Assembly (NCBI GenBank): GCA_026387915.1
Contig: JAPLKS010000017.1
Span: 1 to 64,000 of the forward strand
DNA: 64,000 nucleotides
Source: Gemmatimonadota bacterium
GTDB taxonomy: Bacteria; Gemmatimonadota; Gemmatimonadetes; Gemmatimonadales; Gemmatimonadaceae
Direction of reading: 5' to 3'
This document shows, piece by piece, positions 1 through 64,000 of the stretch; the stretch's first letter is position 1; each line of letters starts with the position of its first letter. The notes under the pieces were generated by a model. The model was not told where the DNA came from and did no database searches. It was given only the letters and a program-made list of their open reading frames with translations. The position numbers and the translations under genes are program-made.

Positions 1-453
1 GACCATTGGGCATTCGACGGCTGCCCCGACAACGGCCCCACGCTTGCGGTGGATGGTAAGAAGCGCGCGCACGTGGTGTGGCCCACGCCGCCGGATGGAA
101 AAACGGAATCGCCGCTCGCGCTCTTTTATGCGATGAGCAAAGATGGACGCTCGTTTTCGCCGCGGGTGCGTGTGCCCTCCAAGGGCGCGGCGCACCACGC
201 GCAGTTGATCACGGTGGCCGATGGTTCGCTACTGCTCGCCTGGGACGAAATCGGAGCGGGCGGTCGCAAGATTCATTTGGCTCGCGCCAAAGCCGACGAT
301 GGCGGCAAGCCGTCGTTCGACGAACTCTCGGCGGGCAACGTGGGCCTCGGCAACTATCCCCAGCTGGCCGAAACGGCCGCCGGAGCGGTGATGGCGTGGT
401 CGATGACGGAGAGAGGGCGGAGCCTCATTGGGGTGGTGCGCGTCAGGCGGTAA
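1..453 (+). CDS. Sialidase-like (BNR/Asp-box) beta-propeller protein, C-terminal part
   Basis: The reading frame is already open at base 1 and ends at TAA 451-453, so only about 150 C-terminal residues are visible. The segment reads like the last blades of a sialidase or BNR-type beta-propeller: short beta-rich repeats, an Asp-box-like SKDGRSFS, and HVVWPT / LLLAWDE strands. No catalytic residues lie in the visible part, so enzyme activity cannot be judged. It is probably a secreted protein, but the N-terminus is outside the window. The family call is an inference from repeat style. Confidence 0.55.
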   Translation, partial: DHWAFDGCPDNGPTLAVDGKKRAHVVWPTPPDGKTESPLALFYAMSKDGRSFSPRVRVPSKGAAHHAQLITVADGSLLLAWDEIGAGGRKIHLARAKADDGGKPSFDELSAGNVGLGNYPQLAETAAGAVMAWSMTERGRSLIGVVRVRR

Positions 454-477
454 ATCGGCGTTGGGTGTATTGATGTG

Positions 478-517
478 ATGGGGCAGTGTATGTACAATTG
501 TACATATACTGCCCCAT
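478..517. promoter_or_regulatory. 40-bp palindromic operator/promoter of the brnT-brnA locus
   Basis: A 40-bp inverted repeat centred between 497 and 498 has 19 of 20 base pairs complementary; the only mismatch is 488/507. Its core is TGTACAATTGTACA. It ends on the brnT start codon (ATG 516-518) and contains a TATACT (505-510) that would serve as a -10 box for an almost leaderless transcript. BrnA-type ribbon-helix-helix antitoxins are known to repress their own promoters, so this is most simply the BrnA operator. The operator role is inferred from position and symmetry. Confidence 0.65.
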
Positions 518-735
518 GTCTTTTGAATGGGATCCGGCGAAAGCGGCGTCCAACTGGGAAAAACACGGCGTCAAATTCTCCGATGCGCTAGCGATCTTTG
601 ACGATCCTCGCGCGCTGACCATTCCCGACCCACACCCGGTGGAAGCGCGATTCGTCACCGCTGGGATGGATGTTTTCCGCGCGTCAGGCGGCCCGGCGGG
701 AGCGACTTTGGTACTTCATGGGAGCAGAGCAATGC
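516..735 (+). pseudogene. brnT: BrnT-family RNase toxin, internally deleted and frameshifted
   Basis: From ATG 516 the frame encodes a typical BrnT N-terminus (FEWDPAKAASNWEKHG, then FDDPRALTIPDP and RFVTAG). The expected central strands are missing. The family's C-terminal signature reappears in the +1 frame as FSARQAARRERLWY (about 673-714). The gene therefore looks like BrnT with roughly 20 residues deleted plus a frame change, which should destroy the RelE-like toxin fold. After the junction, frame 1 runs without a stop straight into brnA and could make a BrnT'-BrnA chimera of about 161 residues (516-1001). I treat the toxin as broken. Confidence 0.7.
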
Positions 736-1001
736 GTGCGGGATATGACTTTTCGAAGGGAGTGCGCGGCCCTGTTGTGCCGCCGCCGCCGGGAAAGACG
801 CGCATTACCATTCGGCTCGACACCGATATCCTCGACTGGTATCGCGATACGGTCGAGACGGCGGGTGGTGGCAACTATCAGACGATGATCAACGACGCCC
901 TGCGCCGCGAAATGGAACGCAAACGGGAGCCGCTCGAGAAAATCGTGCGCCGCGTGGTGCGTGAAGAGTTAGCGCGGTCCAAGCGGCCGAGAGGATCGTG
1001 A
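732..1001 (+). CDS. brnA: BrnA-family ribbon-helix-helix antitoxin
   Basis: Encodes 89 residues starting MRAGYDFSKGVRG, the usual BrnA N-terminus. The ribbon-helix-helix DNA-binding segment follows (TRITIRLDTDILDWYRDTVE, then GGGNYQTMINDALR). A GGAG at 721-724 precedes the ATG by 7 bases. BrnA binds and neutralises BrnT and represses the operon as a DNA-binding dimer. The reading frame continues upstream without a stop into the brnT remnant, so initiation at 516 giving a fused product is also possible. With its toxin damaged this looks like an orphan antitoxin or repressor. The C-terminal tail (REPLEKIVRRVVREELA) is longer than in minimal BrnA proteins. Confidence 0.75.
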   Translation: MRAGYDFSKGVRGPVVPPPPGKTRITIRLDTDILDWYRDTVETAGGGNYQTMINDALRREMERKREPLEKIVRRVVREELARSKRPRGS

Positions 1002-1091
1002 CAACGTCCGCCACTCCTACCTTCCGTTGCGGAGGCGGCTATACTTTATAAGTCGGCCAGCCACCCCCTCACTCACACCCCGAGTCCCCCG

Positions 1092-1469
1092 ATGCGCACC
1101 ATTGCCATCGCGCTCCTCTTCGCACTGTCCGCCGCCATCGCCCCTGCCGCCCACGCGCAGTCGATCGCCGGCGAATGGGACGCCTCCATCAACACCCCCG
1201 GCGGCGCCCGTCCATACAAAATCACCTTCGTCGTCAAAGGCGACTCCCTCTCCGGCGTGGTCAAACGCTCGGCGGGTGACGTGCCGCTCATCGGCATCAT
1301 CAAGGGCGACGCCGTGGCCTTCAACTACACCGTGGAATACAACGGCAACGGACTCACCCTCACCGTGCATGCCAAGATCGTGGGCGACGACATGACCGGA
1401 ACGGTCGACTTCGGCGGTCAAGCGGAAGATTCCTTCTCTGCCAAACGCGTGGCAAAAGCAAAACCGTAA
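1092..1469 (+). CDS. Small secreted protein of unknown function
   Basis: Encodes 125 residues. A signal peptide (MRTIAIALLFALSAAIAPAAHAQ) has a probable signal peptidase I site after AHA. The mature part is about 100 residues, beta-rich and polar (GEWDASINTPGGARPYKITFVV, MTGTVDFGG). This is compatible with a small periplasmic or extracellular beta-barrel of the kind found in many Gemmatimonadota proteins with a similar GEWDASINTPGG opening. No catalytic motif is seen. It is a monocistronic unit ending in a strong hairpin at 1489-1521. Confidence 0.6.
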   Translation: MRTIAIALLFALSAAIAPAAHAQSIAGEWDASINTPGGARPYKITFVVKGDSLSGVVKRSAGDVPLIGIIKGDAVAFNYTVEYNGNGLTLTVHAKIVGDDMTGTVDFGGQAEDSFSAKRVAKAKP

Positions 1470-1488
1470 GAGCAACAGGGGCAAATAC

Positions 1489-1521
1489 TGCGGGGGGCCA
1501 CGTGGATCGTGGCCCCCCGCA
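1489..1521. terminator. Bidirectional hairpin between the secreted protein gene and argG
   Basis: A perfect 14-bp stem (1489-1502 with 1508-1521, G+C-rich) and a 5-base loop lie between two convergent genes, 20 bases after one stop and 25 bases after the other. It is followed by ATTTG on the plus strand, so the U tract is short; the placement still argues for a shared terminator. Confidence 0.75.
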
Positions 1522-1545
1522 TTTGTTCATCACCGGCCGCCGAAC

Positions 1546-6447
<4,902 letters not shown>

Positions 6448-6454
6448 TAACAAA

Positions 6455-6484
6455 CCCTCTGCCGGACCCTGGGCCGGCGGAGGG
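6455..6484 (+). terminator. Hairpin after the propeller/amidohydrolase gene
   Basis: An 11-bp stem (6455-6465 with 6474-6484, one G-T wobble) with an 8-base loop lies 8 bases after the stop codon. It has no U run, and the next gene starts 38 bases later on the same strand, so it may attenuate rather than fully terminate. Confidence 0.5.
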
Positions 6485-6521
6485 ACCCGAGTAGCACACC
6501 ACTGATATGAGGCAGCCCCCC

Positions 6522-7400
6522 ATGCGCGCGACCCGTTTACTCGCTTTTGCCGTAATGATGATTGCCACCTCGCGCATGGGTGGAGCACAACAGCTGGATG
6601 CACAGGCCACGTGGGATTCGGTAGGCAAAGTGCTACAGACCGCGCCCACGCGTGCCGATGGTTACATCCGCTACAACTTTCCTCGCCGTGACCTGACGCT
6701 GAAGGTGCGTGATGTGACGGTGTCGCCCGCGCTAGCGCTGGGCACCTGGCTCGGATTCGCAGGTACGCCGGCCGCAACGACCGTGATGGGCGATCTCGTA
6801 CTTCCGGGCGACGAAATGACGGCGACGCTCGCCGAGTTGAGCGCGCAGGGAATCGCGGTCACCGCGATTCACAATCACGTAGTGGGCGAGCCGCAAATCG
6901 CCTATGTGCACGTCGAGGCCATGGGCTCCGCACTCGCCTTAGCCGTGAAGTTCGACAAAGTGCTCGCCAAGACACACACGCCGCGGCCGGTTACCGCGGC
7001 CGCGCCAGCTCCCGTCACTATCGACAGCGGCCTCGTCTTTCGCACACTCGGCGTACCGGGCCGCGCGACTGGCGCCATTGTGCAAATCTCTGTCGTGATT
7101 CCAAAGGTGCCGGTGACCATGCACGGCATGACGGTCGTGCCCGCTCAAGGCTACGGCACGCCGATCAATGTTCAGATGGTCGATGCCGCGCGGTACGTGG
7201 CAACGGGCGATTTCTCCGTGCTGGAGGACCGCGTGCAGCCCGTGATTTCTGCGCTCGCGAAAAACGGCATCACCGCGACGGCCGTGCATTCGCACATGAT
7301 TGGCGAGACGCCCAAGATCTACTACATCCACTTTTGGGCTGATGGCGCGCCGACTGCGGTACTGAGCGGCCTGCGGGCTGCGCTCGACGCCGCGCGCTAA
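6522..7400 (+). CDS. Secreted protein with two tandem DUF1259 (LppY/LpqO-type) domains
   Basis: Encodes 292 residues with a signal peptide ending near GGAQQ. Two similar halves follow. The first (about 30-150) contains MGDLVLPGDEMTATLAEL and GIAVTAIHNHVVGEPQIAYVHVEA. The second (about 165-290) contains TGDFSVLEDRVQPVISALAKNG and TATAVHSHMIGETPKIYYIHFW. The repeated TAxHxHxxGExPxIxYxHxxA block identifies the DUF1259 family (mycobacterial LppY/LpqO). Biochemical function is unknown; the conserved histidines suggest metal or ligand binding. I chose ATG 6522 because GAGG lies upstream at suitable spacing; ATG 6507 in the same frame is the alternative. A hairpin follows the stop. Confidence 0.75.
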   Translation: MRATRLLAFAVMMIATSRMGGAQQLDAQATWDSVGKVLQTAPTRADGYIRYNFPRRDLTLKVRDVTVSPALALGTWLGFAGTPAATTVMGDLVLPGDEMTATLAELSAQGIAVTAIHNHVVGEPQIAYVHVEAMGSALALAVKFDKVLAKTHTPRPVTAAAPAPVTIDSGLVFRTLGVPGRATGAIVQISVVIPKVPVTMHGMTVVPAQGYGTPINVQMVDAARYVATGDFSVLEDRVQPVISALAKNGITATAVHSHMIGETPKIYYIHFWADGAPTAVLSGLRAALDAAR

Positions 7401-7414
7401 CAGGAGTTGTACAA

Positions 7415-7445
7415 CCAGTGGAACCGCGACTCGCGGTTCCACTGG
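7415..7445. terminator. Strong hairpin between convergent genes
   Basis: A perfect 14-bp inverted repeat (7415-7428 and 7432-7445) with a 3-base loop lies between the DUF1259 gene and the convergent DinB-like gene. It probably terminates both transcripts. Confidence 0.75.
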
Positions 7446-7449
7446 CCAG

Positions 7450-7944
7450 CTACTTGGCGGCGCCGGCGCGAATCGCTTTCTTCACCAGCGCAATCTGCCC
7501 AAAGTGATACACGTCGTGCTCCACGAGCCCAGCCGCCGTTTCTGCTCGCGTGCGTGGCGTGGAACCAGCAGGCGCACCGGCCACCAGGCCGTAGAGATCT
7601 TCCTCGTGCGCCTTCTCAATAGCGTCCAGCACATGCTGGCGCGCTTTACCGAGTTCGTCGAGCGTCACTTTCCAAGCGGCGTCGTCTGTCGCTGACGGCA
7701 CCGCGGGCCAGTTGCCGCGCACCGGATCGTGCGCGGGCTCTCCCTCAACACGGCGCGCACACTCTTCGGTCCACGCCGTCAGGTGCAGTACGAACTCCCA
7801 AATGCTCTGCACCCCGGCAATGGGATGCTGCGCCGCTTCGGCCGCCGTGACACCTTCGAGAATCTTGCGTCCTGAGTTGCCATACCACGGATCGCCCACC
7901 CACACGGTGACGAGATGGTCACGCAGCGTCGTACGTAGACTCAT
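7450..7944 (-). CDS. DinB/YfiT-like putative metal-dependent four-helix protein
   Basis: Encodes 164 residues, a typical length for the DinB-like superfamily of four-helix bundles that bind a metal through three histidines. Visible ligand candidates are the H of EFVLHLTAW and the H-x3-H pair in EHDVYHFGQIALVKKA near the C-terminus. The ATG at 7944 is preceded by AGGGAG at good spacing; the frame extends further upstream but without a ribosome site. Members act as thiol-dependent transferases or have unknown roles, so substrate and pathway cannot be named here. Confidence 0.75.
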   Translation of the reverse strand: MSLRTTLRDHLVTVWVGDPWYGNSGRKILEGVTAAEAAQHPIAGVQSIWEFVLHLTAWTEECARRVEGEPAHDPVRGNWPAVPSATDDAAWKVTLDELGKARQHVLDAIEKAHEEDLYGLVAGAPAGSTPRTRAETAAGLVEHDVYHFGQIALVKKAIRAGAAK

Positions 7945-7981
7945 CGTGCGCTCCCTGTGAAATCGTCGACTGCTCTTCCGT

Positions 7982-9160
7982 TCACGCGGCGAACACTTCA
8001 AAGATGCCAGCAGCACCCATACCGCCACCGACGCACATCGTCACCATCCCGAGTCCGCCACCGCGGCGGCCGAGTTCGTGCACCAGTTGCGTGGACAGCT
8101 TGGCGCCCGTCGCACCGAGCGGATGGCCAAGGGCAATCGCCCCACCATTCACGTTCACGAGTTCAGGGTTCATGCCGAGGTCGTTCATTACGGCGAGTCC
8201 CTGTGCAGCAAAGGCCTCGTTGAGTTCGATCATCTTAATATCGCCAAGTGTGAGACCGGCGCGCGAGAGCGCCTTCGGCACGGCCTTCACAGGGCCGATG
8301 CCCATCACGTCGGGTTCAACACCAGCCGTGGCGAACGTCACGAACCGTGCCAACGGCTTGAGGCCAAGTGCCTTGGCGCGTTCGGCGCTCATCAACACCA
8401 ATGCCGCAGCGCCGTCGCTCAACGGGCTCGAGTTACCAGCCGTCACGCTGCCACCTGGCTTGAACGCGGGCGGCAACTTGGCCAGCGATTCCGCGGTGGT
8501 GCCGGCGCGCGGGAGTTCGTCGGTCGCGACGCTCACGATCTTCTCCGATTTCTTGGAACCCTTCCACGAGGTGACCGGCACATTCACCGACACGATTTCC
8601 GATGTGAACTTACCAGCAGCAATCGCGGCGGCGGCCTTCGTCTGGCTACCCGCCGCGAAAGCATCCTGCATCTCACGCGTAATGCCCCACCGCTTGGCCA
8701 CACGCTCGGCGGTAAACCCCATGCCGATGCTGGCTTCAGTGAGTTCGGGATGCAAGCGCGTGTGATAGCCGCTCATCGGCACTTGGCTCATCATCTCCAC
8801 GCCACCGGCCACGATGACGTCATTCATTCCAGAGGCAATAGCCTGCGCGGCCATCGCGATGGTCTGCAGGCCAGAAGAACAAAAGCGATTGACGGTGGCC
8901 GCACTGACTTCCACCGGAAAGCCCGCACGAATCACAGCGAGACGCGCGACGTTGAGTCCCTGCGACGACTCAGGCATCGCGCAGCCCCAGAGCACGTCGT
9001 CAATAACGGCGGGGTCCAGCTTAATCTTGTCCACCACGCCCCGGAGAACGGTGGCGGACAGATCGATAGGGTGACAGTTCGCAAGCGCGCCGTCTTTCTT
9101 ACCGCGGCCGACGGCCGTGCGAACGGCACTGACGATGACAACTTCTTTCAATTGAGTCAT
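7982..9160 (-). CDS. fadA: Acetyl-CoA C-acyltransferase (thiolase)
   Basis: Encodes 392 residues, full length for a thiolase. The nucleophilic cysteine is C94 in NRFCSSGLQT; the second active-site block GHPLGATGAK and the C-terminal CVGGGMGAAGIFE carry the catalytic His and Cys. It cleaves 3-ketoacyl-CoA to acyl-CoA plus acetyl-CoA in beta-oxidation (or the reverse). It lies 78 bases downstream of, and co-directional with, the FadN-like dehydrogenase/hydratase, as in fadNA-type operons, so fatty-acid degradation is the likely role. The start MTQLKEVVIVSA matches the family; no strong Shine-Dalgarno is visible. Confidence 0.9.
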   Translation of the reverse strand: MTQLKEVVIVSAVRTAVGRGKKDGALANCHPIDLSATVLRGVVDKIKLDPAVIDDVLWGCAMPESSQGLNVARLAVIRAGFPVEVSAATVNRFCSSGLQTIAMAAQAIASGMNDVIVAGGVEMMSQVPMSGYHTRLHPELTEASIGMGFTAERVAKRWGITREMQDAFAAGSQTKAAAAIAAGKFTSEIVSVNVPVTSWKGSKKSEKIVSVATDELPRAGTTAESLAKLPPAFKPGGSVTAGNSSPLSDGAAALVLMSAERAKALGLKPLARFVTFATAGVEPDVMGIGPVKAVPKALSRAGLTLGDIKMIELNEAFAAQGLAVMNDLGMNPELVNVNGGAIALGHPLGATGAKLSTQLVHELGRRGGGLGMVTMCVGGGMGAAGIFEVFAA

Positions 9161-9238
9161 GGTGTGAAAACCAAGTAGGCAGTTGACGGTTAACCGTGAC
9201 CCGTGATCCGTAAACAACGGATGCACGGATCAAGGGCA

Positions 9239-11563
9239 TCAGTTGCGGAGCGGCTTGCCGGTCTCGAGCATGTGCTTGATGCGCGCCTGCGTCTCGGCGG
9301 TGCCGAGGAGCGAGAGCGTCGCTTCGCGCTCGAGATCGATCAGATCCTGTTCGGTGACGTCGCGCGGGGCGCCATCACCGCCGGCGAGCACATAGGCCAC
9401 CCAATGCCCAATGCGCACGTCGTGTTCGCTGGCCTGACCGGCTTCCTTGAACGACCAGAGCGCATAGTCAAGATTGCCGAGCGTTTCTTTGCCGCCTACT
9501 CGAATGGTCTTCATCGCCGGCGCCACATAGTCGGGTGCTAAGTCCAGCACGCGCATCTTGGCGTCGGTGATGAGGGTGTCACGGTTGAACGAAATACGAT
9601 CGGCCATCGGACGCAGGAAACCCATCTTCCGAGCTTCACTGGCACTTGAACTGGTCGCGGCAAGCGCGATCAGCTTGAACGCACGCTTGGCCGCCTCAAA
9701 TGGATCAGCCTCTTCGTACGGCTTGAGCGCCTCGGTAAAGCGGAAAATCAGTTCCTTGGTGCCGCAACCGCTCGGAATGATGCCGACGCCGACTTCCACC
9801 AATCCCATATACAACTCGGCGTGCGCCTGCACGCGGTCGCAGTGGAGCGAGAACTCCACGCCGCCACCGAGCGTGAGTCCGAACGGCGCGCTCACCACGG
9901 GGAAGGGTGCGCGACGCACGCTCATCACGGAATCCTGGAACGCCTTCACGCTTGCTTCAATGGCTTTCCAGTCGCCGCTCGCCGCCGCACCAGCCGCTGC
10001 GCCGAGGTTGGCGCCGGCGCTGAAGGTACGCGGGTCGTCATTGCCCAGCACGAGGCCCACATACTTGCCGGTGTTGACGCGATCGATGGTGCGTGCCACC
10101 ATGTCGAGCACGCCAGCACCGAGGGTATTCATCTTGCCGCAGAATTCGAGGCAGAGCACACCGTCGCCGAGATCGCGTACGCGCGCTTCTTTGTTGGAAT
10201 CGATAATCGTCGTGTGCGCGAGTACCAACTGCCCAGGAATGGCAGGCACGCCGGTACGCTTGCCATTCGGTGCATTCTTTTCGATAGCGGGAATGGTGAC
10301 CGCAGTCCCTTCGCCGTCGTAGAACTTGGCGCCGGTCGCCTTGAGGAGCGCGGGCTCATCCTTGCCTGCGGCCTTGAACTGCGCGCGCAGCCAATCGAGT
10401 CCGAGCGCATCCATCACTTGGAACGGTCCGATTTCCCATCCGTAGCCCCAGACGAGCGCGCGATCAACTGCGACAATGTCGTAGGCGAGCGTCGGCGTGA
10501 GCGTGAGGCAATAGTGACACTGCTCAATCAGGATGTCGCGCAGGAAATCGCCGTGCTTGCCCGGAAGATCCTTGGCCTTATTGATGCGCGCTGCGGCCGG
10601 AAGCTTTTGCAGCGCGTCCAACTCCGGCGAAGAGAAACGCCCCTGGTTCTCGTACTCGAGTGTTTTCCAGTTGAGCGTGAGAATGTCTTTGCCTTTCTTG
10701 TTGTAGAAGCCGGCCTTGGTTTTGTCGCCGAGGCGGCCGCTCTTGACGAGATCGTGAATCCACGGCGCGAGCGACAAATCTTCGCCCGTAGTGTCGCTCA
10801 ACCCTTTGGTGACATGCACGAGCACGTCGATGCCCGAGAGATCGCCGGTGCGGAAGGTCGCGGTTTTGGCGCGAGCAATCAGCGAGCCGGTGAGCGTGTC
10901 CACCTCGCTGATCGTGAGATCGTGCTTCATCATCGCGCGACCCGCCACGACCATGCCATGCACGCCGAGTCGGTTGGCCACAAAACCCGGCACATCCTTG
11001 GCAATGACAATGCCTTTGCCGAGGATGCGTTCTTGGAAGTGACGCACCGCGTCGAGCACCTCCGGCGCCGTGTCGGGCGTCGGGATGATTTCAAGCAGGT
11101 GCATGTAGCGCGGGGGATTGAAGTAGTGCGTGCCGCAGAACTGGCGGCGGAATTTGTCGCTGCGTCCTTCGAGCAGCACGGACATCGGAATGCCCGAGGT
11201 GTTCGACGTGACGATCGCGTTCGGCGCGATCTGTTCGATGCGCGCGAACAATTCCTGTTTCGGCTTGGGTTGCTCGATGATGACTTCCACAATCCAGTCG
11301 CAATCGGCGAGCAGCTGCAGATGGTCGACCGTGTTGCCGGTCTGCACGAGCGCGGCGCGGTCCGTGTCCATGAACGCGGCCGGCTTGTTCTTGATCGCTT
11401 TTTGCAGGCCGCCTTTGGCGGGTGCGGAGCGATCCGGGGAGGAGGGGTCGTCCGAGCCCGGAATATCGAGCAGGACAACGGGGAATCCGGCGGAGGCACA
11501 GAGCGCGGCGATGCCGTGTCCCATCACGCCGGCGCCGACTACACCGACTTTGGTGATTCGCAT
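9239..11563 (-). CDS. fadN: 3-hydroxyacyl-CoA dehydrogenase / enoyl-CoA hydratase (FadN-like)
   Basis: Encodes 774 residues with the FadN order: an N-terminal NAD-binding 3-hydroxyacyl-CoA dehydrogenase (VGVVGAGVMGHGIAALCA, then VTSNTSGIPMS, GTHYFNPPRYMHLLEIIP, KDVPGFVANRLG) followed by a C-terminal crotonase-fold hydratase (LCLEFCGKMNTLG, FSAGANLG, GGGVEFSLHCD, GVGIIPSGCGTKEL). It would hydrate enoyl-CoA and oxidise the hydroxyacyl-CoA before the thiolase encoded next. The ATG at 11563 has GAGGAT upstream at about 5 bases, so this start is preferred over the longer frame to 11608. The reversed domain order relative to E. coli FadB is the reason for the FadN name. Confidence 0.88.
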   Translation of the reverse strand: MRITKVGVVGAGVMGHGIAALCASAGFPVVLLDIPGSDDPSSPDRSAPAKGGLQKAIKNKPAAFMDTDRAALVQTGNTVDHLQLLADCDWIVEVIIEQPKPKQELFARIEQIAPNAIVTSNTSGIPMSVLLEGRSDKFRRQFCGTHYFNPPRYMHLLEIIPTPDTAPEVLDAVRHFQERILGKGIVIAKDVPGFVANRLGVHGMVVAGRAMMKHDLTISEVDTLTGSLIARAKTATFRTGDLSGIDVLVHVTKGLSDTTGEDLSLAPWIHDLVKSGRLGDKTKAGFYNKKGKDILTLNWKTLEYENQGRFSSPELDALQKLPAAARINKAKDLPGKHGDFLRDILIEQCHYCLTLTPTLAYDIVAVDRALVWGYGWEIGPFQVMDALGLDWLRAQFKAAGKDEPALLKATGAKFYDGEGTAVTIPAIEKNAPNGKRTGVPAIPGQLVLAHTTIIDSNKEARVRDLGDGVLCLEFCGKMNTLGAGVLDMVARTIDRVNTGKYVGLVLGNDDPRTFSAGANLGAAAGAAASGDWKAIEASVKAFQDSVMSVRRAPFPVVSAPFGLTLGGGVEFSLHCDRVQAHAELYMGLVEVGVGIIPSGCGTKELIFRFTEALKPYEEADPFEAAKRAFKLIALAATSSSASEARKMGFLRPMADRISFNRDTLITDAKMRVLDLAPDYVAPAMKTIRVGGKETLGNLDYALWSFKEAGQASEHDVRIGHWVAYVLAGGDGAPRDVTEQDLIDLEREATLSLLGTAETQARIKHMLETGKPLRN

Positions 11564-11602
11564 CAGAATCCTCGAACGTGAGGCAGAAAAGTGAGACGCG
11601 GG

Positions 11603-11631
11603 TTGCAAAGCTCGCCGCGCTTCCTTTTAAT
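11603..11631 (+). promoter_or_regulatory. Candidate sigma70-type promoter for the acyl-CoA ligase
   Basis: TTGCAA (11603-11608) and TTTAAT (11626-11631) are separated by 17 bases in the 167-base gap between the divergent fadN and ligase genes. The leader to ATG 11731 would be about 90 bases. This is a consensus match by eye only. Confidence 0.35.
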
Positions 11632-11730
11632 GTAGCGTCAGCCAGTCGGTTCGGCTGTCGTCCCGGATTGCCGAGCGGCCGCGAAAGAGCTATTACCCAC
11701 GCTGCCCCCCTCACCACAGGGTTTTGACCG

Positions 11731-13299
11731 ATGATTTTCCGCAGCCGCTTTCCGGACGCCGTCATCCCCGACGTTGCGCTCACTGACTACGTCTTTGCCC
11801 GGGTGGACGAATTTCGGGATTACGCCGCTCTTATTGATGGCCCCACCGGCCGGCGCGTCACCTTCGGGGAGCTCCAGACACTCATTCGGCGGGTGATGGG
11901 GGGGCTGGCCGCCCGTGGGTTCAAGCCGGGCGACGCCCTTTGCATCTTCAGCCCCAATATCCCCGAGTACGCGGCGGTGTTCTTCGGCGTGGCCTCGATG
12001 GGCGGGATGAACACCACGGCTAACCCGATGTATGGCGCCGAGGAACTGGCCAAGCAGTTGCGCGACTCCGGTGCCCGCCTGATTGTGACGATCCCGGCCC
12101 TCGCCGAGCGTACGCTGCAGGCTGCGGCGCTGGTCGGGGGAGCGGAAGTCATCGTTTTTGGTGAGGCCCCTGGCTGCACCACTTTCGCCTCATTTGTGGA
12201 CAACGATGGGACGGCCACAGCGCCGCCGATCGATCCAGCCAACGATATTGTCGCGCTCCCGTACTCCAGCGGCACGACCGGCTTGCCCAAAGGGGTAATG
12301 CTCACGCATCGCAACCTCGTGGCGAACGTCGCACAGTGCGATTTCATCGACATTTCGAACCCCGGCGACCACACGATGGGGATCTTGCCGTTTTTTCATA
12401 TCTACGGCATGGTCGTCATCCTCTGCGCTGTACTGCGTCGCGGCGCCACCGTGGTCACGCTGCCGCAGTTCGATCTCGAGACCTACCTGCGGCTCTCGCA
12501 GGAATACAAAGTGGTGTCGGCGTATCTCGTGCCGCCCATCGCGTTGGCGTTGGCCAAACATCCGATGGTGGACAAATACGATCTCTCGTCGCTCAAGATG
12601 ATTAACTCGGGCGCGGCTCCGCTGAGCGGCGAACTCGAGAAAGCCATTGACGACCGACTTGGTGTGTTTGCCAAGCAGGGCTACGGTATGACGGAGACGA
12701 GCCCGGTCACGCACTTCACGCCGTTCGATCGCTCGCAGTACAAGCCCGGTTCGTGTGGATTGGTGGTGCCCAACACCGAGTGTCGGATTATGGATCTCGA
12801 AAATGGGCGCGAACTGGGCCCCAATGAACGCGGTGAACTGTACATCCGCGGTCCGCAGGTGATGAAAGGCTATCTAAATCAGACCGAAGCTACGGCGGCG
12901 GCAATCGATGCCGAAGGCTGGCTCCGGACGGGCGACGTCGCCTACGCCGACGATGATGGCTTCTTCTATATCGTGGACCGCCTCAAGGAATTCATTAAGT
13001 ACAAAGGCTATCAGGTGGCGCCCGCCGAACTCGAGGCGGTGTTGCTCACGCATCCGAAGGTGGCGGACGCCGCGGTGATTCCGCTGGCGGACGAAGAGGC
13101 TGGCGAAGTACCGAAGGCATTCGTGGTGCTGCGTGAGCCGTGCGAAGCAGCGGAGATCATGGCGTTCGTCGCCGGCGTGGTGGCGCCGTACAAGAAAGTG
13201 CGCGTGGTGGAATTCGTAGACAAGATTCCCAAGTCGGCATCGGGCAAGATTCTCCGTCGCGAACTCATTGCCAAAGAGCGGGCCAAGGCTGAGGGGTGA
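11731..13299 (+). CDS. Acyl-CoA ligase, 4-coumarate:CoA ligase-like AMP-binding enzyme
   Basis: Encodes 522 residues of the ANL superfamily. Visible motifs are the P-loop YSSGTTGLPKGVMLTH (about 172-187), YGMTETSP, WLRTGDVAYADDDGFFYIVDRLKEFIKYKGYQVAPAELE, and the catalytic lysine region PKSASGKILRREL. It activates a carboxylic acid to an acyl-adenylate and transfers it to CoA. Overall similarity of the motifs is to 4-coumarate/long-chain fatty acid CoA ligases. Because it lies divergent from the fadN-thiolase operon, the simplest role is feeding acyl-CoA into beta-oxidation; the exact acid is not predictable. Its stop overlaps the GTG of the following methyltransferase by 4 bases. Confidence 0.88.
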   Translation: MIFRSRFPDAVIPDVALTDYVFARVDEFRDYAALIDGPTGRRVTFGELQTLIRRVMGGLAARGFKPGDALCIFSPNIPEYAAVFFGVASMGGMNTTANPMYGAEELAKQLRDSGARLIVTIPALAERTLQAAALVGGAEVIVFGEAPGCTTFASFVDNDGTATAPPIDPANDIVALPYSSGTTGLPKGVMLTHRNLVANVAQCDFIDISNPGDHTMGILPFFHIYGMVVILCAVLRRGATVVTLPQFDLETYLRLSQEYKVVSAYLVPPIALALAKHPMVDKYDLSSLKMINSGAAPLSGELEKAIDDRLGVFAKQGYGMTETSPVTHFTPFDRSQYKPGSCGLVVPNTECRIMDLENGRELGPNERGELYIRGPQVMKGYLNQTEATAAAIDAEGWLRTGDVAYADDDGFFYIVDRLKEFIKYKGYQVAPAELEAVLLTHPKVADAAVIPLADEEAGEVPKAFVVLREPCEAAEIMAFVAGVVAPYKKVRVVEFVDKIPKSASGKILRRELIAKERAKAEG

Positions 13300-14378
13300 T
13301 TAAGTATTTAGGCTCGAAGCGGACGTTGGTGCCACGGCTCGTGGCACTGGCGGACGCCGTGCGTGAGCAGAGTGGCGCGCACACCGTGGCCGATGTGTTC
13401 ACCGGAACCACGCGTGTCGCTCAGGCGCTCAAGCGCCGCAGCTTTGCCGTGACGGCCAATGACCTCGCCTCGTACAGCGAAATACTCGCGACCTGCTACA
13501 TCGCCATGGATGGCAGCGATGCGGCCGCCGTGCGCGCGATCGCCGACAAGCTGCAGTATCTCGATGCGCTGCCAGGGCACGATGGCTACGTCACGCGCAC
13601 CTTCTGTGAAGAAGCGCGCTATTTTCAGCCGTTCAACGGCCGCCGGATTGATGCCATTCGCGACGCGCTCGACGGCGTCGCTGAGGGCGCCACCGAGCGC
13701 GCGGTGCTACTGACAGCGCTGCTCCTCGCGGCCGACCGCGTGGATTCCACGACTGGCCTGCAGATGGCGTATCTCAAGGGCTGGGCGCCACGCTCGCATC
13801 AGACGATGCAGCTCCGCATGCCGGAACTGATTGCCGGCACCGGCACGGTGTTTCGCGAAGATGCGAATGTGCTAGCCACCCAGCTCGCGCCGATGGACAT
13901 CGCCTATCTCGATCCGCCGTACAATCAGCATTCATACTTCTCCAACTATCACGTGTGGGAGACCATCGTCCGCCACGATGCGCCCGAGGCGTACGGCGTG
14001 GCGCGCAAGCGCGTGGATTGCCGCACCACCAAAAGTGCTTACAATGTGCGCGCGCGCGCCTGGACCGCATTCTCCGAACTCGTGCGGGCGCTTCCGGCGC
14101 GCTACTGCATAGTGTCGTTCAGTAACGAAGGGTATTTCCACTACGACGACATTGTTGCGCTACTCGAGTCGTCGCATGGCGAAGTCGCAGCCATGCCGGT
14201 GGCCTTCCGGCGGTATGTGGGCGCCCAGATTGGCATTCACAACCCGCGCGGCGAGAAGGTGGGGACGGTCAGCCACCTCACCAATCGTGAATTTCTATTT
14301 GTGGCGGGGCCGGAGGCTGGCGCCATTGTGGAGCGCGCCGAGCGGGGCCTACTCGCTGGGGAACCGGCGGCTCCGTAA
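13296..14378 (+). CDS. D12-class N6-adenine DNA methyltransferase (Dam-like)
   Basis: Encodes 360 residues. The N-terminal MIKYLGSKRTLVPRL and VADVFTGTTRVAQAL are the SAM-binding FxGxG-type region; AYLDPPYNQHSYFSNYHVWE (about 206-225) is the DPPY catalytic motif. It would methylate adenine N6 in a specific duplex sequence. No restriction gene is adjacent, so it looks like an orphan methyltransferase or an epigenetic regulator rather than half of an R-M pair. Its GTG start overlaps the ligase stop (GTGA), implying translational coupling with a metabolic gene, an odd pairing. Target specificity cannot be read from the sequence. Confidence 0.85.
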   Translation: MIKYLGSKRTLVPRLVALADAVREQSGAHTVADVFTGTTRVAQALKRRSFAVTANDLASYSEILATCYIAMDGSDAAAVRAIADKLQYLDALPGHDGYVTRTFCEEARYFQPFNGRRIDAIRDALDGVAEGATERAVLLTALLLAADRVDSTTGLQMAYLKGWAPRSHQTMQLRMPELIAGTGTVFREDANVLATQLAPMDIAYLDPPYNQHSYFSNYHVWETIVRHDAPEAYGVARKRVDCRTTKSAYNVRARAWTAFSELVRALPARYCIVSFSNEGYFHYDDIVALLESSHGEVAAMPVAFRRYVGAQIGIHNPRGEKVGTVSHLTNREFLFVAGPEAGAIVERAERGLLAGEPAAP

Positions 14379-14438
14379 CGGTGTCGGCACCCTCGAGTTG
14401 TTGCGCCAGCGGTCCCAAGCCGATACTCATACAAATGC

Positions 14439-14460
14439 GCTGTTTCGCCGACGAAACAGC
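14439..14460 (+). other. Leader hairpin upstream of the EAL-HDOD gene
   Basis: A perfect 9-bp stem (GCTGTTTCG with CGAAACAGC) closed by a CCGA tetraloop ends 27 bases before the GTG start at 14488. It lies in the likely 5' untranslated region, so it may affect translation or mark the end of the methyltransferase transcript. It has no U tract. Confidence 0.45.
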
Positions 14461-14487
14461 CTCTCCCCCTGCGCCAACGACACCGCC

Positions 14488-15708
14488 GTGAGCGAAGCCT
14501 TCATCGCACGCCAGCCGATTTTCGATCTCGACAATAAGCTGGCCGGATACGAACTGCTCTACCGCCCAGCCAAAACGGCGACCGCGGCTGGGCAAGAAGA
14601 CTCGATGAAGATGAGCAGTACGACCATCGTGACGGGGATTCTCACGATCGGACTCGAACAGCTCACCGGCGGCGTGCCCGCGTTTATCAACTTTCCGCGC
14701 GAGCTGCTCCTCAATCACGATTTCGCCTTCACTGATCCGTCGTCGATTACCATCGAACTGCTCGAAACCATTGAGTGCGATGCCGAAACCATCGCGGCCG
14801 CGCACGCGCTGCGCGAAAAAGGATTTCGCCTCGCGCTCGACGACTTTGCCGCGGGCGAAGAATACGAGCCATTCCTCAAGCTCGCGCATATCGTCAAGGT
14901 CGACGTCCTCGGCGCCACCAGCGAACACTTGCAGGCACTCGTCAAGCGACTCAAGCCGTATAAGGTGACGCTACTCGCGGAACGCATTGAAGATGCCGCG
15001 ATGTTTGCCCAATGCCGCGCGCTCGGCTTTACGCTCTTTCAGGGCTACTATTTTAGCCGCCCAGAAATTGTCAAACGCCGCGATCTCCCCGCCGGGATGA
15101 TTGGCGTGGTGAAAGTGATGAACATGGTGCTCGACCAGCGCGCCACCGATCGCGATCTCGAAACGGCGTTCCGCTCGGATCCAGGGCTGAGCTACAAACT
15201 GCTCCGCATCGTCAACTCGGCGGGCATGGGCGGCTCGGGAATTGAATCCATTCAACAGGCCGTGCGCATGATTGGACGCGCGCCGCTGCACCGCTGGCTT
15301 ACGCTGCTCTTTGTGAATAGCGCGCCTATGAGCACGGGCATTGACCGCGAAATGATGCTCTCCGCACTCGAGCGAGGCCGGCTCTGCGAGCTGCTGGCGC
15401 TCAACACGGGAATGAAAGCTGCGGCCCCATCGCTCTTTCTCACCGGCGTACTCTCGGTGTTCGACGCCATTCTCGGTCTGCCGATGCCGGAGCTCCTCCG
15501 GCAGGTGCGCGTGTCGTCGGAAGTGGAGCTTGCGCTACTGAAGGAGGCGGGGCCGTACACGCCATATCTCGAGACGGCCACCAGCTATGCGCGCGGTGAC
15601 TGGGAACAGGCGATTACACGCGGAACCGAACTCGGTGTGATCGATCAACTCCCCGAGTGGTATTCCGAAGCCGGCGCCTGGGCCCGCGAGGTTCTGCAGC
15701 AACGCTAA
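14488..15708 (+). CDS. EAL-HDOD signalling protein (YuxH-like), candidate c-di-GMP phosphodiesterase
   Basis: Encodes 406 residues from GTG 14488, beginning SEAFIARQPIFDLDNKLAGYELLYRP as in YuxH-type proteins. The EAL half (1-200) keeps the metal and catalytic positions: E of YELLYR, N of INFPREL, ELLE, LDDFAAG, VKVD, LLAER and LFQGYYFSRP. Catalysis is therefore plausible even though EAL reads ELL. The HDOD half (about 210-400) has SDPGLSYKLLRIVNSAG and AVRMIGRAPLHRWLTLL. Such proteins link c-di-GMP turnover to motility or stress output, and here the gene is convergent with motAB. The longer open frame from 14152 lies inside the methyltransferase gene and is not coding. Confidence 0.85.
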   Translation: MSEAFIARQPIFDLDNKLAGYELLYRPAKTATAAGQEDSMKMSSTTIVTGILTIGLEQLTGGVPAFINFPRELLLNHDFAFTDPSSITIELLETIECDAETIAAAHALREKGFRLALDDFAAGEEYEPFLKLAHIVKVDVLGATSEHLQALVKRLKPYKVTLLAERIEDAAMFAQCRALGFTLFQGYYFSRPEIVKRRDLPAGMIGVVKVMNMVLDQRATDRDLETAFRSDPGLSYKLLRIVNSAGMGGSGIESIQQAVRMIGRAPLHRWLTLLFVNSAPMSTGIDREMMLSALERGRLCELLALNTGMKAAAPSLFLTGVLSVFDAILGLPMPELLRQVRVSSEVELALLKEAGPYTPYLETATSYARGDWEQAITRGTELGVIDQLPEWYSEAGAWAREVLQQR

Positions 15709-15760
15709 CAGCAGCGGTAGCAGCTGCGGGAGCGGTCATATCACCGCACCCTCCTGCCGA

Positions 15761-16687
15761 CTACTGCGCGCCAGGCGTGGACTTCACCACCGTTTTTGCT
15801 GCGGCACCACCCGCAGTAGGCGGCACCACGACGGTGGGCACGGCCGCTGTCGTCGAACCGACGCCTGGAGTCCCTGGCGCTGTTGGCGATGTGGGCTCCG
15901 GACTCGACGGCGGCGGATCGCTGAACGGCAGCAAGAGCGAAATGCGCCGGTTCTCCGATGCCGTGGGGTCGTTGGGGTTTCGCAGCTGCGTGTCGGCGAG
16001 TCCGCGAATCTCCACCACGCGTCCGCCGGTCAGGCCGGCATCCGCAAGCACGCGCCGTGCGGCGTTCGCTCGATCGGTGGACAACTCCCAGTTCGTATAC
16101 TGCGCATGCGCGGCGTAGGTCGCCGCATCGGTATGCCCTTCGACGACGACTGGATTCTTGAGCGCGAGGAGTTCGTCGGCGATCAGCGCTAAGCTAATGC
16201 GCGTGACGGACGTCATAGACGCCGATCCGCGCGGAAAGAAATTTTCGCCCTTCCCACTTTCAATGAGATCAATCCGCAGGCCGCGGCTCGTGACCGTGAC
16301 TTCAAACTTCGCCGAGCCCAGCGCGCCTTTGGCAGAGTCGAGGCGCGTTTTGATCTGCCCCGCTACCTTGATGAAGTTTTTTTCCTGCGAGGTGTGGACG
16401 ATCAGCTTGATGGCTTCGTCTTTCAGCTTCGTCGGCGTGTTGCCCGTCGACAACGGACTCGCGCCTGAGCCGTAGCCTTTCTTGAATCCCGCGGGACTCG
16501 AGAAATAGCCTTCGATCGCCTTTTTGGTGGCGTCGTCCATGCCGAGGATCCACATCACCATGAAGAACGCCATCATTGCGGTCACGAAGTCGGCGTACGC
16601 GACCTTCCACGATCCGCCGTGGTGGCCGTGGGCCGCCTTCTTGACTCGCTTGATGATGATAGGGCGCTTCGAGGCGTCTTTGCTCAC
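15761..16687 (-). CDS. motB: Flagellar motor stator protein MotB
   Basis: Encodes 308 residues. A short basic N-terminus precedes one transmembrane helix carrying the proton-binding aspartate (YADFVTAMMAFFMVMWIL). A plug/linker region follows, then an OmpA-like peptidoglycan-binding domain (VVVEGHTDAA, then LSTDRANAARRVLADAGL, ENRRISLLL). The last 45 residues are a Pro/Thr/Val-rich tail. It anchors the stator to peptidoglycan. Its GTG start directly abuts the TAA of motA (TAAGTG), so the two are translated together. Confidence 0.95.
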   Translation of the reverse strand: MSKDASKRPIIIKRVKKAAHGHHGGSWKVAYADFVTAMMAFFMVMWILGMDDATKKAIEGYFSSPAGFKKGYGSGASPLSTGNTPTKLKDEAIKLIVHTSQEKNFIKVAGQIKTRLDSAKGALGSAKFEVTVTSRGLRIDLIESGKGENFFPRGSASMTSVTRISLALIADELLALKNPVVVEGHTDAATYAAHAQYTNWELSTDRANAARRVLADAGLTGGRVVEIRGLADTQLRNPNDPTASENRRISLLLPFSDPPPSSPEPTSPTAPGTPGVGSTTAAVPTVVVPPTAGGAAAKTVVKSTPGAQ

Positions 16688-17545
16688 TTACGCCGCCTTC
16701 GGCCGCGTCAGCGCTTCGAGCTCGGCGAACGACGGACGATGACCAGGTTCAATGTTGCGTCGCGCAAATTCCACGGCCGACATCGGCGCGTCGCCGCGCG
16801 CAAACGACAACAGGGCCGTCTTGATGCACAGCATATAGGCGTGCTCCGAGGCAATGCGCGCTTCGATCGCCTGCGCGATGGGACCCATCACGCCATAGGA
16901 GAGCAAAATGCCTAAGAAGGTGCCGACGAGTGCCGCGGCGACCTTCTCGCCGATTTCACTGGCAGCGCCGCCAATCGAGCCCATGGTGATGATGACGCCG
17001 AGCACGGCGGCCACGATGCCGAATCCGGGCATCGCGTCGCCGACTTTGTTGATGGCGGCCGGGGCGGCCATCGCCTCGTGGTGCTGCTGCTCGAGGTCAA
17101 TGTCGAGGATTTCGGCGAGATGGTGATCCTCCACCGTCCCGCTCAGCAGTACCTTGAGGGTGTCGCACAGCATCGACACGGCAGCGCCGTGATGCAGAAA
17201 GTTCGGATACTTCACAAAGATCTCGCTTTCCGCCGGATTCTCGATGTGTTTTTCGAGGCCGATCAGTCCGTCCTTGCGGGCGGTGCGGAGAATCTCGTAG
17301 AGTACCTGTAGCAGTTCGCCGTACGCCTTCCCGTTAAACGGATCAGGCTTCAGCAGCCCGAGCGTCATGGTAAGCGCAGACTTCATCGTGCCTGGCGGGT
17401 TCCCGATAATGAGGGACCCCAGGCCAGCGCCGCCGATGATGAGAAATTCGTTGACTTGCACCAAAACGGCGAGTTCGCCGTGGTGCATGACATAACCGCC
17501 TACAATACTGCCGAAGACGATTACAAGACCGATGATTAGGAACAC
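16688..17545 (-). CDS. motA: Flagellar motor stator protein MotA
   Basis: Encodes 285 residues beginning at GTG 17545 (MFLIIGLVIVFGSIVGGYVMHHGE). It has four transmembrane segments: two N-terminal, and two near ADAMPGFGIVAAVLGVIITMGSIG and KVAAALVGTFLGILLSYGVMGPIAQ, separated by a cytoplasmic loop. The conserved prolines of the last pair are present. With MotB it forms the ion channel that drives rotation; the MotB residues suggest proton rather than sodium use, though this is not certain. A sigma28-like promoter lies at 17599-17626, so it is a late flagellar gene. Confidence 0.95.
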   Translation of the reverse strand: MFLIIGLVIVFGSIVGGYVMHHGELAVLVQVNEFLIIGGAGLGSLIIGNPPGTMKSALTMTLGLLKPDPFNGKAYGELLQVLYEILRTARKDGLIGLEKHIENPAESEIFVKYPNFLHHGAAVSMLCDTLKVLLSGTVEDHHLAEILDIDLEQQHHEAMAAPAAINKVGDAMPGFGIVAAVLGVIITMGSIGGAASEIGEKVAAALVGTFLGILLSYGVMGPIAQAIEARIASEHAYMLCIKTALLSFARGDAPMSAVEFARRNIEPGHRPSFAELEALTRPKAA

Positions 17546-17566
17546 AGCGTTTCGTCCGATACCGAG

Positions 17567-18334
17567 GTGGAGCCAGGACTTCCTGTCCGCAAAGGAGAGT
17601 ATCGTCCCGCACTGGGTGAAACTCTACCATTTTCACTGCCAAATACCGTCGTGACGACACAAAACGAAGCCCCAAACCTTGGCTTGGCTGCAGAAGCGTG
17701 GAACTCGTTGTCTGGCAACGTGTTACGCGGACTCAACCATAGTTTCAGTAACCGCCTCTCCTCGCTCGGCGCCGTAGCCGCAGGGCTGGGAAGCGAAGAC
17801 GGCACCCAAACGATGGGCCAGCGAGTCGAAGGGGAGATCGACCGGATGGAGGAGTTGCTCCGTCTCTATAGATTGCTCCCCTTTGTCGGGAGCCCTGCGC
17901 CGGAGCCCTCCCAAGTGGCCGAAGCGGTCGCCGCCGCAGTCTCCCTCTTTGAGCACCATTACGGGCTGCGTGATGTCCTGTGCCGAGTCGAGGGCGACCC
18001 CGCGACCCCGCCGGTGCTCTACCACTCCACGGCGATGGTGCAGACGTTGCTGCTCCTGCTGAGCGCGGCCGGGCGGCACCTAAACCCTGACGATGTGTCG
18101 GCCGGGGTGGTGCTTCGCTATTCCGGTGATGCCGACGCTGTGGAAATCATTGCGGAAACCAGCGGACCGGCGGCGATGCAGTCGGAGTGGCCGGAAGAAA
18201 TTCACGGCGTGCGCTGGCTCGCGCGCGATGCGGCGGGCGAAGTGCATGTGGAAAAAACGCCGCGAGGCGGCGTGTGCGTGCGACTGCGTGTGGGATCACT
18301 GGCGTTTTTGCGGCGGCGCGAGCGCGGCGGATAA
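17567..18334 (+). CDS. Degenerate histidine-kinase-like / ChpT-type phosphotransfer protein
   Basis: Encodes 255 residues (GTG 17567; GTG 17651 is an alternative that would clear the motA promoter). A DHp-like helix pair is visible (NVLRGLNHSFSNRLSSLGAVAAGL with a candidate phospho-His, then VEGEIDRMEELLRLYRLLP). An ATPase-like C-terminal half follows in which the N-box is replaced by LLLLLSAAGRHLNPDD and no clear G1 or G2 boxes remain. This is the pattern of histidine phosphotransferases built on a dead kinase fold. Divergent from motA and facing csrA, it may relay phosphate to the NtrC-type regulator or another flagellar response regulator in the window; this role is inference. The gene ends inside a 17-bp tandem repeat. 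Confidence 0.5.
   Translation: MEPGLPVRKGEYRPALGETLPFSLPNTVVTTQNEAPNLGLAAEAWNSLSGNVLRGLNHSFSNRLSSLGAVAAGLGSEDGTQTMGQRVEGEIDRMEELLRLYRLLPFVGSPAPEPSQVAEAVAAAVSLFEHHYGLRDVLCRVEGDPATPPVLYHSTAMVQTLLLLLSAAGRHLNPDDVSAGVVLRYSGDADAVEIIAETSGPAAMQSEWPEEIHGVRWLARDAAGEVHVEKTPRGGVCVRLRVGSLAFLRRRERGG
17599..17626 (-). promoter_or_regulatory. Sigma28 (FliA)-type promoter for motAB
   Basis: On the minus strand TAGAGTTT, a 12-base spacer and GACGATAC resemble the flagellar consensus TAAAGTTT-N11-GCCGATAA (7/8 and 6/8 matches, one extra spacer base). It lies about 55 bases before the motA start. It overlaps the possible N-terminal codons of the divergent gene at 17567. Confidence 0.55.
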
Positions 18335-18381
18335 GCGAGCGCGGCGGATAAGCGAGCGCGGCGGATAAGCGAGCGCGGCGG
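18318..18381. repeat. 17-bp tandem repeat, 3 full copies plus a partial copy
   Basis: The unit GCGAGCGCGGCGGATAA repeats at 18318-18334, 18335-18351 and 18352-18368, with 13 bases of a fourth copy to 18381. The first copy supplies the last codons and TAA stop of the upstream plus-strand gene. Every copy carries an in-frame TAA-type end, so copy-number change would not extend the protein much. It is likely a slippage-prone spacer between convergent genes. Confidence 0.9.
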
Positions 18382-18394
18382 CGCGCGGTGTGCG

Positions 18395-18410
18395 GCCGCC
18401 GTCTGGCGGC
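18395..18410. terminator. Small hairpin downstream of csrA
   Basis: A GCCGCC-GTCT-GGCGGC stem-loop lies 7 bases beyond the csrA stop, between csrA and the convergent gene. There is no U run; it is a possible end of the long flgF-csrA transcript. Confidence 0.4.
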
Positions 18411-18417
18411 AATGGCG

Positions 18418-18651
18418 CTACTTCTTTGGCGGTGGCGGAACGAGATCGGCCCACTCGATGGCCGAACCGCCCTCGGTGGCGCGCTGATTTTCCTTCTCCA
18501 CCTGACTCACGATTTCGCCGCGTAAAATGCGCACGTCCGTGGGGGCTTCGATGCCCAAACGCACGCCGTGGCGATCGGTACTGAGGACAATGATCCGAAT
18601 GTCCCCGCCGATCACAATCGAGTCGCCTTCCTTGCGGCTCAGGATGAGCAT
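18418..18651 (-). CDS. csrA: Carbon storage/translation regulator CsrA
   Basis: Encodes 77 residues. The N-terminal 60 are canonical (MLILSRKEGDSIVIGGDIRI, VRLGIEAPTDVRILRGEI), with the RNA-contacting first strand and the R of the last strand intact. A Pro/Lys tail extends it beyond the minimal protein. It binds GGA motifs in mRNA leaders. It is the last gene of the flgF-flgK operon, 11 bases after flgK, and its known antagonist FliW is encoded with flgL at 53 kb. The fliC leader carries a matching GGA hairpin. Confidence 0.95.
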   Translation of the reverse strand: MLILSRKEGDSIVIGGDIRIIVLSTDRHGVRLGIEAPTDVRILRGEIVSQVEKENQRATEGGSAIEWADLVPPPPKK

Positions 18652-18662
18652 ACTGCGGCCTC

Positions 18663-20084
18663 TTACTGCTTGATGGACATCAGCGATTGGGACATTTCGT
18701 TGACCGTCTGCATGTACTTCGACGCCGCGATGAATGCCTGCTGATAGCGAATCAGCTTCATCAGTTCTTCATCGGTGTTCACGCCGGTCGCACTTTGTCG
18801 ACGGTTGGAAGCCTGATCCGCCAAGGTTTTGTAAACCGTCGCGGAATCGTCTGCTGAATTCTTCTTCACGGCGAGGCCGGACACAAGGGTCCGGAAGGCG
18901 CCGGTGACCGAATTTCCGGCAGCGGAGGGGGAATTGTCGCGCAAAGCCGCAACATTGAGCGCGACCGTGTTGTTCCCCGCGGCGTTGCGTGTGTTACCCG
19001 AGGCAATGGCCGAGGCACTGGCGGCGACAGAAGCCGACAGACTGATATTTATTGCCGAGGCGTTTCCAGGGGTCGAGTCGAAGAAATCGACGTTCGATCC
19101 GGTCGGCGGCGCGTTGACGTCCCAGTTTCCAGCGACCCCGCCCGCACCCTCCGCCGTTGACCACCCGGTCTTGTGCACGGTGTTCACATCCGTGATGATC
19201 GCGGACGCGATGGCGTTGAGCTGCCCCTGCACTCCCGGCAGGTCGGTGCTCAAAAAATCGATGTAGGCGCCCATCTGGCCACCCAAACTGCGCAGCGGCA
19301 TTCCCGTGCCCGTGGGCGACGTGACGGAAACGGTCGTGTTATTCAGAGTAAGCGTTTTGGCGTCGCCACCGTCCACGATCGACACGCTGCCAATCACAAT
19401 TTGATTGCCGCCGTCCGCACGATCCATGACGGTGATCGGCACGATCGTCGACAGCTGGTCAATCAACTGATCGCGCTGGTCACGCAAATCATTGGCTGGC
19501 TGGCCAGTGGCCTCGGCCGGCACAATGAGCTTATTGATCTGGGCGATCTTCGTGGTGAGGCTGTTGACTGTACGGATGGAGTCGGCGAGGCTGTTGCTGG
19601 CCTGCGTCCCGACTTCCGTCAACTGGCTCGCATAGGTGTGGAACGAATCGACGAGCGTCTGCGCGCGCTGTTGCACGACCGTTTTCGAAGCCGCGTCAGC
19701 GGGATTTGACGAGAGATCACTCCACGCATTGTAGAACCCGTCGATCGCGCCACTGAGTGCGTTCGTGTTCGGGTCGCCAAGCACGGTTTCCACTTGCCCC
19801 AGCAGTCCAGCCCGCGTCTTAAACGAACTGGCAGGCGTGTTCTGCGAACGAACCTCGGCGCTGAGCAGCGCATCCCGCGCGCTCACGACGTTGGAGATCG
19901 CGACGCCGGTGCCAAAGGTGTGGAGCCCACTATACTCGGGCGGCGCCGCCGTGAGTTGCACGCTCTCACGGGTATATCCGGGCGTTTCGGCGTTCGCGAT
20001 GTTGTGACCGGCAACCTGAATCGCCGCTTGCTGCGCCAGAATCGCCGAGCGCCCGACGCCGAAGAGGGAGTCCATCGAGGCCAT
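18663..20084 (-). CDS. flgK: Flagellar hook-filament junction protein FlgK (HAP1)
   Basis: Encodes 473 residues starting MASMDSLFGVGRSAILAQQAAIQ. The rod/hook-type N-terminal signature VAGHNIANAETPGYTRE and the C-terminal helix (DEELMKLIRYQQAFIAASKYMQTVNEMSQSLM) are those of FlgK. The ATG at 20084 overlaps the flgN stop (TAATG) and has CGGAGAG upstream; the frame's longer extension to 20198 lacks similarity. It forms the first junction ring between hook and filament and is chaperoned by the upstream-encoded FlgN. Confidence 0.93.
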   Translation of the reverse strand: MASMDSLFGVGRSAILAQQAAIQVAGHNIANAETPGYTRESVQLTAAPPEYSGLHTFGTGVAISNVVSARDALLSAEVRSQNTPASSFKTRAGLLGQVETVLGDPNTNALSGAIDGFYNAWSDLSSNPADAASKTVVQQRAQTLVDSFHTYASQLTEVGTQASNSLADSIRTVNSLTTKIAQINKLIVPAEATGQPANDLRDQRDQLIDQLSTIVPITVMDRADGGNQIVIGSVSIVDGGDAKTLTLNNTTVSVTSPTGTGMPLRSLGGQMGAYIDFLSTDLPGVQGQLNAIASAIITDVNTVHKTGWSTAEGAGGVAGNWDVNAPPTGSNVDFFDSTPGNASAINISLSASVAASASAIASGNTRNAAGNNTVALNVAALRDNSPSAAGNSVTGAFRTLVSGLAVKKNSADDSATVYKTLADQASNRRQSATGVNTDEELMKLIRYQQAFIAASKYMQTVNEMSQSLMSIKQ

Positions 20085-20659
20085 TAGACTCTCCGGTCGA
20101 GTAGCGCGCCACCTTGACGGGGCGCATAAGTGACTGCCGCACCACCAGCAACGGCGGCGGCGGGATACCCAGACGCAGGCGTCGCGGCCACGCCGCACAT
20201 CGCCCGCACGTACTGATCCGCGGAATCAATCGCGCCGCGGAGCACGCGGCGGTTGACCTCCACCTCGCGCTGCAACAACCGCGCTTCGCGCGTCACCACC
20301 GCCACCGCTTCGCGCACCGCCTCAGGCGCCTCGCCAACAAAGAAGTCTTCAATGCCGGAGAGGCTGAGGTCATCACCCTCGCCGAGCATATGATTCAGTG
20401 AGCGGCGACGACGACGCGCTTCGCCGAGTGTGACGAGCACACGATGCGTCGCAAATACAGAATCGTCCACGGCGTCGAGGTCGTCGCGCGCCACGGCGTC
20501 GCGCTGACGACGCATGATCGCAATGAGATCGGCGAGCAACCGCGCCTCAGAATGCAACGCGTCACCCAGGGCCGCCACCGTCGCCGACGTGTGAGCAATG
20601 GGCGTGCGCATGAGCATGAGATTTCCAGCAGGAATCACTGCGGGCATCACGTTGGTCAA
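20084..20659 (-). CDS. flgN: FlgN-family flagellar export chaperone
   Basis: Encodes 191 residues, predominantly helical (ATVAALGDALHSEARLLADLIAIMRRQRDAVARDDLDAVDDSV, EAVREAVAVVTREARLLQREVEVNRRVL), matching the FlgN coiled-coil pattern. It has weak sequence conservation, as usual for this family. It overlaps flgJ upstream by 4 bases (ATGA) and flgK downstream by 1 base, and flgK is a classic FlgN client. It would keep FlgK/FlgL export-competent in the cytoplasm. Confidence 0.75.
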   Translation of the reverse strand: MTNVMPAVIPAGNLMLMRTPIAHTSATVAALGDALHSEARLLADLIAIMRRQRDAVARDDLDAVDDSVFATHRVLVTLGEARRRRRSLNHMLGEGDDLSLSGIEDFFVGEAPEAVREAVAVVTREARLLQREVEVNRRVLRGAIDSADQYVRAMCGVAATPASGYPAAAVAGGAAVTYAPRQGGALLDRRV

Positions 20660-21003
20660 CGGATCTCCGGCGCCTCAGGGCGCGGCAACTTCGGACTTTC
20701 GGCAACAGGCGATTGCTGCGGGGACAACCGGTTCTTGAGCTGCGCAACCATCACGTCGCTCAAGTCATGGTGCCACTGCTCGGGTAGTTTATCGGACATC
20801 TTTTGGTCGAGCATCGAGTTGAACATGTCTTCGCCTGCGCCTCCGCTCAGGACGCCTTCATCCTGGGGCACGGTGTCACGCATGGCCTTGAACAGCTGCA
20901 TCACGAACACACCCTCAAACTGTTTGCCAGTTTTCCGGAGGCGTTCCACTTCATCGGGACGCGGAGCCGCTGTCGCGGCGCCGGTCACATTCGGAATCGT
21001 CAT
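20656..21003 (-). CDS. flgJ: FlgJ rod-binding domain protein, without hydrolase domain
   Basis: Encodes 115 residues. KTGKQFEGVFVMQLFKAMRDTVP, then GAGEDMFNSMLDQKMSDKL is the conserved rod-binding (FlgJ N-terminal) region. The C-terminal glucosaminidase found in enterobacterial FlgJ is absent; the protein ends in a Pro-rich tail. It would serve as rod cap or scaffold, and a separate enzyme must open the peptidoglycan. A candidate is the M15-like domain inside FliK at 36961-38970. Confidence 0.85.
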   Translation of the reverse strand: MTIPNVTGAATAAPRPDEVERLRKTGKQFEGVFVMQLFKAMRDTVPQDEGVLSGGAGEDMFNSMLDQKMSDKLPEQWHHDLSDVMVAQLKNRLSPQQSPVAESPKLPRPEAPEIR

Positions 21004-22052
21004 CGGAGCACCACCTCGGCGGTAATCGCGCCCACGTCGCGCAGGGCTTCGAAGATCGCGCCGATCTCACTGGCCGTTGCCTGCATGGCGTGGAGTGCGG
21101 AGGCGATCTTCTGCACCGGCGTACCGGTCGGCACGCGCATGCCGCGCACCGATGCTGTCGTATCAGTTGACGGGCCGATGCTGAGCGTAATGCCAGCGTG
21201 GCTCACGGTGGCTTCACCCACTAGCAACTCGCCGCCTGCCACCACCGTGCCGTCGCGTCCGTCAATCACAAGCTTGGCCGCGCGAGCCGGGCGCACCTTC
21301 ACATCACGCACACGTGCGAGCGCATTCGCGAATCCGCCGGCGGTGTCCTTGAACGCGAGGACGATTGACCCGGGATCCTCGACCTTCGCAATCCCCTTGG
21401 CGCCTAGCGCCGAGTCGATCGCCGCGGCCATACGGGTGGCGGTCACGAGGTCTGGTTCACGCAGCAACAACTTATTGGAGGTCGCCATCTGCGGACGCGG
21501 CATGTCGGCTTCGAGCATGCCACCATCTGGGACGCGCGCGGTGGTGAGCAGCTGCGCCTGCTGACGGCTGACGCCACCAACGCTCACCACGAGCGCACCC
21601 TGCGCACCGGCGAGTGGCTTGCCACCAGCGTCCGCAACGAGCGGCGTCATCCACAACACGCCACCGCGCAGCGACTGTGCATCGCCTAGCGACGACACGC
21701 GCACTTCAAAGTGTCCGCCCGGGCGGAGGTACGGAGAGATTTCAGCCGTCACGAGCACCGCCGCCACATTGCGCGTGCGCAGCATTTCAGCGGGTACTTC
21801 CACATCGAAACGACGGAGCAGGTTGACCACCGACTGCACGGTCTGCCGCGAACCGGAGGTGCCCATCACGCGATCGCCGGTCCCGTTGAGGCCGGTCACG
21901 AGACCGTAGCCCATCAAACGCACCGGCGGCGCGGCATCGGTCATCACGAGGTCGCGCACGCGCACATCCTGGGCGCGTGCCGTACCAGCCACCACCGAGA
22001 GGAGGAGAGCGGCGAATACCGCGCGACGAACCACAAACGAAAGTGACATCAT
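21000..22052 (-). CDS. flgI: Flagellar P-ring protein FlgI
   Basis: Encodes 350 residues with a signal peptide ending near TARAQ. Family blocks are VRDLVMTDAAPPVRLMGYGLVTGLNGTGD, LRRFDVEVPAEMLRTRNVAAVLVTAEI, LSSLGDAQSLRGGVLWMTPL and VVAGGELLVGEATVSHAGITLSI. It is a periplasmic ring around the rod in the peptidoglycan layer. It overlaps flgH and flgJ by 4 bases each, so the gene block is tightly coupled. Confidence 0.95.
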   Translation of the reverse strand: MMSLSFVVRRAVFAALLLSVVAGTARAQDVRVRDLVMTDAAPPVRLMGYGLVTGLNGTGDRVMGTSGSRQTVQSVVNLLRRFDVEVPAEMLRTRNVAAVLVTAEISPYLRPGGHFEVRVSSLGDAQSLRGGVLWMTPLVADAGGKPLAGAQGALVVSVGGVSRQQAQLLTTARVPDGGMLEADMPRPQMATSNKLLLREPDLVTATRMAAAIDSALGAKGIAKVEDPGSIVLAFKDTAGGFANALARVRDVKVRPARAAKLVIDGRDGTVVAGGELLVGEATVSHAGITLSIGPSTDTTASVRGMRVPTGTPVQKIASALHAMQATASEIGAIFEALRDVGAITAEVVLR

Positions 22053-22696
22053 GGCCAGACGAGTCCGAGAACCTTCGAGAGAATACCCGAGCGCGGCGTG
22101 CCGAGCGATCCACCCTTTTGGGCGTACTCGATCTGCGCGTCTGCGATCTTGGTGGAGAGCACGGCGTTGCTCGCCGCATCCACATCCTGCGGCCGGATCC
22201 AGCCCGTGACGACGACGTCCTGCTGGTTCTTGTCGATGTTCACGAGTTTATGTCCGCGAATCTGCAGCATGCCCTGGGGCGACACGCCGATCACACGCAC
22301 GCTCATCTGCGACCGGAAATCGTTGCCGCGATTGGCGAGGCCCGCCTTGCGCGAGTTGCCGTTGTTGTCGAAGTCCATGCTCACATCGACGTTGGCCGAC
22401 GGCGCGCCAGGCGAAGCGGGCGGCCGAATGTTCAGCCCGAGCGACTTAGAGCGATTCTCCGAGTTGTTGTCGGTGAGGTTGGCATTGGCACTGGTGCGTT
22501 CGTTGATCATCACCATGATGATGTCCCCAACGCCGTAGCGCATCTTGTCTGAGGTCCACGACTGACGCACCGGCGGCTGTAGCGCAAACGAATCCGCCAC
22601 CGGCTTGGGCGCCGTCTTGCTCTGGGCAGCGAGCGCCAATGCGGTCATCGGCAACAGCGCTGCCGCACAGCACGCGCGGCGAAGGAACGGGGTCAT
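22049..22696 (-). CDS. flgH: Flagellar L-ring protein FlgH
   Basis: Encodes 215 residues from ATG 22696, which has GAGGAG upstream at 8 bases; ATG 22711, overlapping the flgA stop, is the alternative. Conserved blocks are MRYGVGDIIMVMINERTSANAN, FRSQMSVRVIGVSPQGMLQIRGHK, NIDKNQQDVVVTGWIRPQDVD and IEYAQKGGSLGTPRSG. It forms the outer-membrane ring. Unlike the usual lipoprotein, the signal region ends ALALAAQS with no lipobox cysteine, so this FlgH appears not to be lipidated. Confidence 0.92.
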   Translation of the reverse strand: MTPFLRRACCAAALLPMTALALAAQSKTAPKPVADSFALQPPVRQSWTSDKMRYGVGDIIMVMINERTSANANLTDNNSENRSKSLGLNIRPPASPGAPSANVDVSMDFDNNGNSRKAGLANRGNDFRSQMSVRVIGVSPQGMLQIRGHKLVNIDKNQQDVVVTGWIRPQDVDAASNAVLSTKIADAQIEYAQKGGSLGTPRSGILSKVLGLVWP

Positions 22697-22707
22697 CGTG
22701 AAACTCC

Positions 22708-23175
22708 TCATGGAAGCGAAATAGTCGCGGGGCCAGTCACGGTCCCGGTAATAGTGCGTTGGGCATCCAAGCGCACGCGCACACGTTCCCCTAGCACACC
22801 AGGGCCGAGTGCGGTGCCATCACGCGAAACCACAATGCCGTCTACTGTCGCCTGCACCCGTACTGGGGCGCCGGCATGGACCAACTGCGGCGGAGCAATT
22901 GCCGGCTCCCGCAACGCTTCGCCCTGACGGACAATGCGACGGGTGATCCAGCCATCTATAGAAGCAGGATTGCCATCTGCCTCGGCGACAATATCACCGA
23001 GCGAGAGCACGAGCCCCCGCGGCAGATCGCGCGCGGCGCGAAGCGTGGCCGGGGCCACACGACCCGCCGATGCCACCTGCACGCTCTGCGTTGCCGACGC
23101 AGCTGCCCCCTGCGCGTCGGCAGCGCGAACGCCGGCGACGAGCAAGAGTCCCGCGAGCAACGCCCGATGCGTCAT
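22708..23175 (-). CDS. flgA: Flagella basal body P-ring formation protein FlgA
   Basis: Encodes 155 residues with a signal peptide (cleavage near ADAQ). A SAF-type fold follows: RAARDLPRGLVLSLGDIVAE, RRIVRQGEALREPAIAPPQLVHAGAPVRV and the C-terminal GVLGERVRVRLDAQRTITGTV. It is the periplasmic chaperone for P-ring (FlgI) assembly. It sits between flgG and flgH with a 2-base gap upstream. Confidence 0.88.
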   Translation of the reverse strand: MTHRALLAGLLLVAGVRAADAQGAAASATQSVQVASAGRVAPATLRAARDLPRGLVLSLGDIVAEADGNPASIDGWITRRIVRQGEALREPAIAPPQLVHAGAPVRVQATVDGIVVSRDGTALGPGVLGERVRVRLDAQRTITGTVTGPATISLP

Positions 23176-23177
23176 GA

Positions 23178-23966
23178 TTAGCGCACCAAGTTGTTCGAGA
23201 TGTCAGCCATCGACTCGCTGTTCTTGACGGCCTTCGAATTGATTTCGTACGCGCGCATGGCGGAGATCATATCCACCATCTCCTGCACGATTTCGACGTT
23301 GCTGGCTTCGAGGTAACCCTGCGAGACCTGACCAATGCCATCTTCGTCGGGATACCCAGTGGCCGGATCGCCGGACGCGCTCGTGGCCGCCATCAAGTTG
23401 CCGCCCATCGACTGCAGCCCAGACGGATTGGCAAACCGCGCGAGCTCGATGCGGCCGATTTCCACCGGCTTTGCGTCCGTGCTCATCGTGGCAGTCACAA
23501 TGCCGTTGGGAGAGATCGCGAGATTGGCGAGGCCAGCAGGGATTTTGATGCCAGGCACAATCGTGTGCCCTTCGCTCGTCACGAGCGTGCCCTGATCCGA
23601 GATCTGGAACGAACCGTCGCGCGTATACGCCGTCTGGCCGTTGGGGAGCTGCACCTGAAAGAATCCTTCGCCTTGGATCGCGAGATCGAGCGGACGATTG
23701 GTCTGCTCGAGCGCGCCCTGCGAATGCATACGCTCCACTCCAGCGAGCCGCGTACCACGTCCCACCTGAATGGCGGGCGTCGTGCTGGCGTCGGTGGCGT
23801 TGACAACCGCCGCACCTTGGACCGTTTGATACAGCAGGTCTTCAAAGTGTGCGCGGCTGCGTTTGAAGCCGGTCGTGTTGACGTTCGCGAGATTGTTGGC
23901 GATGACCTCAGTGCGGGTCTGCTGCGCCATCATTCCCGTGGCGGCGGCACGAAGAGCGGGATCCAT
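23178..23966 (-). CDS. flgG: Flagellar distal rod protein FlgG
   Basis: Encodes 262 residues, standard length. It has the N-terminal rod signature MDPALRAAATGMMAQQTRTEVIANNLANVNTTGFKR, the internal LDLAIQGEGFFQVQLPNGQTAYTRDGSF and the C-terminal GYLEASNVEIVQEMVDMISAMRAYEINSKAVKNSE. It builds the distal rod that crosses the periplasm. It is the second gene of the sigma54-driven flgF operon. Confidence 0.95.
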   Translation of the reverse strand: MDPALRAAATGMMAQQTRTEVIANNLANVNTTGFKRSRAHFEDLLYQTVQGAAVVNATDASTTPAIQVGRGTRLAGVERMHSQGALEQTNRPLDLAIQGEGFFQVQLPNGQTAYTRDGSFQISDQGTLVTSEGHTIVPGIKIPAGLANLAISPNGIVTATMSTDAKPVEIGRIELARFANPSGLQSMGGNLMAATSASGDPATGYPDEDGIGQVSQGYLEASNVEIVQEMVDMISAMRAYEINSKAVKNSESMADISNNLVR

Positions 23967-23980
23967 GTATGACTCCGGAG

Positions 23981-24727
23981 TTAGCTGGGCTTGCCGAGTT
24001 CGGTCACCGCGATGCCGCGGGCCGAATCAATGGTCGAGATAGTTTTCTGCACGCTGGCGTACGCGCGCTGGACGGCGATCATATCAACGAGCGAGTCGAT
24101 GGAGCCGACATTGCTCTCCTCGCGTGAACCCTGACGCACCGAGCGGTCGGCGGGGGCGAGGCGTTGGCGCGTGGCGCCGGGAATAAAGAGGCCGCCGCCT
24201 TCATGCTGCAGACGGGAGCCCGTGGGAGCGGTTTCAATACGAAGGCGCGCGATCTGCTTGCCGTCGGCCAGCACGGCGCCGTCTTCTTTGACGGTGAGCG
24301 CCTTGGTGGCATGCGGTACGACGATCGGTCCGTCCACACCGCCGGCGTCGTCGGCTTCGCCGAGCAACGGATGCCCAGCCTGATCCACGATGCGCGACTG
24401 GTCATCGAGGTGCAGGGAGCCGCCACGGGTCAGACGTTCACCCGCCGTTCCCTCCGTCGTGCCCTGCGCCACGAAAAAGCCGTCGCGGGCAATGGCGAGA
24501 TCGAGCGGTGCGCCGGTATTGGTCATGGGACCGGCGCGAAAGTCAGTGGCGGTTTCAACGGCCGGCGTACTGCCGTCCGAGAGGAGACGCGCAAAAGCGC
24601 GCTCCCCCTTGAAGCCGTCCGTATTGATGTTGGCGAGGTTGTTGGCCACGACTTCCTGGCGGCGCTCCAGATAGCGGAGTGCCGCGGCGGCGTTGTCGAG
24701 TCCAGTTGGACGAATTCCAGTACCCAT
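23981..24727 (-). CDS. flgF: Flagellar proximal rod protein FlgF
   Basis: Encodes 248 residues starting MGTGIRPTGLDNAAAALRYLERRQEVVANNLANINTDGFKGE. It also has LDLAIARDGFFVAQG and the C-terminal SNVGSIDSLVDMIAVQRAYASVQKTISTID. The ATG at 24727 has CGGAGG upstream, so the extended frame to 24748 is rejected. It is the first gene of the operon flgF-G-A-H-I-J-N-K-csrA, with a near-perfect sigma54 promoter 29 bases upstream. Confidence 0.92.
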   Translation of the reverse strand: MGTGIRPTGLDNAAAALRYLERRQEVVANNLANINTDGFKGERAFARLLSDGSTPAVETATDFRAGPMTNTGAPLDLAIARDGFFVAQGTTEGTAGERLTRGGSLHLDDQSRIVDQAGHPLLGEADDAGGVDGPIVVPHATKALTVKEDGAVLADGKQIARLRIETAPTGSRLQHEGGGLFIPGATRQRLAPADRSVRQGSREESNVGSIDSLVDMIAVQRAYASVQKTISTIDSARGIAVTELGKPS

Positions 24728-24755
24728 CTTGATCCTCCGGTTCGCCAACTACAAG

Positions 24756-24771
24756 TGCAACGTCCGTGCCA
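24756..24771 (-). promoter_or_regulatory. Sigma54 promoter of the flgF operon
   Basis: On the minus strand TGGCAC-GGACG-TTGCA matches the -24/-12 consensus exactly with correct spacing. It lies 29 bases before the flgF start codon. A weaker regulator-like site (9 of 12 positions of CGGCAA-N3-TTGCCG) is at 24856-24870. Confidence 0.85.
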
Positions 24772-24816
24772 CGCCGCTCGCTCGCTAACCTGTTGATTTA
24801 CAATCACTTACAGAAA

Positions 24817-24848
24817 CACCCCGGCGCCACCTGAGCGGGGCCGGGGTG
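24817..24848 (-). terminator. Terminator after fliA
   Basis: CACCCCGGC and GCCGGGGTG form a perfect 9-bp stem around a 14-base loop, 49 bases past the fliA stop. On the minus strand it is followed by TTTCTG. It separates the fliL-fliA operon from the flgF promoter. Confidence 0.7.
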
Positions 24849-24897
24849 TTCATTTAGGAAGATTTTGCCGGGTACTTGGCCTACCCGGTTGGTCCTT

Positions 24898-25659
24898 TCA
24901 GGCGACGTTCGCCCGGAGCGGCTGAAGCTGCTTGCGGAGCCGGCCAAGCGCCTTGGACCGGATCTGCGACACCCGCGATTCCGTGAGTTCAAGAATCGCC
25001 GCGATTTCATGGAGCTTGAGCTCTTCGAAATAGTACAGCGTCAGCACAATGCGCTCCTGCTCACCGAGCCCTTGGATGGCCGATCGCAGAATGTCGACTT
25101 CCTGGTCGAAGTTGATGCGCTCCTCAACCCCTTCTTCATCTGGGCTCGACAGCGTTTCGGCGGGGGTCGGCGACTCTTCGTTGTTCTCGCGTGTGCTGCG
25201 GTCCAGCGGAATATGGACCGCGCCTTCGATGTCGGCCTGCCACTTCCAGAGCGTCTGCACATCGACGCCAAGCGCTGTAGCGGTTTCCTTGTCGCTGGCA
25301 TCCTGGCCGATGGTGCGGCTCGCCTGTTCGTGCGCCACGCTGATCTGCCGCGACTTGCGGCGAATGGAGCGCGGCACGTGATCCTGGCGACGGAGCTCGT
25401 CGAGGATCGCGCCGCGAATACGCGGGGCGGCAAAGGTGCTGAAAGCAAGACCACGACTGGGCTCAAAGCTCTCAAGCGCGCTCATGAGGCCAAGCGTGCC
25501 GGCGCTCACGAACTCGTCGAACTCCACGTCGGCGCCAAGGCCGGACGCGAGCTGACGAGCGACGAAGTACACAAGGCCGAGGTGCTCGTTCAATAACTGC
25601 TGGCGGGCATCGGCGTCGCCCTTCTGGTAACGCGTCCAGATCGGATCGAGGTCCATCAT
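24898..25659 (-). CDS. fliA: Flagellar sigma factor FliA (sigma28)
   Basis: Encodes 253 residues. Region 2 is HLGLVYFVARQLASGLG, DEFVSAGTLGLMSALESFEPSRGLAFSTFAAPRIRGAILDELRRQDHVPRSIRRKSR; region 4 has ERIVLTLYYFEELKLHEIAAILELTESRVSQIRSKALGRLR. It directs RNA polymerase to late flagellar promoters; three such promoters are visible in this window (motAB, fliC, flgM). The ATG at 25659 has GGAGAG upstream, and the flgM product at 55.3 kb is its anti-sigma factor. Last gene of the fliL operon. Confidence 0.95.
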   Translation of the reverse strand: MMDLDPIWTRYQKGDADARQQLLNEHLGLVYFVARQLASGLGADVEFDEFVSAGTLGLMSALESFEPSRGLAFSTFAAPRIRGAILDELRRQDHVPRSIRRKSRQISVAHEQASRTIGQDASDKETATALGVDVQTLWKWQADIEGAVHIPLDRSTRENNEESPTPAETLSSPDEEGVEERINFDQEVDILRSAIQGLGEQERIVLTLYYFEELKLHEIAAILELTESRVSQIRSKALGRLRKQLQPLRANVA

Positions 25660-25660
25660 C

Positions 25661-26413
25661 TCAGTCTCTCCAGGAATGCTGGCGCGCCGCATGGGAAGCG
25701 AACGCTGTGGTGGTGATTTCAGTAACCAGTCGTGCTGCGATCTCTAATCCGGTTTGTCCGGCGCGGAACCGGTCAGCGACATACGGGAGCGGATGGGCGG
25801 CAAGAATAGCCGCCCGCAACTCTTCATCTTCAGGAATCGTGCCAGCGTATCGCAGTTCGCGGTTGAGGAACCGCGAAGCGGCACTTTGCACCGATCGAAA
25901 TGCGTCAAGACCGCGTGCGGTATCTTGGCGATTGACGGCAAAATCAATCACCGCGAGCGGAGCGGCTTCGTGAATGGACTTCACCACGGCGTACGCTGCC
26001 GCGAGCGAGCCAGCGTCAATACTCGCGCTCACCACCAAGTGGTGCGCATCCAGCGTGCTCGCCACAGCACTGATCATGTCGTGCTGCGAGCCAGCATCGA
26101 TCACCACCACTTCATGTTCGCGAAACGCTGGCAGGAGTTTCCTGACCGCGGAGCGACTATCCCCCCCGGCAAGCATTGCCGTGCTGATGCCGAGCTGGTC
26201 GGCAGAATCGCCGAGCATTTTGGCACGTTCATCCGCATCGTTGGCGGTGCCGACGAGCATCGTGCGCCGTGACTCCGCACCGGCAGTTACGGCCATGAGC
26301 ATAGCCATCACCGACACGCCAGATCCTCGGCGTGGCGCACTCACCGCGATGATGCGCGTGTCGCCAAGTTGCGCCGCTGCGCGTCGACCGTTGAACGAAC
26401 GCGGTGCGGTCAT
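25661..26413 (-). CDS. flhG: FlhG/MinD-like protein with degenerate P-loop
   Basis: Encodes 250 residues in the FlhG position, between flhF and fliA. The fold resembles a MinD-type ATPase (IIAVSAPRRGSGVSVMAMLMAV, EVVVIDAG, LVVSASIDAGSLAAAYAVVKSI, DFAVNRQD). However, the deviant Walker A (normally GKGGVGKT) reads PRRGSGVS at about 28-34, so both signature lysines are missing. FlhG normally stimulates the FlhF GTPase and limits flagellar number. Here ATP-driven membrane cycling is doubtful, and the protein may act constitutively or as a FlhF/regulator partner only. It overlaps flhF by 4 bases. Confidence 0.75.
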   Translation of the reverse strand: MTAPRSFNGRRAAAQLGDTRIIAVSAPRRGSGVSVMAMLMAVTAGAESRRTMLVGTANDADERAKMLGDSADQLGISTAMLAGGDSRSAVRKLLPAFREHEVVVIDAGSQHDMISAVASTLDAHHLVVSASIDAGSLAAAYAVVKSIHEAAPLAVIDFAVNRQDTARGLDAFRSVQSAASRFLNRELRYAGTIPEDEELRAAILAAHPLPYVADRFRAGQTGLEIAARLVTEITTTAFASHAARQHSWRD

Positions 26414-27234
26414 GCGAATGCGACCTGTTCGTCCGGTGCCACATCAAACGCGTTGATAATCATCGGCCCGGCCAAGTGGAGATCACCGCCGGCCAGCTGG
26501 CCATCAGTAATCCAACGGGCGGGCAGACTCAGCGCGCTCGCGATCATTGCGAGATTGGCGTCGTTGGGCACTTCATCGAGCTTCGTCAGCAACGCGTGCG
26601 ACACGCCGAGCGATTCGGCGTCTTCGCGAATGTGCGACGCGAGATCAAAGCGCGTCGTAGCCGGAAAAACGAGATGCGTTTCGTCTGGATTGATCTCGCG
26701 GAGCATCGAACGCCATACGGCGCGTGCGGCACGCGGCGCGCAGCCGGGCGTGTCGACAATAATCACGTCACACGCCGCGAGGCGGCGCTGCGCGGTGTGA
26801 ATGCTCTTCTGGTCGTGCACGACTTCGACGTCCAAGTCGTGCGCGTCGGCAAAGCGAATAAGGCTCTCAAACGTGCCGCTCCGGTCCGGATCAATCACGA
26901 GCAGACCGGCGCGCGACGCTCCAAACGCATCATCACTCACGGCGAGCTTCTGTGCCGTGAGTGTCTTGCCGCCGCCCGTTGGCCCCACGAGGGCTACGAC
27001 ATATGGACGATCGCGGCGCACGCCACGTGGTGCGAATACGGGAGGTGCGGCTGGAGTCAGCTGCCGGCGAAAGCGGGCGATCTCGCGCGCGTCCACGGCG
27101 ACGACTTCGATAAATGTCTGTCGGCCCTCGCGCACCACGCGCGAGTGCGCGATCATGGCGTCGTCGCCGAGTGTCAGGCTTACGTCGCGGTACACGGTGG
27201 CCAGATCTCGGCCACGGAATCGTTCAAGCCGCAT
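26410..27234 (-). CDS. flhF: FlhF-like SRP-family GTPase, short form
   Basis: Encodes 274 residues. Walker A VGPTGGGKT (83-91) is intact; VIDPDRSG, VIIVDTPGC and LTKLDEVPN are the further GTPase motifs. The N-terminal 75 residues start MRLERFRGRDLATVYRDVSLTLGDDAMI, like the FlhF B-domain edge, but the usual extended basic region and N-domain helices are very reduced. FlhF sets the site and number of flagella at the pole. It overlaps flhA by 11 bases and flhG by 4. Confidence 0.82.
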   Translation of the reverse strand: MRLERFRGRDLATVYRDVSLTLGDDAMIAHSRVVREGRQTFIEVVAVDAREIARFRRQLTPAAPPVFAPRGVRRDRPYVVALVGPTGGGKTLTAQKLAVSDDAFGASRAGLLVIDPDRSGTFESLIRFADAHDLDVEVVHDQKSIHTAQRRLAACDVIIVDTPGCAPRAARAVWRSMLREINPDETHLVFPATTRFDLASHIREDAESLGVSHALLTKLDEVPNDANLAMIASALSLPARWITDGQLAGGDLHLAGPMIINAFDVAPDEQVAFA

Positions 27235-29305
27235 GTTTCAGCTCCCACGTCCCGATAGTGCTCAGGTTGACGAACGGTGGCAGTTCCGCGAGCGATACCA
27301 CGGGCAGCTGCGGCATCACAGGCTCAATCAGACGACGTACGCCAACGCGGAGACCGGGCGGCACGAAGAGCGGCATCGTGCGCGCGTCGGGCGCGGCGGC
27401 CATAAGGTTCTGCAGTTCGCGGAGCAGTCCAGCCAAAGAATCGGGCGTGAGCAGGCTCGTGCCAGGCTGAGCCGAGCGCGGAGCAAAGAGCCCCATGAGC
27501 GATGCCTCGAGGCGCGGTCCAAGCGTAATGCCGCGCAGCGCGCCGTCTTCGCCCATGAACTGATTGGCAATGACGTTGCCGAGCGAACGGCGCACGTGCT
27601 CGGTGAGCTGTTCCGGATCTTTGACCACGTCGGCATTGTCGCCGAGCGCTTCGAGAATCGTGACCAGGTCGCGAATCGGAACGCGCTCACGGAGAAGGCG
27701 CTGCAGCACGCGGTGCAGAATGCCCAGTGAGATTTTGGCAGGCACGACTTCTTCAACAAGTGCCGGATGCGTCCGCTTGAGCGTCTCGACCATTTCCTGC
27801 ACGTCCTGGCGACCGAGCAGTTCAGCGGCGTTGGCCTTGATGGTCTCCATCAAGTGCGTGGCCACCATCGTGGTCGGTTCAACTACGACGTAGCCCAGCG
27901 CTTCAGCCTCGGTGCGGCGCGACGGATTGATCCAACGCGCCGGCATACCGAAACTCGGATCCGATGCTTCGACGCCGTCAATCGGCTCGAGCACAGCGCC
28001 AGTATCGAGCGCGAGCACAAAGCGCGGGAGCACCTCGGCGCGCGCGACTTCGGAGCCGCGGAGCTTGATGATGTATTCGTTGGCCGGCAGACGGACGTCA
28101 TCGCGAATGCGAATGGCCGGCACCAGAATGCCGAGGTCCACCGCGGCCTGCTTGCGGAGGAGGCTAATGCGTTCGAGCAGGTCGCCGCCCTGCGACTCGT
28201 CGATGATCGGAATGAGCGCGTAGCCCACTTCGATTTCGATCGGGTCGAGTTGCAGCAAGTCCTTGAGCGGCGACGGTGCGGGCGGTGCGGCCGCTTCGGG
28301 CACAATGCGCTCCGACTCGGCTTTCGCTTCGCGCTGATCCTGAGCGTCCGTGGCCACTTTACCAATCGCAGCAAACACACCGGCCAGAATCAAGAACGGA
28401 ATCGTGGGGAGGCCCGGGATGATAGCGAAGGACGCCAACACACCACCGGTGATATACAGGGCCTTGGGCTGCGCGCCGAGCTGCGAGCTCAACACGTTGC
28501 CGAGGCGCGTGCCACCCGCGGACGTGACCATCAGGCCAGCGGCGGTGGAGACGATCAGCGCGGGAATCTGCGCGACGAGTCCTTCACCAACGGTGAGGAT
28601 GGTGTACGTCGAAGCCGCATCGGCAATCGGGAGGCCGCGCTGCACCACACCAATAAAGATGCCGCCCAGAATATTGATGCCCGTAATGAGCAGGCCGGCA
28701 ATCGCGTCGCCCTTTACGAACTTTGAGGCGCCGTCCATCGCGCCAAAGAAATCGGCTTGGCGGCTGATGATCGAGCGACGTTCGCGCGCGGTGGCCTCGT
28801 CAATAAGACCGGCGCTCAAGTCGGCGTCGATCGCCATTTGCTTGCCGGGCATGGCGTCAAGGGTGAAGCGCGCCGCCACTTCGGCCACGCGTCCAGCACC
28901 CTTCGTGATAACGATAAAATTGATGCCAACGAGAATCAGGAAGAGCACGAGACCCACGGCATAGTTGCCGCCGATCACGAACTTGCCGAATGCCTCAATC
29001 ACCTGTCCCGCATGGCCCTGCCCAAGAATCAACCGTGTGGAACTCACGTTGAGCGCGAGGCGGAAGAGCGTGAGCAAGAGCAGCAGCGCGGGGAAGGAGC
29101 TGAACTCAAGCGGGTCTGTGGTATAGAGCGCCGCGAGCAAGACTACCAGCGACACGCCAATGGAGAGCGCCAAGAACAAGTCGAGCATGAACGGCGGCAG
29201 CGGCACCACCAGCAAGGCGATGACGAAGACGACGGCCACGGCGACGCCAACTTCGGCGATTCGCGCGCGGCGCACATCCGGGCCCGGAACGATCATGGTG
29301 CTCAT
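27224..29305 (-). CDS. flhA: Flagellar export gate protein FlhA
   Basis: Encodes 693 residues, full length. Eight N-terminal transmembrane segments occupy about 20-330, including the conserved FHIPEP-type loop region (AARFTLDAMPGKQMAIDADLSAGLIDEATARERR). A large cytoplasmic domain follows (LDPIEIEVGYALIPIID, WINPSRRTEAEALGYVVVEPTTMVATHL, IRDLVTILEALGDNA). It energises and selects substrates for flagellar type III export. Confidence 0.96.
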   Translation of the reverse strand: MSTMIVPGPDVRRARIAEVGVAVAVVFVIALLVVPLPPFMLDLFLALSIGVSLVVLLAALYTTDPLEFSSFPALLLLLTLFRLALNVSSTRLILGQGHAGQVIEAFGKFVIGGNYAVGLVLFLILVGINFIVITKGAGRVAEVAARFTLDAMPGKQMAIDADLSAGLIDEATARERRSIISRQADFFGAMDGASKFVKGDAIAGLLITGINILGGIFIGVVQRGLPIADAASTYTILTVGEGLVAQIPALIVSTAAGLMVTSAGGTRLGNVLSSQLGAQPKALYITGGVLASFAIIPGLPTIPFLILAGVFAAIGKVATDAQDQREAKAESERIVPEAAAPPAPSPLKDLLQLDPIEIEVGYALIPIIDESQGGDLLERISLLRKQAAVDLGILVPAIRIRDDVRLPANEYIIKLRGSEVARAEVLPRFVLALDTGAVLEPIDGVEASDPSFGMPARWINPSRRTEAEALGYVVVEPTTMVATHLMETIKANAAELLGRQDVQEMVETLKRTHPALVEEVVPAKISLGILHRVLQRLLRERVPIRDLVTILEALGDNADVVKDPEQLTEHVRRSLGNVIANQFMGEDGALRGITLGPRLEASLMGLFAPRSAQPGTSLLTPDSLAGLLRELQNLMAAAPDARTMPLFVPPGLRVGVRRLIEPVMPQLPVVSLAELPPFVNLSTIGTWELKHAA

Positions 29306-30402
29306 ACGGTGACGGCGGTTGAAGAGCGAGCCGGCGCGCCACGACGGGCGCGCTGACGAATCACAAAGGCGAGGACTTCAGCAACGGCGGCGTACAAGTC
29401 GGCGGGAATCATCATGCCGACCTGCGCCGACCCGAGCAGCGCCCAGGCCAACGGTTTGTTTTCAATGACCGGCACGTTGTTCTCGTACGCGATCTTCTTG
29501 ATGCGTTCGGCGATCTTGCGCTGACCCATGGCGAGCACAATCGGCGCCGGTGCCTTGAGAGCGTCATAAAGCAGCGCCACGGCGACGTGCGTCGGGTTGA
29601 CGATGATCACATCGGCCTTCGGCACGTCTTGGAACATCTGGCGACGCATCCGCGCGCGCGCCGCCGCCCGCATGCGACCCTTCATCTGCTGATCGCCTTC
29701 GGACTGTTTGGATTCCTGGCGAACCTCTTCCTTACTCATCTTGAGGTTCTTTTCGTACTGCCACCACTGAAACAGATAATCCGCCGCGGCGAGCACGAGA
29801 TACGCGAGGCCGGCGCTGACGAGCATCTTCACGGAGTAGTGACGCGTCGTCTCGAGCAAGCTGGCCGGATCTCTCGACGAGAGTTCGGTGAACTCCGGCC
29901 ACGCCGCCGACAGTGCGCGCCATACGGCCCAACCGATAATCGCAACCTTGAGAAGCGCCTTGATCAACTCCGCCACCTGACGCCAGCCCAACATCTGACC
30001 CGCGTTGGTCATCGGGTTGAGGCGTTCCCAGTTCGGACCGAGCGGCTTGATGGTCAAGGTGCCGCGTGCCTGAACGGTGGCAACGGTGAGTGCCGTCACG
30101 GCCACACCCGCTGCGAGAAAGGCAATGATGTACAGCGTTTCACGGCCCGTCTGCTGCAGCAATGACACGGCCGCACCTTCGCCGCCCTTCATCGCGCCCA
30201 CCTGACGGAGTCCGCTCGCAAAGAGTTCGATCATTCGTGCGGAAATCGCCGGCGCCACGGTGTTGATCGTAAAGGCCGCACTCAGCATAAGCGCCGCGGT
30301 GCCGAGTTCCGGCGATCGCGGGATGCGGCCTTCTTCCTTGGCGTCTTGTCGCTTTCGCGGTGTTGCTTGTTCGGTTTTTTCCTGTTCAGAATCGTTTGCC
30401 AT
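29302..30402 (-). CDS. flhB: Flagellar export switch protein FlhB
   Basis: Encodes 366 residues. The charged N-terminus EQEKTEQATPRKRQDAKEEGRIPRS is characteristic. Four transmembrane helices and the cytoplasmic domain follow, with the autocleavage site NPTH in VIIVNPTHVAVALLYD and the tail VIENKPLAWALLGSAQVGMMIPADLYAAVAEVLAFV. It switches export from rod/hook to filament substrates together with FliK. It overlaps flhA by 4 bases. Confidence 0.96.
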   Translation of the reverse strand: MANDSEQEKTEQATPRKRQDAKEEGRIPRSPELGTAALMLSAAFTINTVAPAISARMIELFASGLRQVGAMKGGEGAAVSLLQQTGRETLYIIAFLAAGVAVTALTVATVQARGTLTIKPLGPNWERLNPMTNAGQMLGWRQVAELIKALLKVAIIGWAVWRALSAAWPEFTELSSRDPASLLETTRHYSVKMLVSAGLAYLVLAAADYLFQWWQYEKNLKMSKEEVRQESKQSEGDQQMKGRMRAAARARMRRQMFQDVPKADVIIVNPTHVAVALLYDALKAPAPIVLAMGQRKIAERIKKIAYENNVPVIENKPLAWALLGSAQVGMMIPADLYAAVAEVLAFVIRQRARRGAPARSSTAVTV

Positions 30403-30411
30403 AATCGCGCC

Positions 30412-31212
30412 TCAGCGGATAGCCACGGCCATAAAGCCGCGGGCAACGACGCTGAGCATGCCGTCGTAGACACCGGACCATCCGCCGAAGAATCGGGCGA
30501 TGGCCGGCAAGGAGGCGATCAGTGTCAGCAAGCCGACGGCGATCTGAATCGGGAACGAAACTGAGAGAATGTTGAGCTGCGGAGCCGCGCGTCCAAGGAC
30601 GGCCAGCGCCACGTTGGTGATGAGCACGGCGGCAATCACTGGTGCCGCAAAGCGCACCCCAAAGGCAAAGAGCGCTCCGCCCAGCTGCAGCATGGCCATC
30701 ATTCCGCCCGGGAGTGATACGGGCTGACCCAGCGGCAGCGCATGGAACGAGTCGGCGAGCGCCGACAGCATTTGGAGGTGCAGGTTGAACGAGAGCAGCA
30801 ACGTGACGGCGAACAGCCGCATGAAGGTGCCGAGGACCGGCAGATTTTCGTTGCTGAGCGGATCGAGAATCGCCGAGCCGCTCAAGCCGATCTGCACGGC
30901 GACCACGTCGCCGGCCGTCTCGGCGGCGGCAATGAGAAGAGCCGCCCCCAGTCCGATCGAGAAACCGATGACGGTTTCCGTAATGAGCGTTGCGCCGGTG
31001 ATGTGGGGTACCGTCGACATCGCCGACAAGGCCATGGGCTGCAACAGCAGGGTGAGAATGACCACGAGCATCGCGCGATACATGCGCGGCACCACGGTCT
31101 CCGACAGCGCCGGCGCGACCAACATCAATCCGCCCATGCGCGCACCGGCGAGCACGAGTGCCTCTCCGGAGCCGCGGGAGAACAGATCGAAGGGCGCGAC
31201 CGCAATGTTCAT
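30412..31212 (-). CDS. fliR: Flagellar export gate protein FliR
   Basis: Encodes 266 residues with about six hydrophobic segments (EALVLAGARMGGLMLVAPALSE, MYRAMLVVILTLLLQP, ETVIGFSIGLGAALLIAAAETAGDVVAVQIGLS, AAPVIAAVLITNVALAVLGRAAPQLNILSVSFPIQIAVG). This is the standard FliR/SpaR layout. The ATG at 31212 overlaps the fliQ stop by 4 bases (ATGA). Confidence 0.95.
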   Translation of the reverse strand: MNIAVAPFDLFSRGSGEALVLAGARMGGLMLVAPALSETVVPRMYRAMLVVILTLLLQPMALSAMSTVPHITGATLITETVIGFSIGLGAALLIAAAETAGDVVAVQIGLSGSAILDPLSNENLPVLGTFMRLFAVTLLLSFNLHLQMLSALADSFHALPLGQPVSLPGGMMAMLQLGGALFAFGVRFAAPVIAAVLITNVALAVLGRAAPQLNILSVSFPIQIAVGLLTLIASLPAIARFFGGWSGVYDGMLSVVARGFMAVAIR

Positions 31213-31478
31213 GACGCGAGATTCGGAATGCTGCGGAGCAGTTCGGCGGTATAGCGCACCGCCGTCTGAATCATCCACGGCAGGCCAATCAAAAAGACCA
31301 TGGCCACGGCGGTGAGTTTTGGCACGAAGGCGAGCGTCTGCTCTTGGATCTGCGTGACGGCTTGCAGAATGCTGATGATCAATCCCACGATGAGGGCGAC
31401 GAGAAGCATCGGCCCTGCGAGTGAGGCGGCCAACAGCAACGCGTTGCGTGCGAGGTCGACGACGATGGTATCAGACAT
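31209..31478 (-). CDS. fliQ: Flagellar export gate protein FliQ
   Basis: Encodes 89 residues with two transmembrane helices (NALLLAASLAGPMLLVALIVGLIISILQAVTQIQEQTLAFVPK and VAMVFLIGLPWMIQTAVRY), exactly the FliQ pattern. ATG 31478 overlaps the upstream fliOP stop by one base (TAATG), so translation is coupled. It assembles with FliP and FliR into the export gate. Confidence 0.95.
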   Translation of the reverse strand: MSDTIVVDLARNALLLAASLAGPMLLVALIVGLIISILQAVTQIQEQTLAFVPKLTAVAMVFLIGLPWMIQTAVRYTAELLRSIPNLAS

Positions 31479-32743
31479 TAGCGGAAGCTCTGGACGAGGC
31501 CCTGAATGAGCAGTGACCACCCGTCGACGAGCACAAAGAGGAGCAGCTTGAAGGGCAGGGAGACCATCACGGGCGGCAACATCATCATGCCCATGGACAT
31601 GAGCACGGAAGCCACCACGACGTCGATGACGAGAAAGGGGAGAAAGAGCGCGAAGCCAATCTGAAACGAGATGCGCAGTTCACTGGTGGCAAAGGCGGAG
31701 ACGAGCACGACGAGCGGCACATCTTCCGGGCGGGAGACGGCCGGCTGGCGGCTGATGCTCATGAAGGTCACGAGATCGCGCTCGCGCACCTGGCGCAGCA
31801 TGAAGGTGCGAAACGGCTTGACGCCTTCGGCGAGCATCGTGGACTGTTCCATCTTGCCGTCGAGCCAAGGCTCGAGTGCGGTGCGATTCACTTCGGTGAG
31901 CGTCGGCGTCATCACGAAGCCCGTGAGGATCAATGCCATCGCGGCAATCAACTGCCCCGGCGGGGCACTCTGCGTGCCCATCGCCTGACGCAGAAAGTGT
32001 AGGACAATGAAGATGCGGGTGAAGCCCGTCATCATCAGGATGGCCGTGGGCAGTAGCGTGAGCAGTCCCATCATGACGACCACGCCGACGGTGCCGGAGA
32101 GTCGCAGGCCACCCGCCTGTTCGCCGACGCGTAGGTCGATGCGCGGCGCGAGCTTGGCGATCATCGTGTCCGCGCGTGCGACAGTCGGGCCAGCGGTCGC
32201 GGCCTTGGCGGGCGCGGCTTTCGTTGGCGCCGTTTTGGTCGTGGCGGCAGGGTTCTGTGTCGGCGCCTTGGTTGCGGCGGATGGCTGAGCCGGCGCGGCC
32301 TTGGTCGGTGCAGCGTTTTGTACAGGGGCGGCTTTCGTCGGCGCGGCGTTCTGTGCCTGCAGCGAACCGATGGCCAACATCAGCGCGAACACCAGTCCGG
32401 TGGACTGGCGCAGCGCTTGGCGCAACGTGCCGCCGAATCCGCCAGCAACATCCGTGGTGGTCGGAACAGCAATCGCATCAGCGCCGGCCGGCGTGTCGAC
32501 TTCGACCAGCGTGCGGACGCCGCCCTCACCAATGGACACCGCAATGAGTTGCTCGCCGATGCGAACAATCGCGATGCCCTGACGCGGTCCGAGCGGCAAG
32601 CGCTGGACTACCTCGAGCGGCATACGGCTGGTGCCGCTCGCCGTGGTCGGCGCATAGCGCTTGAGCAAACGGAGCGTGAGCACGAGCAGCCCGAGCACAA
32701 GCCCGAGCATGCCCATCACGCCAATGAACGACCCAATGGTCAC
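31478..32743 (-). CDS. fliP: FliO-FliP fusion, flagellar export gate assembly and core protein
   Basis: Encodes 421 residues in one frame with two flagellar modules. Residues 1-100 look like FliO: one transmembrane helix (about 6-27) and a small beta domain, MPLEVVQRLPLGPRQGIAIVRIGEQLIAVSIGEGGVRTL. From about 218 the sequence is canonical FliP (GFTRIFIVLHFLRQAMGTQSAPPGQLIAAMALILTGFVMTP, MSMGMMMLPPVMVSLPFKLLLFVLVDGW). Between them lie a FliP-like signal peptide (about 116-130, LVFALMLAIGSLQA) and a 70-residue Ala/Pro/Thr/Lys linker with NAAPTKAAP repeats. Signal peptidase could release FliP from FliO. No stop or frameshift separates the parts. Confidence 0.9.
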   Translation of the reverse strand: MTIGSFIGVMGMLGLVLGLLVLTLRLLKRYAPTTASGTSRMPLEVVQRLPLGPRQGIAIVRIGEQLIAVSIGEGGVRTLVEVDTPAGADAIAVPTTTDVAGGFGGTLRQALRQSTGLVFALMLAIGSLQAQNAAPTKAAPVQNAAPTKAAPAQPSAATKAPTQNPAATTKTAPTKAAPAKAATAGPTVARADTMIAKLAPRIDLRVGEQAGGLRLSGTVGVVVMMGLLTLLPTAILMMTGFTRIFIVLHFLRQAMGTQSAPPGQLIAAMALILTGFVMTPTLTEVNRTALEPWLDGKMEQSTMLAEGVKPFRTFMLRQVRERDLVTFMSISRQPAVSRPEDVPLVVLVSAFATSELRISFQIGFALFLPFLVIDVVVASVLMSMGMMMLPPVMVSLPFKLLLFVLVDGWSLLIQGLVQSFR

Positions 32744-33060
32744 GCGGCGGCCTCGATCGGGCTGAAGCCCTGCACCACGGAGGTGAGGCGAATGCCAAAG
32801 TGTTCGTCGATGACGACCACTTCGCCTTCGGCAAAGCGACGGTCGCCGACATAGATGTCCACCGGCTCGCCGGCCAGACGCTCGAGCTGAATGACGGACC
32901 CGCGTCCGAGGCGCAGGATTTCTTGCACGGTCATCTTGGTGCGGCCGAGCTCGATCGACACGGGCAGGTTGAGGTCGAGCAGCATAGAGAGCGGAACTTC
33001 ACCCTGGCCGTTGAGGGTCGTGGTGAGTTCGGTGTAGTTGGGCTGTTGGCTGTCAGTCAT
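32740..33060 (-). CDS. fliN: Flagellar motor switch protein FliN
   Basis: Encodes 106 residues from ATG 33060. The SPOA domain is clear: LLDLNLPVSIELGRTKMTVQEILRLGRGSVIQLERLAGEPVDIYVGDRRFAEGEVVVIDEHFGIRLTSVV. It forms the lower C-ring with FliM. The upstream in-frame extension to 33156 overlaps fliM and is rejected. It overlaps the following fliOP start by 4 bases. Confidence 0.95.
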   Translation of the reverse strand: MTDSQQPNYTELTTTLNGQGEVPLSMLLDLNLPVSIELGRTKMTVQEILRLGRGSVIQLERLAGEPVDIYVGDRRFAEGEVVVIDEHFGIRLTSVVQGFSPIEAAA

Positions 33061-33079
33061 GGCAGTGGTCAGAGAGAGG

Positions 33080-34069
33080 TCAGCGGGTGCCCGGTGCTTC
33101 TGGGGCGTCGAGGAGTCGAACTGCAAGCTTTTTGCCAATACGGCCGGCGGCGGCACTGTAGCGCTTGTGGCCGCCGATATGCAGCTCGAGCGGCGTATCC
33201 GTGGGAATGCCGGTGGGGATCACACTGCCCATCGGGAGGTTGAGCAGCTGGCGCATCGTGACGTTGAACATTGGCATCCGCGCGGTGATATCCACGTTGG
33301 TGGCGCGCAGCGAATCTTCGGCGAGTTCGCGCGTCCGACGGCGTTCCTCATCAGAGCCCGTCATTTCCTTGACGCGCTTGGAGTCGCTGGACGAGAAGAA
33401 CTTGTCGAGCACGGAGAGCGGTAGGCACACCACGAGCAGCGAGGTGAGCGAGCCCGAGCTCACCTGGATGTTGGCGACGAGCACCGGATCTTCGCGGGCC
33501 ACGCCCTGCACCATCTCGGGGAACGACTCAAACGTCGTGATCGCGAGGTCGAGCCCCACGAAATCTTGCCAGATCTCCGCGAGCAGGCCGGAAATGCGTT
33601 CGACGACCATACGCACGGCGAGCCGCTCGATGGGCGTCATCGCGCGCTGCATCAGCGCCGGGTTGTCACTGCCGCCAAAGAAGCGGTCGACGAGGAAGTA
33701 GGCGAACTCGTGTCCGACGTCGATCACGCCCTTTTGACCGGGCACGTTCACGATGTCAAAACCGTACGACGCGCACGGCGTCGGCAGCGAGAATGTGAAC
33801 TCGCCGAAGGTGAATTGCTCCACGCTTTGCAGCTTGAGTTCCACCTGACGGCGCACGCGGCCGATCAGCCATGCTTCAAGCGATTTCGTGAGACGCTCGT
33901 ACATCGCTTCGAGCGTCCGGAGACGCTCTTTGGAGACGTGGCGCGGACGGCGGAAATCGTACAGCTGCACATCTTCGCTCGTCGTGTAGCCAGGGTCGGC
34001 TGCTGCGAGCGGATCTGCGCTGCTGCCCAAGAGGGCATCGATCTCAGTCTGGGAAAGTTTTTCGGCCAT
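33080..34069 (-). CDS. fliM: Flagellar motor switch protein FliM
   Basis: Encodes 329 residues. The N-terminal CheY-P binding peptide KLSQTEIDALL is intact. The CheC-like middle domain (GHEFAYFLVDRFFGGSDN, MTPIERLAVRMVVERISGLLAEIW) and the C-terminal SPOA domain (TARMPMFNVTMRQLLNLPMGSVIPTGI) follow. The conserved CheY-binding peptide fits the cheY and cheZ genes at 55.6-56.6 kb. AGAGGG precedes ATG 34069. Confidence 0.95.
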   Translation of the reverse strand: MAEKLSQTEIDALLGSSADPLAAADPGYTTSEDVQLYDFRRPRHVSKERLRTLEAMYERLTKSLEAWLIGRVRRQVELKLQSVEQFTFGEFTFSLPTPCASYGFDIVNVPGQKGVIDVGHEFAYFLVDRFFGGSDNPALMQRAMTPIERLAVRMVVERISGLLAEIWQDFVGLDLAITTFESFPEMVQGVAREDPVLVANIQVSSGSLTSLLVVCLPLSVLDKFFSSSDSKRVKEMTGSDEERRRTRELAEDSLRATNVDITARMPMFNVTMRQLLNLPMGSVIPTGIPTDTPLELHIGGHKRYSAAAGRIGKKLAVRLLDAPEAPGTR

Positions 34070-34081
34070 GTCGAGATCCCT

Positions 34082-34606
34082 CTACTGAAGCACGAACTGC
34101 GGAAAGAACACGCCGCGGATCACGTTGGGTCCGAGCAGCGAATCGAGAGCCGTCTTGATTTCTTTTTTGAAGCCATCGCGTTGCGAGACGTCGGAGAGGT
34201 CTTCGGTGGTCTTGGTGCCGAAGATGCGCAGAATGGCGTCGCGTGCTTCGATCTCGCGCTTCTTGAGTTCAGCGTGCGCCAGCGCATCGCTGACTTGCAG
34301 GCCGATCGAGATGAGCAGAAAGCGCTGGCCACCAGACGCGGCCGGATTCATCACGAGGTTGTCGAGCAGTAGCACCGGGGATTCCTTGCCAGCCTCACCC
34401 TTCGCTTCCGCCTTCTTTTCCTTGCCAGCTTCCGCGCTGTCGCCGGCCGGTCGCGGAGCGAGCCGATGGGCGATGGTCGGGCCTGCCACGAATGCGCCCA
34501 TCCCGACGCCGAAAACCAACCCGGCGACGATGATGATCGGTCCAAGCTTCCCCTTCTTTGGGGCTTCGGTTGCTTCGGCGACTACTTCTGTCTGCTCGTC
34601 AGCCAT
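34082..34606 (-). CDS. fliL: Flagellar basal body-associated protein FliL
   Basis: Encodes 174 residues: a short cytoplasmic N-terminus, one transmembrane helix (GPIIIVAGLVFGVGMGAFVAG), a charged Lys/Glu/Ala linker, then the periplasmic FliL domain (LDNLVMNPAASGGQRFLLISIGLQVSD, ELKKREIEARDAILRIFGTKTTEDLSD, RGVFFPQFVLQ). It supports the stator ring. ATG 34606 starts MADEQTEV; the extension to 34672 contains the sigma54 promoter and is rejected. First gene of the 11-gene operon ending with fliA. Confidence 0.9.
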   Translation of the reverse strand: MADEQTEVVAEATEAPKKGKLGPIIIVAGLVFGVGMGAFVAGPTIAHRLAPRPAGDSAEAGKEKKAEAKGEAGKESPVLLLDNLVMNPAASGGQRFLLISIGLQVSDALAHAELKKREIEARDAILRIFGTKTTEDLSDVSQRDGFKKEIKTALDSLLGPNVIRGVFFPQFVLQ

Positions 34607-34655
34607 AATCTCGGTCTGGCAAAAGTCTGAGAGAACTGCTTTCGAGCTCTCTATA

Positions 34656-34671
34656 GGCAGACCCCGTGCCA
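34656..34671 (-). promoter_or_regulatory. Sigma54 promoter of the fliL operon
   Basis: On the minus strand TGGCAC-GGGGT-CTGCC keeps the invariant GG and GC dinucleotides at correct spacing, with one change in the -12 TTGC. It lies 50 bases upstream of the fliL start, and the regulator palindrome lies about 110 bases further upstream. Confidence 0.8.
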
Positions 34672-34779
34672 CCGAGACTGGACTTGAGGTTTATTAAGTC
34701 AAACCCTTTATTCGCAACGAGTTACAGTATATCTACGGATGGTGTATTGCCGTAAATAATGCCGCTGGAGCGTCAAATA

Positions 34780-34794
34780 CGGCAATAATTGCCG
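34780..34794 (-). promoter_or_regulatory. Candidate enhancer site for the NtrC-type flagellar regulator (fliL)
   Basis: CGGCAATAATTGCCG is a perfect 15-bp palindrome 109 bases upstream of the fliL sigma54 -24 element. The same CGGCAA-N3-TTGCCG pattern occurs near flgB (46331-46345) and in front of the regulator gene (47997-48011). A second, wider inverted repeat (ATTGCCGTA at 34746 and TACGGCAAT at 34778) surrounds it. Enhancer-binding activators typically bind such dyads 100-150 bp upstream. Confidence 0.65.
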
Positions 34795-34834
34795 AGTCTT
34801 TGGCGGCTCAATGTGCCCGCCCCTTTATATAGAA

Positions 34835-34864
34835 GGGGAGCCGACCCCGTAGGACCGGCTCCCC
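34835..34864 (-). terminator. Terminator after flgE
   Basis: GGGGAGCCG pairs with CGGCTCCCC around a 12-base loop, 61 bases past the flgE stop. On the minus strand it is followed by TTCTATAT. It ends the flgB-flgE operon before the fliL regulatory region. Confidence 0.75.
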
Positions 34865-34925
34865 CTCCTGTCTGGCTCTGCTCCGCTCAGATCACATCAG
34901 TGTGTGAGTCCGCCGACCATCCGGC

Positions 34926-36257
34926 CTATCGCTTGAGGTTCACGAGCTCTTGCAGCAGTTCGTCGCTCGTCGTGATGACCTTGCTGTTGGCCTGGAAGCC
35001 ACGCTGAGCGATGATCATTGAGGTGAACTCCTGTGCCAGATCGACGTTCGACATTTCGAGCGCGCCGCTGGTGAGCGTGGACTGGCTGCCTTCGAGGGCA
35101 AAGCCGAGCACCGCGCCGCCGGAGTTGGACGACTCCGAGTACATGTTATCGCCCACGCGCAGCAAGCCGGCGGGGTTGTTGAAGTCGGCAAGCGCAATCT
35201 GCGCGAGCGCGACGTTGACGCCGTTCGTGAACGCGCCGGTCACTTTCCCGGTGCGATCGATCGTGAAGTTCTGGAGCGTGCCCGAGGTGTAGCCGTCTTG
35301 GTCGCGCAGCACGGCGGTGGTGCTGCCCGAGAACTGCGTGAGACCGTTCACGCCGACACCCGGATCCATGGCGATGCTCACCGCGGCAGCGCCGGGCGGA
35401 GTAAACGTGATGGTCTGGAGTGTCGGTGACGACATGGTGCCGTCCGTTTGGAACGTAAAGACACCGCCGCCCGCGACCGTGGTGGGGTCCACACCCTGCG
35501 CCGCCAGGTCAGCCTTATCAACTTCCCACGTCCACTCACTGTCGTCGGACTTGTACAGATACGCCTTGACGTCGTACTTGGTGCCGAGGGAATCGAAGGT
35601 CGTGATCGACGCTTCCGTCCACGACTTGGCATTCGCGGCCACAGCACGCGTATCCGTTCCGAATCCACCGACGAGAGGGTTGCCGGCGCCGGCTCCGTCT
35701 GGATCGGTCAGATCAAAGATCGGCGCGGATGCATCGAGGTTGCCGGCGAGCTTGACGCTCGAGGTCGACTTGGCCGCCGTCTTCTGGCCGAACGGAAGCT
35801 GAATGTCCGTAATGCCTTCTTGAAACACGCCGTTGATGGCCACCTTGCCCTGCACCACAAATCCGTTCGACGGCGACACAAGCTTACCGTTGGCGTCCAC
35901 CTGGAAGTTACCGGCGCGCGTGTAGTAGCTCTGCGTTCCCTTTCGCGCGACGAAGAACGAATCGCCCTGAATCGCGACGTCGGTGTTGAGGCCGGTCGTT
36001 TCGAGGTTGCCCTGCGAGAACACCGTGTCCACGGAACCGATCTGCATGCCGAGTCCGACCTGCACCGGGTTGATACCGCCCTGATCGCCAGGCGGACGGC
36101 TGCCGCCCTGCAATAGCTGGGCAAAGCCTTCCTTGAACGTGACACGACCGGACTTGAACGCCACTGTATTGACGTTCGAGATGTTGTTGCCGATCACGTC
36201 CATTCGGATCTGGTGATTCCGAAGGCCAGACACGCCGGCGAAAAGAGAACGAAGCAT
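34926..36257 (-). CDS. flgE: Flagellar hook protein FlgE
   Basis: Encodes 443 residues. N-terminus MLRSLFAGVSGLRNHQIRMDVIGNNISNVNTVAFKSGRVTF, then FAQLLQG, GLNTDVAIQGDSFFVAR, and C-terminus LEMSNVDLAQEFTSMIIAQRGFQANSKVITTSDELLQELVNLKR are classic. The central domain (about 150-350) is the surface-exposed variable part. It polymerises into the hook under the control of FlgD and FliK, encoded just upstream. AGGAGT precedes the ATG. Confidence 0.96.
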   Translation of the reverse strand: MLRSLFAGVSGLRNHQIRMDVIGNNISNVNTVAFKSGRVTFKEGFAQLLQGGSRPPGDQGGINPVQVGLGMQIGSVDTVFSQGNLETTGLNTDVAIQGDSFFVARKGTQSYYTRAGNFQVDANGKLVSPSNGFVVQGKVAINGVFQEGITDIQLPFGQKTAAKSTSSVKLAGNLDASAPIFDLTDPDGAGAGNPLVGGFGTDTRAVAANAKSWTEASITTFDSLGTKYDVKAYLYKSDDSEWTWEVDKADLAAQGVDPTTVAGGGVFTFQTDGTMSSPTLQTITFTPPGAAAVSIAMDPGVGVNGLTQFSGSTTAVLRDQDGYTSGTLQNFTIDRTGKVTGAFTNGVNVALAQIALADFNNPAGLLRVGDNMYSESSNSGGAVLGFALEGSQSTLTSGALEMSNVDLAQEFTSMIIAQRGFQANSKVITTSDELLQELVNLKR

Positions 36258-36274
36258 TAAAGAACTCCTGAGGT

Positions 36275-36964
36275 TTAGTTAGCGCCGAACACTTGCACGA
36301 CCGTCCCGGACGAGAAGGTTCGAGTACCGCTGGTTATTACTGCACCGTTCGTGCCAAACTGAATTCCATCGACGCGCGTTGTGATAAGAGGCGTGGGATT
36401 TGTGACCTTTCCCGTGCCGTCCTTGAAGTCGAACGCAACCTTATACGTGCCGGGGATGAGCCCGTCGGAGAGCGTGGTCAACGAGTAGCTGTGCTTGCCG
36501 CTGGTCACACTTCCCATGTCCTGTGACCGTAACGTGTTGCCGTTCGCATCCGTGATGCGGACGGTGAGTTTGCCACCACCGTTCGGAATGTTGACCGCCG
36601 CCGCCGACGTGGGAGACGTGCCGCCCACGGCGATCTGCGGATCAGCCACTTCCACGTTCTTACCAATCAGGCCCAGCGTCGCCGAGTTGTTGATGGCATT
36701 GACCAGCGATGCATTGCTGTTGGACTGCGCCGTCAGCGTGCTGTTGATACTCTGGAGCTGCTCCACCGAGGAGAACTGCGCGAGCTGCGACGCCATCTGC
36801 GACCCGTCCTGCGGAGCGAGTGGGTCTTGGTGCGTCATCTGGGCAATGAGCAGTTTGATGAACTGATCCTTTCCCATGGCGCCGCCAGCGCCGGCCGTCA
36901 GCGGATCAACCGTGCTGCCGGAGGTGGTGCTGGTGTAGCCCGTACTGCCGATTGGTGCTGTCAC
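36275..36964 (-). CDS. flgD: Flagellar hook assembly scaffold FlgD
   Basis: Encodes 229 residues. MGKDQFIKLLIAQMTHQDPLAPQDGSQMASQLAQFSSVEQLQSIN is the N-terminal capping signature; the C-terminal FlgD Ig/Tudor-like part includes LTVRITDANGNTLRSQDMGSVTSGKHSYS and GTYKVAFDFKDGTGK. It is the temporary cap for hook growth. It overlaps fliK upstream by 4 bases and lies 17 bases before flgE. Confidence 0.94.
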   Translation of the reverse strand: MTAPIGSTGYTSTTSGSTVDPLTAGAGGAMGKDQFIKLLIAQMTHQDPLAPQDGSQMASQLAQFSSVEQLQSINSTLTAQSNSNASLVNAINNSATLGLIGKNVEVADPQIAVGGTSPTSAAAVNIPNGGGKLTVRITDANGNTLRSQDMGSVTSGKHSYSLTTLSDGLIPGTYKVAFDFKDGTGKVTNPTPLITTRVDGIQFGTNGAVITSGTRTFSSGTVVQVFGAN

Positions 36965-38970
36965 GGTGTATCTCCCTTCTGCTCCCGACGGGAGCGGTTG
37001 CGGGACGGGTCCTGTTGTGAACGCTGTCCCTGAGCATCGCCGCGTGAACGCGACGATGAAGAAGTCTCTGCGAAAAGCGTGCCGGGCCGTGCGAGAGCAG
37101 CCGCGCCGGACGCGGCGAGACCGCGCGCGGAGTCGGGCGCCGAACTGCCGGCAATCAATGCCGAGGCGCGAACCCGCAGGGCGTCGGTCGACAACCCCCG
37201 CGCTTCGAGCGCCGAACTGAGTTCCTGAATCCGGTTGTTGATCTGTTCAGCGGTGGCGGCATCTCGTACGTCGATCGTGGCGCCCACAGTGGAGCCGCGC
37301 ACCCCGACGCGAATACGATCTTCGCCGCCCTCACCATTGTCCATCTTGAGCGTCATGAACGAGGCCGGCTGCGCGTCGCGCGCATCCTGCAGGGCGAGCA
37401 CCTGGTCCACACGCGATGCCGCGCTGGTACCCACAAGTCCCGATCCTTCCGTTGGTGTCACCAACGCACGCGTCATCTCACTGCCAATAGACCGAAGGTC
37501 GGCCAGGCGCGCTTCCGGAGTACGCGGCTCGCGCGAATCAGTCGGCGACGTCGATGCATCCGAGGCGCTCCGAACCGCAGCGCCTTGACGATCCGGTGCC
37601 GAACGCTCACGATCGCCACGCGTGCTGGCGTCGTTGCGCGTGCCGCCTACGGTCACCAGCGTGTCACTTGTGACCTGCGTTGCGGAGCCGGGCGTTGCGG
37701 AGCTGGGCGCTGCGGAGCCGGGCGTTCCTGTTGCGGCAACATTCGCCGCACGCGCCACGCCGGCCACAGCGGCAACAGCTGCCACACGGGCCACCCGCGC
37801 CACGTTCAGCGCGGCTGCCGACGCTGGCAATTCCTGCGTCAAGGACGCAACAGCTCTAGCGTTCGTGGCCGTGTCAGCGGCGGGGTTCACCGTCGCTGCA
37901 ATCTGCACGTCAGTCACAGTCGCAAACTTGCCAATGTCGCTCACCGAACGACCACCCGGCAGCTGCACATGTCCTGGGTCGCGCGGTCCGAGTGTCTGCA
38001 GCCCTTCTTCCTGCGCAACCTGGGCTAAGTGCTGATACCCAGCCGCATTGTCCCACTTACCGTCCACTACAAGATCTGCGGCGGCGCCAGCGGAGTGCTG
38101 CGACGCACGCGTCCAAGTGACCACCGGACCGGGACGTGTACGCCCCTGTTCGGCAAGATAATCCTGGCGCGTTTGACTTCTCCACGCCTCATTGACCGTG
38201 ACGTCGTGTCCGAACTCGTCCTTCATTCGCTCGATGACGCGTTCTACTTTCGCGCGGAACTCCGGCTGCAGCGAACTCACATCACGCACGATAAGTGTCG
38301 GATCAACCGCAGCGAGTGCGCGGCTGGCGTCGAGTGGAGATGCGCCCGCGGCGTTGGTTGCGGCTCCGGTCAAATCCGTCGACGAAGCATCGGTCGGAGC
38401 AGCGGTCGAAGCGTCGGCCGATGCGGCCTTCGCGTCGGTGGTCAACGCTGTGGCAGTTGCCGCAGCGGCATCTGCCGCCTTAGCATCTGCCGCCTTAGCA
38501 TCTGCCGCCTTAGCGTCAGAATCACCGGCTACGCGCGCGATCAGTTCACGTAGCGCATCGGTCGCGGCATGCCGTGGGGTCACAGCGCCAGCATTTTCGT
38601 CTACGAGCGCGGCCGAACTGGACGCCGCATCGGCTGTGGAAACATTCGCATCGCTCTGCACCGTGCCATCGCCAGACGACGACTGCGACGAAGCATCGAC
38701 CGGCATTTGCGCATTATCCGACGACACGGTCATGACCGAACCTTCGCTCGGGGGCAGGATCGTACCGTCACTCGAAACGTTGTCGCTCTCAGCGTTTGCG
38801 TTCGGCTTCAACACACGCGCGAGTAGCCCGGCAAAACGCGCGTGCGTAGCCGAGGGCAACGTACCATCCATCCGCTGCGAGTCCGCACCGCTCCCCGGCA
38901 TCGCCGAGAATGGCGCTCCTCCTCCCACGGGCGCGCCCGAAGGCGCGAAGGTCGGCATGACGTTGCTCAC
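36961..38970 (-). CDS. fliK: FliK-like hook-length protein with embedded M15-type peptidase domain
   Basis: Encodes 669 residues, between a MotE-like gene and flgD, the usual fliK position. The N-terminal 220 residues are low complexity (Ala/Asp/Ser, with AKAADAKAADAKAADA). Residues about 233-338 resemble a D-Ala-D-Ala peptidase/endolysin of the M15 superfamily: EAWRSQTRQDYLAEQGRTRP, then SQHSAGAAADL with candidate zinc ligands H292 and D299, and DPGHVQL with H334. The C-terminal part (about 545-625) is FliK-like (LKMDNGEGGEDRIRVGVRG, then INNRIQELSSALEARGL). FliK measures hook length and triggers the FlhB switch. A peptidoglycan hydrolase insert is unusual and may replace the enzyme missing from FlgJ. 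Confidence 0.8.
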   Translation of the reverse strand: MSNVMPTFAPSGAPVGGGAPFSAMPGSGADSQRMDGTLPSATHARFAGLLARVLKPNANAESDNVSSDGTILPPSEGSVMTVSSDNAQMPVDASSQSSSGDGTVQSDANVSTADAASSSAALVDENAGAVTPRHAATDALRELIARVAGDSDAKAADAKAADAKAADAAAATATALTTDAKAASADASTAAPTDASSTDLTGAATNAAGASPLDASRALAAVDPTLIVRDVSSLQPEFRAKVERVIERMKDEFGHDVTVNEAWRSQTRQDYLAEQGRTRPGPVVTWTRASQHSAGAAADLVVDGKWDNAAGYQHLAQVAQEEGLQTLGPRDPGHVQLPGGRSVSDIGKFATVTDVQIAATVNPAADTATNARAVASLTQELPASAAALNVARVARVAAVAAVAGVARAANVAATGTPGSAAPSSATPGSATQVTSDTLVTVGGTRNDASTRGDRERSAPDRQGAAVRSASDASTSPTDSREPRTPEARLADLRSIGSEMTRALVTPTEGSGLVGTSAASRVDQVLALQDARDAQPASFMTLKMDNGEGGEDRIRVGVRGSTVGATIDVRDAATAEQINNRIQELSSALEARGLSTDALRVRASALIAGSSAPDSARGLAASGAAALARPGTLFAETSSSSRSRGDAQGQRSQQDPSRNRSRREQKGDTP

Positions 38971-39590
38971 TTGGACGCAACCTTACCCTTGAGCAGCACT
39001 TTACTCAGAGCGGCCGCGCGTGCTGCGGGCATCATCGTCATCACCTCACCGGCCTTCTTGTCTGGCAAGGCGCCGAGGATGGTCAGGACATCGGCTTCAT
39101 CCATCTGCTCGAGCACTTTCGCCGCGTCCTTTGAAGACATCGTACTAAAGATTTTCGATAGACGTCCACCGGCCACAATATTCGGTGATCCAACAGTCGC
39201 GGGCGCGGGTGCTGCCACCTTTGCTGCGGGAGTGGCGGGCGCTGTCTTTTTCGATTCTGGGGCGCTCACGACTTTCGCATCCGACCCGGCAACCTTTGCC
39301 GTAGCAGGCGCGGCCATCGGCTCGGCCTTGGCCGGTGCGGCAGCTTCCTTCGTGGCTTCGGCGCTGGCGGGCTCAACAGCGGCCGCCTCCGGAAGCGCGG
39401 CGGCCTTTGCAAGCTCTTCACTTGGGGCTGCGGCTGTCGGTGCTTTCGCCTTTGCGAGACTGTCTGTCTTCGCCGCAAGCTTCTTCGTCGCTTCCGCAAC
39501 GGCAGCCTTTTCCCGTTGCACGACGACGGCGATACTACCGCCCAGTCCGAGTGCAAAAAGAATAGCAGCGATGATAATGGACTTTTTCAT
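38967..39590 (-). CDS. MotE/FlbB-like flagellar protein with MgtE-N-type domain
   Basis: Encodes 207 residues: one N-terminal transmembrane helix (SIIIAAILFALGLGGSIAVVV), a long Ala/Lys/Pro-rich linker, and a C-terminal helical domain (LSKIFSTMSSKDAAKVLEQMDEADVLTILGALPDKKAGEVMTMM) of the MgtE-N/FliG-M type. This is the layout of MotE/FlbB periplasmic motor proteins that stabilise stators. Gene order fliJ - this gene - fliK is common for that family. It overlaps both neighbours by 4 bases. Confidence 0.7.
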   Translation of the reverse strand: MKKSIIIAAILFALGLGGSIAVVVQREKAAVAEATKKLAAKTDSLAKAKAPTAAAPSEELAKAAALPEAAAVEPASAEATKEAAAPAKAEPMAAPATAKVAGSDAKVVSAPESKKTAPATPAAKVAAPAPATVGSPNIVAGGRLSKIFSTMSSKDAAKVLEQMDEADVLTILGALPDKKAGEVMTMMPAARAAALSKVLLKGKVASK

Positions 39591-40066
39591 TGATCGTCGT
39601 TCGTTTGAGAAGCCTGCCTGCCGTTATCCATAAAGCGCGTGCGGCCAATGCCATCCATCACATCCCGCTCCGCCCGTGCATCTTCCACCTTCCAGCTCTC
39701 CAGCTGACGCTCGCGCAGGCGGTCCAACACTCGCCTATCCCGCACACGCTCGCCGAGCTTACCCTGTTTCTCCTGCACACTCCGTTCCGCAGCCGCGACC
39801 AACTCGGCGGCGCCGACGATTCGGGTGTCGAGCTGCTCCATCAGAAATGCCACCTGCCGGATCGCGCCGATGGTCTGCGACTGACCCAGACCGGGGAGCA
39901 TGACATCGCGTGCCTCGGCGCGGCGTTCCGCCAAGGCGTCCTTGTTGAGTCGCGCAGCCGACTCGGCGTTGTTCGCCGTCGCAAGTTCAACGGCTGCTTC
40001 ACGTTCGGCTTTCTGCCGCATCGTGAGTAGACGTTGAAGTGCAAATCGGAAACGCGGCGCGGTCAT
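39587..40066 (-). CDS. fliJ: Flagellar export protein FliJ
   Basis: Encodes 159 residues, an almost continuous coiled coil: FALQRLLTMRQKAEREAAVELATANNAE, then ELVAAAERSVQEKQGKLGERVRDRRVLDRLRERQLE. It lies directly after fliI with a 4-base overlap. FliJ is the stalk-like subunit linking the FliI ATPase to FlhA. The name rests on position plus coiled-coil structure. Confidence 0.82.
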   Translation of the reverse strand: MTAPRFRFALQRLLTMRQKAEREAAVELATANNAESAARLNKDALAERRAEARDVMLPGLGQSQTIGAIRQVAFLMEQLDTRIVGAAELVAAAERSVQEKQGKLGERVRDRRVLDRLRERQLESWKVEDARAERDVMDGIGRTRFMDNGRQASQTNDDQ

Positions 40067-41400
40067 GCCACGGACCTACGGTTACATGCGGCGTCGATCT
40101 TTGCGGCGAGCGCAATCAACTGACTCCGCGCGTCGCCAAACACCGTGTGTTCGAGCGGCGTCTGCCGAAGGAAGTTCAGGATAGGTTCACGCAACTGAAT
40201 GGCGGCGTCCACCATCGGATCACTCCCCTTGGCGTACGCGCCCACGAGAATCAGGTCTTCTTTCTCGCGGAATGCCGCTTCGCAGCGCATGAGCGTGAGC
40301 ACGGCCTGCTGGTGCTCTTTCGTCGTGACATGGTCTTTCACGCGGCTCTTACTGTCGAGCACGTCAATCGACGGATAATGCGCGCCGGCGGCGAGCTTAC
40401 GGGTCAGAACGATATGGCCGTCGAGAATGGATCGCGCAGCGTCGGCCACGGGCTCGTTGAAGTCGTCGCCGTCCACAAGCACCGTATAGATGCCAGTGAT
40501 ACCACCCTTGGCGCCGTTGCCGGCACGTTCGAGCAAGCGCGGTAGCGCCGCGAACACCGAGGGCGGATAGCCCTTTGTAGTTGGCGGCTCGCCAATAGCC
40601 AAACCGATCTCGCGCCACGCCATCGCAACGCGCGTCACGGAATCAACCATCAGCAACACTTGCTTGCCCTGATCGCGGAAATATTCAGCGATGGCCGTAG
40701 CCACCAACGCACCGCGTGCGCGAACGAGCGCGGCCTGGTCGCCGGTTGCTACGACAATCACCGAGCGGGCGAGTCCTTCGGGGCCGAGAGAGTTTTCAAT
40801 GAAGTCGCGCACTTCGCGACCACGTTCGCCGAGCAAGGCAATGACGTTGACGTCGGCCTTGGCCTGGCGCGCAATCATGCCGAGTAGCGTACTCTTGCCC
40901 ACGCCCGAACCGGCGAAGATGCCCACGCGCTGGCCGCGACCGATGGTCAGCAGGCCGTCCACGGTGCGCACGCCCGTCTCCATCGGCTGGTCAATGACCT
41001 GGCGATGCAAGGGGTTCGGCGGCTCCGCGGAGAGCGGCATGCGTTCTGTGAAGTCGAGTTTGGGGCCGCCGTCAATCGGCTGGCCGAGTCCGTTGAGCAC
41101 GCGGCCGAGCAGGCCCGGGCCCACGTCAACACCAAACGAACGGCCGAGCGGCACCACCATCGAACCGGGGTGAATGCCCTCGAGTTCGCCGAGTGACATG
41201 AGTAAGACACCTTTGTCGTGAAAGCCGCACACTTCGGCCAGCACAGAGCGTCCTTCGGTCAACGACGAAATCCGGCAGATCTCGCCGAGTCCGACGTCAA
41301 TGCCCACGGCCTCCACGACGAGTCCGGTGATGCGAACGACGCGACCATACCGCGCGAGGCGCGGCAGATCGGCGATGCGGCGAGCGAGCAACTCAGGCAT
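40063..41400 (-). CDS. fliI: Flagellum-specific ATPase FliI
   Basis: Encodes 445 residues. Walker A FAGSGVGKST, Walker B-type VLLMVDSVTRVAMAWREIGLAIGEPPTTKGYPPSVFAALPRLLERAG, and the VDGDDFNEPVADAARSILDGHIVLTR block define the F1-like type III ATPase family. It energises substrate unfolding and release at the export gate with FliH (inhibitor) and FliJ. It overlaps fliH and fliJ by a few bases. Confidence 0.96.
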   Translation of the reverse strand: MPELLARRIADLPRLARYGRVVRITGLVVEAVGIDVGLGEICRISSLTEGRSVLAEVCGFHDKGVLLMSLGELEGIHPGSMVVPLGRSFGVDVGPGLLGRVLNGLGQPIDGGPKLDFTERMPLSAEPPNPLHRQVIDQPMETGVRTVDGLLTIGRGQRVGIFAGSGVGKSTLLGMIARQAKADVNVIALLGERGREVRDFIENSLGPEGLARSVIVVATGDQAALVRARGALVATAIAEYFRDQGKQVLLMVDSVTRVAMAWREIGLAIGEPPTTKGYPPSVFAALPRLLERAGNGAKGGITGIYTVLVDGDDFNEPVADAARSILDGHIVLTRKLAAGAHYPSIDVLDSKSRVKDHVTTKEHQQAVLTLMRCEAAFREKEDLILVGAYAKGSDPMVDAAIQLREPILNFLRQTPLEHTVFGDARSQLIALAAKIDAACNRRSVA

Positions 41401-42061
41401 TGGTGGAGGTGTAGGCGAGGCGGCGGTACGCGCGTTCGAGCGCAGTGTCTACGCGACCATCGATGATCCGATCGCGGCCTTCAACGACGCAGCCACCCGT
41501 CGAGATGCGGTGATCGGCAATCCAGTGCGATTCGCGACGCGGCCCAAGGTCGGCCTGATCGAGGCCGCCGTGGGCTTCGATCAATGCGAGATCGTTGGGA
41601 TTGACACGAATGCGAACCGCCTGATCAATCGGGAACTCACCAAGCGCGCGGCGCACGAGCTTCAGCACGATGCCTTCGTCGGACGCGATTTCACGGTCAA
41701 TCACGTGTCGCGCGATGATGGTGGCCAAGGCCGCGATATTTTCTTCGATCGATCCATTCCAACGTTCTTCGTTCGTGCGAAGCACGTTCAGGGCGTCTTC
41801 TGCGGCGCGCAACACGTGCTGCAAACGCGCGTGTTCGCCTTCCTCGCCTTCACGACGTCCTTCTTCAAAGCCGAGCGCGTAGGCATCGGACAGTTCTTTG
41901 TCGCGCAAACGCTGTGCTTCGGCAGCCGGATCGAGGCGCGGAGTGGGGACCCCAAAGGCGTCGAACGCTGGCCGGCCGCCGCCGAGATCGTCGGGACTCC
42001 ACGTAGACGTGGTGCCCGCCAACCCAGCGTGCCGGAAGCTGGAAGCGTTACGAAACGACAA
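41393..42061 (-). CDS. fliH: Flagellar assembly protein FliH
   Basis: Encodes about 222 residues if the TTG at 42061 is used, which overlaps the fliG stop by 14 bases. The frame stays open to a TTG at 42127 and no start has a clear ribosome site, so the N-terminus is uncertain. Conserved parts are the helical DAYALGFEEGRREGEEGEHARLQHVLRAAED and the C-terminal LVRRALGEFPIDQAVRIRVNPNDLALIEAHGG, typical of FliH/YscL. It regulates FliI and docks it to the C-ring. Confidence 0.85.
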   Translation of the reverse strand: MSFRNASSFRHAGLAGTTSTWSPDDLGGGRPAFDAFGVPTPRLDPAAEAQRLRDKELSDAYALGFEEGRREGEEGEHARLQHVLRAAEDALNVLRTNEERWNGSIEENIAALATIIARHVIDREIASDEGIVLKLVRRALGEFPIDQAVRIRVNPNDLALIEAHGGLDQADLGPRRESHWIADHRISTGGCVVEGRDRIIDGRVDTALERAYRRLAYTSTNA

Positions 42062-43085
42062 TGTCGTTTGCCGAGGCGTTGAGGACGATTTCTCCGGCCT
42101 CTTCGAGTACGCGAGCCTGAGCAACAATGGCCGCCTGTGCCGCTTCGACTTCCTTCATGCGTACCGGTCCCAGCATTTCCATTTCGTCCTTGAGCCCGGT
42201 GACGGCGCGCTGCGACATCTGCGCCATGATGCGGGTCTTGAGTTCCGCGCTCGCGCCCTTGAGGGCAAGAGCGAGTGTTTTGGTATCGATATCTTTGAGG
42301 ACGCGCTGAATAGCGGGATCTTCGAGCTGGATCATGTCCTCGAACACGAACATCAAGTTCTTGATCTGCGTCGAAAGCTCGCTGTCGTGCTCGGCGACCT
42401 TCTCGAGAATCGCCTGCATGAGTCCACCCTGCACGAGATTGAGCACGGCCGCCACGGCCGCCGGCCCACCGGCGAGCGCCATCCCCGCCTGAAAGTCGAG
42501 GTCGATGTCGGTGCCCAGGGAGCGTTCGATGAGCATCAACATTTCTGGCGACACCTTCTCCATCTTCGCCATGCGGTAGGCCACGTCGGTGGAGAGGGCC
42601 GGATCAAATTCCTTGAACACCGCCGCGGTCTGCGGCGGCGCGAGATGCGCGAGAATCAGCGCGATCGTCTGGGGGTGTTCATTGCGGAACGTGTTGGCAA
42701 TCTGCACCGGGTCTGCCGTGCGCAGGCGCTGCAGCCCCGCGTTGTCGGACAGCTGGCTTACGACGCGTTTGAGAATGCCCTGCGCTTTCTGTGCGCCAAA
42801 GGCCTTCTCTAGAATTTCCTTGCAATAGTCCACGCCGCCCGTGGAGAGCGCCTCGCTGGCGACGGCCGTCTCGACCCATTCCAGCAACACCTGTTCGGCG
42901 GCGGCCGGCTCGACACGATCCATACGCGCAATCTCAAAGGAGATCGCTTCCACTTCGTCGCCGCTCAACTTCTGCGTGATCTTCGCGGCCTGTTCAGCAC
43001 CGAGTGCCATGCACAGAATCGCCGCCTTCTGGCGACCATTGTAGCGCGGCTTTCCATCGTCGTGTAGGCGGATGGCCTGTGCCAT
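42048..43085 (-). CDS. fliG: Flagellar motor switch protein FliG
   Basis: Encodes 345 residues. It contains the middle-domain EHPQ motif (NEHPQTIALILAHLAPPQTAAVFKEFDP) and the C-terminal torque helix region (FVFEDMIQLEDPAIQRVLKDIDTKTLALALKGASAELKTRIMAQMSQRAVTGLKDEMEMLGPVRMKEVEAAQ) with the charged residues that contact MotA. It is the rotor part of the switch complex, three bases downstream of fliF. Confidence 0.96.
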   Translation of the reverse strand: MAQAIRLHDDGKPRYNGRQKAAILCMALGAEQAAKITQKLSGDEVEAISFEIARMDRVEPAAAEQVLLEWVETAVASEALSTGGVDYCKEILEKAFGAQKAQGILKRVVSQLSDNAGLQRLRTADPVQIANTFRNEHPQTIALILAHLAPPQTAAVFKEFDPALSTDVAYRMAKMEKVSPEMLMLIERSLGTDIDLDFQAGMALAGGPAAVAAVLNLVQGGLMQAILEKVAEHDSELSTQIKNLMFVFEDMIQLEDPAIQRVLKDIDTKTLALALKGASAELKTRIMAQMSQRAVTGLKDEMEMLGPVRMKEVEAAQAAIVAQARVLEEAGEIVLNASANDIVVS

Positions 43086-43088
43086 GGT

Positions 43089-44624
43089 TTATGCCTCTTC
43101 CTTCATCCAAGTCTTCAGCAACCGCGCGGCACTATCGGGATCCTTCGAGACCGTGTGGACTACGCGATCACGAAGTTCGGTGTCGGCTTCTGGGAACTCA
43201 AACCGGCTCGCCGCAGGCGCCTTGAGCGCCTGACGCACCGGCGCATCGGCTCCCGCCGAAAGCGCAGCGGGCGAGCCAACACCGGCGAGCGCGAGCTGCG
43301 CGCCACGCCCGCCGCCAGTCGTGCCCTTACCCTTGAGCGACTTCATCGCCGCCATCGCGAGCACAAACGCCAGCAAGAGACCGACACCCGTGAGTACTGG
43401 GCGCTGGAACTGCTCCACACGCTGCGCCATGTCCGGCGCCGGCGCGGGTTCAAAGACGGTCTTTGGCGTTTCGAACTGCTGACTCGCCACACTCACTACG
43501 TCTCCACGGGCACTATCGACACCCACGGCGCTACGGACGAGCATCTCAATGCGCGCCAGTTCTTCGGCCGTGCGTGCCTTGTAGCGGGGAATCGTATCGG
43601 CCGCGCCGCTCTGGGCAATGCGCTTGTCGTTGATCAGCACCGCCACCGTGAGCCGCTTGATGTTGCCAATGGCGCCCGAGAAGACTTCAGTGCTCTTGGA
43701 GTTTTCGTAGCTATTGGCCACGTTCGTGCTGGCCGCGCCGCCCTGTGCACCAGGCGTGATTTCGTTTTTCTGTTCGTTGGTGAGCGCCTGCTTGTCAGGA
43801 TTGATCTCCTGCACCGTGCGCTCCACTTTGTCGAAGTTGATCGCGGCCGACACACGCACGCTGGCGTTGTTGTGACCGACCATCTCCGAAATAAGATCCT
43901 GCGCTTTCTTTTCGAGGTACTTCTCCACGTCCTGCTGCACGCGCAGCTGCTTGCTGCTCAAGCCAAGCGCTGTGCCGCCGTCGTTGGGTTCAGAGAAGAG
44001 GCGTCCCGTTTCGTCGTGAATGCTGACGTTGTCCGGGCCAAGTCCGTCGACGCTCGACGATACCAGATGCGCGATGCCGGCCACGACTTCCGGGGCCGGC
44101 TGTCCGCCACTGCGCATCGCGATCAGCACCGACGCCGTTGCCGGACGGTCATCGGCGCGGCGAAACGCGGGCTGCTCCGAAATGGCGAGGTGAACCTCAG
44201 CGCGCTCAATGCCGCGCATGCGGCCAATCGTGCGCTCGAGTTCTCCCTCAAGCGCGCGACGATAATTCACGCGCTGCGTAAAGTCGTTCCATCCCCAGCT
44301 CGGCCGGTCAAACAGCTCGAGCCCTGGACGATTGCCGCCTGGGAGTCCGTCCTTCGCCAGCGCCACGCGGGCGCGCGCCAAGTCCGTTTCGGCGACAAGA
44401 ATTTCCGCGCCACCACGTGCGAGCTCGTACTTGATGCCAGCCTGCGTGAGCCGGTCGGCGAGTTCCGAGGCCGTCTGTAGCGGCACGTTCGTAATGGCCG
44501 GCACCATCGTCGGCGCGGTCGCGACACGTGAGGCGACGAGAATCAGCACGGCAACACCGAGGCCGACAGCGCCGATCAACACTCGGCGCAACCCTCCAAC
44601 GCGGTCGATCAGTTCGTTGAGCAT
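43089..44624 (-). CDS. fliF: Flagellar MS-ring protein FliF
   Basis: Encodes 511 residues. There are two transmembrane helices, near the N-terminus (RVLIGAVGLGVAVLILVASRVA) and at about 415-435 (RPVLTGVGLLLAFVLAMAAM). Between them are ring-building domains (ELARGGAEILVAETDLARARVALAKDGLPG, ALEGELERTIGRMRGIERAEVHLAISEQPAFRRADDRPATASVLI). The C-terminal tail (EADTELRDRVVHTVSKDPDSAARLLKTWMKEEA) is the FliG-binding site. Confidence 0.96.
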   Translation of the reverse strand: MLNELIDRVGGLRRVLIGAVGLGVAVLILVASRVATAPTMVPAITNVPLQTASELADRLTQAGIKYELARGGAEILVAETDLARARVALAKDGLPGGNRPGLELFDRPSWGWNDFTQRVNYRRALEGELERTIGRMRGIERAEVHLAISEQPAFRRADDRPATASVLIAMRSGGQPAPEVVAGIAHLVSSSVDGLGPDNVSIHDETGRLFSEPNDGGTALGLSSKQLRVQQDVEKYLEKKAQDLISEMVGHNNASVRVSAAINFDKVERTVQEINPDKQALTNEQKNEITPGAQGGAASTNVANSYENSKSTEVFSGAIGNIKRLTVAVLINDKRIAQSGAADTIPRYKARTAEELARIEMLVRSAVGVDSARGDVVSVASQQFETPKTVFEPAPAPDMAQRVEQFQRPVLTGVGLLLAFVLAMAAMKSLKGKGTTGGGRGAQLALAGVGSPAALSAGADAPVRQALKAPAASRFEFPEADTELRDRVVHTVSKDPDSAARLLKTWMKEEA

Positions 44625-44631
44625 CTAACCG

Positions 44632-44970
44632 TCAACCCTGCATGTTGGCGAGCGTGCGATACGCTTCGGTGAATTTGTTGCGGACCTCAATCAGCATCTG
44701 CAGCGAGATCTGCGCTTCTTCGGTTGCGGCCATCACTTGATGGATTTCGACGTTGTCGCCGCGAATGAACGCGCCGAGCGTGTCGGCCGCCTTGTCCTGC
44801 TGGGCGCCCACATCATTCAGCGCACGCTTGAGCGAATCGCCGAACGACGAACCGTCGTTGCCACCGAGCAGCGGTACCTGCCTCGCACCGGTGTCACCGA
44901 GGCCTTGGCCGATCTTGGTGGACAGTCCCTGCGTGAATCGCGACGCCGCTGCGCCAATTGGATCGCTCAT
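44632..44970 (-). CDS. fliE: Flagellar hook-basal body complex protein FliE
   Basis: Encodes 112 residues. FGDSLKRALNDVGAQQDKAADTLGAFIRGDNVEIHQVMAATEEAQISLQMLIEVRNKFTEAYRTLANMQG matches FliE along its full length. It joins the MS ring to the rod. It lies 7 bases upstream of fliF in transcription order. Confidence 0.93.
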   Translation of the reverse strand: MSDPIGAAASRFTQGLSTKIGQGLGDTGARQVPLLGGNDGSSFGDSLKRALNDVGAQQDKAADTLGAFIRGDNVEIHQVMAATEEAQISLQMLIEVRNKFTEAYRTLANMQG

Positions 44971-44972
44971 AA

Positions 44973-45326
44973 TCAGGCCCTGATGTCGAGTCGGCGACCG
45001 CGAATCGGCGGCGCGTTGGTGGTCGGGGTCTTCAGATTCATGACTTTCGAATACGTCAGCGGACCAGAGCTCGCCGAGCGCGCAAAGAAGTTGCGCTCTT
45101 CATTCGTGAGGATGCTCCAGAGCGCCGGATCGGTGCCCGCCGGCGCCTGCACACCACTCGCCGTGACGGCCGGGCGCTGCGCGTTGGCGGCACTGTCCAG
45201 TTTCGAGCTGTCAGCGCGCGTGCCCAAGGCGCGAGTTGCTTCGCCGTTGGCAGGACGCGTCTGCGTCTGATCGAGGCGCGCGGTGAGCGCGTCGCGGAGA
45301 GAGTTGTTGACGCCGGAAAGACTCAT
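44973..45326 (-). CDS. Unrecognised 117-residue protein in the flagellar operon
   Basis: A small protein inserted between flgC and fliE, 2 bases from fliE and 11 from flgC. The first 70 residues are polar and probably disordered (LRDALTARLDQTQTRPANGEA). The C-terminal half has DPALWSILTNEERNFFARSASSGPLTYSKVMNL. I do not recognise a named family. Position among early rod and MS-ring genes suggests an export substrate, chaperone or rod-assembly factor. There is no signal peptide or transmembrane segment. Confidence 0.65.
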   Translation of the reverse strand: MSLSGVNNSLRDALTARLDQTQTRPANGEATRALGTRADSSKLDSAANAQRPAVTASGVQAPAGTDPALWSILTNEERNFFARSASSGPLTYSKVMNLKTPTTNAPPIRGRRLDIRA

Positions 45327-45337
45327 CTGGATATCTC

Positions 45338-45868
45338 TTAGATGTCGATGCTGCGACGCAGCATCGACTTAGTGGCCTGAAACACGGTCGCGTTCGCCTC
45401 GTACATCCGGCGCGCATCCATCAAGTCAACGATCTCATCGGTCACGCGCACGTTCGGATAGCGCACATAGCCATCCTTGTTGGCATCCGGATGACTCGGG
45501 TCGTACACGAGCGGTCCTTCGCGCGCGTCTTCGGTGATGGCCGTGACCTGCACGCCGGCCGCGCGATCGGCGGGCGCATTGCCCACCACCGAGTCCGGCG
45601 TCACCGACGTCACGCCGGCCACACCGCTCGCACTCGCATAGGCCTCGCTGAACTGCGACGGATCTGCGGCCTGCATTTCCACCACGCGACGACGATACGG
45701 GCCACCACCTTCGGTGCGCGTCGTTTCGGCGTTGGCGATGTTGGTGGCGATGGTTTCCATCCGCACGCGCTGCGCGGAGAGTCCGCTCGCGGCAATACCC
45801 AGTGTGCGAAACATCGGCCGCGCGAGCGGCTGCACACCGGTGGGAAGAAATCCGATGGGTTTTGGCAT
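45338..45868 (-). CDS. flgC: Flagellar proximal rod protein FlgC
   Basis: Encodes 176 residues. MFRTLGIAASGLSAQRVRMETIATNIANAETTRTEGGGPYRRRVVEMQ and the C-terminal YVRYPNVRVTDEIVDLMDARRMYEANATVFQATKSMLRRSIDI are canonical FlgC. It has about 18 extra residues before MFRTLG (MPKPIGFLPTGVQPLARP); initiation could be at that internal Met. It lies three bases after flgB. Confidence 0.94.
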   Translation of the reverse strand: MPKPIGFLPTGVQPLARPMFRTLGIAASGLSAQRVRMETIATNIANAETTRTEGGGPYRRRVVEMQAADPSQFSEAYASASGVAGVTSVTPDSVVGNAPADRAAGVQVTAITEDAREGPLVYDPSHPDANKDGYVRYPNVRVTDEIVDLMDARRMYEANATVFQATKSMLRRSIDI

Positions 45869-45871
45869 GGC

Positions 45872-46168
45872 TTACTGTCCCTTGAGGGCTTCGCGAAGCC
45901 CTTGATAGGCTTCTTTCAGCAACTTCGCGGTCGCTTCAAAGCGGAGCTGCTCGTCGGCGAGGCTGACCATCTCGGATTCGATGTTGATCGGCCCTTCTTC
46001 TTGGCTCCCAGGCGTGGCGCCGGTCTCGGGCAGCGAAAACCCGCCCTGCTGCTGAGCCGTGGCACGTGCCACCCGATCGGCGATAGAGCGTGAGCGCTGA
46101 ACGCTCACATCTAGGCTCGCCTTGAGCTGGTTTGCCATCGTGGTTCTGCCAACGAGGTCGATCGACAT
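45872..46168 (-). CDS. flgB: Flagellar proximal rod protein FlgB
   Basis: Encodes 98 residues from ATG 46168 (MSIDLVGRTTMANQLKASLDVSVQRS). The C-terminal EGPINIESEMVSLADEQLRFEATAKLLKEAYQGLREALKGQ is the FlgB/FlgC end helix. The N-terminal rod signature (ANNIANADTPGYK) is not visible, so this is a shortened FlgB. The frame extends to 46219, but that region contains the sigma54 promoter. First gene of the operon running to flgE. Confidence 0.82.
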   Translation of the reverse strand: MSIDLVGRTTMANQLKASLDVSVQRSRSIADRVARATAQQQGGFSLPETGATPGSQEEGPINIESEMVSLADEQLRFEATAKLLKEAYQGLREALKGQ

Positions 46169-46202
46169 AGAGATTCCGGGTAGGGTTGTCGACCATCCTA
46201 AA

Positions 46203-46218
46203 TGCAACCCCAGTGCCA
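46203..46218 (-). promoter_or_regulatory. Sigma54 promoter of the flgB operon
   Basis: On the minus strand TGGCAC-TGGGG-TTGCA is a perfect -24/-12 match, 35 bases upstream of the flgB start. The regulator palindrome lies 113 bases upstream, inside the preceding terminator. Confidence 0.88.
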
Positions 46219-46317
46219 CGCCCGCGGCGTGGTCCGTATGCGCGGCGTTAGTTGTTTATTGACAACGAGTTAGCTCATAATTGGGACCATTAGTCAGGAT
46301 GGCCGATGGGTGCAAAA

Positions 46318-46358
46318 AGCGGGGGTCAGTCGGCAATAGTTGCCGACTGACCCCCGCT
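46318..46358 (-). terminator. Terminator of the NtrC-type regulator gene, containing an enhancer palindrome
   Basis: A perfect 19-bp inverted repeat (46318-46336 with 46340-46358) with a TAG loop lies 22 bases past the regulator stop codon. On the minus strand it is followed by TTTTTGCA, a classic intrinsic terminator. The apical part of the stem is CGGCAATAGTTGCCG (46331-46345), the same palindrome as the fliL and regulator sites, so the DNA probably doubles as an activator-binding site for the flgB promoter. Confidence 0.85.
46331..46345 (-). promoter_or_regulatory. Candidate enhancer site for the NtrC-type flagellar regulator (flgB)
   Basis: CGGCAATAGTTGCCG, 113 bases upstream of the flgB -24 element, matches the fliL-upstream copy (CGGCAATAATTGCCG) at 14 of 15 positions. 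Spacing to the two promoters is nearly the same (113 and 109 bases). Binding by the regulator encoded immediately upstream is inferred. Confidence 0.6.
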
Positions 46359-46380
46359 GGTAACCCAATGTGTCTAGTTC

Positions 46381-47940
46381 CTAAGGCGCGCTGTCACCTT
46401 CTATGACACCTTCTGTGGCCCCATCGGCTCCGCCAGGGCTATTCAATTTATTGCGGAGCGTCCGGACCGAAATTCCCAGCATTTCGGCGGCGCGGGTGCG
46501 GTTTCCGCCCGCGGCCTCAAGGGCACGTTCGATCAGCACCCGTTCGGCGTCCGCAACATTCAGCGAGTTGAGCAACACGCCCGAGGAACTTTGGGCGGCC
46601 GGTGCTCCGCCATCGGAACGGCGGGACATCGAGCTCGGAGCGGTTGGCCCTTCGGTGACGCTCCCCGCCATCGGAAGAGGCGGGGCGGGGGGCGCGAAGT
46701 GAGTGGGTCCCGCGCCCAGCGAGGCGGGGCGTGCCGACGGAGGAATCTGGTTGATCCCGGCTACGGGGGTCAGCCCGTAGCGTAGCGGATCAAAGGCATG
46801 CACCTGAATAATTGGGTCATTCGAGAGAATGACCGCGCGTTCCACCGCGTGCTGCAGTTCCCGAACATTCCCCAGCCACTCCTGGGCGGTGAGGAAGTCC
46901 AGCGCCTCCGGAGAGATGCCGCGGACTTCCTTCCCCATTTCGGTGCCGGTCTTTACGGCAAAGCGCATGGCGAGCAGCGGAATATCTTCTGGCCGCTCGC
47001 GAAGGGGGGGAATGAGAATCGGGATGACGCCGAGCCGGTAGTAGAGATCGCGGCGGAAGGTACCGGCCGCGGCGTCGGCGGCGAGGTCGCGGTTGGTGGT
47101 GGCGATAATGCGTACGTCAACGCGAATCGGCGTGGTGCCACCGACCCGCTCAAACTCCTGCTCTTGGAGCACGCGCAGCAACTTGGCCTGCAAGTCGAGC
47201 CGCATTTCACTGACTTCGTCGAGCAGGAGCGTGCCGCGGTGGGCGCGCTCAAAGGCACCTTCGACCCGCTTGATAGCGCCGGTAAAGGCGCCCCGCTCGT
47301 GCCCAAAGAGCGCACTTTCGATGAGTCCCTCTGGGAGGGCGGCGCAGTTCAGCTGAATAAAGGCGCGGTCGGCGCGGTCGCTGCGGTCGTGAATGGCGCG
47401 GGCAAAGAGTTCTTTGCCGGTGCCGCTCTCGCCCTGCAGCAAGACGGTGGCGCGCGTGGGCGCGGCCATCGCAACGGTTTGGAGAATGCGGCGCAACGGA
47501 ACGGAATCGCCAATAATCTGACGTTCGTTGCGGAACTCCATCACCTCTCGACGGAGCGCTTCGTTCTCTCGGCGCAGGCGCACGAACTCAAGCGCCTGGT
47601 CTACGGCGAGCTCGAGCTGCTGCGGGCGAATAGGCTTGGTGATGTAATCGACGGCGCCCGCTTTGATACTTGCGACCGCGTTCTCAATGCTCGCGTAGCC
47701 CGTGAGCATAATGAGCGGCACATCGTAGCCATCGCGCGCGAGGAGATTCAGGAACTCCAAGCCCGACAACCCCGGCATCCGGTAATCCGAGATGATGAGG
47801 TCAATGCCGCCGCGCGCGAGAACTTGAAAAGCTTCCGGCACGTTGCGCGCGCCCGCCGTGTGATGACCGGCGCGCTCGAGCGTGTCCTGCAAGATGAGGC
47901 CGACTGACGGATCGTCGTCGACGTACAGTATGGAAGCCAT
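46381..47940 (-). CDS. NtrC/FlrC-type sigma54-dependent flagellar response regulator
   Basis: Encodes 519 residues in three domains. The receiver (1-120) has acidic residues 8-10, phospho-acceptor D52 and K102. The AAA+ domain has Walker A GESGTGKE (170-177), the sigma54-contact loop GAFTGA (217-222) and LLLDEVSEM. The C-terminal Fis-type helix-turn-helix is [34 protein letters not shown] Pro/Ala-rich linker joins the last two. It should activate the sigma54 promoters of flgB, fliL, flgF and flgL. No cognate kinase is adjacent; the kinase-like protein at 17567-18334 is a candidate phosphate source. It is transcribed alone and ends in a strong terminator. Confidence 0.92.
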
Positions 47941-47993
47941 TCGGGGGCGTCTGGGGATCGTGCAACCTGAGCAACGATATACCCAAAACCCTC

Positions 47994-48014
47994 ACCCGGC
48001 AACTCTTGCCGGGT
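47994..48014 (-). promoter_or_regulatory. Regulator palindrome in front of its own gene, overlapping a candidate promoter
   Basis: A perfect 9+3+9 inverted repeat with core CGGCAACTCTTGCCG (47997-48011) lies 57 bases upstream of the regulator start. On the minus strand the TTGCCG half could serve as a -35 box, with TATATC (47976-47981) as a weak -10 at 15-base spacing. Binding there would block polymerase, suggesting negative autoregulation by the same protein that activates at distant sites. Confidence 0.6.
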
Positions 48015-48128
48015 GGTATTCGGGAGTTGAGGGGCGAAATACCGTGACAAAGCAACGGTCGCGAACGGTCCAAAAGCCCCGTGCGCGACGATGCTTCTTA
48101 ATAGATGTAGATGAGCCCAGCCGGCCTG

Positions 48129-48494
48129 CTAGAGCGAGCGGCTGAGCAGACCGGTATTTGAGTTCCGAGAGGCGCTCGTGTAGCCGACGGCCGCCGCGCT
48201 GCCTTTTGACAGCTGGGCGAGCTCGCGTCCCACCCGTGCGACTTCGATGCCGATGGCGTGTGTCATGGCACCATGGCTCTGCCGAGCACGCTCGGCGGCT
48301 TCGATCACGGCGTCGCGCCCCGGTCCGGTCGTCTGTTCAATGCCAGACGCCCGTACTTCGGCGAGAATCCCGTCGGCCTGCTCAAAAATTTCCCCGAGCG
48401 CCAAGGCATCATGCGCCGCGTGGCAGCGGGCATGGTCAAAGAGGCGCTCGAGTTGCTCGAGCCGTTCAATCACAGACTCTGGCGAAGCGATCAC
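48129..48494 (-). CDS. FliT-like flagellar chaperone
   Basis: Encodes 121 residues, helical (SVIERLEQLERLFDHARCHAAHDALALGEIFEQADGILAEVRASG). It overlaps the fliS stop by 4 bases in the order fliD-fliS-this gene, the place where fliT is normally found. Sequence similarity to FliT is not diagnostic by eye, so the name rests on position, size and helical content. FliT binds FliD and prevents its premature assembly. Confidence 0.55.
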   Translation of the reverse strand: MIASPESVIERLEQLERLFDHARCHAAHDALALGEIFEQADGILAEVRASGIEQTTGPGRDAVIEAAERARQSHGAMTHAIGIEVARVGRELAQLSKGSAAAVGYTSASRNSNTGLLSRSL

Positions 48495-48889
48495 GCAACC
48501 TCTCGGCGCGGCGTGGCCGCAATAGTGTGGAACGCATCGCGCAGTTCGCGCACGATGGCGATGACTTTGTCGAGCTTGGCGAGATCGGGGCGAACGCCGA
48601 GGGTGGAGAGTTCGCCGAGCAAGAATACATAGAGCGCACTGAGTTCGTGTGCGATGTTGCCACCGCGCTCACGGTCTAACGATCCCAGCAGTTCACCGAC
48701 GATCGCAAGCGACTTCTCAAAGCCCGCGCACCGGACCTCGACCTTCTTTGCCGTAATGCCGACCCGAGCCCGCGCGAGCGCAGTGAGAAGCCCGTCGAAT
48801 GTGAGCACCACCAGTTGGCCGGGGCTCGAAGTGAGGACCTGCGATTCACGGTACGCAGTGTTGGCCGACGAGGAATACGGATTAGACAA
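48491..48889 (-). CDS. fliS: Flagellin export chaperone FliS
   Basis: Encodes 132 residues. MSNPYSSSANTAYRESQVLTSSPGQLVVLTFDGLLTALARARVGI is the FliS N-terminal signature, and FEKSLAIVGELLGSLDRERGGNIAHELSALYVFLLGEL continues the helical bundle. It binds the flagellin C-terminus in the cytoplasm. GAAGGAG lies upstream of the start; it is 37 bases after fliD. Confidence 0.92.
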   Translation of the reverse strand: MSNPYSSSANTAYRESQVLTSSPGQLVVLTFDGLLTALARARVGITAKKVEVRCAGFEKSLAIVGELLGSLDRERGGNIAHELSALYVFLLGELSTLGVRPDLAKLDKVIAIVRELRDAFHTIAATPRREVA

Positions 48890-48926
48890 GCCTGTTGCTC
48901 CTTCAGAGGTCTTTTAGGAGTATCGG

Positions 48927-51683
48927 CTATTTCGACTGCGCCTGAAGCGCATTCATCTGCGATGTGAGGTACGAACCCAAGGAGTTCGACTTCGACATTG
49001 CGGCTTCCATGGCGGTGAACTGCGCGGTGAGTTGCTTGCGTCGGGCATCGAGGCGCCCCTGAATGGCGGCGATCCGCGAGTCGAGGTTACTGGCGCGCGT
49101 GGTGGCTGCAAAGCTCAGCCCCGTGGCCGTTCCGCCGAAGTTCGCGGAAATGCCATCGGAAATCCTGGCAAGGGTACCGGCGAGGCCAAGCGAAAACGAG
49201 AGCGTTCCTGCGTCACCGTTTACCGGCGTTGTCGTGCCGGCGAAGAGCAAGAGAATGCTGTCCGTATTCGCATTGCCCTTGGCTCCCGTGAGCAGCTGAC
49301 CGCGCCCGGTAGCGGCTTCGCCGTTGATGGTTCCCGCTACGTCGAGCCCGGTGTACGATCCCGCCGTAATGAGTGAGGCAATACCGTCTCCAACAGATCC
49401 CGGCGTATAGGCCACCGTGAACGCGCCTGGCGTGCCGTGGTCGAGCGCATCGACGGCGAATTTTCCGCCGCTGTTCGATGCCACCAACCGGATGCCGTTG
49501 TCTGCAAATGCGGTGTTGAGTCGTGACACGACAGCGTCGAGCGTGTCGCCGCCCGCGAGCGAAATCGTTCCTGTCTTTCCGCTGGCGCCGTCGGTGACCA
49601 CCATGGTGTCGGCGGTTCCTGAGTTCACATATAGACCACCCGCCCACACCGAGCTCGATGCCGACGCGAGCGTCGCGGCCTGCGTAATGGCGACCGCGTA
49701 CGGTGTGTTCGATGGCTTCGCCGCGGATCCGGCAGCGATGAAGGACAGCTGACTGTGGCTGGTAGTACCGGTGACGGTAAACAAGCGCTGAAGATCCGAG
49801 AAGTTCGACGCGGCCATCTTCTGGAACACGGCCGTATCGAGCGACAATACGCCGGTTTTATCGTGATGGAGTCCGACCATCGCGGCGGATGTCAGCGACC
49901 CGCTGGCGCCGATGATTGGCGTAAGCAGCGTGTCCGTCATCGACTGCACCATCGCCTTGGCCGTGTAGTTGTGCGCGAGCGCCCCACCGGCTGCCGTGGC
50001 CTGCTTGACCCAGCTTTTTGCCGAGTTGTAGGCCGACACGAACGTGTTGAGTGCGCTGGTGAGCGCGGACACATTATGCGAAACATCCACCGTGACGGTT
50101 GAGCCGACTTCGGCGCTGAGCAAGTTGAATGTGACGCCTGCTACTGCGTCACTGATGGTGTTCGTCGCGCGCGCAACGGTTTGCCCGTCAATGCGCATCT
50201 GCGCATCGGTGCCCGCCACGAGTTCACGACTGCGACCGAGCGTGCCGCCCGTGGCGGTCGAGAAGCTGCCTAGGCTGATCGTGCCGCCGGACGCACGCGC
50301 CACGGTGAGCGACAGTCCCAGCTGGGAAGCGCCCGTGGTGCTGTCCGTCAGGACGATGCGTCCGTCGTTGCCAATGGAGGCCGTGGCTGTCCGCGTGCCA
50401 GAACCGAAGCCCGATGTAGCGTCGTTGATCGCCGCGAGTAAATCGCTGACCGTGGCGGTTGCCGCATTGGTAATCTTGAACGTGGTTGAGACGCTCGTGC
50501 CGTCGCCACGCGTACCGCTGATGGTGAACACGTCATTGGTGGCGAGCGCCAGCGCTTGTGTGCCGATCTGGACGTTCGACAACAACGTTGCCCCGGCAGC
50601 GGCACCGCCCACGCCATTACTAAAGACGTTCGCACTGCCAATGGCGCCCGTGAGTCCGCCCCGCCCCGCGTTGGTGAATCCCAATGCCAGCAGCGTCTTC
50701 GCGCTGTCGGCGGGCACCGCCGCGCCGCTGTCGACTTCGACGGTGGCATCGGTCTGTAGTCGGTAGGCGGTGCGACTTCCCACGGTTTCGCTCACCACGG
50801 TCGCTGAACTGCTCGGTAGCGCTGCGTTTATTTTGGCCGCGATCGTCGTGAGTGAATCGACGCTGAGATCCACGGTAATCGATTGCCCGCCAACACGAAT
50901 CGTGGACGGTGCCGGCAGTGGCACGCCAAGCGCGGCGGCGATCGCAGTCGTCGTGGACCAGACGCGGTTCGTTTGCGTGGCGCCCGATGCCGATACATTA
51001 GCGACCGTCGTACCGTCGCTGAAGCCCAGCGATTGGAGGACGCCATCGGTGGTGTCGGTTGCTTGAATGCCGGCGGCGCCAGTGAGGTCGCTGGTCAGCA
51101 CGAGCTGCGAACCAGCACCCGCGCCGATAATCGTCGCCGTGACTCCGGATGGCGTCGTGCCGGTATTCGATGTGTTGATCTTCTCGCGAATAGACGCGAG
51201 CGAGTCGGCGGCGACGACCGTGATGAGGACACCGTTGAGCGAAAACTGTCCGCTCAAGTTCAGCGACGTGGAAGCGCTGGTGACGACGTTGCCGCCGAGT
51301 TTTTCACTGCGCGCGAGTTGCAACACTTCGGCCGAAAACTTCCCCGGTGACGCGCCCGTGGAGGCCGTGGCCGAGAGCAGCATATGACCCGTGCTGGCGC
51401 TGTTGCCGACGGTTGTGCTGAACAGGTCGAATGAGGAAGAGTCCTTCATGGCGGCGGCCGCAACATACACCTGGCTCACCACCTGCTTCATCTGATTCCA
51501 CGCTGCCGCTTCGGACTGGGCCGTGGACTGTCGGTTCGTGACCGGCGTGAGTTCGTTGTTCTGGTCGATCGCTATGATCTGGTCAACCATCGTCTGCCAT
51601 TGAATACCGCTCACCACACCGTTGACGGTGGCAGTGGGCTGTGCATTGGTGGCGAATCCGGACGAACCGCTAGCTGACGTCAT
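48927..51683 (-). CDS. fliD: Flagellar filament cap protein FliD (HAP2), enlarged
   Basis: Encodes 918 residues, clearly longer than the usual 450-700. The N-terminal part has VSGIQWQTMVDQIIAIDQNNELTPVTNRQSTAQSEAAAWNQM, and the C-terminal coiled coil has SRIAAIQGRLDARRKQLTAQFTAMEAAMSKSNSLGSYLTSQMNALQ. Between them I count four flagellin-IN-like modules (SLASIREKIN, SLTTIAAKIN, TVSDLLAAIND, TLDAVVSRLN, each followed by a beta stretch). It caps the filament and guides flagellin insertion. A ribosome site AGGGAG precedes the ATG. No own sigma28 or sigma54 promoter is visible. Confidence 0.92.
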   Translation of the reverse strand: MTSASGSSGFATNAQPTATVNGVVSGIQWQTMVDQIIAIDQNNELTPVTNRQSTAQSEAAAWNQMKQVVSQVYVAAAAMKDSSSFDLFSTTVGNSASTGHMLLSATASTGASPGKFSAEVLQLARSEKLGGNVVTSASTSLNLSGQFSLNGVLITVVAADSLASIREKINTSNTGTTPSGVTATIIGAGAGSQLVLTSDLTGAAGIQATDTTDGVLQSLGFSDGTTVANVSASGATQTNRVWSTTTAIAAALGVPLPAPSTIRVGGQSITVDLSVDSLTTIAAKINAALPSSSATVVSETVGSRTAYRLQTDATVEVDSGAAVPADSAKTLLALGFTNAGRGGLTGAIGSANVFSNGVGGAAAGATLLSNVQIGTQALALATNDVFTISGTRGDGTSVSTTFKITNAATATVSDLLAAINDATSGFGSGTRTATASIGNDGRIVLTDSTTGASQLGLSLTVARASGGTISLGSFSTATGGTLGRSRELVAGTDAQMRIDGQTVARATNTISDAVAGVTFNLLSAEVGSTVTVDVSHNVSALTSALNTFVSAYNSAKSWVKQATAAGGALAHNYTAKAMVQSMTDTLLTPIIGASGSLTSAAMVGLHHDKTGVLSLDTAVFQKMAASNFSDLQRLFTVTGTTSHSQLSFIAAGSAAKPSNTPYAVAITQAATLASASSSVWAGGLYVNSGTADTMVVTDGASGKTGTISLAGGDTLDAVVSRLNTAFADNGIRLVASNSGGKFAVDALDHGTPGAFTVAYTPGSVGDGIASLITAGSYTGLDVAGTINGEAATGRGQLLTGAKGNANTDSILLLFAGTTTPVNGDAGTLSFSLGLAGTLARISDGISANFGGTATGLSFAATTRASNLDSRIAAIQGRLDARRKQLTAQFTAMEAAMSKSNSLGSYLTSQMNALQAQSK

Positions 51684-51717
51684 GGTCTTACTCCCTGTGT
51701 GGTCCTGCTGAGGCTAA

Positions 51718-51747
51718 GTCCCCGGAGCCGAAACCGGCCCCGGGGAC
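51718..51747 (-). terminator. Hairpin between fliC and fliD
   Basis: GTCCCCGG and CCGGGGAC pair around an inner GCCG-AAA-CGGC-type stem, 33 bases after the fliC stop. There is no U run. It may attenuate or protect the abundant fliC mRNA while allowing some read-through into fliD. Confidence 0.6.
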
Positions 51748-51779
51748 GTCGCCCATGCTACGCCTGCACTCCCCTTAGA

Positions 51780-52904
51780 CTACTGGAGGAGCTTCAACAC
51801 GCTCTGACCAGCCTGGTTTGCCTGCGCGAGCATCGCGGTGCCGGCCTGTGCCAGGATGTTGTTCTTCGAGAAGTTGACCATTTCCGACGCCATATCGACG
51901 TCGCGGATGATGCTCTCGGCCGAGTTGAAGTTCTGGATCGTCGTCTTGACGTTGTCGATAGCGGCCGTCATACGGTTCTGGCCGGCGCCGATGACGCCAA
52001 GGGCGGTGTTCACGGTGCCAATCGCGGTGTCGATCGCGGTCAGCGCGGCCGCAGCGTTCGCGCGGCTGAGTACGTCGACCGTTCCGGTGTCGACGCCCAT
52101 CGTGCTCGTCGTCAGGTCGAGGCTGTTGCCGGTGACGGAAAGAACGTCATCCGTCGTGTACGCGCCGTGCGCGGCGCCGACGAGGAAGCTACCCGAGCCG
52201 GCGACCACCGTGATCACCTTCGTGCTGTTCGAGCCGGCGGTGGTACCATCGTTCGCGGCGTAGTTGTTGCCGGTATCGATCGAGATGCCCAGCGCGTCGA
52301 AGTTCAACGTGCGCTGATTGTCAACGGCCGCGATCGTCTGCGACACGCCACCGAACGTCAACGTCGCCGTGTCCGTGCCTGAGGAGAGCGATGTCAGCGT
52401 GTACGCGCCAGCCTGGGCGCCGGAGAACGTCACGTCCCACGTGTGTCCGCCAACCTGGACGAGGTTGTTGGACTGCGTGGCGCCGTAGGTGCCGTCAAGC
52501 AACTTCTGGTTCTGGAACTGCACGGTGTCGGTCGTACGGTCGATTTCCTGCTGGAGCGAAACGAATTCCGCCGAGATCTTGCCACGAGCCGAGTTGTCAA
52601 CCGTGTCCGACGCGGCCTGAGCGGCCAGTTCCTTCATACGTTCGAGCAGGGACTGAATCGACGACGCCGCGCCGTCAGCGATGGCGAACACCGAACTCGC
52701 CTGCTGGGCGTTGGACGAGGCCTGGGTCAGCGCCTTGATGTCGGCGCGCAAGCTGTTGGCAATACCAAGACCCGCCGCGTCATCCGAGGCGTGGTTGATG
52801 CGGAAACCGCTGGACAGCTTTTCGCTGGACTTGGCGACCGCGTCCTGCACGCGACCGAGGTTGTTCGCTGCCGCAAGTGCCGAGACGTTCGTGTTGATGC
52901 GCAT
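51780..52904 (-). CDS. fliC: Flagellin
   Basis: Encodes 374 residues. The conserved D0/D1 ends are complete: MRINTNVSALAAANNLGRVQDAVAKSSEKLSSGFRINHASDDAAGLGIANSLRADI at the N-terminus and VDMASEMVNFSKNNILAQAGTAMLAQANQAGQSVLKLLQ at the C-terminus. The middle (about 150-280) is a small variable beta domain rich in Thr/Ser/Gly. It has its own sigma28 promoter and a leader with GGA motifs for CsrA. The ribosome site is AGGGAG. It is the only flagellin gene in the window. Confidence 0.97.
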   Translation of the reverse strand: MRINTNVSALAAANNLGRVQDAVAKSSEKLSSGFRINHASDDAAGLGIANSLRADIKALTQASSNAQQASSVFAIADGAASSIQSLLERMKELAAQAASDTVDNSARGKISAEFVSLQQEIDRTTDTVQFQNQKLLDGTYGATQSNNLVQVGGHTWDVTFSGAQAGAYTLTSLSSGTDTATLTFGGVSQTIAAVDNQRTLNFDALGISIDTGNNYAANDGTTAGSNSTKVITVVAGSGSFLVGAAHGAYTTDDVLSVTGNSLDLTTSTMGVDTGTVDVLSRANAAAALTAIDTAIGTVNTALGVIGAGQNRMTAAIDNVKTTIQNFNSAESIIRDVDMASEMVNFSKNNILAQAGTAMLAQANQAGQSVLKLLQ

Positions 52905-52927
52905 GACCTGCTCCCTGTTTGATGGTC

Positions 52928-52945
52928 GAGGGAATCCGTTCCCTC
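52928..52945 (-). promoter_or_regulatory. Candidate CsrA-binding hairpin in the fliC leader
   Basis: The minus-strand RNA GAGGGAA-CGGA-TTCCCTC forms a 7-bp stem presenting GGA in the loop (ACGGAU context), the hallmark of a CsrA site. A second GGA is in the fliC Shine-Dalgarno AGGGAG about 20 bases downstream. CsrA bridging both would block flagellin translation, and FliW would relieve it. CsrA and FliW are both encoded in the window. Confidence 0.6.
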
Positions 52946-52982
52946 ATGAGCCGCTGCATCTGTGCAGTAGCTCCAGAGTTCA

Positions 52983-53009
52983 GTATCGGAGCGACATCGA
53001 GGAACTTTA
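52983..53009 (-). promoter_or_regulatory. Sigma28 promoter of fliC
   Basis: On the minus strand TAAAGTTC, an 11-base spacer and TCCGATAC match the consensus TAAAGTTT-N11-GCCGATAA at 7/8 and 6/8 positions with exact spacing. The leader to the fliC ATG is about 75 bases and includes the CsrA-type hairpin. Confidence 0.85.
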
Positions 53010-53076
53010 GCGCGAGTCGGTGTGATGGTGCGTCAGCGTCTGCGCGCGGCCCGTGTTGGCACCGCGTGCATCGCTC

Positions 53077-53544
53077 TCAATTAAATGAGATAGGCTGACG
53101 GACACTCCACGCCGTTTCGCCGAGCACGACCTGCGCGCCGCGGCTGGCATGGACGTTGATGATCAGCGGTCCCTGCAAGTTGGCGGTGGCTTGCTCAGTG
53201 CGTGACGCTGGGAGCGTGACAATCACGAACACCGCGAGCTGGCTCGCATCGCGCGCATCTAAACGAAACAACTCTGACGGCGAAAGCTCCGTCGTGAATC
53301 CTTCGAAAAAGACGAACGGATCGGCGAGCAGAAAGGCGAGCGTCGAATGGTCGACACTCTGCAGCCAGGCGGTTCCCGGCTTCGCACCGTCAATCAGAAT
53401 CCAACTGTGGCACGCGGGAAATCCCAAAATGCCTTCGCGGAACTCGAGGATGTGTTCTTCCGCCACGTCGACGGGTCCGAAGAGTTCCGACGCAATGGTA
53501 CGACGCGCGCCGGCGACCGGCACCGCAATGGACGAAGCGGTCAT
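53077..53544 (-). CDS. fliW: Flagellar assembly factor FliW (CsrA antagonist)
   Basis: Encodes 155 residues. ILEFREGILGFPACHSWILID, FLLADPFVFF and NLQGPLIINVHASRGAQVVL are the FliW signatures. FliW binds CsrA or flagellin, coupling flagellin level to its translation. The ATG at 53544 overlaps the flgL stop by 4 bases (ATGA), so the two are expressed from the sigma54 promoter at 54489-54504. Confidence 0.93.
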   Translation of the reverse strand: MTASSIAVPVAGARRTIASELFGPVDVAEEHILEFREGILGFPACHSWILIDGAKPGTAWLQSVDHSTLAFLLADPFVFFEGFTTELSPSELFRLDARDASQLAVFVIVTLPASRTEQATANLQGPLIINVHASRGAQVVLGETAWSVRQPISFN

Positions 53545-54443
53545 CACAAGTAGCTCGTGATCGAAAGGTTTAGCACGCGCGAGGTAGCGGACAATGCCGC
53601 CTGATACGCCGTCTGCCGAGATACAAGTTCAGTCATCGCCGTTTCAAGATCGACGTCTTGTATGTCGGACTTGAATGCCTTGAGCTGATTGGACAGCGCG
53701 GTAATGTTGGACTTGGTAATGTCGAGCGTGTTGGCACGTGCGCCGGTTTCGCCGATGAGCGATTGGATCTGGCTCATTGACGTGTCGATCGTCGTGAGCG
53801 TCGCGGCGACGGTGTCGCGGGTGCCGCCATTGAGCGCACCGGCAAGGTCCTGCAGTGTTTTCAGGATCCCTGAGTTGGCGTCGCCAAATACCTGCGCGCC
53901 GTCATGCGCGGAATCGATGCGCTGCCCGCGGTTGATTTCAATCTGACGGGCACCGCCTGAGGCGGCATTGACGGAGAACGTATAGGCCGCGCCGGCGGTG
54001 TTTGCCGTGTAGGGCGCGACGGTGGAGTTGTTGCCGCCGAACAGGAACTCGTCGCCGTCCTTTGTGTTGGAAATCGCCACCGCTTGCGCGAGCAATTGGT
54101 TCACTTCGGCGCCGGCTGCGGCTCGTGTCTGTGGCGTCGCCGTGTCGGTGGCCTGGCTCATGGCCAGTTCTTTGGCTCGGGTGAGCAGGTCGTTGAGCTG
54201 ACTGAGCGCGCTGTCCTCGGCGCTCACGCGCCGCTGCGCCGTGCCGACATTGCGTGTGTACTGCGTGAGGGCGCTCAGCTGACTCTCGCTCTGCATCACG
54301 CTCGCCGCCGCCGTCGGGTCCTGCGATGCTTTTTCGAAGCTATGCCCTGTCGTGACTTTGGACTGGGCGGCGTCGAGCTGCGCGCGAACCGTCGTAAAGT
54401 TCGAGATCGCGAGTTGCGTGGCGAGGTTGTTGGTAATGCGCAT
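53544..54443 (-). CDS. flgL: Flagellar hook-filament junction protein FlgL (HAP3)
   Basis: Encodes 299 residues. MRITNNLATQLAISNFTTVRAQLDAAQSKVTTGHSFEKASQDPTAAASVMQSESQLSAL and the C-terminal DIQDVDLETAMTELVSRQTAYQAALSATSRVLNLSITSYL are FlgL. It forms the second junction zone between FlgK and the filament. GGAGA precedes the ATG. It is separated from flgK, which lies 34 kb away. Confidence 0.94.
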   Translation of the reverse strand: MRITNNLATQLAISNFTTVRAQLDAAQSKVTTGHSFEKASQDPTAAASVMQSESQLSALTQYTRNVGTAQRRVSAEDSALSQLNDLLTRAKELAMSQATDTATPQTRAAAGAEVNQLLAQAVAISNTKDGDEFLFGGNNSTVAPYTANTAGAAYTFSVNAASGGARQIEINRGQRIDSAHDGAQVFGDANSGILKTLQDLAGALNGGTRDTVAATLTTIDTSMSQIQSLIGETGARANTLDITKSNITALSNQLKAFKSDIQDVDLETAMTELVSRQTAYQAALSATSRVLNLSITSYL

Positions 54444-54488
54444 TCCAGGGTTCTCCGAGGTCGGATTGATCCTAACGACAGGGGAGAG

Positions 54489-54504
54489 TGCAGAATCCGT
54501 GCCA
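54489..54504 (-). promoter_or_regulatory. Sigma54 promoter of flgL-fliW
   Basis: On the minus strand TGGCAC-GGATT-CTGCA has the invariant GG and GC at correct spacing, 45 bases upstream of the flgL start. No clear copy of the CGGCAA-N3-TTGCCG palindrome lies upstream; instead there is a phased CGAAC repeat block. Confidence 0.78.
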
Positions 54505-54555
54505 GTAGAAGGATGGCAAAAGGGGACCTTTCTGCCGGGTGCAGGTCATATTGAC

Positions 54556-54592
54556 CGAATAAATACGAACAAATACCGAACAAAACGAACTC
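54556..54592. repeat. Helically phased CGAAY repeats upstream of the flgL promoter
   Basis: CGAAT/CGAAC pentamers begin at 54556, 54666-100 (54566), 54577 and 54586, i.e. at 10, 11 and 9 base intervals, embedded in an A-rich stretch (CGAATAAATA, CGAACAAATAC, CGAACAAAAC). They lie 52-100 bases upstream of the sigma54 -24 element. Protein binding on one helix face or intrinsic curvature is possible; no known factor is assigned. Confidence 0.5.
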
Positions 54593-54670
54593 AATCGCGC
54601 CAGCTACATCTAATGAAGAAGGTGCACTTTTCCGCTCAAGTCCCGAGCCCAATGTGCCGAAGATAAGAAT

Positions 54671-54889
54671 GTGATAAACCGACGCGAGTGGCATCTGCCC
54701 GGAACGCTTGAGCTCATTGAGCGCCCGGTCAGTAGCCAAGCAGCGGAGTCGGCCTTTGGGGCCGCGCTACATGCGCGACTCGAAGTGGCCGACGACCGTG
54801 TGCGGCAGGAAACGCGGCACCTCGACGAAGTCGAGGCCGTGGCGTCGGCGTACCGTACGGCGGAAAGACCGCCGGAGGTTTTGGGCTAA
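54671..54889 (+). CDS. Unrecognised 72-residue protein upstream of flgM
   Basis: GTG start; residues include INRREWHLPGTLELIERPVSSQ and a charged helical C-terminal half (RLEVADDRVRQETRHLDEVEAVASAYRTAE). The stop overlaps the next ATG by one base (TAATG), a sign of true co-translation. G+C at third positions is coding-like. It has no signal peptide. It is oriented away from flgL and toward flgM, so a flagellar role is possible but unproven. The start has no good ribosome site. Confidence 0.45.
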   Translation: MINRREWHLPGTLELIERPVSSQAAESAFGAALHARLEVADDRVRQETRHLDEVEAVASAYRTAERPPEVLG

Positions 54890-55203
54890 TGGGAACTGCA
54901 CGGCAGCATGCCCCTTCGTCGCGGTGGGCGGGCTTGGTCCGCACCTCGTTCGATCAGGTCGTGTGTCATGACGAGTCCGCGGCTGAACGCGTGGAGATCG
55001 GCGACGTGATCGCGAAGGCCGCGGTCGGCGTGGACCGGGTCCGGCGTTCGGCGGCCGCAATTCGCCAAGCACTCGGCCGCCTGCATGCTGAATCGGAACT
55101 GGTGGATGTACTGGCCATACGAGGGCCACGCGCCGCCACTCCAGCCGGCGAACCGCCGGAGACCGCTGCGGCACCCACGGCTCGACTCGACATCACTCGG
55201 TGA
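54889..55203 (+). CDS. Unrecognised 104-residue protein upstream of flgM
   Basis: Predicted mostly helical: VCHDESAAERVEIGDVIAKAAVGVDRVRRSAAAIRQALGRLHAESELVDVLA, then a Pro/Ala-rich tail. It is translationally coupled to the preceding small ORF and ends 7 bases before the sigma28 promoter of flgM. Size and helical content would fit a small export chaperone or secretion-related factor, but I see no family signature. Confidence 0.5.
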   Translation: MGTARQHAPSSRWAGLVRTSFDQVVCHDESAAERVEIGDVIAKAAVGVDRVRRSAAAIRQALGRLHAESELVDVLAIRGPRAATPAGEPPETAAAPTARLDITR

Positions 55204-55210
55204 CGCTCAT

Positions 55211-55237
55211 TCAAGTTCGCTCCCCACTCGCCGATAC
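55211..55237 (+). promoter_or_regulatory. Sigma28 promoter of flgM-cheY
   Basis: TCAAGTTC, an 11-base spacer and GCCGATAC match TAAAGTTT-N11-GCCGATAA at 6/8 and 7/8 positions with exact spacing. The leader to flgM ATG 55259 is short and contains a perfect AGGAGG (55247-55252). FliA would thus drive synthesis of its own anti-sigma factor. Confidence 0.85.
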
Positions 55238-55258
55238 TGACCTCCCAGGAGGATTTCG

Positions 55259-55546
55259 ATGAAAATCACCAAGGTTCCGTTCGATGCTGTAACCCAAGCG
55301 ATTCGTAGCCGTGATACGGCGACGCCGGCGCAGGGAACGAAAGTCGATGCCAAGGCGACTCAGGCGCGTGCGCCTCGTCCCGACACCATCGAGCTCTCGG
55401 CAGAAGGGCGCGCGCTCGCCAAGGGCGGCGGGCTCACGCCGGAGCGGACCACTCTTATTCGCCAGCGCATTCTGCAGGGTGCCTACGACTCGACCGCTAT
55501 TGTCGATCAGGTCGCGCAAAGCATTCTGAAGAGCGGCGACCTCTAG
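55259..55546 (+). CDS. flgM: Anti-sigma28 factor FlgM
   Basis: Encodes 95 residues. The C-terminal helices TPERTTLIRQRILQGAYDSTAIVDQVAQSILKSGDL are the FlgM sigma-binding signature; the N-terminal half is polar and disordered (RPDTIELSAEGRALAKG). FlgM holds FliA inactive until it is exported through the finished hook. It has an AGGAGG ribosome site and a sigma28 promoter, and is followed 31 bases later by cheY. Confidence 0.88.
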   Translation: MKITKVPFDAVTQAIRSRDTATPAQGTKVDAKATQARAPRPDTIELSAEGRALAKGGGLTPERTTLIRQRILQGAYDSTAIVDQVAQSILKSGDL

Positions 55547-55577
55547 TCACACACCTTCAGCCAGCAGGGCACGTCTC

Positions 55578-55949
55578 ATGAAGTTCCTCGTGATTGATGA
55601 TTCGGCTACGATGCGACGGATTGTCGTGAACTCGCTGCAGCGCATCGGCTTCACCGACATCACCGAAGCTGCCGACGGCAAAGAAGCCCTCGGCAAGTTC
55701 GACAGCTCCATCGGGTTTATTGTGACCGACTGGAACATGCCGAACCTCGGTGGGGTCGACTTTGCGCGTGCGGTCCGGGCCCGAGACGATGGCAAAACCG
55801 TCCCGATCCTCATGATGACGACGCGCTCCTTGAAGGAAGACATCATCACGGCCCTGGAGTCGGGCGTGAACAACTACATCGTGAAACCGTTCACTCCGCA
55901 GATCTTGAAGGAAAAGATCGATGCGCTGACGGCCGCGGTGGCGGGGTAA
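55578..55949 (+). CDS. cheY: Chemotaxis response regulator CheY
   Basis: Encodes 123 residues, a single receiver domain. Acidic pocket DD at 7-8, phospho-acceptor D51 (IVTDWNMPN), T81/T82 and K103 (NYIVKPF) are all present. NWxMPxLxG and MMTTRS are typical of CheY. Phospho-CheY binds the FliM N-terminal peptide, which is intact in this window. It is probably expressed from the flgM sigma28 promoter. Confidence 0.93.
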   Translation: MKFLVIDDSATMRRIVVNSLQRIGFTDITEAADGKEALGKFDSSIGFIVTDWNMPNLGGVDFARAVRARDDGKTVPILMMTTRSLKEDIITALESGVNNYIVKPFTPQILKEKIDALTAAVAG

Positions 55950-55955
55950 TGCATC

Positions 55956-56639
55956 ATGTCAACCAATCGCGCGGCTGAAGTACTCTACGAGTCCGAAGCA
56001 ACGTTGCGGCTCGTGGAGGGCGAACTCGGACAGCTGAACGCCGGACTGGAACCTGCTCCGGCGGTAGAAAACGCACCGAAAGAAGGGCGCACCATGCTCG
56101 CGTCGCTGCCGTACATCCTGCAGATGGCGAATAACGAGATCTTGCATGTCATTCAGAGCCTGCGTGACAGTCGCAGTATGTTGGAGCAGAGCACGGTGGA
56201 GCGCATTCAGCATACGCACTCCAAGTTGCAAGAAGTAGCTTCGGCAACGGAAACGGCCACGACCGGCATTCTCGATGCACTTGACCGCGCGCAAGGGTTG
56301 ATTGACAGAATCGACGCCGAAGGCGCGACCAAGGAAAGCTCCGAGAACATCAAGGATGGGCTGCGCAACGAAATCTTCGGCATCATCGGGGCGCTGCAGT
56401 TCCAGGATATTACGACGCAACAAATCAACTACGCGTCGAATGTGCTGCTCGACATGGAATCGAAACTGCTGCGCCTTATGCAGATTCTTGACCCGTCGGC
56501 TGGCTCCGCCAAGGCGCTCGAAGAACTGCCGCCCATGAATGAATCGGCGCCAACGTTCGATATGCACGCGACGGTGAACAATCAGGAAACGCGTCAGGCG
56601 ATTGCAGATTCCGTGTTTGGAGTCACCGCGAAGGCCTAA
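55956..56639 (+). CDS. cheZ: CheZ-type protein phosphatase
   Basis: Encodes 227 residues in a long helical hairpin (MLASLPYILQMANNEILHVIQSLRDSRSMLEQSTVERIQHTHSKLQEVASATETATTGIL). The catalytic segment GALQFQDITTQQINYASNVL (about 145-163) corresponds to the DFQDLTGQ region of CheZ, including the glutamine that positions water. A variable linker precedes a C-terminal helix (NNQETRQAIADSVFG) resembling the CheY-binding tail. It dephosphorylates CheY-P. The start lies 6 bases after cheY. Confidence 0.82.
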   Translation: MSTNRAAEVLYESEATLRLVEGELGQLNAGLEPAPAVENAPKEGRTMLASLPYILQMANNEILHVIQSLRDSRSMLEQSTVERIQHTHSKLQEVASATETATTGILDALDRAQGLIDRIDAEGATKESSENIKDGLRNEIFGIIGALQFQDITTQQINYASNVLLDMESKLLRLMQILDPSAGSAKALEELPPMNESAPTFDMHATVNNQETRQAIADSVFGVTAKA

Positions 56640-56729
56640 CACGAAGGGCTGGGCACCTCCAGCAGCGCAGCAGCGCGTTCCACTCCGGGGCGCGCTGTCG
56701 CAATTGCGGCGGGAGAAAGGCGGGGTGGT

Positions 56730-57446
56730 ATGATTCTGCTCATTGAAGACGATCCGATTGCCGGTGAGCTGCTCTCGCAGATCGTGCGCCGGCTCCGACT
56801 CCCCTCGCGACTCGCAGGCACGATTGCTGAGGCGCGTGAACAGTTGCGCGCCGTTCCTGTCGGTGTGGTGGTGGTCGACATCCAGCTCCCCGATGGCAGC
56901 GGGCTTGAGCTGATCGAGGAGATGCGGACGCTCCCGTGGTTACGGGATGTGCCGGTCCTGTTTTGTACAGGTGAAGCGACCGCCGATATTGTTCAACGGG
57001 TGCGGGCGCTCGGCGTTGTGGATTTCGTCATCAAACCCATTGCGCCGGATCTGATAACGGCACGGATTACCCGCGCCTTGGAGCGCACGCCGACGCGCGT
57101 GCCGTCGTCGCGCGACGTGATGGTGAGCAAACGCACCACCGCCAATGCCTACGTCCAAATGCGCGATCGCGTGCGGGATAGCCTCAACGCCATCGCGCAG
57201 ATTATTGACGACGATGCGTCGGAACTCAAGGTCGCGGCGCTAGTGTCGGCCGCCGTCCTCTCCTGTACCGACCTCGGAGCGCTTCGCACCGCGAACATTC
57301 TGCGCGAGCTCGAGCCGGGCCGCGCGGATTATCAGGCCGCCCGACTGCACGATGCGGCACTGGTAGAAGCCGCCGCGTACGAGCCCGACGCCGAGATCAG
57401 CGAACCGCGCGTCCCGCGCCTGTCGGCGGCGGCGACCGCGCCCTAG
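56730..57446 (+). CDS. Response regulator with a C-terminal helical domain of unknown type
   Basis: Encodes 238 residues. The receiver (1-118) has ILLIEDDP, D50 in VVVVDIQLPDGSG, T80 and K102 (FVIKPIAP), so it should be phosphorylatable. The C-terminal 115 residues (NAYVQMRDRVRDSLNAIAQIIDDDASELKVAALVSAAVLSCTDLGALRTANILRELEPG) are helical, with no recognisable DNA-binding or enzymatic motif. A role in chemotaxis or flagellar control is suggested only by its place after cheZ. Confidence 0.72.
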   Translation: MILLIEDDPIAGELLSQIVRRLRLPSRLAGTIAEAREQLRAVPVGVVVVDIQLPDGSGLELIEEMRTLPWLRDVPVLFCTGEATADIVQRVRALGVVDFVIKPIAPDLITARITRALERTPTRVPSSRDVMVSKRTTANAYVQMRDRVRDSLNAIAQIIDDDASELKVAALVSAAVLSCTDLGALRTANILRELEPGRADYQAARLHDAALVEAAAYEPDAEISEPRVPRLSAAATAP

Positions 57447-57455
57447 TTTGCTGGG

Positions 57456-58064
57456 ATGAGCAAGCGTGCGCTCGACCATCTCCGCGCGGTGGATCCGAAA
57501 CTCGGCGCGATCATTGATCGCGTGGGGCCGTATCGTCCTGGGCGTCGCGAACAAGGCACGCACTTCGATGCCGTGGTGCGCTCCATTGTGTATCAGCAGC
57601 TCTCGGGGCAGGCCGCGGGCACCATCTACGACCGCGTAACGGCGATATACCGCGATCAACCGCCAACGCCGGCGCAGTTGCTGCGCACGCCACCCGAACG
57701 GCTGCGTGCCGCTGGGCTCTCGGGCCGCAAAGTGGAATATGTGCAGGCGCTCGCCGCACAGGTGAAGGCTGGAACGCTGCTTATCGAGACGCTGCACGAG
57801 CTCGACGACGAAGCGGTGATCGACGCCCTTACCCAAGTGAAAGGCATCGGGCGGTGGACCGCCCAGATGTTTCTGATGTTCCGGCTCAAACGCTCCGACG
57901 TGCTCGCGGAACTCGACCTCGGTTTGCAAAAAGGACTGCAGAAAGTACACGGACTCCGTACGCGGCCGTCGCCCGAACGCCTGCTCAAGCTTGGCGCGTG
58001 CTGGTCGCCGTGGCGCTCGGTGGCGGCGTGGTACCTCTGGCGTAGCCTCGAGTTGGACGACTGA
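57456..58064 (+). CDS. DNA-3-methyladenine glycosylase II-like protein (HhH-GPD)
   Basis: Encodes 202 residues of the AlkA/Mag type. VVRSIVYQQLSGQAAGTIYDRV and LTQVKGIGRWTAQMFLMFRLKRSDVLAELDLGLQKGL carry the helix-hairpin-helix and the catalytic aspartate (in ELDLG). It excises alkylated purines from DNA, starting base-excision repair. It starts 9 bases after the response regulator and overlaps the next gene by one base (TGATG), but it has no functional link to chemotaxis. Confidence 0.87.
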   Translation: MSKRALDHLRAVDPKLGAIIDRVGPYRPGRREQGTHFDAVVRSIVYQQLSGQAAGTIYDRVTAIYRDQPPTPAQLLRTPPERLRAAGLSGRKVEYVQALAAQVKAGTLLIETLHELDDEAVIDALTQVKGIGRWTAQMFLMFRLKRSDVLAELDLGLQKGLQKVHGLRTRPSPERLLKLGACWSPWRSVAAWYLWRSLELDD

Positions 58065-58966
58065 TGGCGGCCACGCGAAGCGTCGCCGTGACCGGTGCGA
58101 CGGGGTTAGTGGGCGCGGCGCTTGTGCCGGCGTTGCGTGCGCAGGGATGGACCGTGCTGACCGTGGGCCGCGATGCGCGCGCGAACGTGCGCTGGGATCC
58201 CGCGGCCTCGGCACTCGATGCGCCCGCACTCAACGGAGTAGAAGCGATCATTCATTTGGCGGGCTCGGCAATTGGTGAGCGATGGTCGCCAGCGCGCCGG
58301 CGCGCGATTCTCGAGAGTCGCGTGCAGGGCACCACGCTCATAGCGAACGCCGCGTGTTCGATGCCAGTGCCGCCCCGTGTGATGGTGAGTGCCTCAGCGA
58401 TTGGTGTGTACGGCGATCGCGGGGATGAAATTCTCAGCGAGGCGAGTGCCGCCGGCGCGGGATATCTGGCGTCGGTGTGTACGGCGTGGGAGGGCGCAGC
58501 GAGCGCTGCGCGCGATGCGGGGATTCGCGTGGTGCATCCGCGACTCGGTGTAGTGCTCGCGGAGACGGGCGGCGCGCTGGCAAAGTTGCTCGTACCGTTT
58601 CGGCTTGGGGCCGGCGGACCTGTGGGCACGGGGCAGCAATGGATGAGTTGGATTTCGCTCACCGACACCGTGCGCGCACTGATCGCACTGCTTGACGACG
58701 GCGGCATGAGCGGCGCGGTGAATGTGGTCGCGCCGGCGCCCGTTCCCAATGCCGAGTTTTCAAAAACGCTCGGCCGGGTGCTGCATCGTCCTGCCGTGCT
58801 CCCGCTACCGGCTTTTGCGCTCGAGCTGGCGTTTGGAGAAATGGCGCGGGAAACTCTGCTGGCGAGTCAACGCGTGGAGCCATCGCGTCTTGTGGCCGCT
58901 GGCTTTAAGTTTGAGCATGCATCACTCGCCGCCGCCTTGCGCGCCGAGTTGGGTATGGACAGCTGA
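58064..58966 (+). CDS. TIGR01777-family NAD-dependent epimerase (SDR superfamily)
   Basis: Encodes 300 residues. The NAD-binding motif VTGATGLVGAALVPAL (9-24) is followed by IIHLAGSAIGERWSPARRRAILESRVQGT, the family hallmark, then YGDRGDEILSE and the RLGVVL and GTGQQWMSWISLTD blocks. E. coli YfcH belongs here; the physiological substrate is unknown. Part of a plus-strand run with the glycosylase and the CpsB-type phosphatase. Confidence 0.88.
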   Translation: MAATRSVAVTGATGLVGAALVPALRAQGWTVLTVGRDARANVRWDPAASALDAPALNGVEAIIHLAGSAIGERWSPARRRAILESRVQGTTLIANAACSMPVPPRVMVSASAIGVYGDRGDEILSEASAAGAGYLASVCTAWEGAASAARDAGIRVVHPRLGVVLAETGGALAKLLVPFRLGAGGPVGTGQQWMSWISLTDTVRALIALLDDGGMSGAVNVVAPAPVPNAEFSKTLGRVLHRPAVLPLPAFALELAFGEMARETLLASQRVEPSRLVAAGFKFEHASLAAALRAELGMDS

Positions 58967-58997
58967 GAATGGGACGAGCGACCGCCGAGGGGGCGCG

Positions 58998-59846
58998 ATG
59001 AACCAACTGCGGGGAACAGATCTGCATTCGCACCTGATCCCAGGTGTGGACGATGGTTCGGCTGGCGAAGAGTTCAGTGCCGGCGCGCTCGAGTTTTTCC
59101 GGCGCGAGGGCGTGGGGCAGATTGTGACGACGCCGCATTTTATGGGATCGCTCACGCGCGACCCCGAGCGGCTCGCCGAGCGACTGGCCGAGTTCGATGC
59201 TGGATGGGCGGTGCTCCAACGGCTCGTGCGCGAGGACGGCGAGCGTGCGGGGACGCCGCTACGCGTGGAGCGCGGCGCCGAAGTGATGTTGGATGTGCCC
59301 GATCCCGATGTGTCGGATGCGCGGCTGCGGTTAGCGGGTGGGCCGTATGTGCTCGTGGAGTTTCCCGGACTGCATGTGCCGCCGATCAACGCCGAGTTTG
59401 CGATAGTCGCGTTGCGGGAGAGCGGATGGCGTGCGGTGGTGGCGCATCCTGAGCGGTATCGCAATCTCGACGAGGGGCTCACGACGATTGCTCGGTTCAT
59501 GCAGGCTGGCGCGGTGATGCAGATGAACGCTGGGTCGCTGCTGGGTGGGTATGGCAGGACGGCGCAGAGTCAGGCGCGTCGATTGTTGGCGTTGGGGTGG
59601 ATTGATTATGTGTCGAGCGATTACCACGCGCGGGGCGAGCCAGGGGTGGCCGCGTTTGCAGCGGCGCTGGTTGGCCTCGGAGCGAGTGAACAGGCTGAGT
59701 TGCTGACCGTGGTAAATCCGGCGCGTGTGTTGGCGGGTGAGTTGCCGTTGCCGGTGCCGCCGATTGATGCTGTGGGGGGCGACGCACAAGAGGCGCGCCC
59801 GTTGTGGGCACGCCTCTTTGGGAAACGCCGGGGCGGTTCGCGCTAA
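58998..59846 (+). CDS. CpsB/YwqE-type tyrosine-protein phosphatase (PHP fold)
   Basis: Encodes 282 residues from ATG 58998 with a GAGGGGG ribosome site; the longer frame to 58722 lies within the epimerase gene. Metal-binding motifs of the PHP fold are visible: TDLHSHLIPGVDDGS, VTTPHFMGS, VAHPERYRN and YVSSDYHARG. CpsB enzymes dephosphorylate the tyrosine kinase module of Wzc and so control capsule or exopolysaccharide chain length, consistent with the Wza/Wzc genes 3 kb away. It converges with the PilT-like gene with no gap between stops. Confidence 0.88.
   Translation: MNQLRGTDLHSHLIPGVDDGSAGEEFSAGALEFFRREGVGQIVTTPHFMGSLTRDPERLAERLAEFDAGWAVLQRLVREDGERAGTPLRVERGAEVMLDVPDPDVSDARLRLAGGPYVLVEFPGLHVPPINAEFAIVALRESGWRAVVAHPERYRNLDEGLTTIARFMQAGAVMQMNAGSLLGGYGRTAQSQARRLLALGWIDYVSSDYHARGEPGVAAFAAALVGLGASEQAELLTVVNPARVLAGELPLPVPPIDAVGGDAQEARPLWARLFGKRRGGSR
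59788..59818 (+). terminator. Hairpin inside the 3' end of the CpsB-type gene
   Basis: AAGAGGCG pairs with CGCCTCTT and an inner GCCC with GGGC around a GTTGT loop, followed by TTTG. It lies within the last codons of the phosphatase gene. As the convergent stops are adjacent, termination signals may be forced into coding sequence here. Confidence 0.4.
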
Positions 59847-61034
59847 CTAGCGGCGCAATCCGCGCAGCTGCAGTTCGAAGTCGAGCGAGTTGGTGGCGAG
59901 CGTAAGCGCCACTTCGAACGAGACCTGACCACTGATGACGAGATCGGCGAGGTGCTGGTCGAAGGTTTGCGTCCCGAACTCGGCGCGGCCGTCGGCGAGG
60001 GTCTGGCGGATTTCGCTCAGGCGCCCCGGATCGCCGAGTACGTCGCGAACCATTGGGGTCATGAGCAGAATTTCGGAGGCGAGCACGCGGCCCTGACCAT
60101 CGGAGCGCGGCAGCAGGCGCTGCGCGACAATGGCGCGGAGCATTTCGGTGACGTGCAAGCGAGCCGTGTCCTGCTGATCGCTTGGGAGACCGCCGAGGAA
60201 GTGCCGGAGCGCGCCGGTGGCATCGGGGGCGTTCATCTTGCCGATGATGAGGCGTCCCGATTCGGCGGCGCGCACCGCCAGTTCGATGATTTCGGGATCG
60301 TCCATTTCGCCAACGACAATGATGTCGGCGTCTTGGTCGAGGGCCGCGCGCATACCGTCGGCGAAGCTGTCGGTATCGACGCCCACTTCACGCTGGGTAA
60401 TGGCGCACTTGTTATTGCGGTGCAGGAACTCGATAGCCGTTTCGATGGCGACGATGTGGCGCCGGCGAGGGGCGTTGGTGTTCAGGTGGTGAATGAGCGC
60501 GGCGATGGTGCTCGCTCGCCCAGACCCAGGGACGCCGGTGACGAAAATGAGGCCGAATTCGCTGAGGGCGGCATTGGCGACATTGGCCGGGAGTCCCAGC
60601 TGTTCGACGGTTGGCAGCACGTCGGGGATGACGCGCATAACAATGGCGAAACTGGAGCGCTGCTTGAGGATGGAGACGCGGAATCGGGCGATGCCCGGGG
60701 CGCTCCAAGGTCCTGAGTAGTCGCGGACGTCGTCGATGGAGGGGGCATTCGAGGAGGTCCCAAGGATATGGGTGACCATCTCGAAGGTGCTGACGGCGGT
60801 CAGGACGGGGGTGTCGAGGGGGGTGAGTTGGCCCCCGACGCGTGCGTAGACGACGTCGCCCGCTCTGATATGGATATCAGAGGCGCCTCGTTCAATGCCC
60901 TCAGCGAGGAATTTCCGCAGCTTTTCGACCTCGGCCTGTGAGGCCGAGGGTCGAAAGCGTCGTTCCTCGGGAGCGCTACTGGACGACATGGGCGAAGGAG
61001 ATTGGGATTCCTGTGCTCTGACGGCAGGGTACAT
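59847..61034 (-). CDS. PilT-like secretion ATPase paralogue with degenerate Walker A
   Basis: Encodes 395 residues with PilT layout: an N-terminal PAS-like domain (LRKFLAEGIERGASDIHIRAGD) and a RecA-like domain. The Asp box AIETAIEFLHRNNKCAITQREVGVDTDSFADGMRAAL and Walker B region ADIIVVGEMDDPEIIELAVRAAESG are recognisable. Walker A reads GVPGSGRAS (167-175), with arginine in place of the essential lysine, and the His box GTLHT reads GKMNA. Retraction ATPase activity is therefore doubtful; a PilU-like or regulatory function is possible. AAGAGG precedes ATG 61034; ATG 60989 is the alternative. No pilus genes are near. Confidence 0.8.
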   Translation of the reverse strand: MYPAVRAQESQSPSPMSSSSAPEERRFRPSASQAEVEKLRKFLAEGIERGASDIHIRAGDVVYARVGGQLTPLDTPVLTAVSTFEMVTHILGTSSNAPSIDDVRDYSGPWSAPGIARFRVSILKQRSSFAIVMRVIPDVLPTVEQLGLPANVANAALSEFGLIFVTGVPGSGRASTIAALIHHLNTNAPRRRHIVAIETAIEFLHRNNKCAITQREVGVDTDSFADGMRAALDQDADIIVVGEMDDPEIIELAVRAAESGRLIIGKMNAPDATGALRHFLGGLPSDQQDTARLHVTEMLRAIVAQRLLPRSDGQGRVLASEILLMTPMVRDVLGDPGRLSEIRQTLADGRAEFGTQTFDQHLADLVISGQVSFEVALTLATNSLDFELQLRGLRR

Positions 61035-61114
61035 CGAAATGCGCCTCTTATCGAACGCTAATAACTAAACCGGGCGCCAGAGGTGTGGCGTCTCGGTATT
61101 GGCGCAAGGAACGT

Positions 61115-61140
61115 ACCACTGTTACAATATAAACAGTGGT
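61115..61140. promoter_or_regulatory. Inverted repeat upstream of the exopolysaccharide locus
   Basis: ACCACTGTT and AACAGTGGT form a perfect 9-bp inverted repeat separated by 8 A/T-rich bases. It lies in the 238-base gap between the divergent PilT-like and glycosylphosphotransferase genes. AGTGG recurs at about 61154 and 61218. It may be a transcription-factor site; the rest of the gap (61035-61272) shows no other clear signal. Confidence 0.5.
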
Positions 61141-61272
61141 GCAAAAGTTTCCAGTGGCCGCTACTATATTACTTGTAAGCCCCAAGCGAAACTAGGGAAA
61201 TCGGGGCATCTTGTCATAGTGGTACCCCCCCCGACATCCCAATTGACATCTATATGACGACTGTCTGACCCG

Positions 61273-62748
61273 ATGGGCACCAACCCCCCCCTGCATTTGG
61301 CGAGGCTTGAGCTTCGGCACCGCGCGCTGGCATTCCAGCGTCGCCGGTTCTGGCGCGAGGTGAGTTACGGTGGGGTGATGCTGTTGGCCGACGTGATCAC
61401 GCTGTCGGCGGTATTTGTGTTCTTGGCGATGTTGCCGTTGGAATCGATTCTGCCAGGATCCGGCGTGCGTGATGCGGAGTCGTTTGTGCGTGGCTTATTG
61501 CCACAGACGCCGGTGGCGTTGATCCGTCGTGTGACATCGTTGTTGTTTTGTCTGATGGTGACGCGTTCCTACGATTACATGCAGCGTCCGCAACTTCCGG
61601 CACGTATTGCGGCGGCGCTGTTGTTGGGCTTGGTGTTGCCGCGCTGGCAGGAAGTGTGGACCGCGCAGACGACCGGCCGCTGGTTGTTGATTGGCGGTGT
61701 GCTCGCGGTGACGTGGGGTGTGATGTCGTTGCAGCGGCGCGGGATGTCGGAGGTGTTGCGTCCGATCGATCCGCGTCGGCTCGATCCGGCACGCACGTTG
61801 ATTGTGGGGCCGGCGGACGATGTGCAGCGTCTGGCGGTCGAGCGAAAAGAGAGTGGCGGCGTGACGCCGCCGATGTTTCCGCTTTCGGACTCGTGGCCGA
61901 CGGGAACGCAGGAAAGTATGCGCGGGTTGTACGACGCGATGGCGGAGTCGGCAACCGACACGATTGTGCTGGTGGGGTCGTTGACGGACTCGGCGTTGCA
62001 GGCGGTGATGATTGCGTCATCGAGTGCTGGGGCCAGTGTGTATGCGACGCGGCGCGAGGCATTTCGGGAGCTGGATGAGCCGAGTTTTGTGCTGCGTCGT
62101 GCGGAGCCATTGGCGTTGTTGTCGCGCCCTGCGCTCGTGGGATCGCAGCTGGTGATTAAGCGGGCGATGGACATGGTCGGATCGCTGTTGGGATTGATTG
62201 TGTTGTCGCCGGTGATGCTCTTTGTGGCATTGTCGGTGCGCCTGACCTCAAAGGGGCCGGTCTTCTTCCGGCAGACGCGAGTCGGGCTTGGCGGCGATCC
62301 CTTTATGATGCTCAAGTTCCGCACGATGGTGCACGACGCTGAGCGGCAGCAGGAGGCGCTGGAGCAGGCGAACGTCTATTCTGGCACGCCGTTGTTTAAG
62401 CTGGCGCACGATCCACGGCTGACGTCGATTGGGATGTTCATGCGCCGCTCGTCGTTGGATGAATTGCCGCAGTTATTCAACGTGTTGAACGGCGAAATGT
62501 CGTTGGTCGGGCCACGTCCGGCGGTGCCGGCAGAGGTGCTGAAGTACAAACAGCATCATTTTGTTCGATTTGAAGTGTTGCCCGGCATGACCGGTCCGTG
62601 GCAGGTGAGTGGTCGGAATGCGATTCGCGACTTTGAAGACGTGGTTCGGTTGGATGCGGCCTACATTCGCGGTTGGACGGTGTGGAAAGATCTCGCGATT
62701 CTGCTGCGGACAATTCCAGCCGTTCTGAGCATGAAAGGGGCGTATTAG
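61273..62748 (+). CDS. Exopolysaccharide polyprenyl glycosylphosphotransferase (WcaJ/PssY-like)
   Basis: Encodes 491 residues. The N-terminal half has hydrophobic segments (VMLLADVITLSAVFVFLAMLPLE, ALLLGLVLP, WLLIGGVLAVTWGVMSL) and a CoA-binding-like domain. The C-terminal half is the bacterial sugar transferase: KRAMDMVGSLLGLIVLSPVMLFVAL, GPVFFRQTRVGLGGDPFMMLKFRTM, RRSSLDELPQLFNVLNGEMSLVGPRP, and VLPGMTGPWQVSGRN. It transfers a sugar-1-phosphate to undecaprenyl phosphate, the first step of repeat-unit assembly. It opens an EPS operon with the Wza- and Wzc-like genes. Confidence 0.92.
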   Translation: MGTNPPLHLARLELRHRALAFQRRRFWREVSYGGVMLLADVITLSAVFVFLAMLPLESILPGSGVRDAESFVRGLLPQTPVALIRRVTSLLFCLMVTRSYDYMQRPQLPARIAAALLLGLVLPRWQEVWTAQTTGRWLLIGGVLAVTWGVMSLQRRGMSEVLRPIDPRRLDPARTLIVGPADDVQRLAVERKESGGVTPPMFPLSDSWPTGTQESMRGLYDAMAESATDTIVLVGSLTDSALQAVMIASSSAGASVYATRREAFRELDEPSFVLRRAEPLALLSRPALVGSQLVIKRAMDMVGSLLGLIVLSPVMLFVALSVRLTSKGPVFFRQTRVGLGGDPFMMLKFRTMVHDAERQQEALEQANVYSGTPLFKLAHDPRLTSIGMFMRRSSLDELPQLFNVLNGEMSLVGPRPAVPAEVLKYKQHHFVRFEVLPGMTGPWQVSGRNAIRDFEDVVRLDAAYIRGWTVWKDLAILLRTIPAVLSMKGAY

Positions 62749-62881
62749 CGTCCTCGGACGGCCGAACACCGGATTTACGGTGACGTGGACCTGTGGGACA
62801 TCGTTAAAGGAAGAAGGGGTGCGGGCCATTCTGGGCAGGGGCTCGCCGTTGGGATTTCACCAGAGGATTGGCATCGACATC

Positions 62882-63544
62882 ATGAGTTTCTCACGGTTGA
62901 GCAGGATGGGTTCGGCGATTGCCGCAGCGTTGCTGCTGTCCGCCTGTGCCGCGCGCCGGCCGGAGACAGTGGTTTCGCCGTTGCCGGTGTCCCCGACGCC
63001 GGTGTGGCGTTTGGAGACGGGCGATCAGGTGAAGGTGAAGTTCTACCGTGAACCAGAGTTGACGACCGATGCGACGGTGAATCGGAATGGAGATGTGTAT
63101 TTCGCTGGCCTCGGTCGGGTGCACGTGGCCGGATTGATGTTGGATTCCTTACAAACCGATTTACAGGCGCGGTATGAGCGGTTAGTGCTGGAGCCGACGC
63201 TGGATGTTTCGATGTCACGCGACATCGTGTTTTATGGTCAGGTGCGGACGCCGGGCACGGTGGTGGCGGATCAGGCGCTGACGGTGCTGGGGGCGTTGGC
63301 CAAGGCGGGCGGGTCGACCGCGCTCGAGCGTGATCCGACGATCTGGTTGGTGAAGGCGAATCGCCGTACGTACGCGCTCGCGGGTGACGCGCGACTGTCG
63401 TCGATCGATCTCGAGCATGGCGACGCGATATTTGTGCAGGGCCAAGGATTTCTCAGTCGTAATCAACAGAACCTCGCGCTTGTGGGGTCGATGTCGCAGC
63501 TGCTCTTGACGTCGATTTCTCTTATTTTCACCGTGCTCAAGTAG
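62882..63544 (+). CDS. Wza-like polysaccharide export lipoprotein
   Basis: Encodes 220 residues from ATG 62882 with AGAGGA upstream. The signal peptide ends in lipobox LLSACAARRP, so it is an outer-membrane lipoprotein. The Poly_export and SLBB domains are visible: WRLETGDQVKVKFYREPELTTDATVNRNGDVYFAGLGRVHVAGLMLDSLQTDL and VFYGQVRTPGTVVADQALTVLGALAKAGG. It is short compared with E. coli Wza (about 379), lacking one SLBB repeat. A C-terminal hydrophobic stretch (LLLTSISLIFTVL) may be the membrane helix. Confidence 0.88.
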   Translation: MSFSRLSRMGSAIAAALLLSACAARRPETVVSPLPVSPTPVWRLETGDQVKVKFYREPELTTDATVNRNGDVYFAGLGRVHVAGLMLDSLQTDLQARYERLVLEPTLDVSMSRDIVFYGQVRTPGTVVADQALTVLGALAKAGGSTALERDPTIWLVKANRRTYALAGDARLSSIDLEHGDAIFVQGQGFLSRNQQNLALVGSMSQLLLTSISLIFTVLK

Positions 63545-63552
63545 GCGATTTC

Positions 63553-64000
63553 GTGGAACAACTCCCCGCCGCGTCTCAGGCGTTTGCTGAGCCAACCGAT
63601 GAAATTGATCTTCGCCGCGCATGGCAGACGATCGCGCGGAGCGCGTGGATCATTGTCGTCTGCGTTGGCTTGGCGGTGTCCGCGGCGGTGATCGCGGCGC
63701 GGCAGCTGGAGCCGAGTTATTCGGCGTCGGCGACGGTACGTGTGGAAGACAAGCGTAATTCGCAAGGCTCTGGCGGGCCGATGGCGATGTATTCGTTTGG
63801 CGGTGATAATCAAGCCACGCTCGCTATGGCTGGTGAAGTGATCACGAGCCGGACGTTGGCGGCCGAAGTGGTGGACTCGCTCGGGCTCCGGCTGTCAGTG
63901 GCTCAGCCGCAAACGCCGGTGCGGAGCCGGTACATTTTGTGGGCGAGACTCTCGTCGGACGCACCGTCGGTGCAGTACCGCGTGGTGCGGACTGCGGACG
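63553..64000 (+). CDS. Wzz/Wzc-type polysaccharide chain-length determinant, N-terminal part
   Basis: The GTG at 63553, 8 bases after the Wza-like stop, opens a frame that runs off the window after about 149 residues. After a charged N-terminus (EIDLRRAWQTIARSAW) there is a transmembrane helix (IIVVCVGLAVSAAVIAARQL) and then YSASATVRVEDKR, the start of a Wzz domain. Later ITSRTLAAEVVDSLGLRL is typical of Wzc/GumC proteins. Whether a C-terminal tyrosine kinase domain exists cannot be seen; the nearby CpsB-type phosphatase suggests so. Confidence 0.8.
   Translation, partial: MEQLPAASQAFAEPTDEIDLRRAWQTIARSAWIIVVCVGLAVSAAVIAARQLEPSYSASATVRVEDKRNSQGSGGPMAMYSFGGDNQATLAMAGEVITSRTLAAEVVDSLGLRLSVAQPQTPVRSRYILWARLSSDAPSVQYRVVRTAD

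Follow-up and report, generated by a model that had tools for sequence, protein, structure and literature searches.

A FliO-FliP fusion conserved in the class Gemmatimonadetes, predicted to be a membrane polyprotein that signal peptidase cleaves at its internal signal

To our knowledge, polyproteins processed by signal peptidase are rare in bacteria. For FbcH of Bradyrhizobium, the cytochrome b/c1 precursor, cleavage was reportedly shown experimentally by Thony-Meyer and Hennecke. FbcH resembles the FliO-FliP fusion described here (gene fliOP) in being a bacterial membrane polyprotein with a signal peptidase cut, predicted in the case of fliOP, at the internal signal of its second half; however, it belongs to a respiratory complex, and its proteins are unrelated to FliO and FliP. 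FliP is the main part of the flagellar export gate and FliO its helper. Two other gate proteins, FliR and FlhB, occur as a natural fusion, in which we know of no internal signal peptide. That fusion (NCBIfam PRK12772) likewise makes a single chain of two membrane proteins of the export gate, but it concerns another pair, and fliR (30412-31278, minus strand) and flhB (29302-30402, minus strand), both identified by profile matches, are separate in the DNA analysed here, a 64,000-nucleotide stretch of a Gemmatimonadota genome (the window).

In Salmonella, FliO and FliP are made separately with the same domains as here, a signal at the start of FliP and an A-Q cleavage (PMC5542437; PMC12403130), which falls between A21 and Q22 (PMC12403130). 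The N-terminus of mature FliP is periplasmic, and its first strands form a beta-cap (PMC12403130). FliO stabilises FliP and scaffolds its ring, but the completed basal body lacks it (PMC5542435; PMC5542437). According to the main text of a 2025 FliO survey (PMC12403147), FliO consists of a transmembrane (TM) helix and a cytoplasmic beta domain, matching the AlphaFold model of FliOP. The FliOs with AMIN or LysM domains described in that text are likewise lineage-specific enlargements, although their added domains are periplasmic and sit on FliO, whereas the present case is a fusion to FliP. Neither a FliO-FliP fusion nor Gemmatimonadota was found with search terms in the main text or in the FliO-diversity section of the survey, and a full-text literature search, covering the main texts mostly of papers available without subscription, returned no earlier description of such a fusion.

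As opposed to the two genes of Salmonella, the window has a single frame with an internal signal; in the fused proteins, the predicted cleavage site is followed by a linker roughly 35-175 residues long. The frame (31478-32743, minus strand; 421 aa) starts with GTG at 32743, ends with TAA at 31478-31480 and holds 421 open codons with no internal stop. An earlier note on this DNA had given the end points 31478 and 32743 correctly and no strand, and its reading of the parts was borne out as well. The FliO-like N-terminus is matched by Pfam FliO (PF04347) at residues 26-111 (E=1.7e-11; 44.5 bits against a cut-off of 22), with one TM helix and a small cytoplasmic beta domain, and the NCBIfam FliO model TIGR03500 scored 45.8 bits, below its cut-off of 55.25. 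The FliP core (residues 224-416, 31496-32074, minus strand) is a full-length domain by PF00813 (E=5.8e-74; 248.6 bits against a cut-off of 26.9) and by the NCBIfam fliP model TIGR01103 (251.5 bits, above 217.45). Between them lie the described signal peptide and the linker with NAAPTKAAP repeats. The core is about 50% identical to solved FliP structures, and a fold search with the FliOP model recovers FliP; by profile and fold matches, the components are thus an ordinary FliO and an ordinary FliP. They are also the only FliO and the only FliP match in the genome. None of the NCBIfam matches to the frame is a FliO/FliP fusion model, while the same library has one for FliR/FlhB.

The gene order is fliL-fliM-fliN-fliOP-fliQ-fliR-flhB-flhA. 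The stop of fliN (32740-33156, minus strand) overlaps the fliOP start in GTGA, the start of fliQ (31209-31478, minus strand) shares one base with the fliOP stop in TAATG, and no promoter-like site was found around the fliO/fliP junction. Elsewhere in the window, a FliK-like hook-length protein (36961-38970, minus strand; Flg_hook E=2.5e-5, below the Pfam cut-off) has a mid-region, at about residues 208-345, that resembles M15 peptidases: Peptidase_M15_3 matches at E=2.4e-4, below the Pfam cut-off, the L-alanyl-D-glutamate peptidase of PDB 2vo9 matches at E=5.5e-5, and HSAGAAAD and GHV motifs are present. This protein may possibly be a ruler combined with a peptidoglycan peptidase.

The AlphaFold model has low overall confidence (pLDDT 68.7, pTM 0.43) and was used for secondary structure only. 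It comprises a helix at residues 3-30, a four-strand sheet at 43-82, a helix at 103-126, disorder at 129-192, a beta hairpin at 204-215 and then the FliP helices. The first helix (32654-32737, minus strand), also evident from hydrophobicity, is the FliO TM helix and is predicted to lie with its N-terminus outside and its C-terminus, with Arg/Lys, on the cytoplasmic side, by the positive-inside rule and the main text of PMC12403147. The sheet (32498-32617, minus strand) lies within the Pfam FliO match and forms the cytoplasmic domain. It is followed by a hypervariable spacer (residues 83-102, 32438-32497, minus strand), the signal, and the disordered Ala/Pro linker (residues 131-199, 32147-32353, minus strand), which would be periplasmic. 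The hairpin (32099-32134, minus strand) sits where the beta-cap hairpin of FliP (PMC12403130) would be and may be its equivalent.

A search of the phylum's genomes, 395 in all, detected FliP in 103, and the DNA of 91 loci was read: 72 are fused by HMM, 8 are cut by contig ends, 1 is frameshifted, 4 are split and 6 belong to family f11. Gemmatimonadetes is a class of soil bacteria, and within it the single fused frame occurs in 72 of the 77 fliP loci with enough upstream sequence, spanning families f1, f2 and f4-f7 and including single-contig genomes; the look at other Gemmatimonadota that the earlier note had proposed found the same fusion in this class. All six loci of f11, which belongs to another class, are unfused, FliP having its own N-terminal signal and FliO being elsewhere in the genome; in these loci (L092-L097) the distant FliO occupies open frames of ~237-365 codons. 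A scan of species genomes gave at least 580 FliP loci; in the best-scoring 80, from roughly 17 other phyla by their record titles, no FliO was detected in frame with FliP, and in most of these 80 FliO is a separate ORF upstream. Fusions may still occur elsewhere. Two single cases deserve mention. In L087 (draft genome G338) a frameshift in the Ala/Pro linker, probably an error of the sequence, parts FliO and the signal from FliP. Genome G308 has two near-identical fused loci (L042 and L043; FliP DNA 91.5% identical), representing either two flagellar systems or mixed strains.

The internal signal (about residues 103-130, 32354-32437, minus strand) has an n-region FGGTLRQALRQSTG, an h-region LVFALMLAIG and a c-region SLQA; in the window the signal up to the site reads LVFALMLAIGSLQA, followed by Q. 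Signals were sought by simple hydrophobicity and motif rules rather than by a trained predictor. The signal anatomy and the predicted signal peptidase I site ahead of mature FliP are present and conserved, internal instead of N-terminal. The site, Ala130-Gln131 (32351-32356, minus strand), was located by column conservation and motif count. When 36 fused proteins were aligned over residues 84-199, only Ala130 and Gln131 exceeded 90% (34/36 each); the next best of these 116 columns reached 25/36, the stretch being hypervariable. Moreover, the motif [ASVGTLI]xA-Q follows the h-region in 63 of the 72 fused loci, against a mean of 25.7 and a maximum of 36 in 500 shuffles, and two of the nine loci missing the strict motif still have A-Q. 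An amphipathic, moderately conserved DFRxxLRxAL-like motif (residues 103-114, 32402-32437) precedes the signal. Over ~360 kb of the genome, 52 candidate N-terminal signals were collected; after AxA they carry Q more often than any other residue (16), many of the others looking weak by eye. The A-Q signals of this genome (loci L103-L119 and the window) resemble the Q-rule described for signal peptides of Bacteroidetes (PMC5837995), a paper whose main text does not name Gemmatimonadota.

The earlier note had suggested that the chain is split by signal peptidase. The conserved Ala130-Gln131 pair, the hydrophobicity and charge of the segment, the lack of a conserved internal start and the position of a natural gene fission (see below) support this part of its reading well, and the cut itself stays a prediction from comparison. 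The fusion might instead stay uncut, with the internal segment as a permanent anchor and FliO domains attached to every FliP of the gate. The one open frame would permit this, and since the best 19-residue mean hydrophobicity of the segment exceeds 1.6 in 45 of the 72 loci, it could in some of them physically serve as an anchor without being cut. However, the segment is weakly hydrophobic, with 1.66 as against 2.58 for the FliO TM helix, 2.44 for the first TM helix of FliP and 2.16 for N-terminal FliP signals elsewhere, and conservation of Ala130-Gln131 in a hypervariable stretch would have no obvious reason absent cleavage. Finished Salmonella basal bodies lack FliO (PMC5542435), and one genus, described below, makes FliO and FliP apart. 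A permanently uncut fusion is hence considered improbable.

Another explanation is that an in-frame start inside the gene, just ahead of the signal, yields most of the FliP, and that the frame stays open through FliO by accident of the GC-rich DNA. Stops are indeed scarce in such DNA, the genes of this operon often overlap tightly, and the window locus has a TTG, 10 codons ahead of the h-region, that may allow some extra initiation there. Against it, in 25 of the 72 fused loci the 20 codons ahead of the h-region contain no ATG, GTG or TTG, and the positions of possible starts show no conservation, so that a separate FliP start cannot be the general way; a conserved internal start was rejected on this count. 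The frame is also kept despite very different spacer lengths, and the spacer is evolving as translated sequence. Its GC content by codon position in the fused loci is 0.725/0.636/0.843; in 23 close pairs its dN/dS is 0.42, that of the linker being 0.36; and nucleotide-level alignments gave spacer substitutions of 0.198/0.151/0.296, an excess at the third position, with 15/5/28 differences in three gapless pairs. Gap length modulo 3 was uninformative because the aligner scatters many small gaps through these spacers, which are divergent and of low complexity. Coding periodicity, purifying selection and the lack of a conserved internal start argue for a single translation unit across the compared loci, and an internal start as the main source of FliP appears very improbable. 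The possibility that two genes were joined in error, by sequencing or assembly, is practically negligible and was rejected, with nothing in its favour: the fused frame recurs in 72 loci of different genomes, single-contig ones included, the sole frameshifted relative (L087) is broken within the linker, and the class-wide frame excludes the frameshift or sequencing error between the parts against which the earlier note had cautioned.

In genus g5 (L028, L031, L056 and L057) FliO and FliP are separate genes with a tight overlap, GTGA or TAGTG. The FliP tree joins these four split loci in a single clade (support 100/99), which is sister to the fused locus L012 (100/93) and nested among fused lineages. 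This is most simply explained by a single fusion ahead of the diversification of the class and a single later fission in g5. FliP of this genus starts with GTG and carries its own signal at the place of the internal signal of the fused proteins. A DFQxxL motif persists in the FliO tail; since the DFRxxLRxAL-like motif thus remains with FliO after fission, it may have a role in FliO itself. The net charge of this tail is -1 or -2, whereas the n-region of the fused loci has at least +1 in 70 of 72. This difference suggests that the positive charge before the signal is retained for signal function, with the limited weight of one evolutionary event.

Taken together, comparative sequence evidence makes it very probable that the product of the single gene fliOP is a membrane polyprotein which signal peptidase I cleaves at the internal signal. 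On insertion, the N-terminus of FliO would lie outside and its beta domain in the cytoplasm. As this end of FliO would be cytoplasmic and the N-terminus of FliP periplasmic, one more membrane crossing would be needed, and the retained signal could supply it: the chain would re-enter the membrane through the FliP signal peptide, now internal, and signal peptidase I would cut after Ala130 and expose Gln131. One product would be FliO with a second, C-terminal membrane anchor, the spent signal, unless this is degraded. The other would be mature FliP, its N-terminus in the periplasm and its beta-cap hairpin preceded by a long, disordered Ala/Pro extension. Release of FliO from FliP is to be expected given its absence from the finished Salmonella structure.

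What the fusion brings is, on our analysis, likely to be that FliP is born, co-inserted, beside its chaperone FliO. A single frame makes equal (1:1) synthesis automatic, and the earlier note saw the purpose of the fusion there; we keep this as a rationale only, FliO being an assembly aid and g5 managing without the fusion. It is also conceivable, if rather doubtful, that cleavage acts as a checkpoint of assembly and not as simple trimming, with FliP tethered to FliO, recruited in cis to the FliO/FliP platform and freed for the gate by cutting.

For annotation, the FliP of this class should be treated as a precursor whose FliP core is preceded by roughly 170-650 additional open residues, and its FliO may appear to be missing; automatic annotations of Gemmatimonadetes genomes may already carry the fusion. 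Overall, fliOP would be a polyprotein conserved over a whole class, with the fission in g5 as a natural control, and it bears on the opening step in building the flagellar gate, in which the way FliO helps FliP is still debated.

Follow-up and report, generated by a model that had tools for sequence, protein, structure and literature searches.

A FliK Flagellar Ruler With a Predicted Internal LAS/M15 Peptidase Domain in Most Flagellated Members of the Gemmatimonas Class

Main Finding and Its Context

The fliK gene of the window, the 64,000-nucleotide stretch of DNA analysed here, encodes a hook-length ruler with an internal, predicted zinc peptidase domain of the LAS/M15 type, a fusion called FliK-M15 below that recurs across the Gemmatimonas class. 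The protein is interpreted as a FliK with two functions, an exported ruler and a peptidase that opens the wall for the rod in place of a FlgJ-borne enzyme. This interpretation is considered probable with room for real doubt, as peptidase activity, the bond cut, export, zinc folding outside the cytoplasm and the role at the rod stage are all inferred. No earlier description of FliK-M15 was found in the open-access literature, and its novelty is provisional, since most subscription papers were not covered. The carrier (FliK) and the enzyme class are new; flagellar proteins that carry their own wall hydrolase are already known. How the wall is opened for the rod in bacteria with a single-domain FlgJ has been worked out in only a handful of model species, and FliK-M15 offers a fused, conserved and testable candidate across a whole class.

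Gene Organization and Domain Architecture

The fliK-M15 gene (36961-38970, minus strand) has a GTG start and encodes 669 amino acids. The original prediction, which named no strand, had read this ORF as a FliK protein carrying an M15-type peptidase domain, and the ORF was found to be real. Residues 1-222 (38305-38970, minus strand) form the N-terminal region, assigned from translation and hydropathy; it is rich in Ala, Ser and Asp and is probably disordered. Hydropathy revealed no obvious Sec-signal-like N-terminus in FliK-M15, and a type III export signal is expected within this region by analogy with Salmonella FliKN (PMC6972891). The C-terminal switch domain, Flg_hook (PF02120), was matched by residues 531-602 (37165-37380, minus strand) with an E-value of 2.5e-5 and 24.4 bits, below the 29.8-bit gathering score of Pfam, which bears out the predicted FliK-like C-terminus with a sub-threshold match. 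Relatives encoded in the same slot also match Flg_hook, weakly to well. The N-terminal region and the switch domain assign the protein by family to the exported flagellar type III rulers; its own export is inferred, and FlhB binding and hook-length control are likewise inferred from the family.

The gene order supports the same assignment. A FliK gene should lie in the hook operon beside flgD and flgE, and this criterion is satisfied: as the original prediction had it, fliK directly precedes flgD-flgE on the same strand, with flgD (hook cap; 36275-36964, minus strand) overlapping the end of fliK and flgE (hook protein; 34926-36257, minus strand) downstream of flgD. The start of fliK-M15 adjoins a gene for an MgtE_N/MotE-like protein, fliJ and fliI. 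The MgtE_N/MotE-like gene (38967-39590, minus strand) is a conserved neighbour directly upstream of fliK; its product has a long Ala-rich linker, and it lies between fliJ and fliK in most loci of the class. The ring genes flgI and flgH (P and L rings; 21000-22711, minus strand) are also present, indicating that the rod passes through both peptidoglycan and an outer membrane.

Two further ORFs of the flagellar region were noted. A 117-residue protein without a Pfam match is encoded between flgC and fliE (44973-45326, minus strand); the same position is kept in nearly all class loci, and the product may be an unrecognised flagellar component or chaperone. A 250-residue ORF between flhF and fliA (25661-26413, minus strand), also without a Pfam match, occupies a position where flhG might be expected.

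Family and Predicted Fold of the Peptidase Domain

The peptidase domain, of the L-Ala-D-Glu endopeptidase type by profile and fold, spans residues 233-342 (37945-38274, minus strand). Translation placed both predicted motifs, SQHSAGAAAD and DPGHVQL, where the original prediction had put them. The former (SxHxxGxAxD; residues 290-299; 38074-38103, minus strand) supplies the predicted zinc ligands H292 and D299, and DPGH within the latter (residues 331-334; 37969-37980, minus strand) supplies the predicted general base D331 and the third predicted ligand H334. H292, D299 and H334 had been named in advance at these positions; D331 is a fourth conserved residue that had not been listed.

When the single domain sequence was searched against PDB sequences, Ply500 (E 5.8e-5) and LysB4 (E 2e-4) were matched. 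A profile of 25 family members matched LysB4 (E 8e-14) and Ply500 (E 1.9e-13); Hedgehog and LdcB, which also have the LAS fold, ranked below them. Pfam is weak for this one sequence (Peptidase_M15_3, E 0.3 at full length and 3e-4 for the domain alone), and Pfam VanY is matched by 18 of the 25 members of the domain family. An AlphaFold2 model of the domain, built from 48 sequences, reached a pLDDT of 86.1 and a pTM of 0.76. Its best Foldseek matches were 2vo9, 6akv, 8q2g and 5opz; the best matches among solved structures were Ply500, LysB4, LysECD7 and ChiX, all L-Ala-D-Glu endopeptidases, followed by LdcB and VanX-type enzymes. The M15 call, made originally from motifs, is therefore upheld by profile search and by predicted fold, which also rule out a chance motif.

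The criteria for LAS/MEROPS M15 membership, namely sequence homology, the LAS fold, H/D/H ligands and a general-base Asp or Glu (here D331) three residues before the last His, are satisfied. On sequence and model evidence, residues ~233-342 are a predicted zinc peptidase domain of the M15/LAS type. It is most probably an L-Ala-D-Glu endopeptidase cutting the peptide stems of peptidoglycan, with activity and exact bond being inferred. No specific phage donor of the domain could be named, because the nearest phage proteins are only about 30% identical.

Distribution Across the Phylum

The domain and FlgD, used as a marker for flagella, were searched in the same 395 genomes of the phylum, with a strong domain match defined as an E-value below 1e-26. 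A strong match was found in 85 genomes and FlgD in 101, with both in 82; the three strong-match genomes without FlgD are fragmented assemblies, one of which (G142) shows flagellar genes beside fliK (L070). Outside two families, f2 and f11, the fusion is present in 82 of 87 flagellated genomes. In four of the five exceptions (G169, G187, G248 and G352) flgD lies close to the end of a contig or right at it, and the fifth, G040, has a decayed domain. In the fliK of G040 (L068:4830-6551) the HxxxxxxD motif is gone, and the surrounding flagellar genes are kept.

Neighbourhoods were examined for 30 or more phylum loci with flanks and for 57 GTDB loci from an independent scan. In every strong-match locus so examined the domain lies inside the ORF at the fliK position, flanked by fliJ/MgtE_N and flgD wherever the contig is long enough to include them. 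The carriers are labelled nearly all as Gemmatimonadetes, Gemmatimonadaceae, Gemmatimonadales or Longimicrobiales; two are labelled Candidatus Kuenenia and Planctomycetota and may be mislabelled MAGs. A survey of FliK in other Gemmatimonadota had been proposed with the original prediction, and its outcome, a strong domain match in 85 of 395 genomes, is that the FliK-M15 fusion is a class-wide trait, present in most flagellated members of the Gemmatimonas class. A gene-prediction artefact or misassembled fusion is ruled out by the same architecture in these 85 genomes, which come from many assemblies.

The weak matches at L061-L067 lie away from the flagellar cluster and belong to stand-alone M15 proteins, not to FliK. 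Those at L061-L065, in some genomes of family f6, are about 320-410 amino acids long and are related to the FliK domain. A tree of the M15 domain alone, meant to date the fusion, was poorly resolved, with too few columns.

Conservation and Selection at the Active Site

Of 84 distinct domains, 83 keep all four residues, H292, D299, D331 and H334; two rows flagged by the counting script differ in spacing alone. In G171 the first zinc ligand, H292, is replaced by Gln and the flagellar genes are kept. In the GTDB set, conservation of D331-H334 is partly built in, as DxGH was part of the scan pattern; no such bias affects the phylum set. Of the three conditions set to refute the original prediction, neither a missing M15 fold match nor a model without clustered H292, D299 and H334 was borne out: the fold proved confident, with zinc peptidases as its best matches, and the three residues are kept in all but the one domain, with the geometry of the site not measured.

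In the two informative pairs, G000 against two congeners, the dN/dS of the peptidase was 0.20 and 0.07. The remainder of FliK gave 0.40 and 0.36, and the FliK C-domain 0.15 and 0.20. The peptidase values are close to those of the C-domain, indicating that peptidase and switch domain are under about equally tight constraint. The M15 domain is under strong purifying selection; catalysis itself is inferred. For the window protein, a dead remnant is ruled out by these ratios and by the 83 of 84 intact sites, the decayed G040 and the G171 domain lacking one ligand notwithstanding.

Selection on fold and active site could also be read in terms of length control, the domain serving mainly as a folded knob on the ruler that binds wall or zinc and either pauses export or detects the exit of the tip from the periplasm. 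The domain does sit between the N-terminal ruler and the C-terminal switch, and switching by Salmonella FliK depends on pauses and domain unfolding (PMC13344023); the rulers of f2 and f11 manage without M15, so that the wall function could lie elsewhere. A structural role, however, needs neither H/D/D/H in 83 of 84 domains nor a dN/dS near 0.1, and a knob of this kind is regarded as unlikely without being dismissed. The original prediction had left rod penetration and hook-length sensing side by side; wall opening at the rod stage is the favoured of the two.

FlgJ and Other Wall Hydrolases

If the FliK peptidase does the job of the FlgJ hydrolase, genomes should carry one or the other. FlgJ of the window (20656-21003, minus strand; 115 amino acids) has only the rod-binding domain, as originally noted, and no wall hydrolase domain. 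FlgJ likewise consists of the rod-binding domain and a short tail only in ten other genomes of the M15 lineage (L092-L101), nine of them with the fusion and one, G187, with its fliK off the contig. In f11, which belongs to another class of the phylum, an SLT domain lies inside the FlgJ ORF in 6/6 genomes. No M15 was found in three f11 FliK proteins examined (~1000 amino acids), and the domain profile had no match in six f11 loci; two of the three proteins were scanned, and both match Flg_hook. The FlgJ proteins at L102-L105 (f11) are fusions of rod-binding domain and SLT lytic transglycosylase, a different solution to wall opening. On this reading, the carrier of the enzyme was swapped in evolution within one phylum. 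The functional link between the FliK peptidase and wall remodelling, offered as inference in the original prediction, remains so and is strengthened by co-occurrence with flagella and by the alternation with FlgJ-SLT.

The same alternation bears on whether the exported enzyme might act on the wall for some other purpose, such as remodelling the P-ring or stator site, freeing wall fragments or attacking other cells after release. Hook growth is a stage at which FliK also leaves the cell (PMC13344023), and phage endolysins are the closest structures; both points would suit such a purpose. The alternation points instead to rod insertion, and the amounts exported are expected, by inference, to be small and tied to assembly; these other purposes are accordingly rated as very improbable.

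Family f2, with eight flagellated genomes in the same order as the M15 lineage, departs from the pattern. No M15 was found in six f2 FliK proteins examined and no hydrolase in five f2 FlgJ proteins examined (L072-L079), indicating that another enzyme can do the job there. A FliI-FliG-FliF tree places f2 beside f1 and f6, with f4 and f5 outside; on this placement two changes, a loss in f2 and a decay in G040, account for the pattern, subject to a midpoint root that is not independently fixed. Evidence against the wall-opening reading includes f2, flagellated without either enzyme, and G171 and G040, which keep flagellar genes despite a lost ligand and a decayed domain.

The third refuting condition, a separate dedicated rod hydrolase together with non-conservation of H292, D299 and H334, was not fulfilled either: no GH73 was found in the window's own genome, and the scanned window ORFs yielded no further wall hydrolase, so that a hidden rod hydrolase was discarded as a candidate within those bounds. 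The genome has two SLT enzymes, both outside the window; aflagellate congeners keep one or two. In the single-contig relatives G019, G073 and G068, no SLT lies near the flagellar genes. The idea that extra SLT copies compensate f2 for its missing M15 is unsupported, since the SLT number also varies, from 1 to 9, in genomes with FliK-M15.

A general, non-flagellar lytic transglycosylase might nevertheless open the wall, with the FliK peptidase as a helper that enlarges the hole by trimming peptide stems. At least one SLT is kept in every class genome tested, a stem peptidase alone leaves glycan strands uncut, and Borrelia and Rhodobacter use separate SLTs (PMC8517470). Aflagellate congeners, however, possess SLTs to the same extent, the enzymes are not part of the flagellar cluster, and TagX is a stem endopeptidase able to serve a wall-crossing machine (PMC5061870). 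A merely auxiliary peptidase is considered quite unlikely; a general cell SLT may still open the wall, as the SLT survey cannot exclude a dual-use enzyme.

Proposed Mechanism

Two precedents bear on the preferred reading, in which the FliK-borne peptidase itself opens the wall. A Salmonella FliK-beta-lactamase fusion is active in the periplasm, with activity highest in mutants whose structure stops short of the outer membrane and falling at later stages (PMC13344023). These data suggest that a FliK-borne enzyme would reach the periplasm during rod growth and the medium afterwards. T6SS biogenesis in Acinetobacter depends on TagX, a Ply500-like L,D-endopeptidase (PMC5061870). From both precedents, the most likely role of the FliK peptidase is to open peptidoglycan for the rod.

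In the proposed sequence, FliK would be exported repeatedly during rod growth, a stage at which the export channel still has its opening in the periplasm. The peptidase would pass through the channel unfolded, then fold and bind zinc at the rod tip, loosening the wall exactly at the rod's point of passage. Once the P and L rings have formed and the tip is outside the cell, further FliK would pass to the medium, and wall cutting would be self-limiting. FliK-M15 would be a natural counterpart of the artificial beta-lactamase fusion, with delivery of a periplasmic enzyme controlled by how far assembly of its own export machine has progressed. Whether placing wall cutting on the ruler couples penetration and length control in one polypeptide, which would cut the wall while the rod grows and stop doing so through the export-specificity switch once the hook is long enough, with the carrier changed between classes (FliK-M15 and FlgJ-SLT), is an evenly balanced question.

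Comparison With Known Systems

Dual-domain FlgJ is found in beta- and gamma-proteobacteria. Like FliK-M15, dual-domain FlgJ of Salmonella and E. coli, a rod cap joined to a GH73 glucosaminidase, is a type III-exported flagellar protein that brings its own hydrolase to the rod tip (PMC8517470). There the enzyme sits on the rod cap and cuts glycan, whereas here a zinc stem peptidase sits on the ruler and FlgJ is single-domain. SltF of Rhodobacter and BB0259/LTaseBb of Borrelia are flagellar wall enzymes that also serve a single-domain FlgJ; unlike FliK-M15, they are separate lytic transglycosylases, and LTaseBb is proposed to be Sec-exported (PMC8517470).

Among the peptidases, TagX of the Acinetobacter T6SS is likewise a LAS endopeptidase resembling Ply500, with the insertion of a secretion machine through the wall as its dedicated task (PMC5061870), but it is a stand-alone inner-membrane T6SS protein and is not fused to an exported ruler. 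The endolysins Ply500, LysB4 and LysECD7, together with ChiX, share the HxxxxxxD...DxxH layout; they are separate lysis or secretion enzymes, whereas the FliK-M15 domain is internal to FliK and has no recognised wall-binding domain. With canonical Salmonella FliK, the protein shares the Flg_hook switch domain, the long N-terminal part and a gene in the hook operon. Canonical FliK consists of ruler, linker and switch domain without an enzymatic domain (PMC6972891), and FliK-M15 has one. It does not qualify as a dual-domain FlgJ, as the genome's own FlgJ is rod-binding only and the FliK-M15 ORF has no match to the rod-binding family. FliK-M15 may work like the FlgJ hydrolase without being one, and it belongs to FliK and to LAS/M15 at once.
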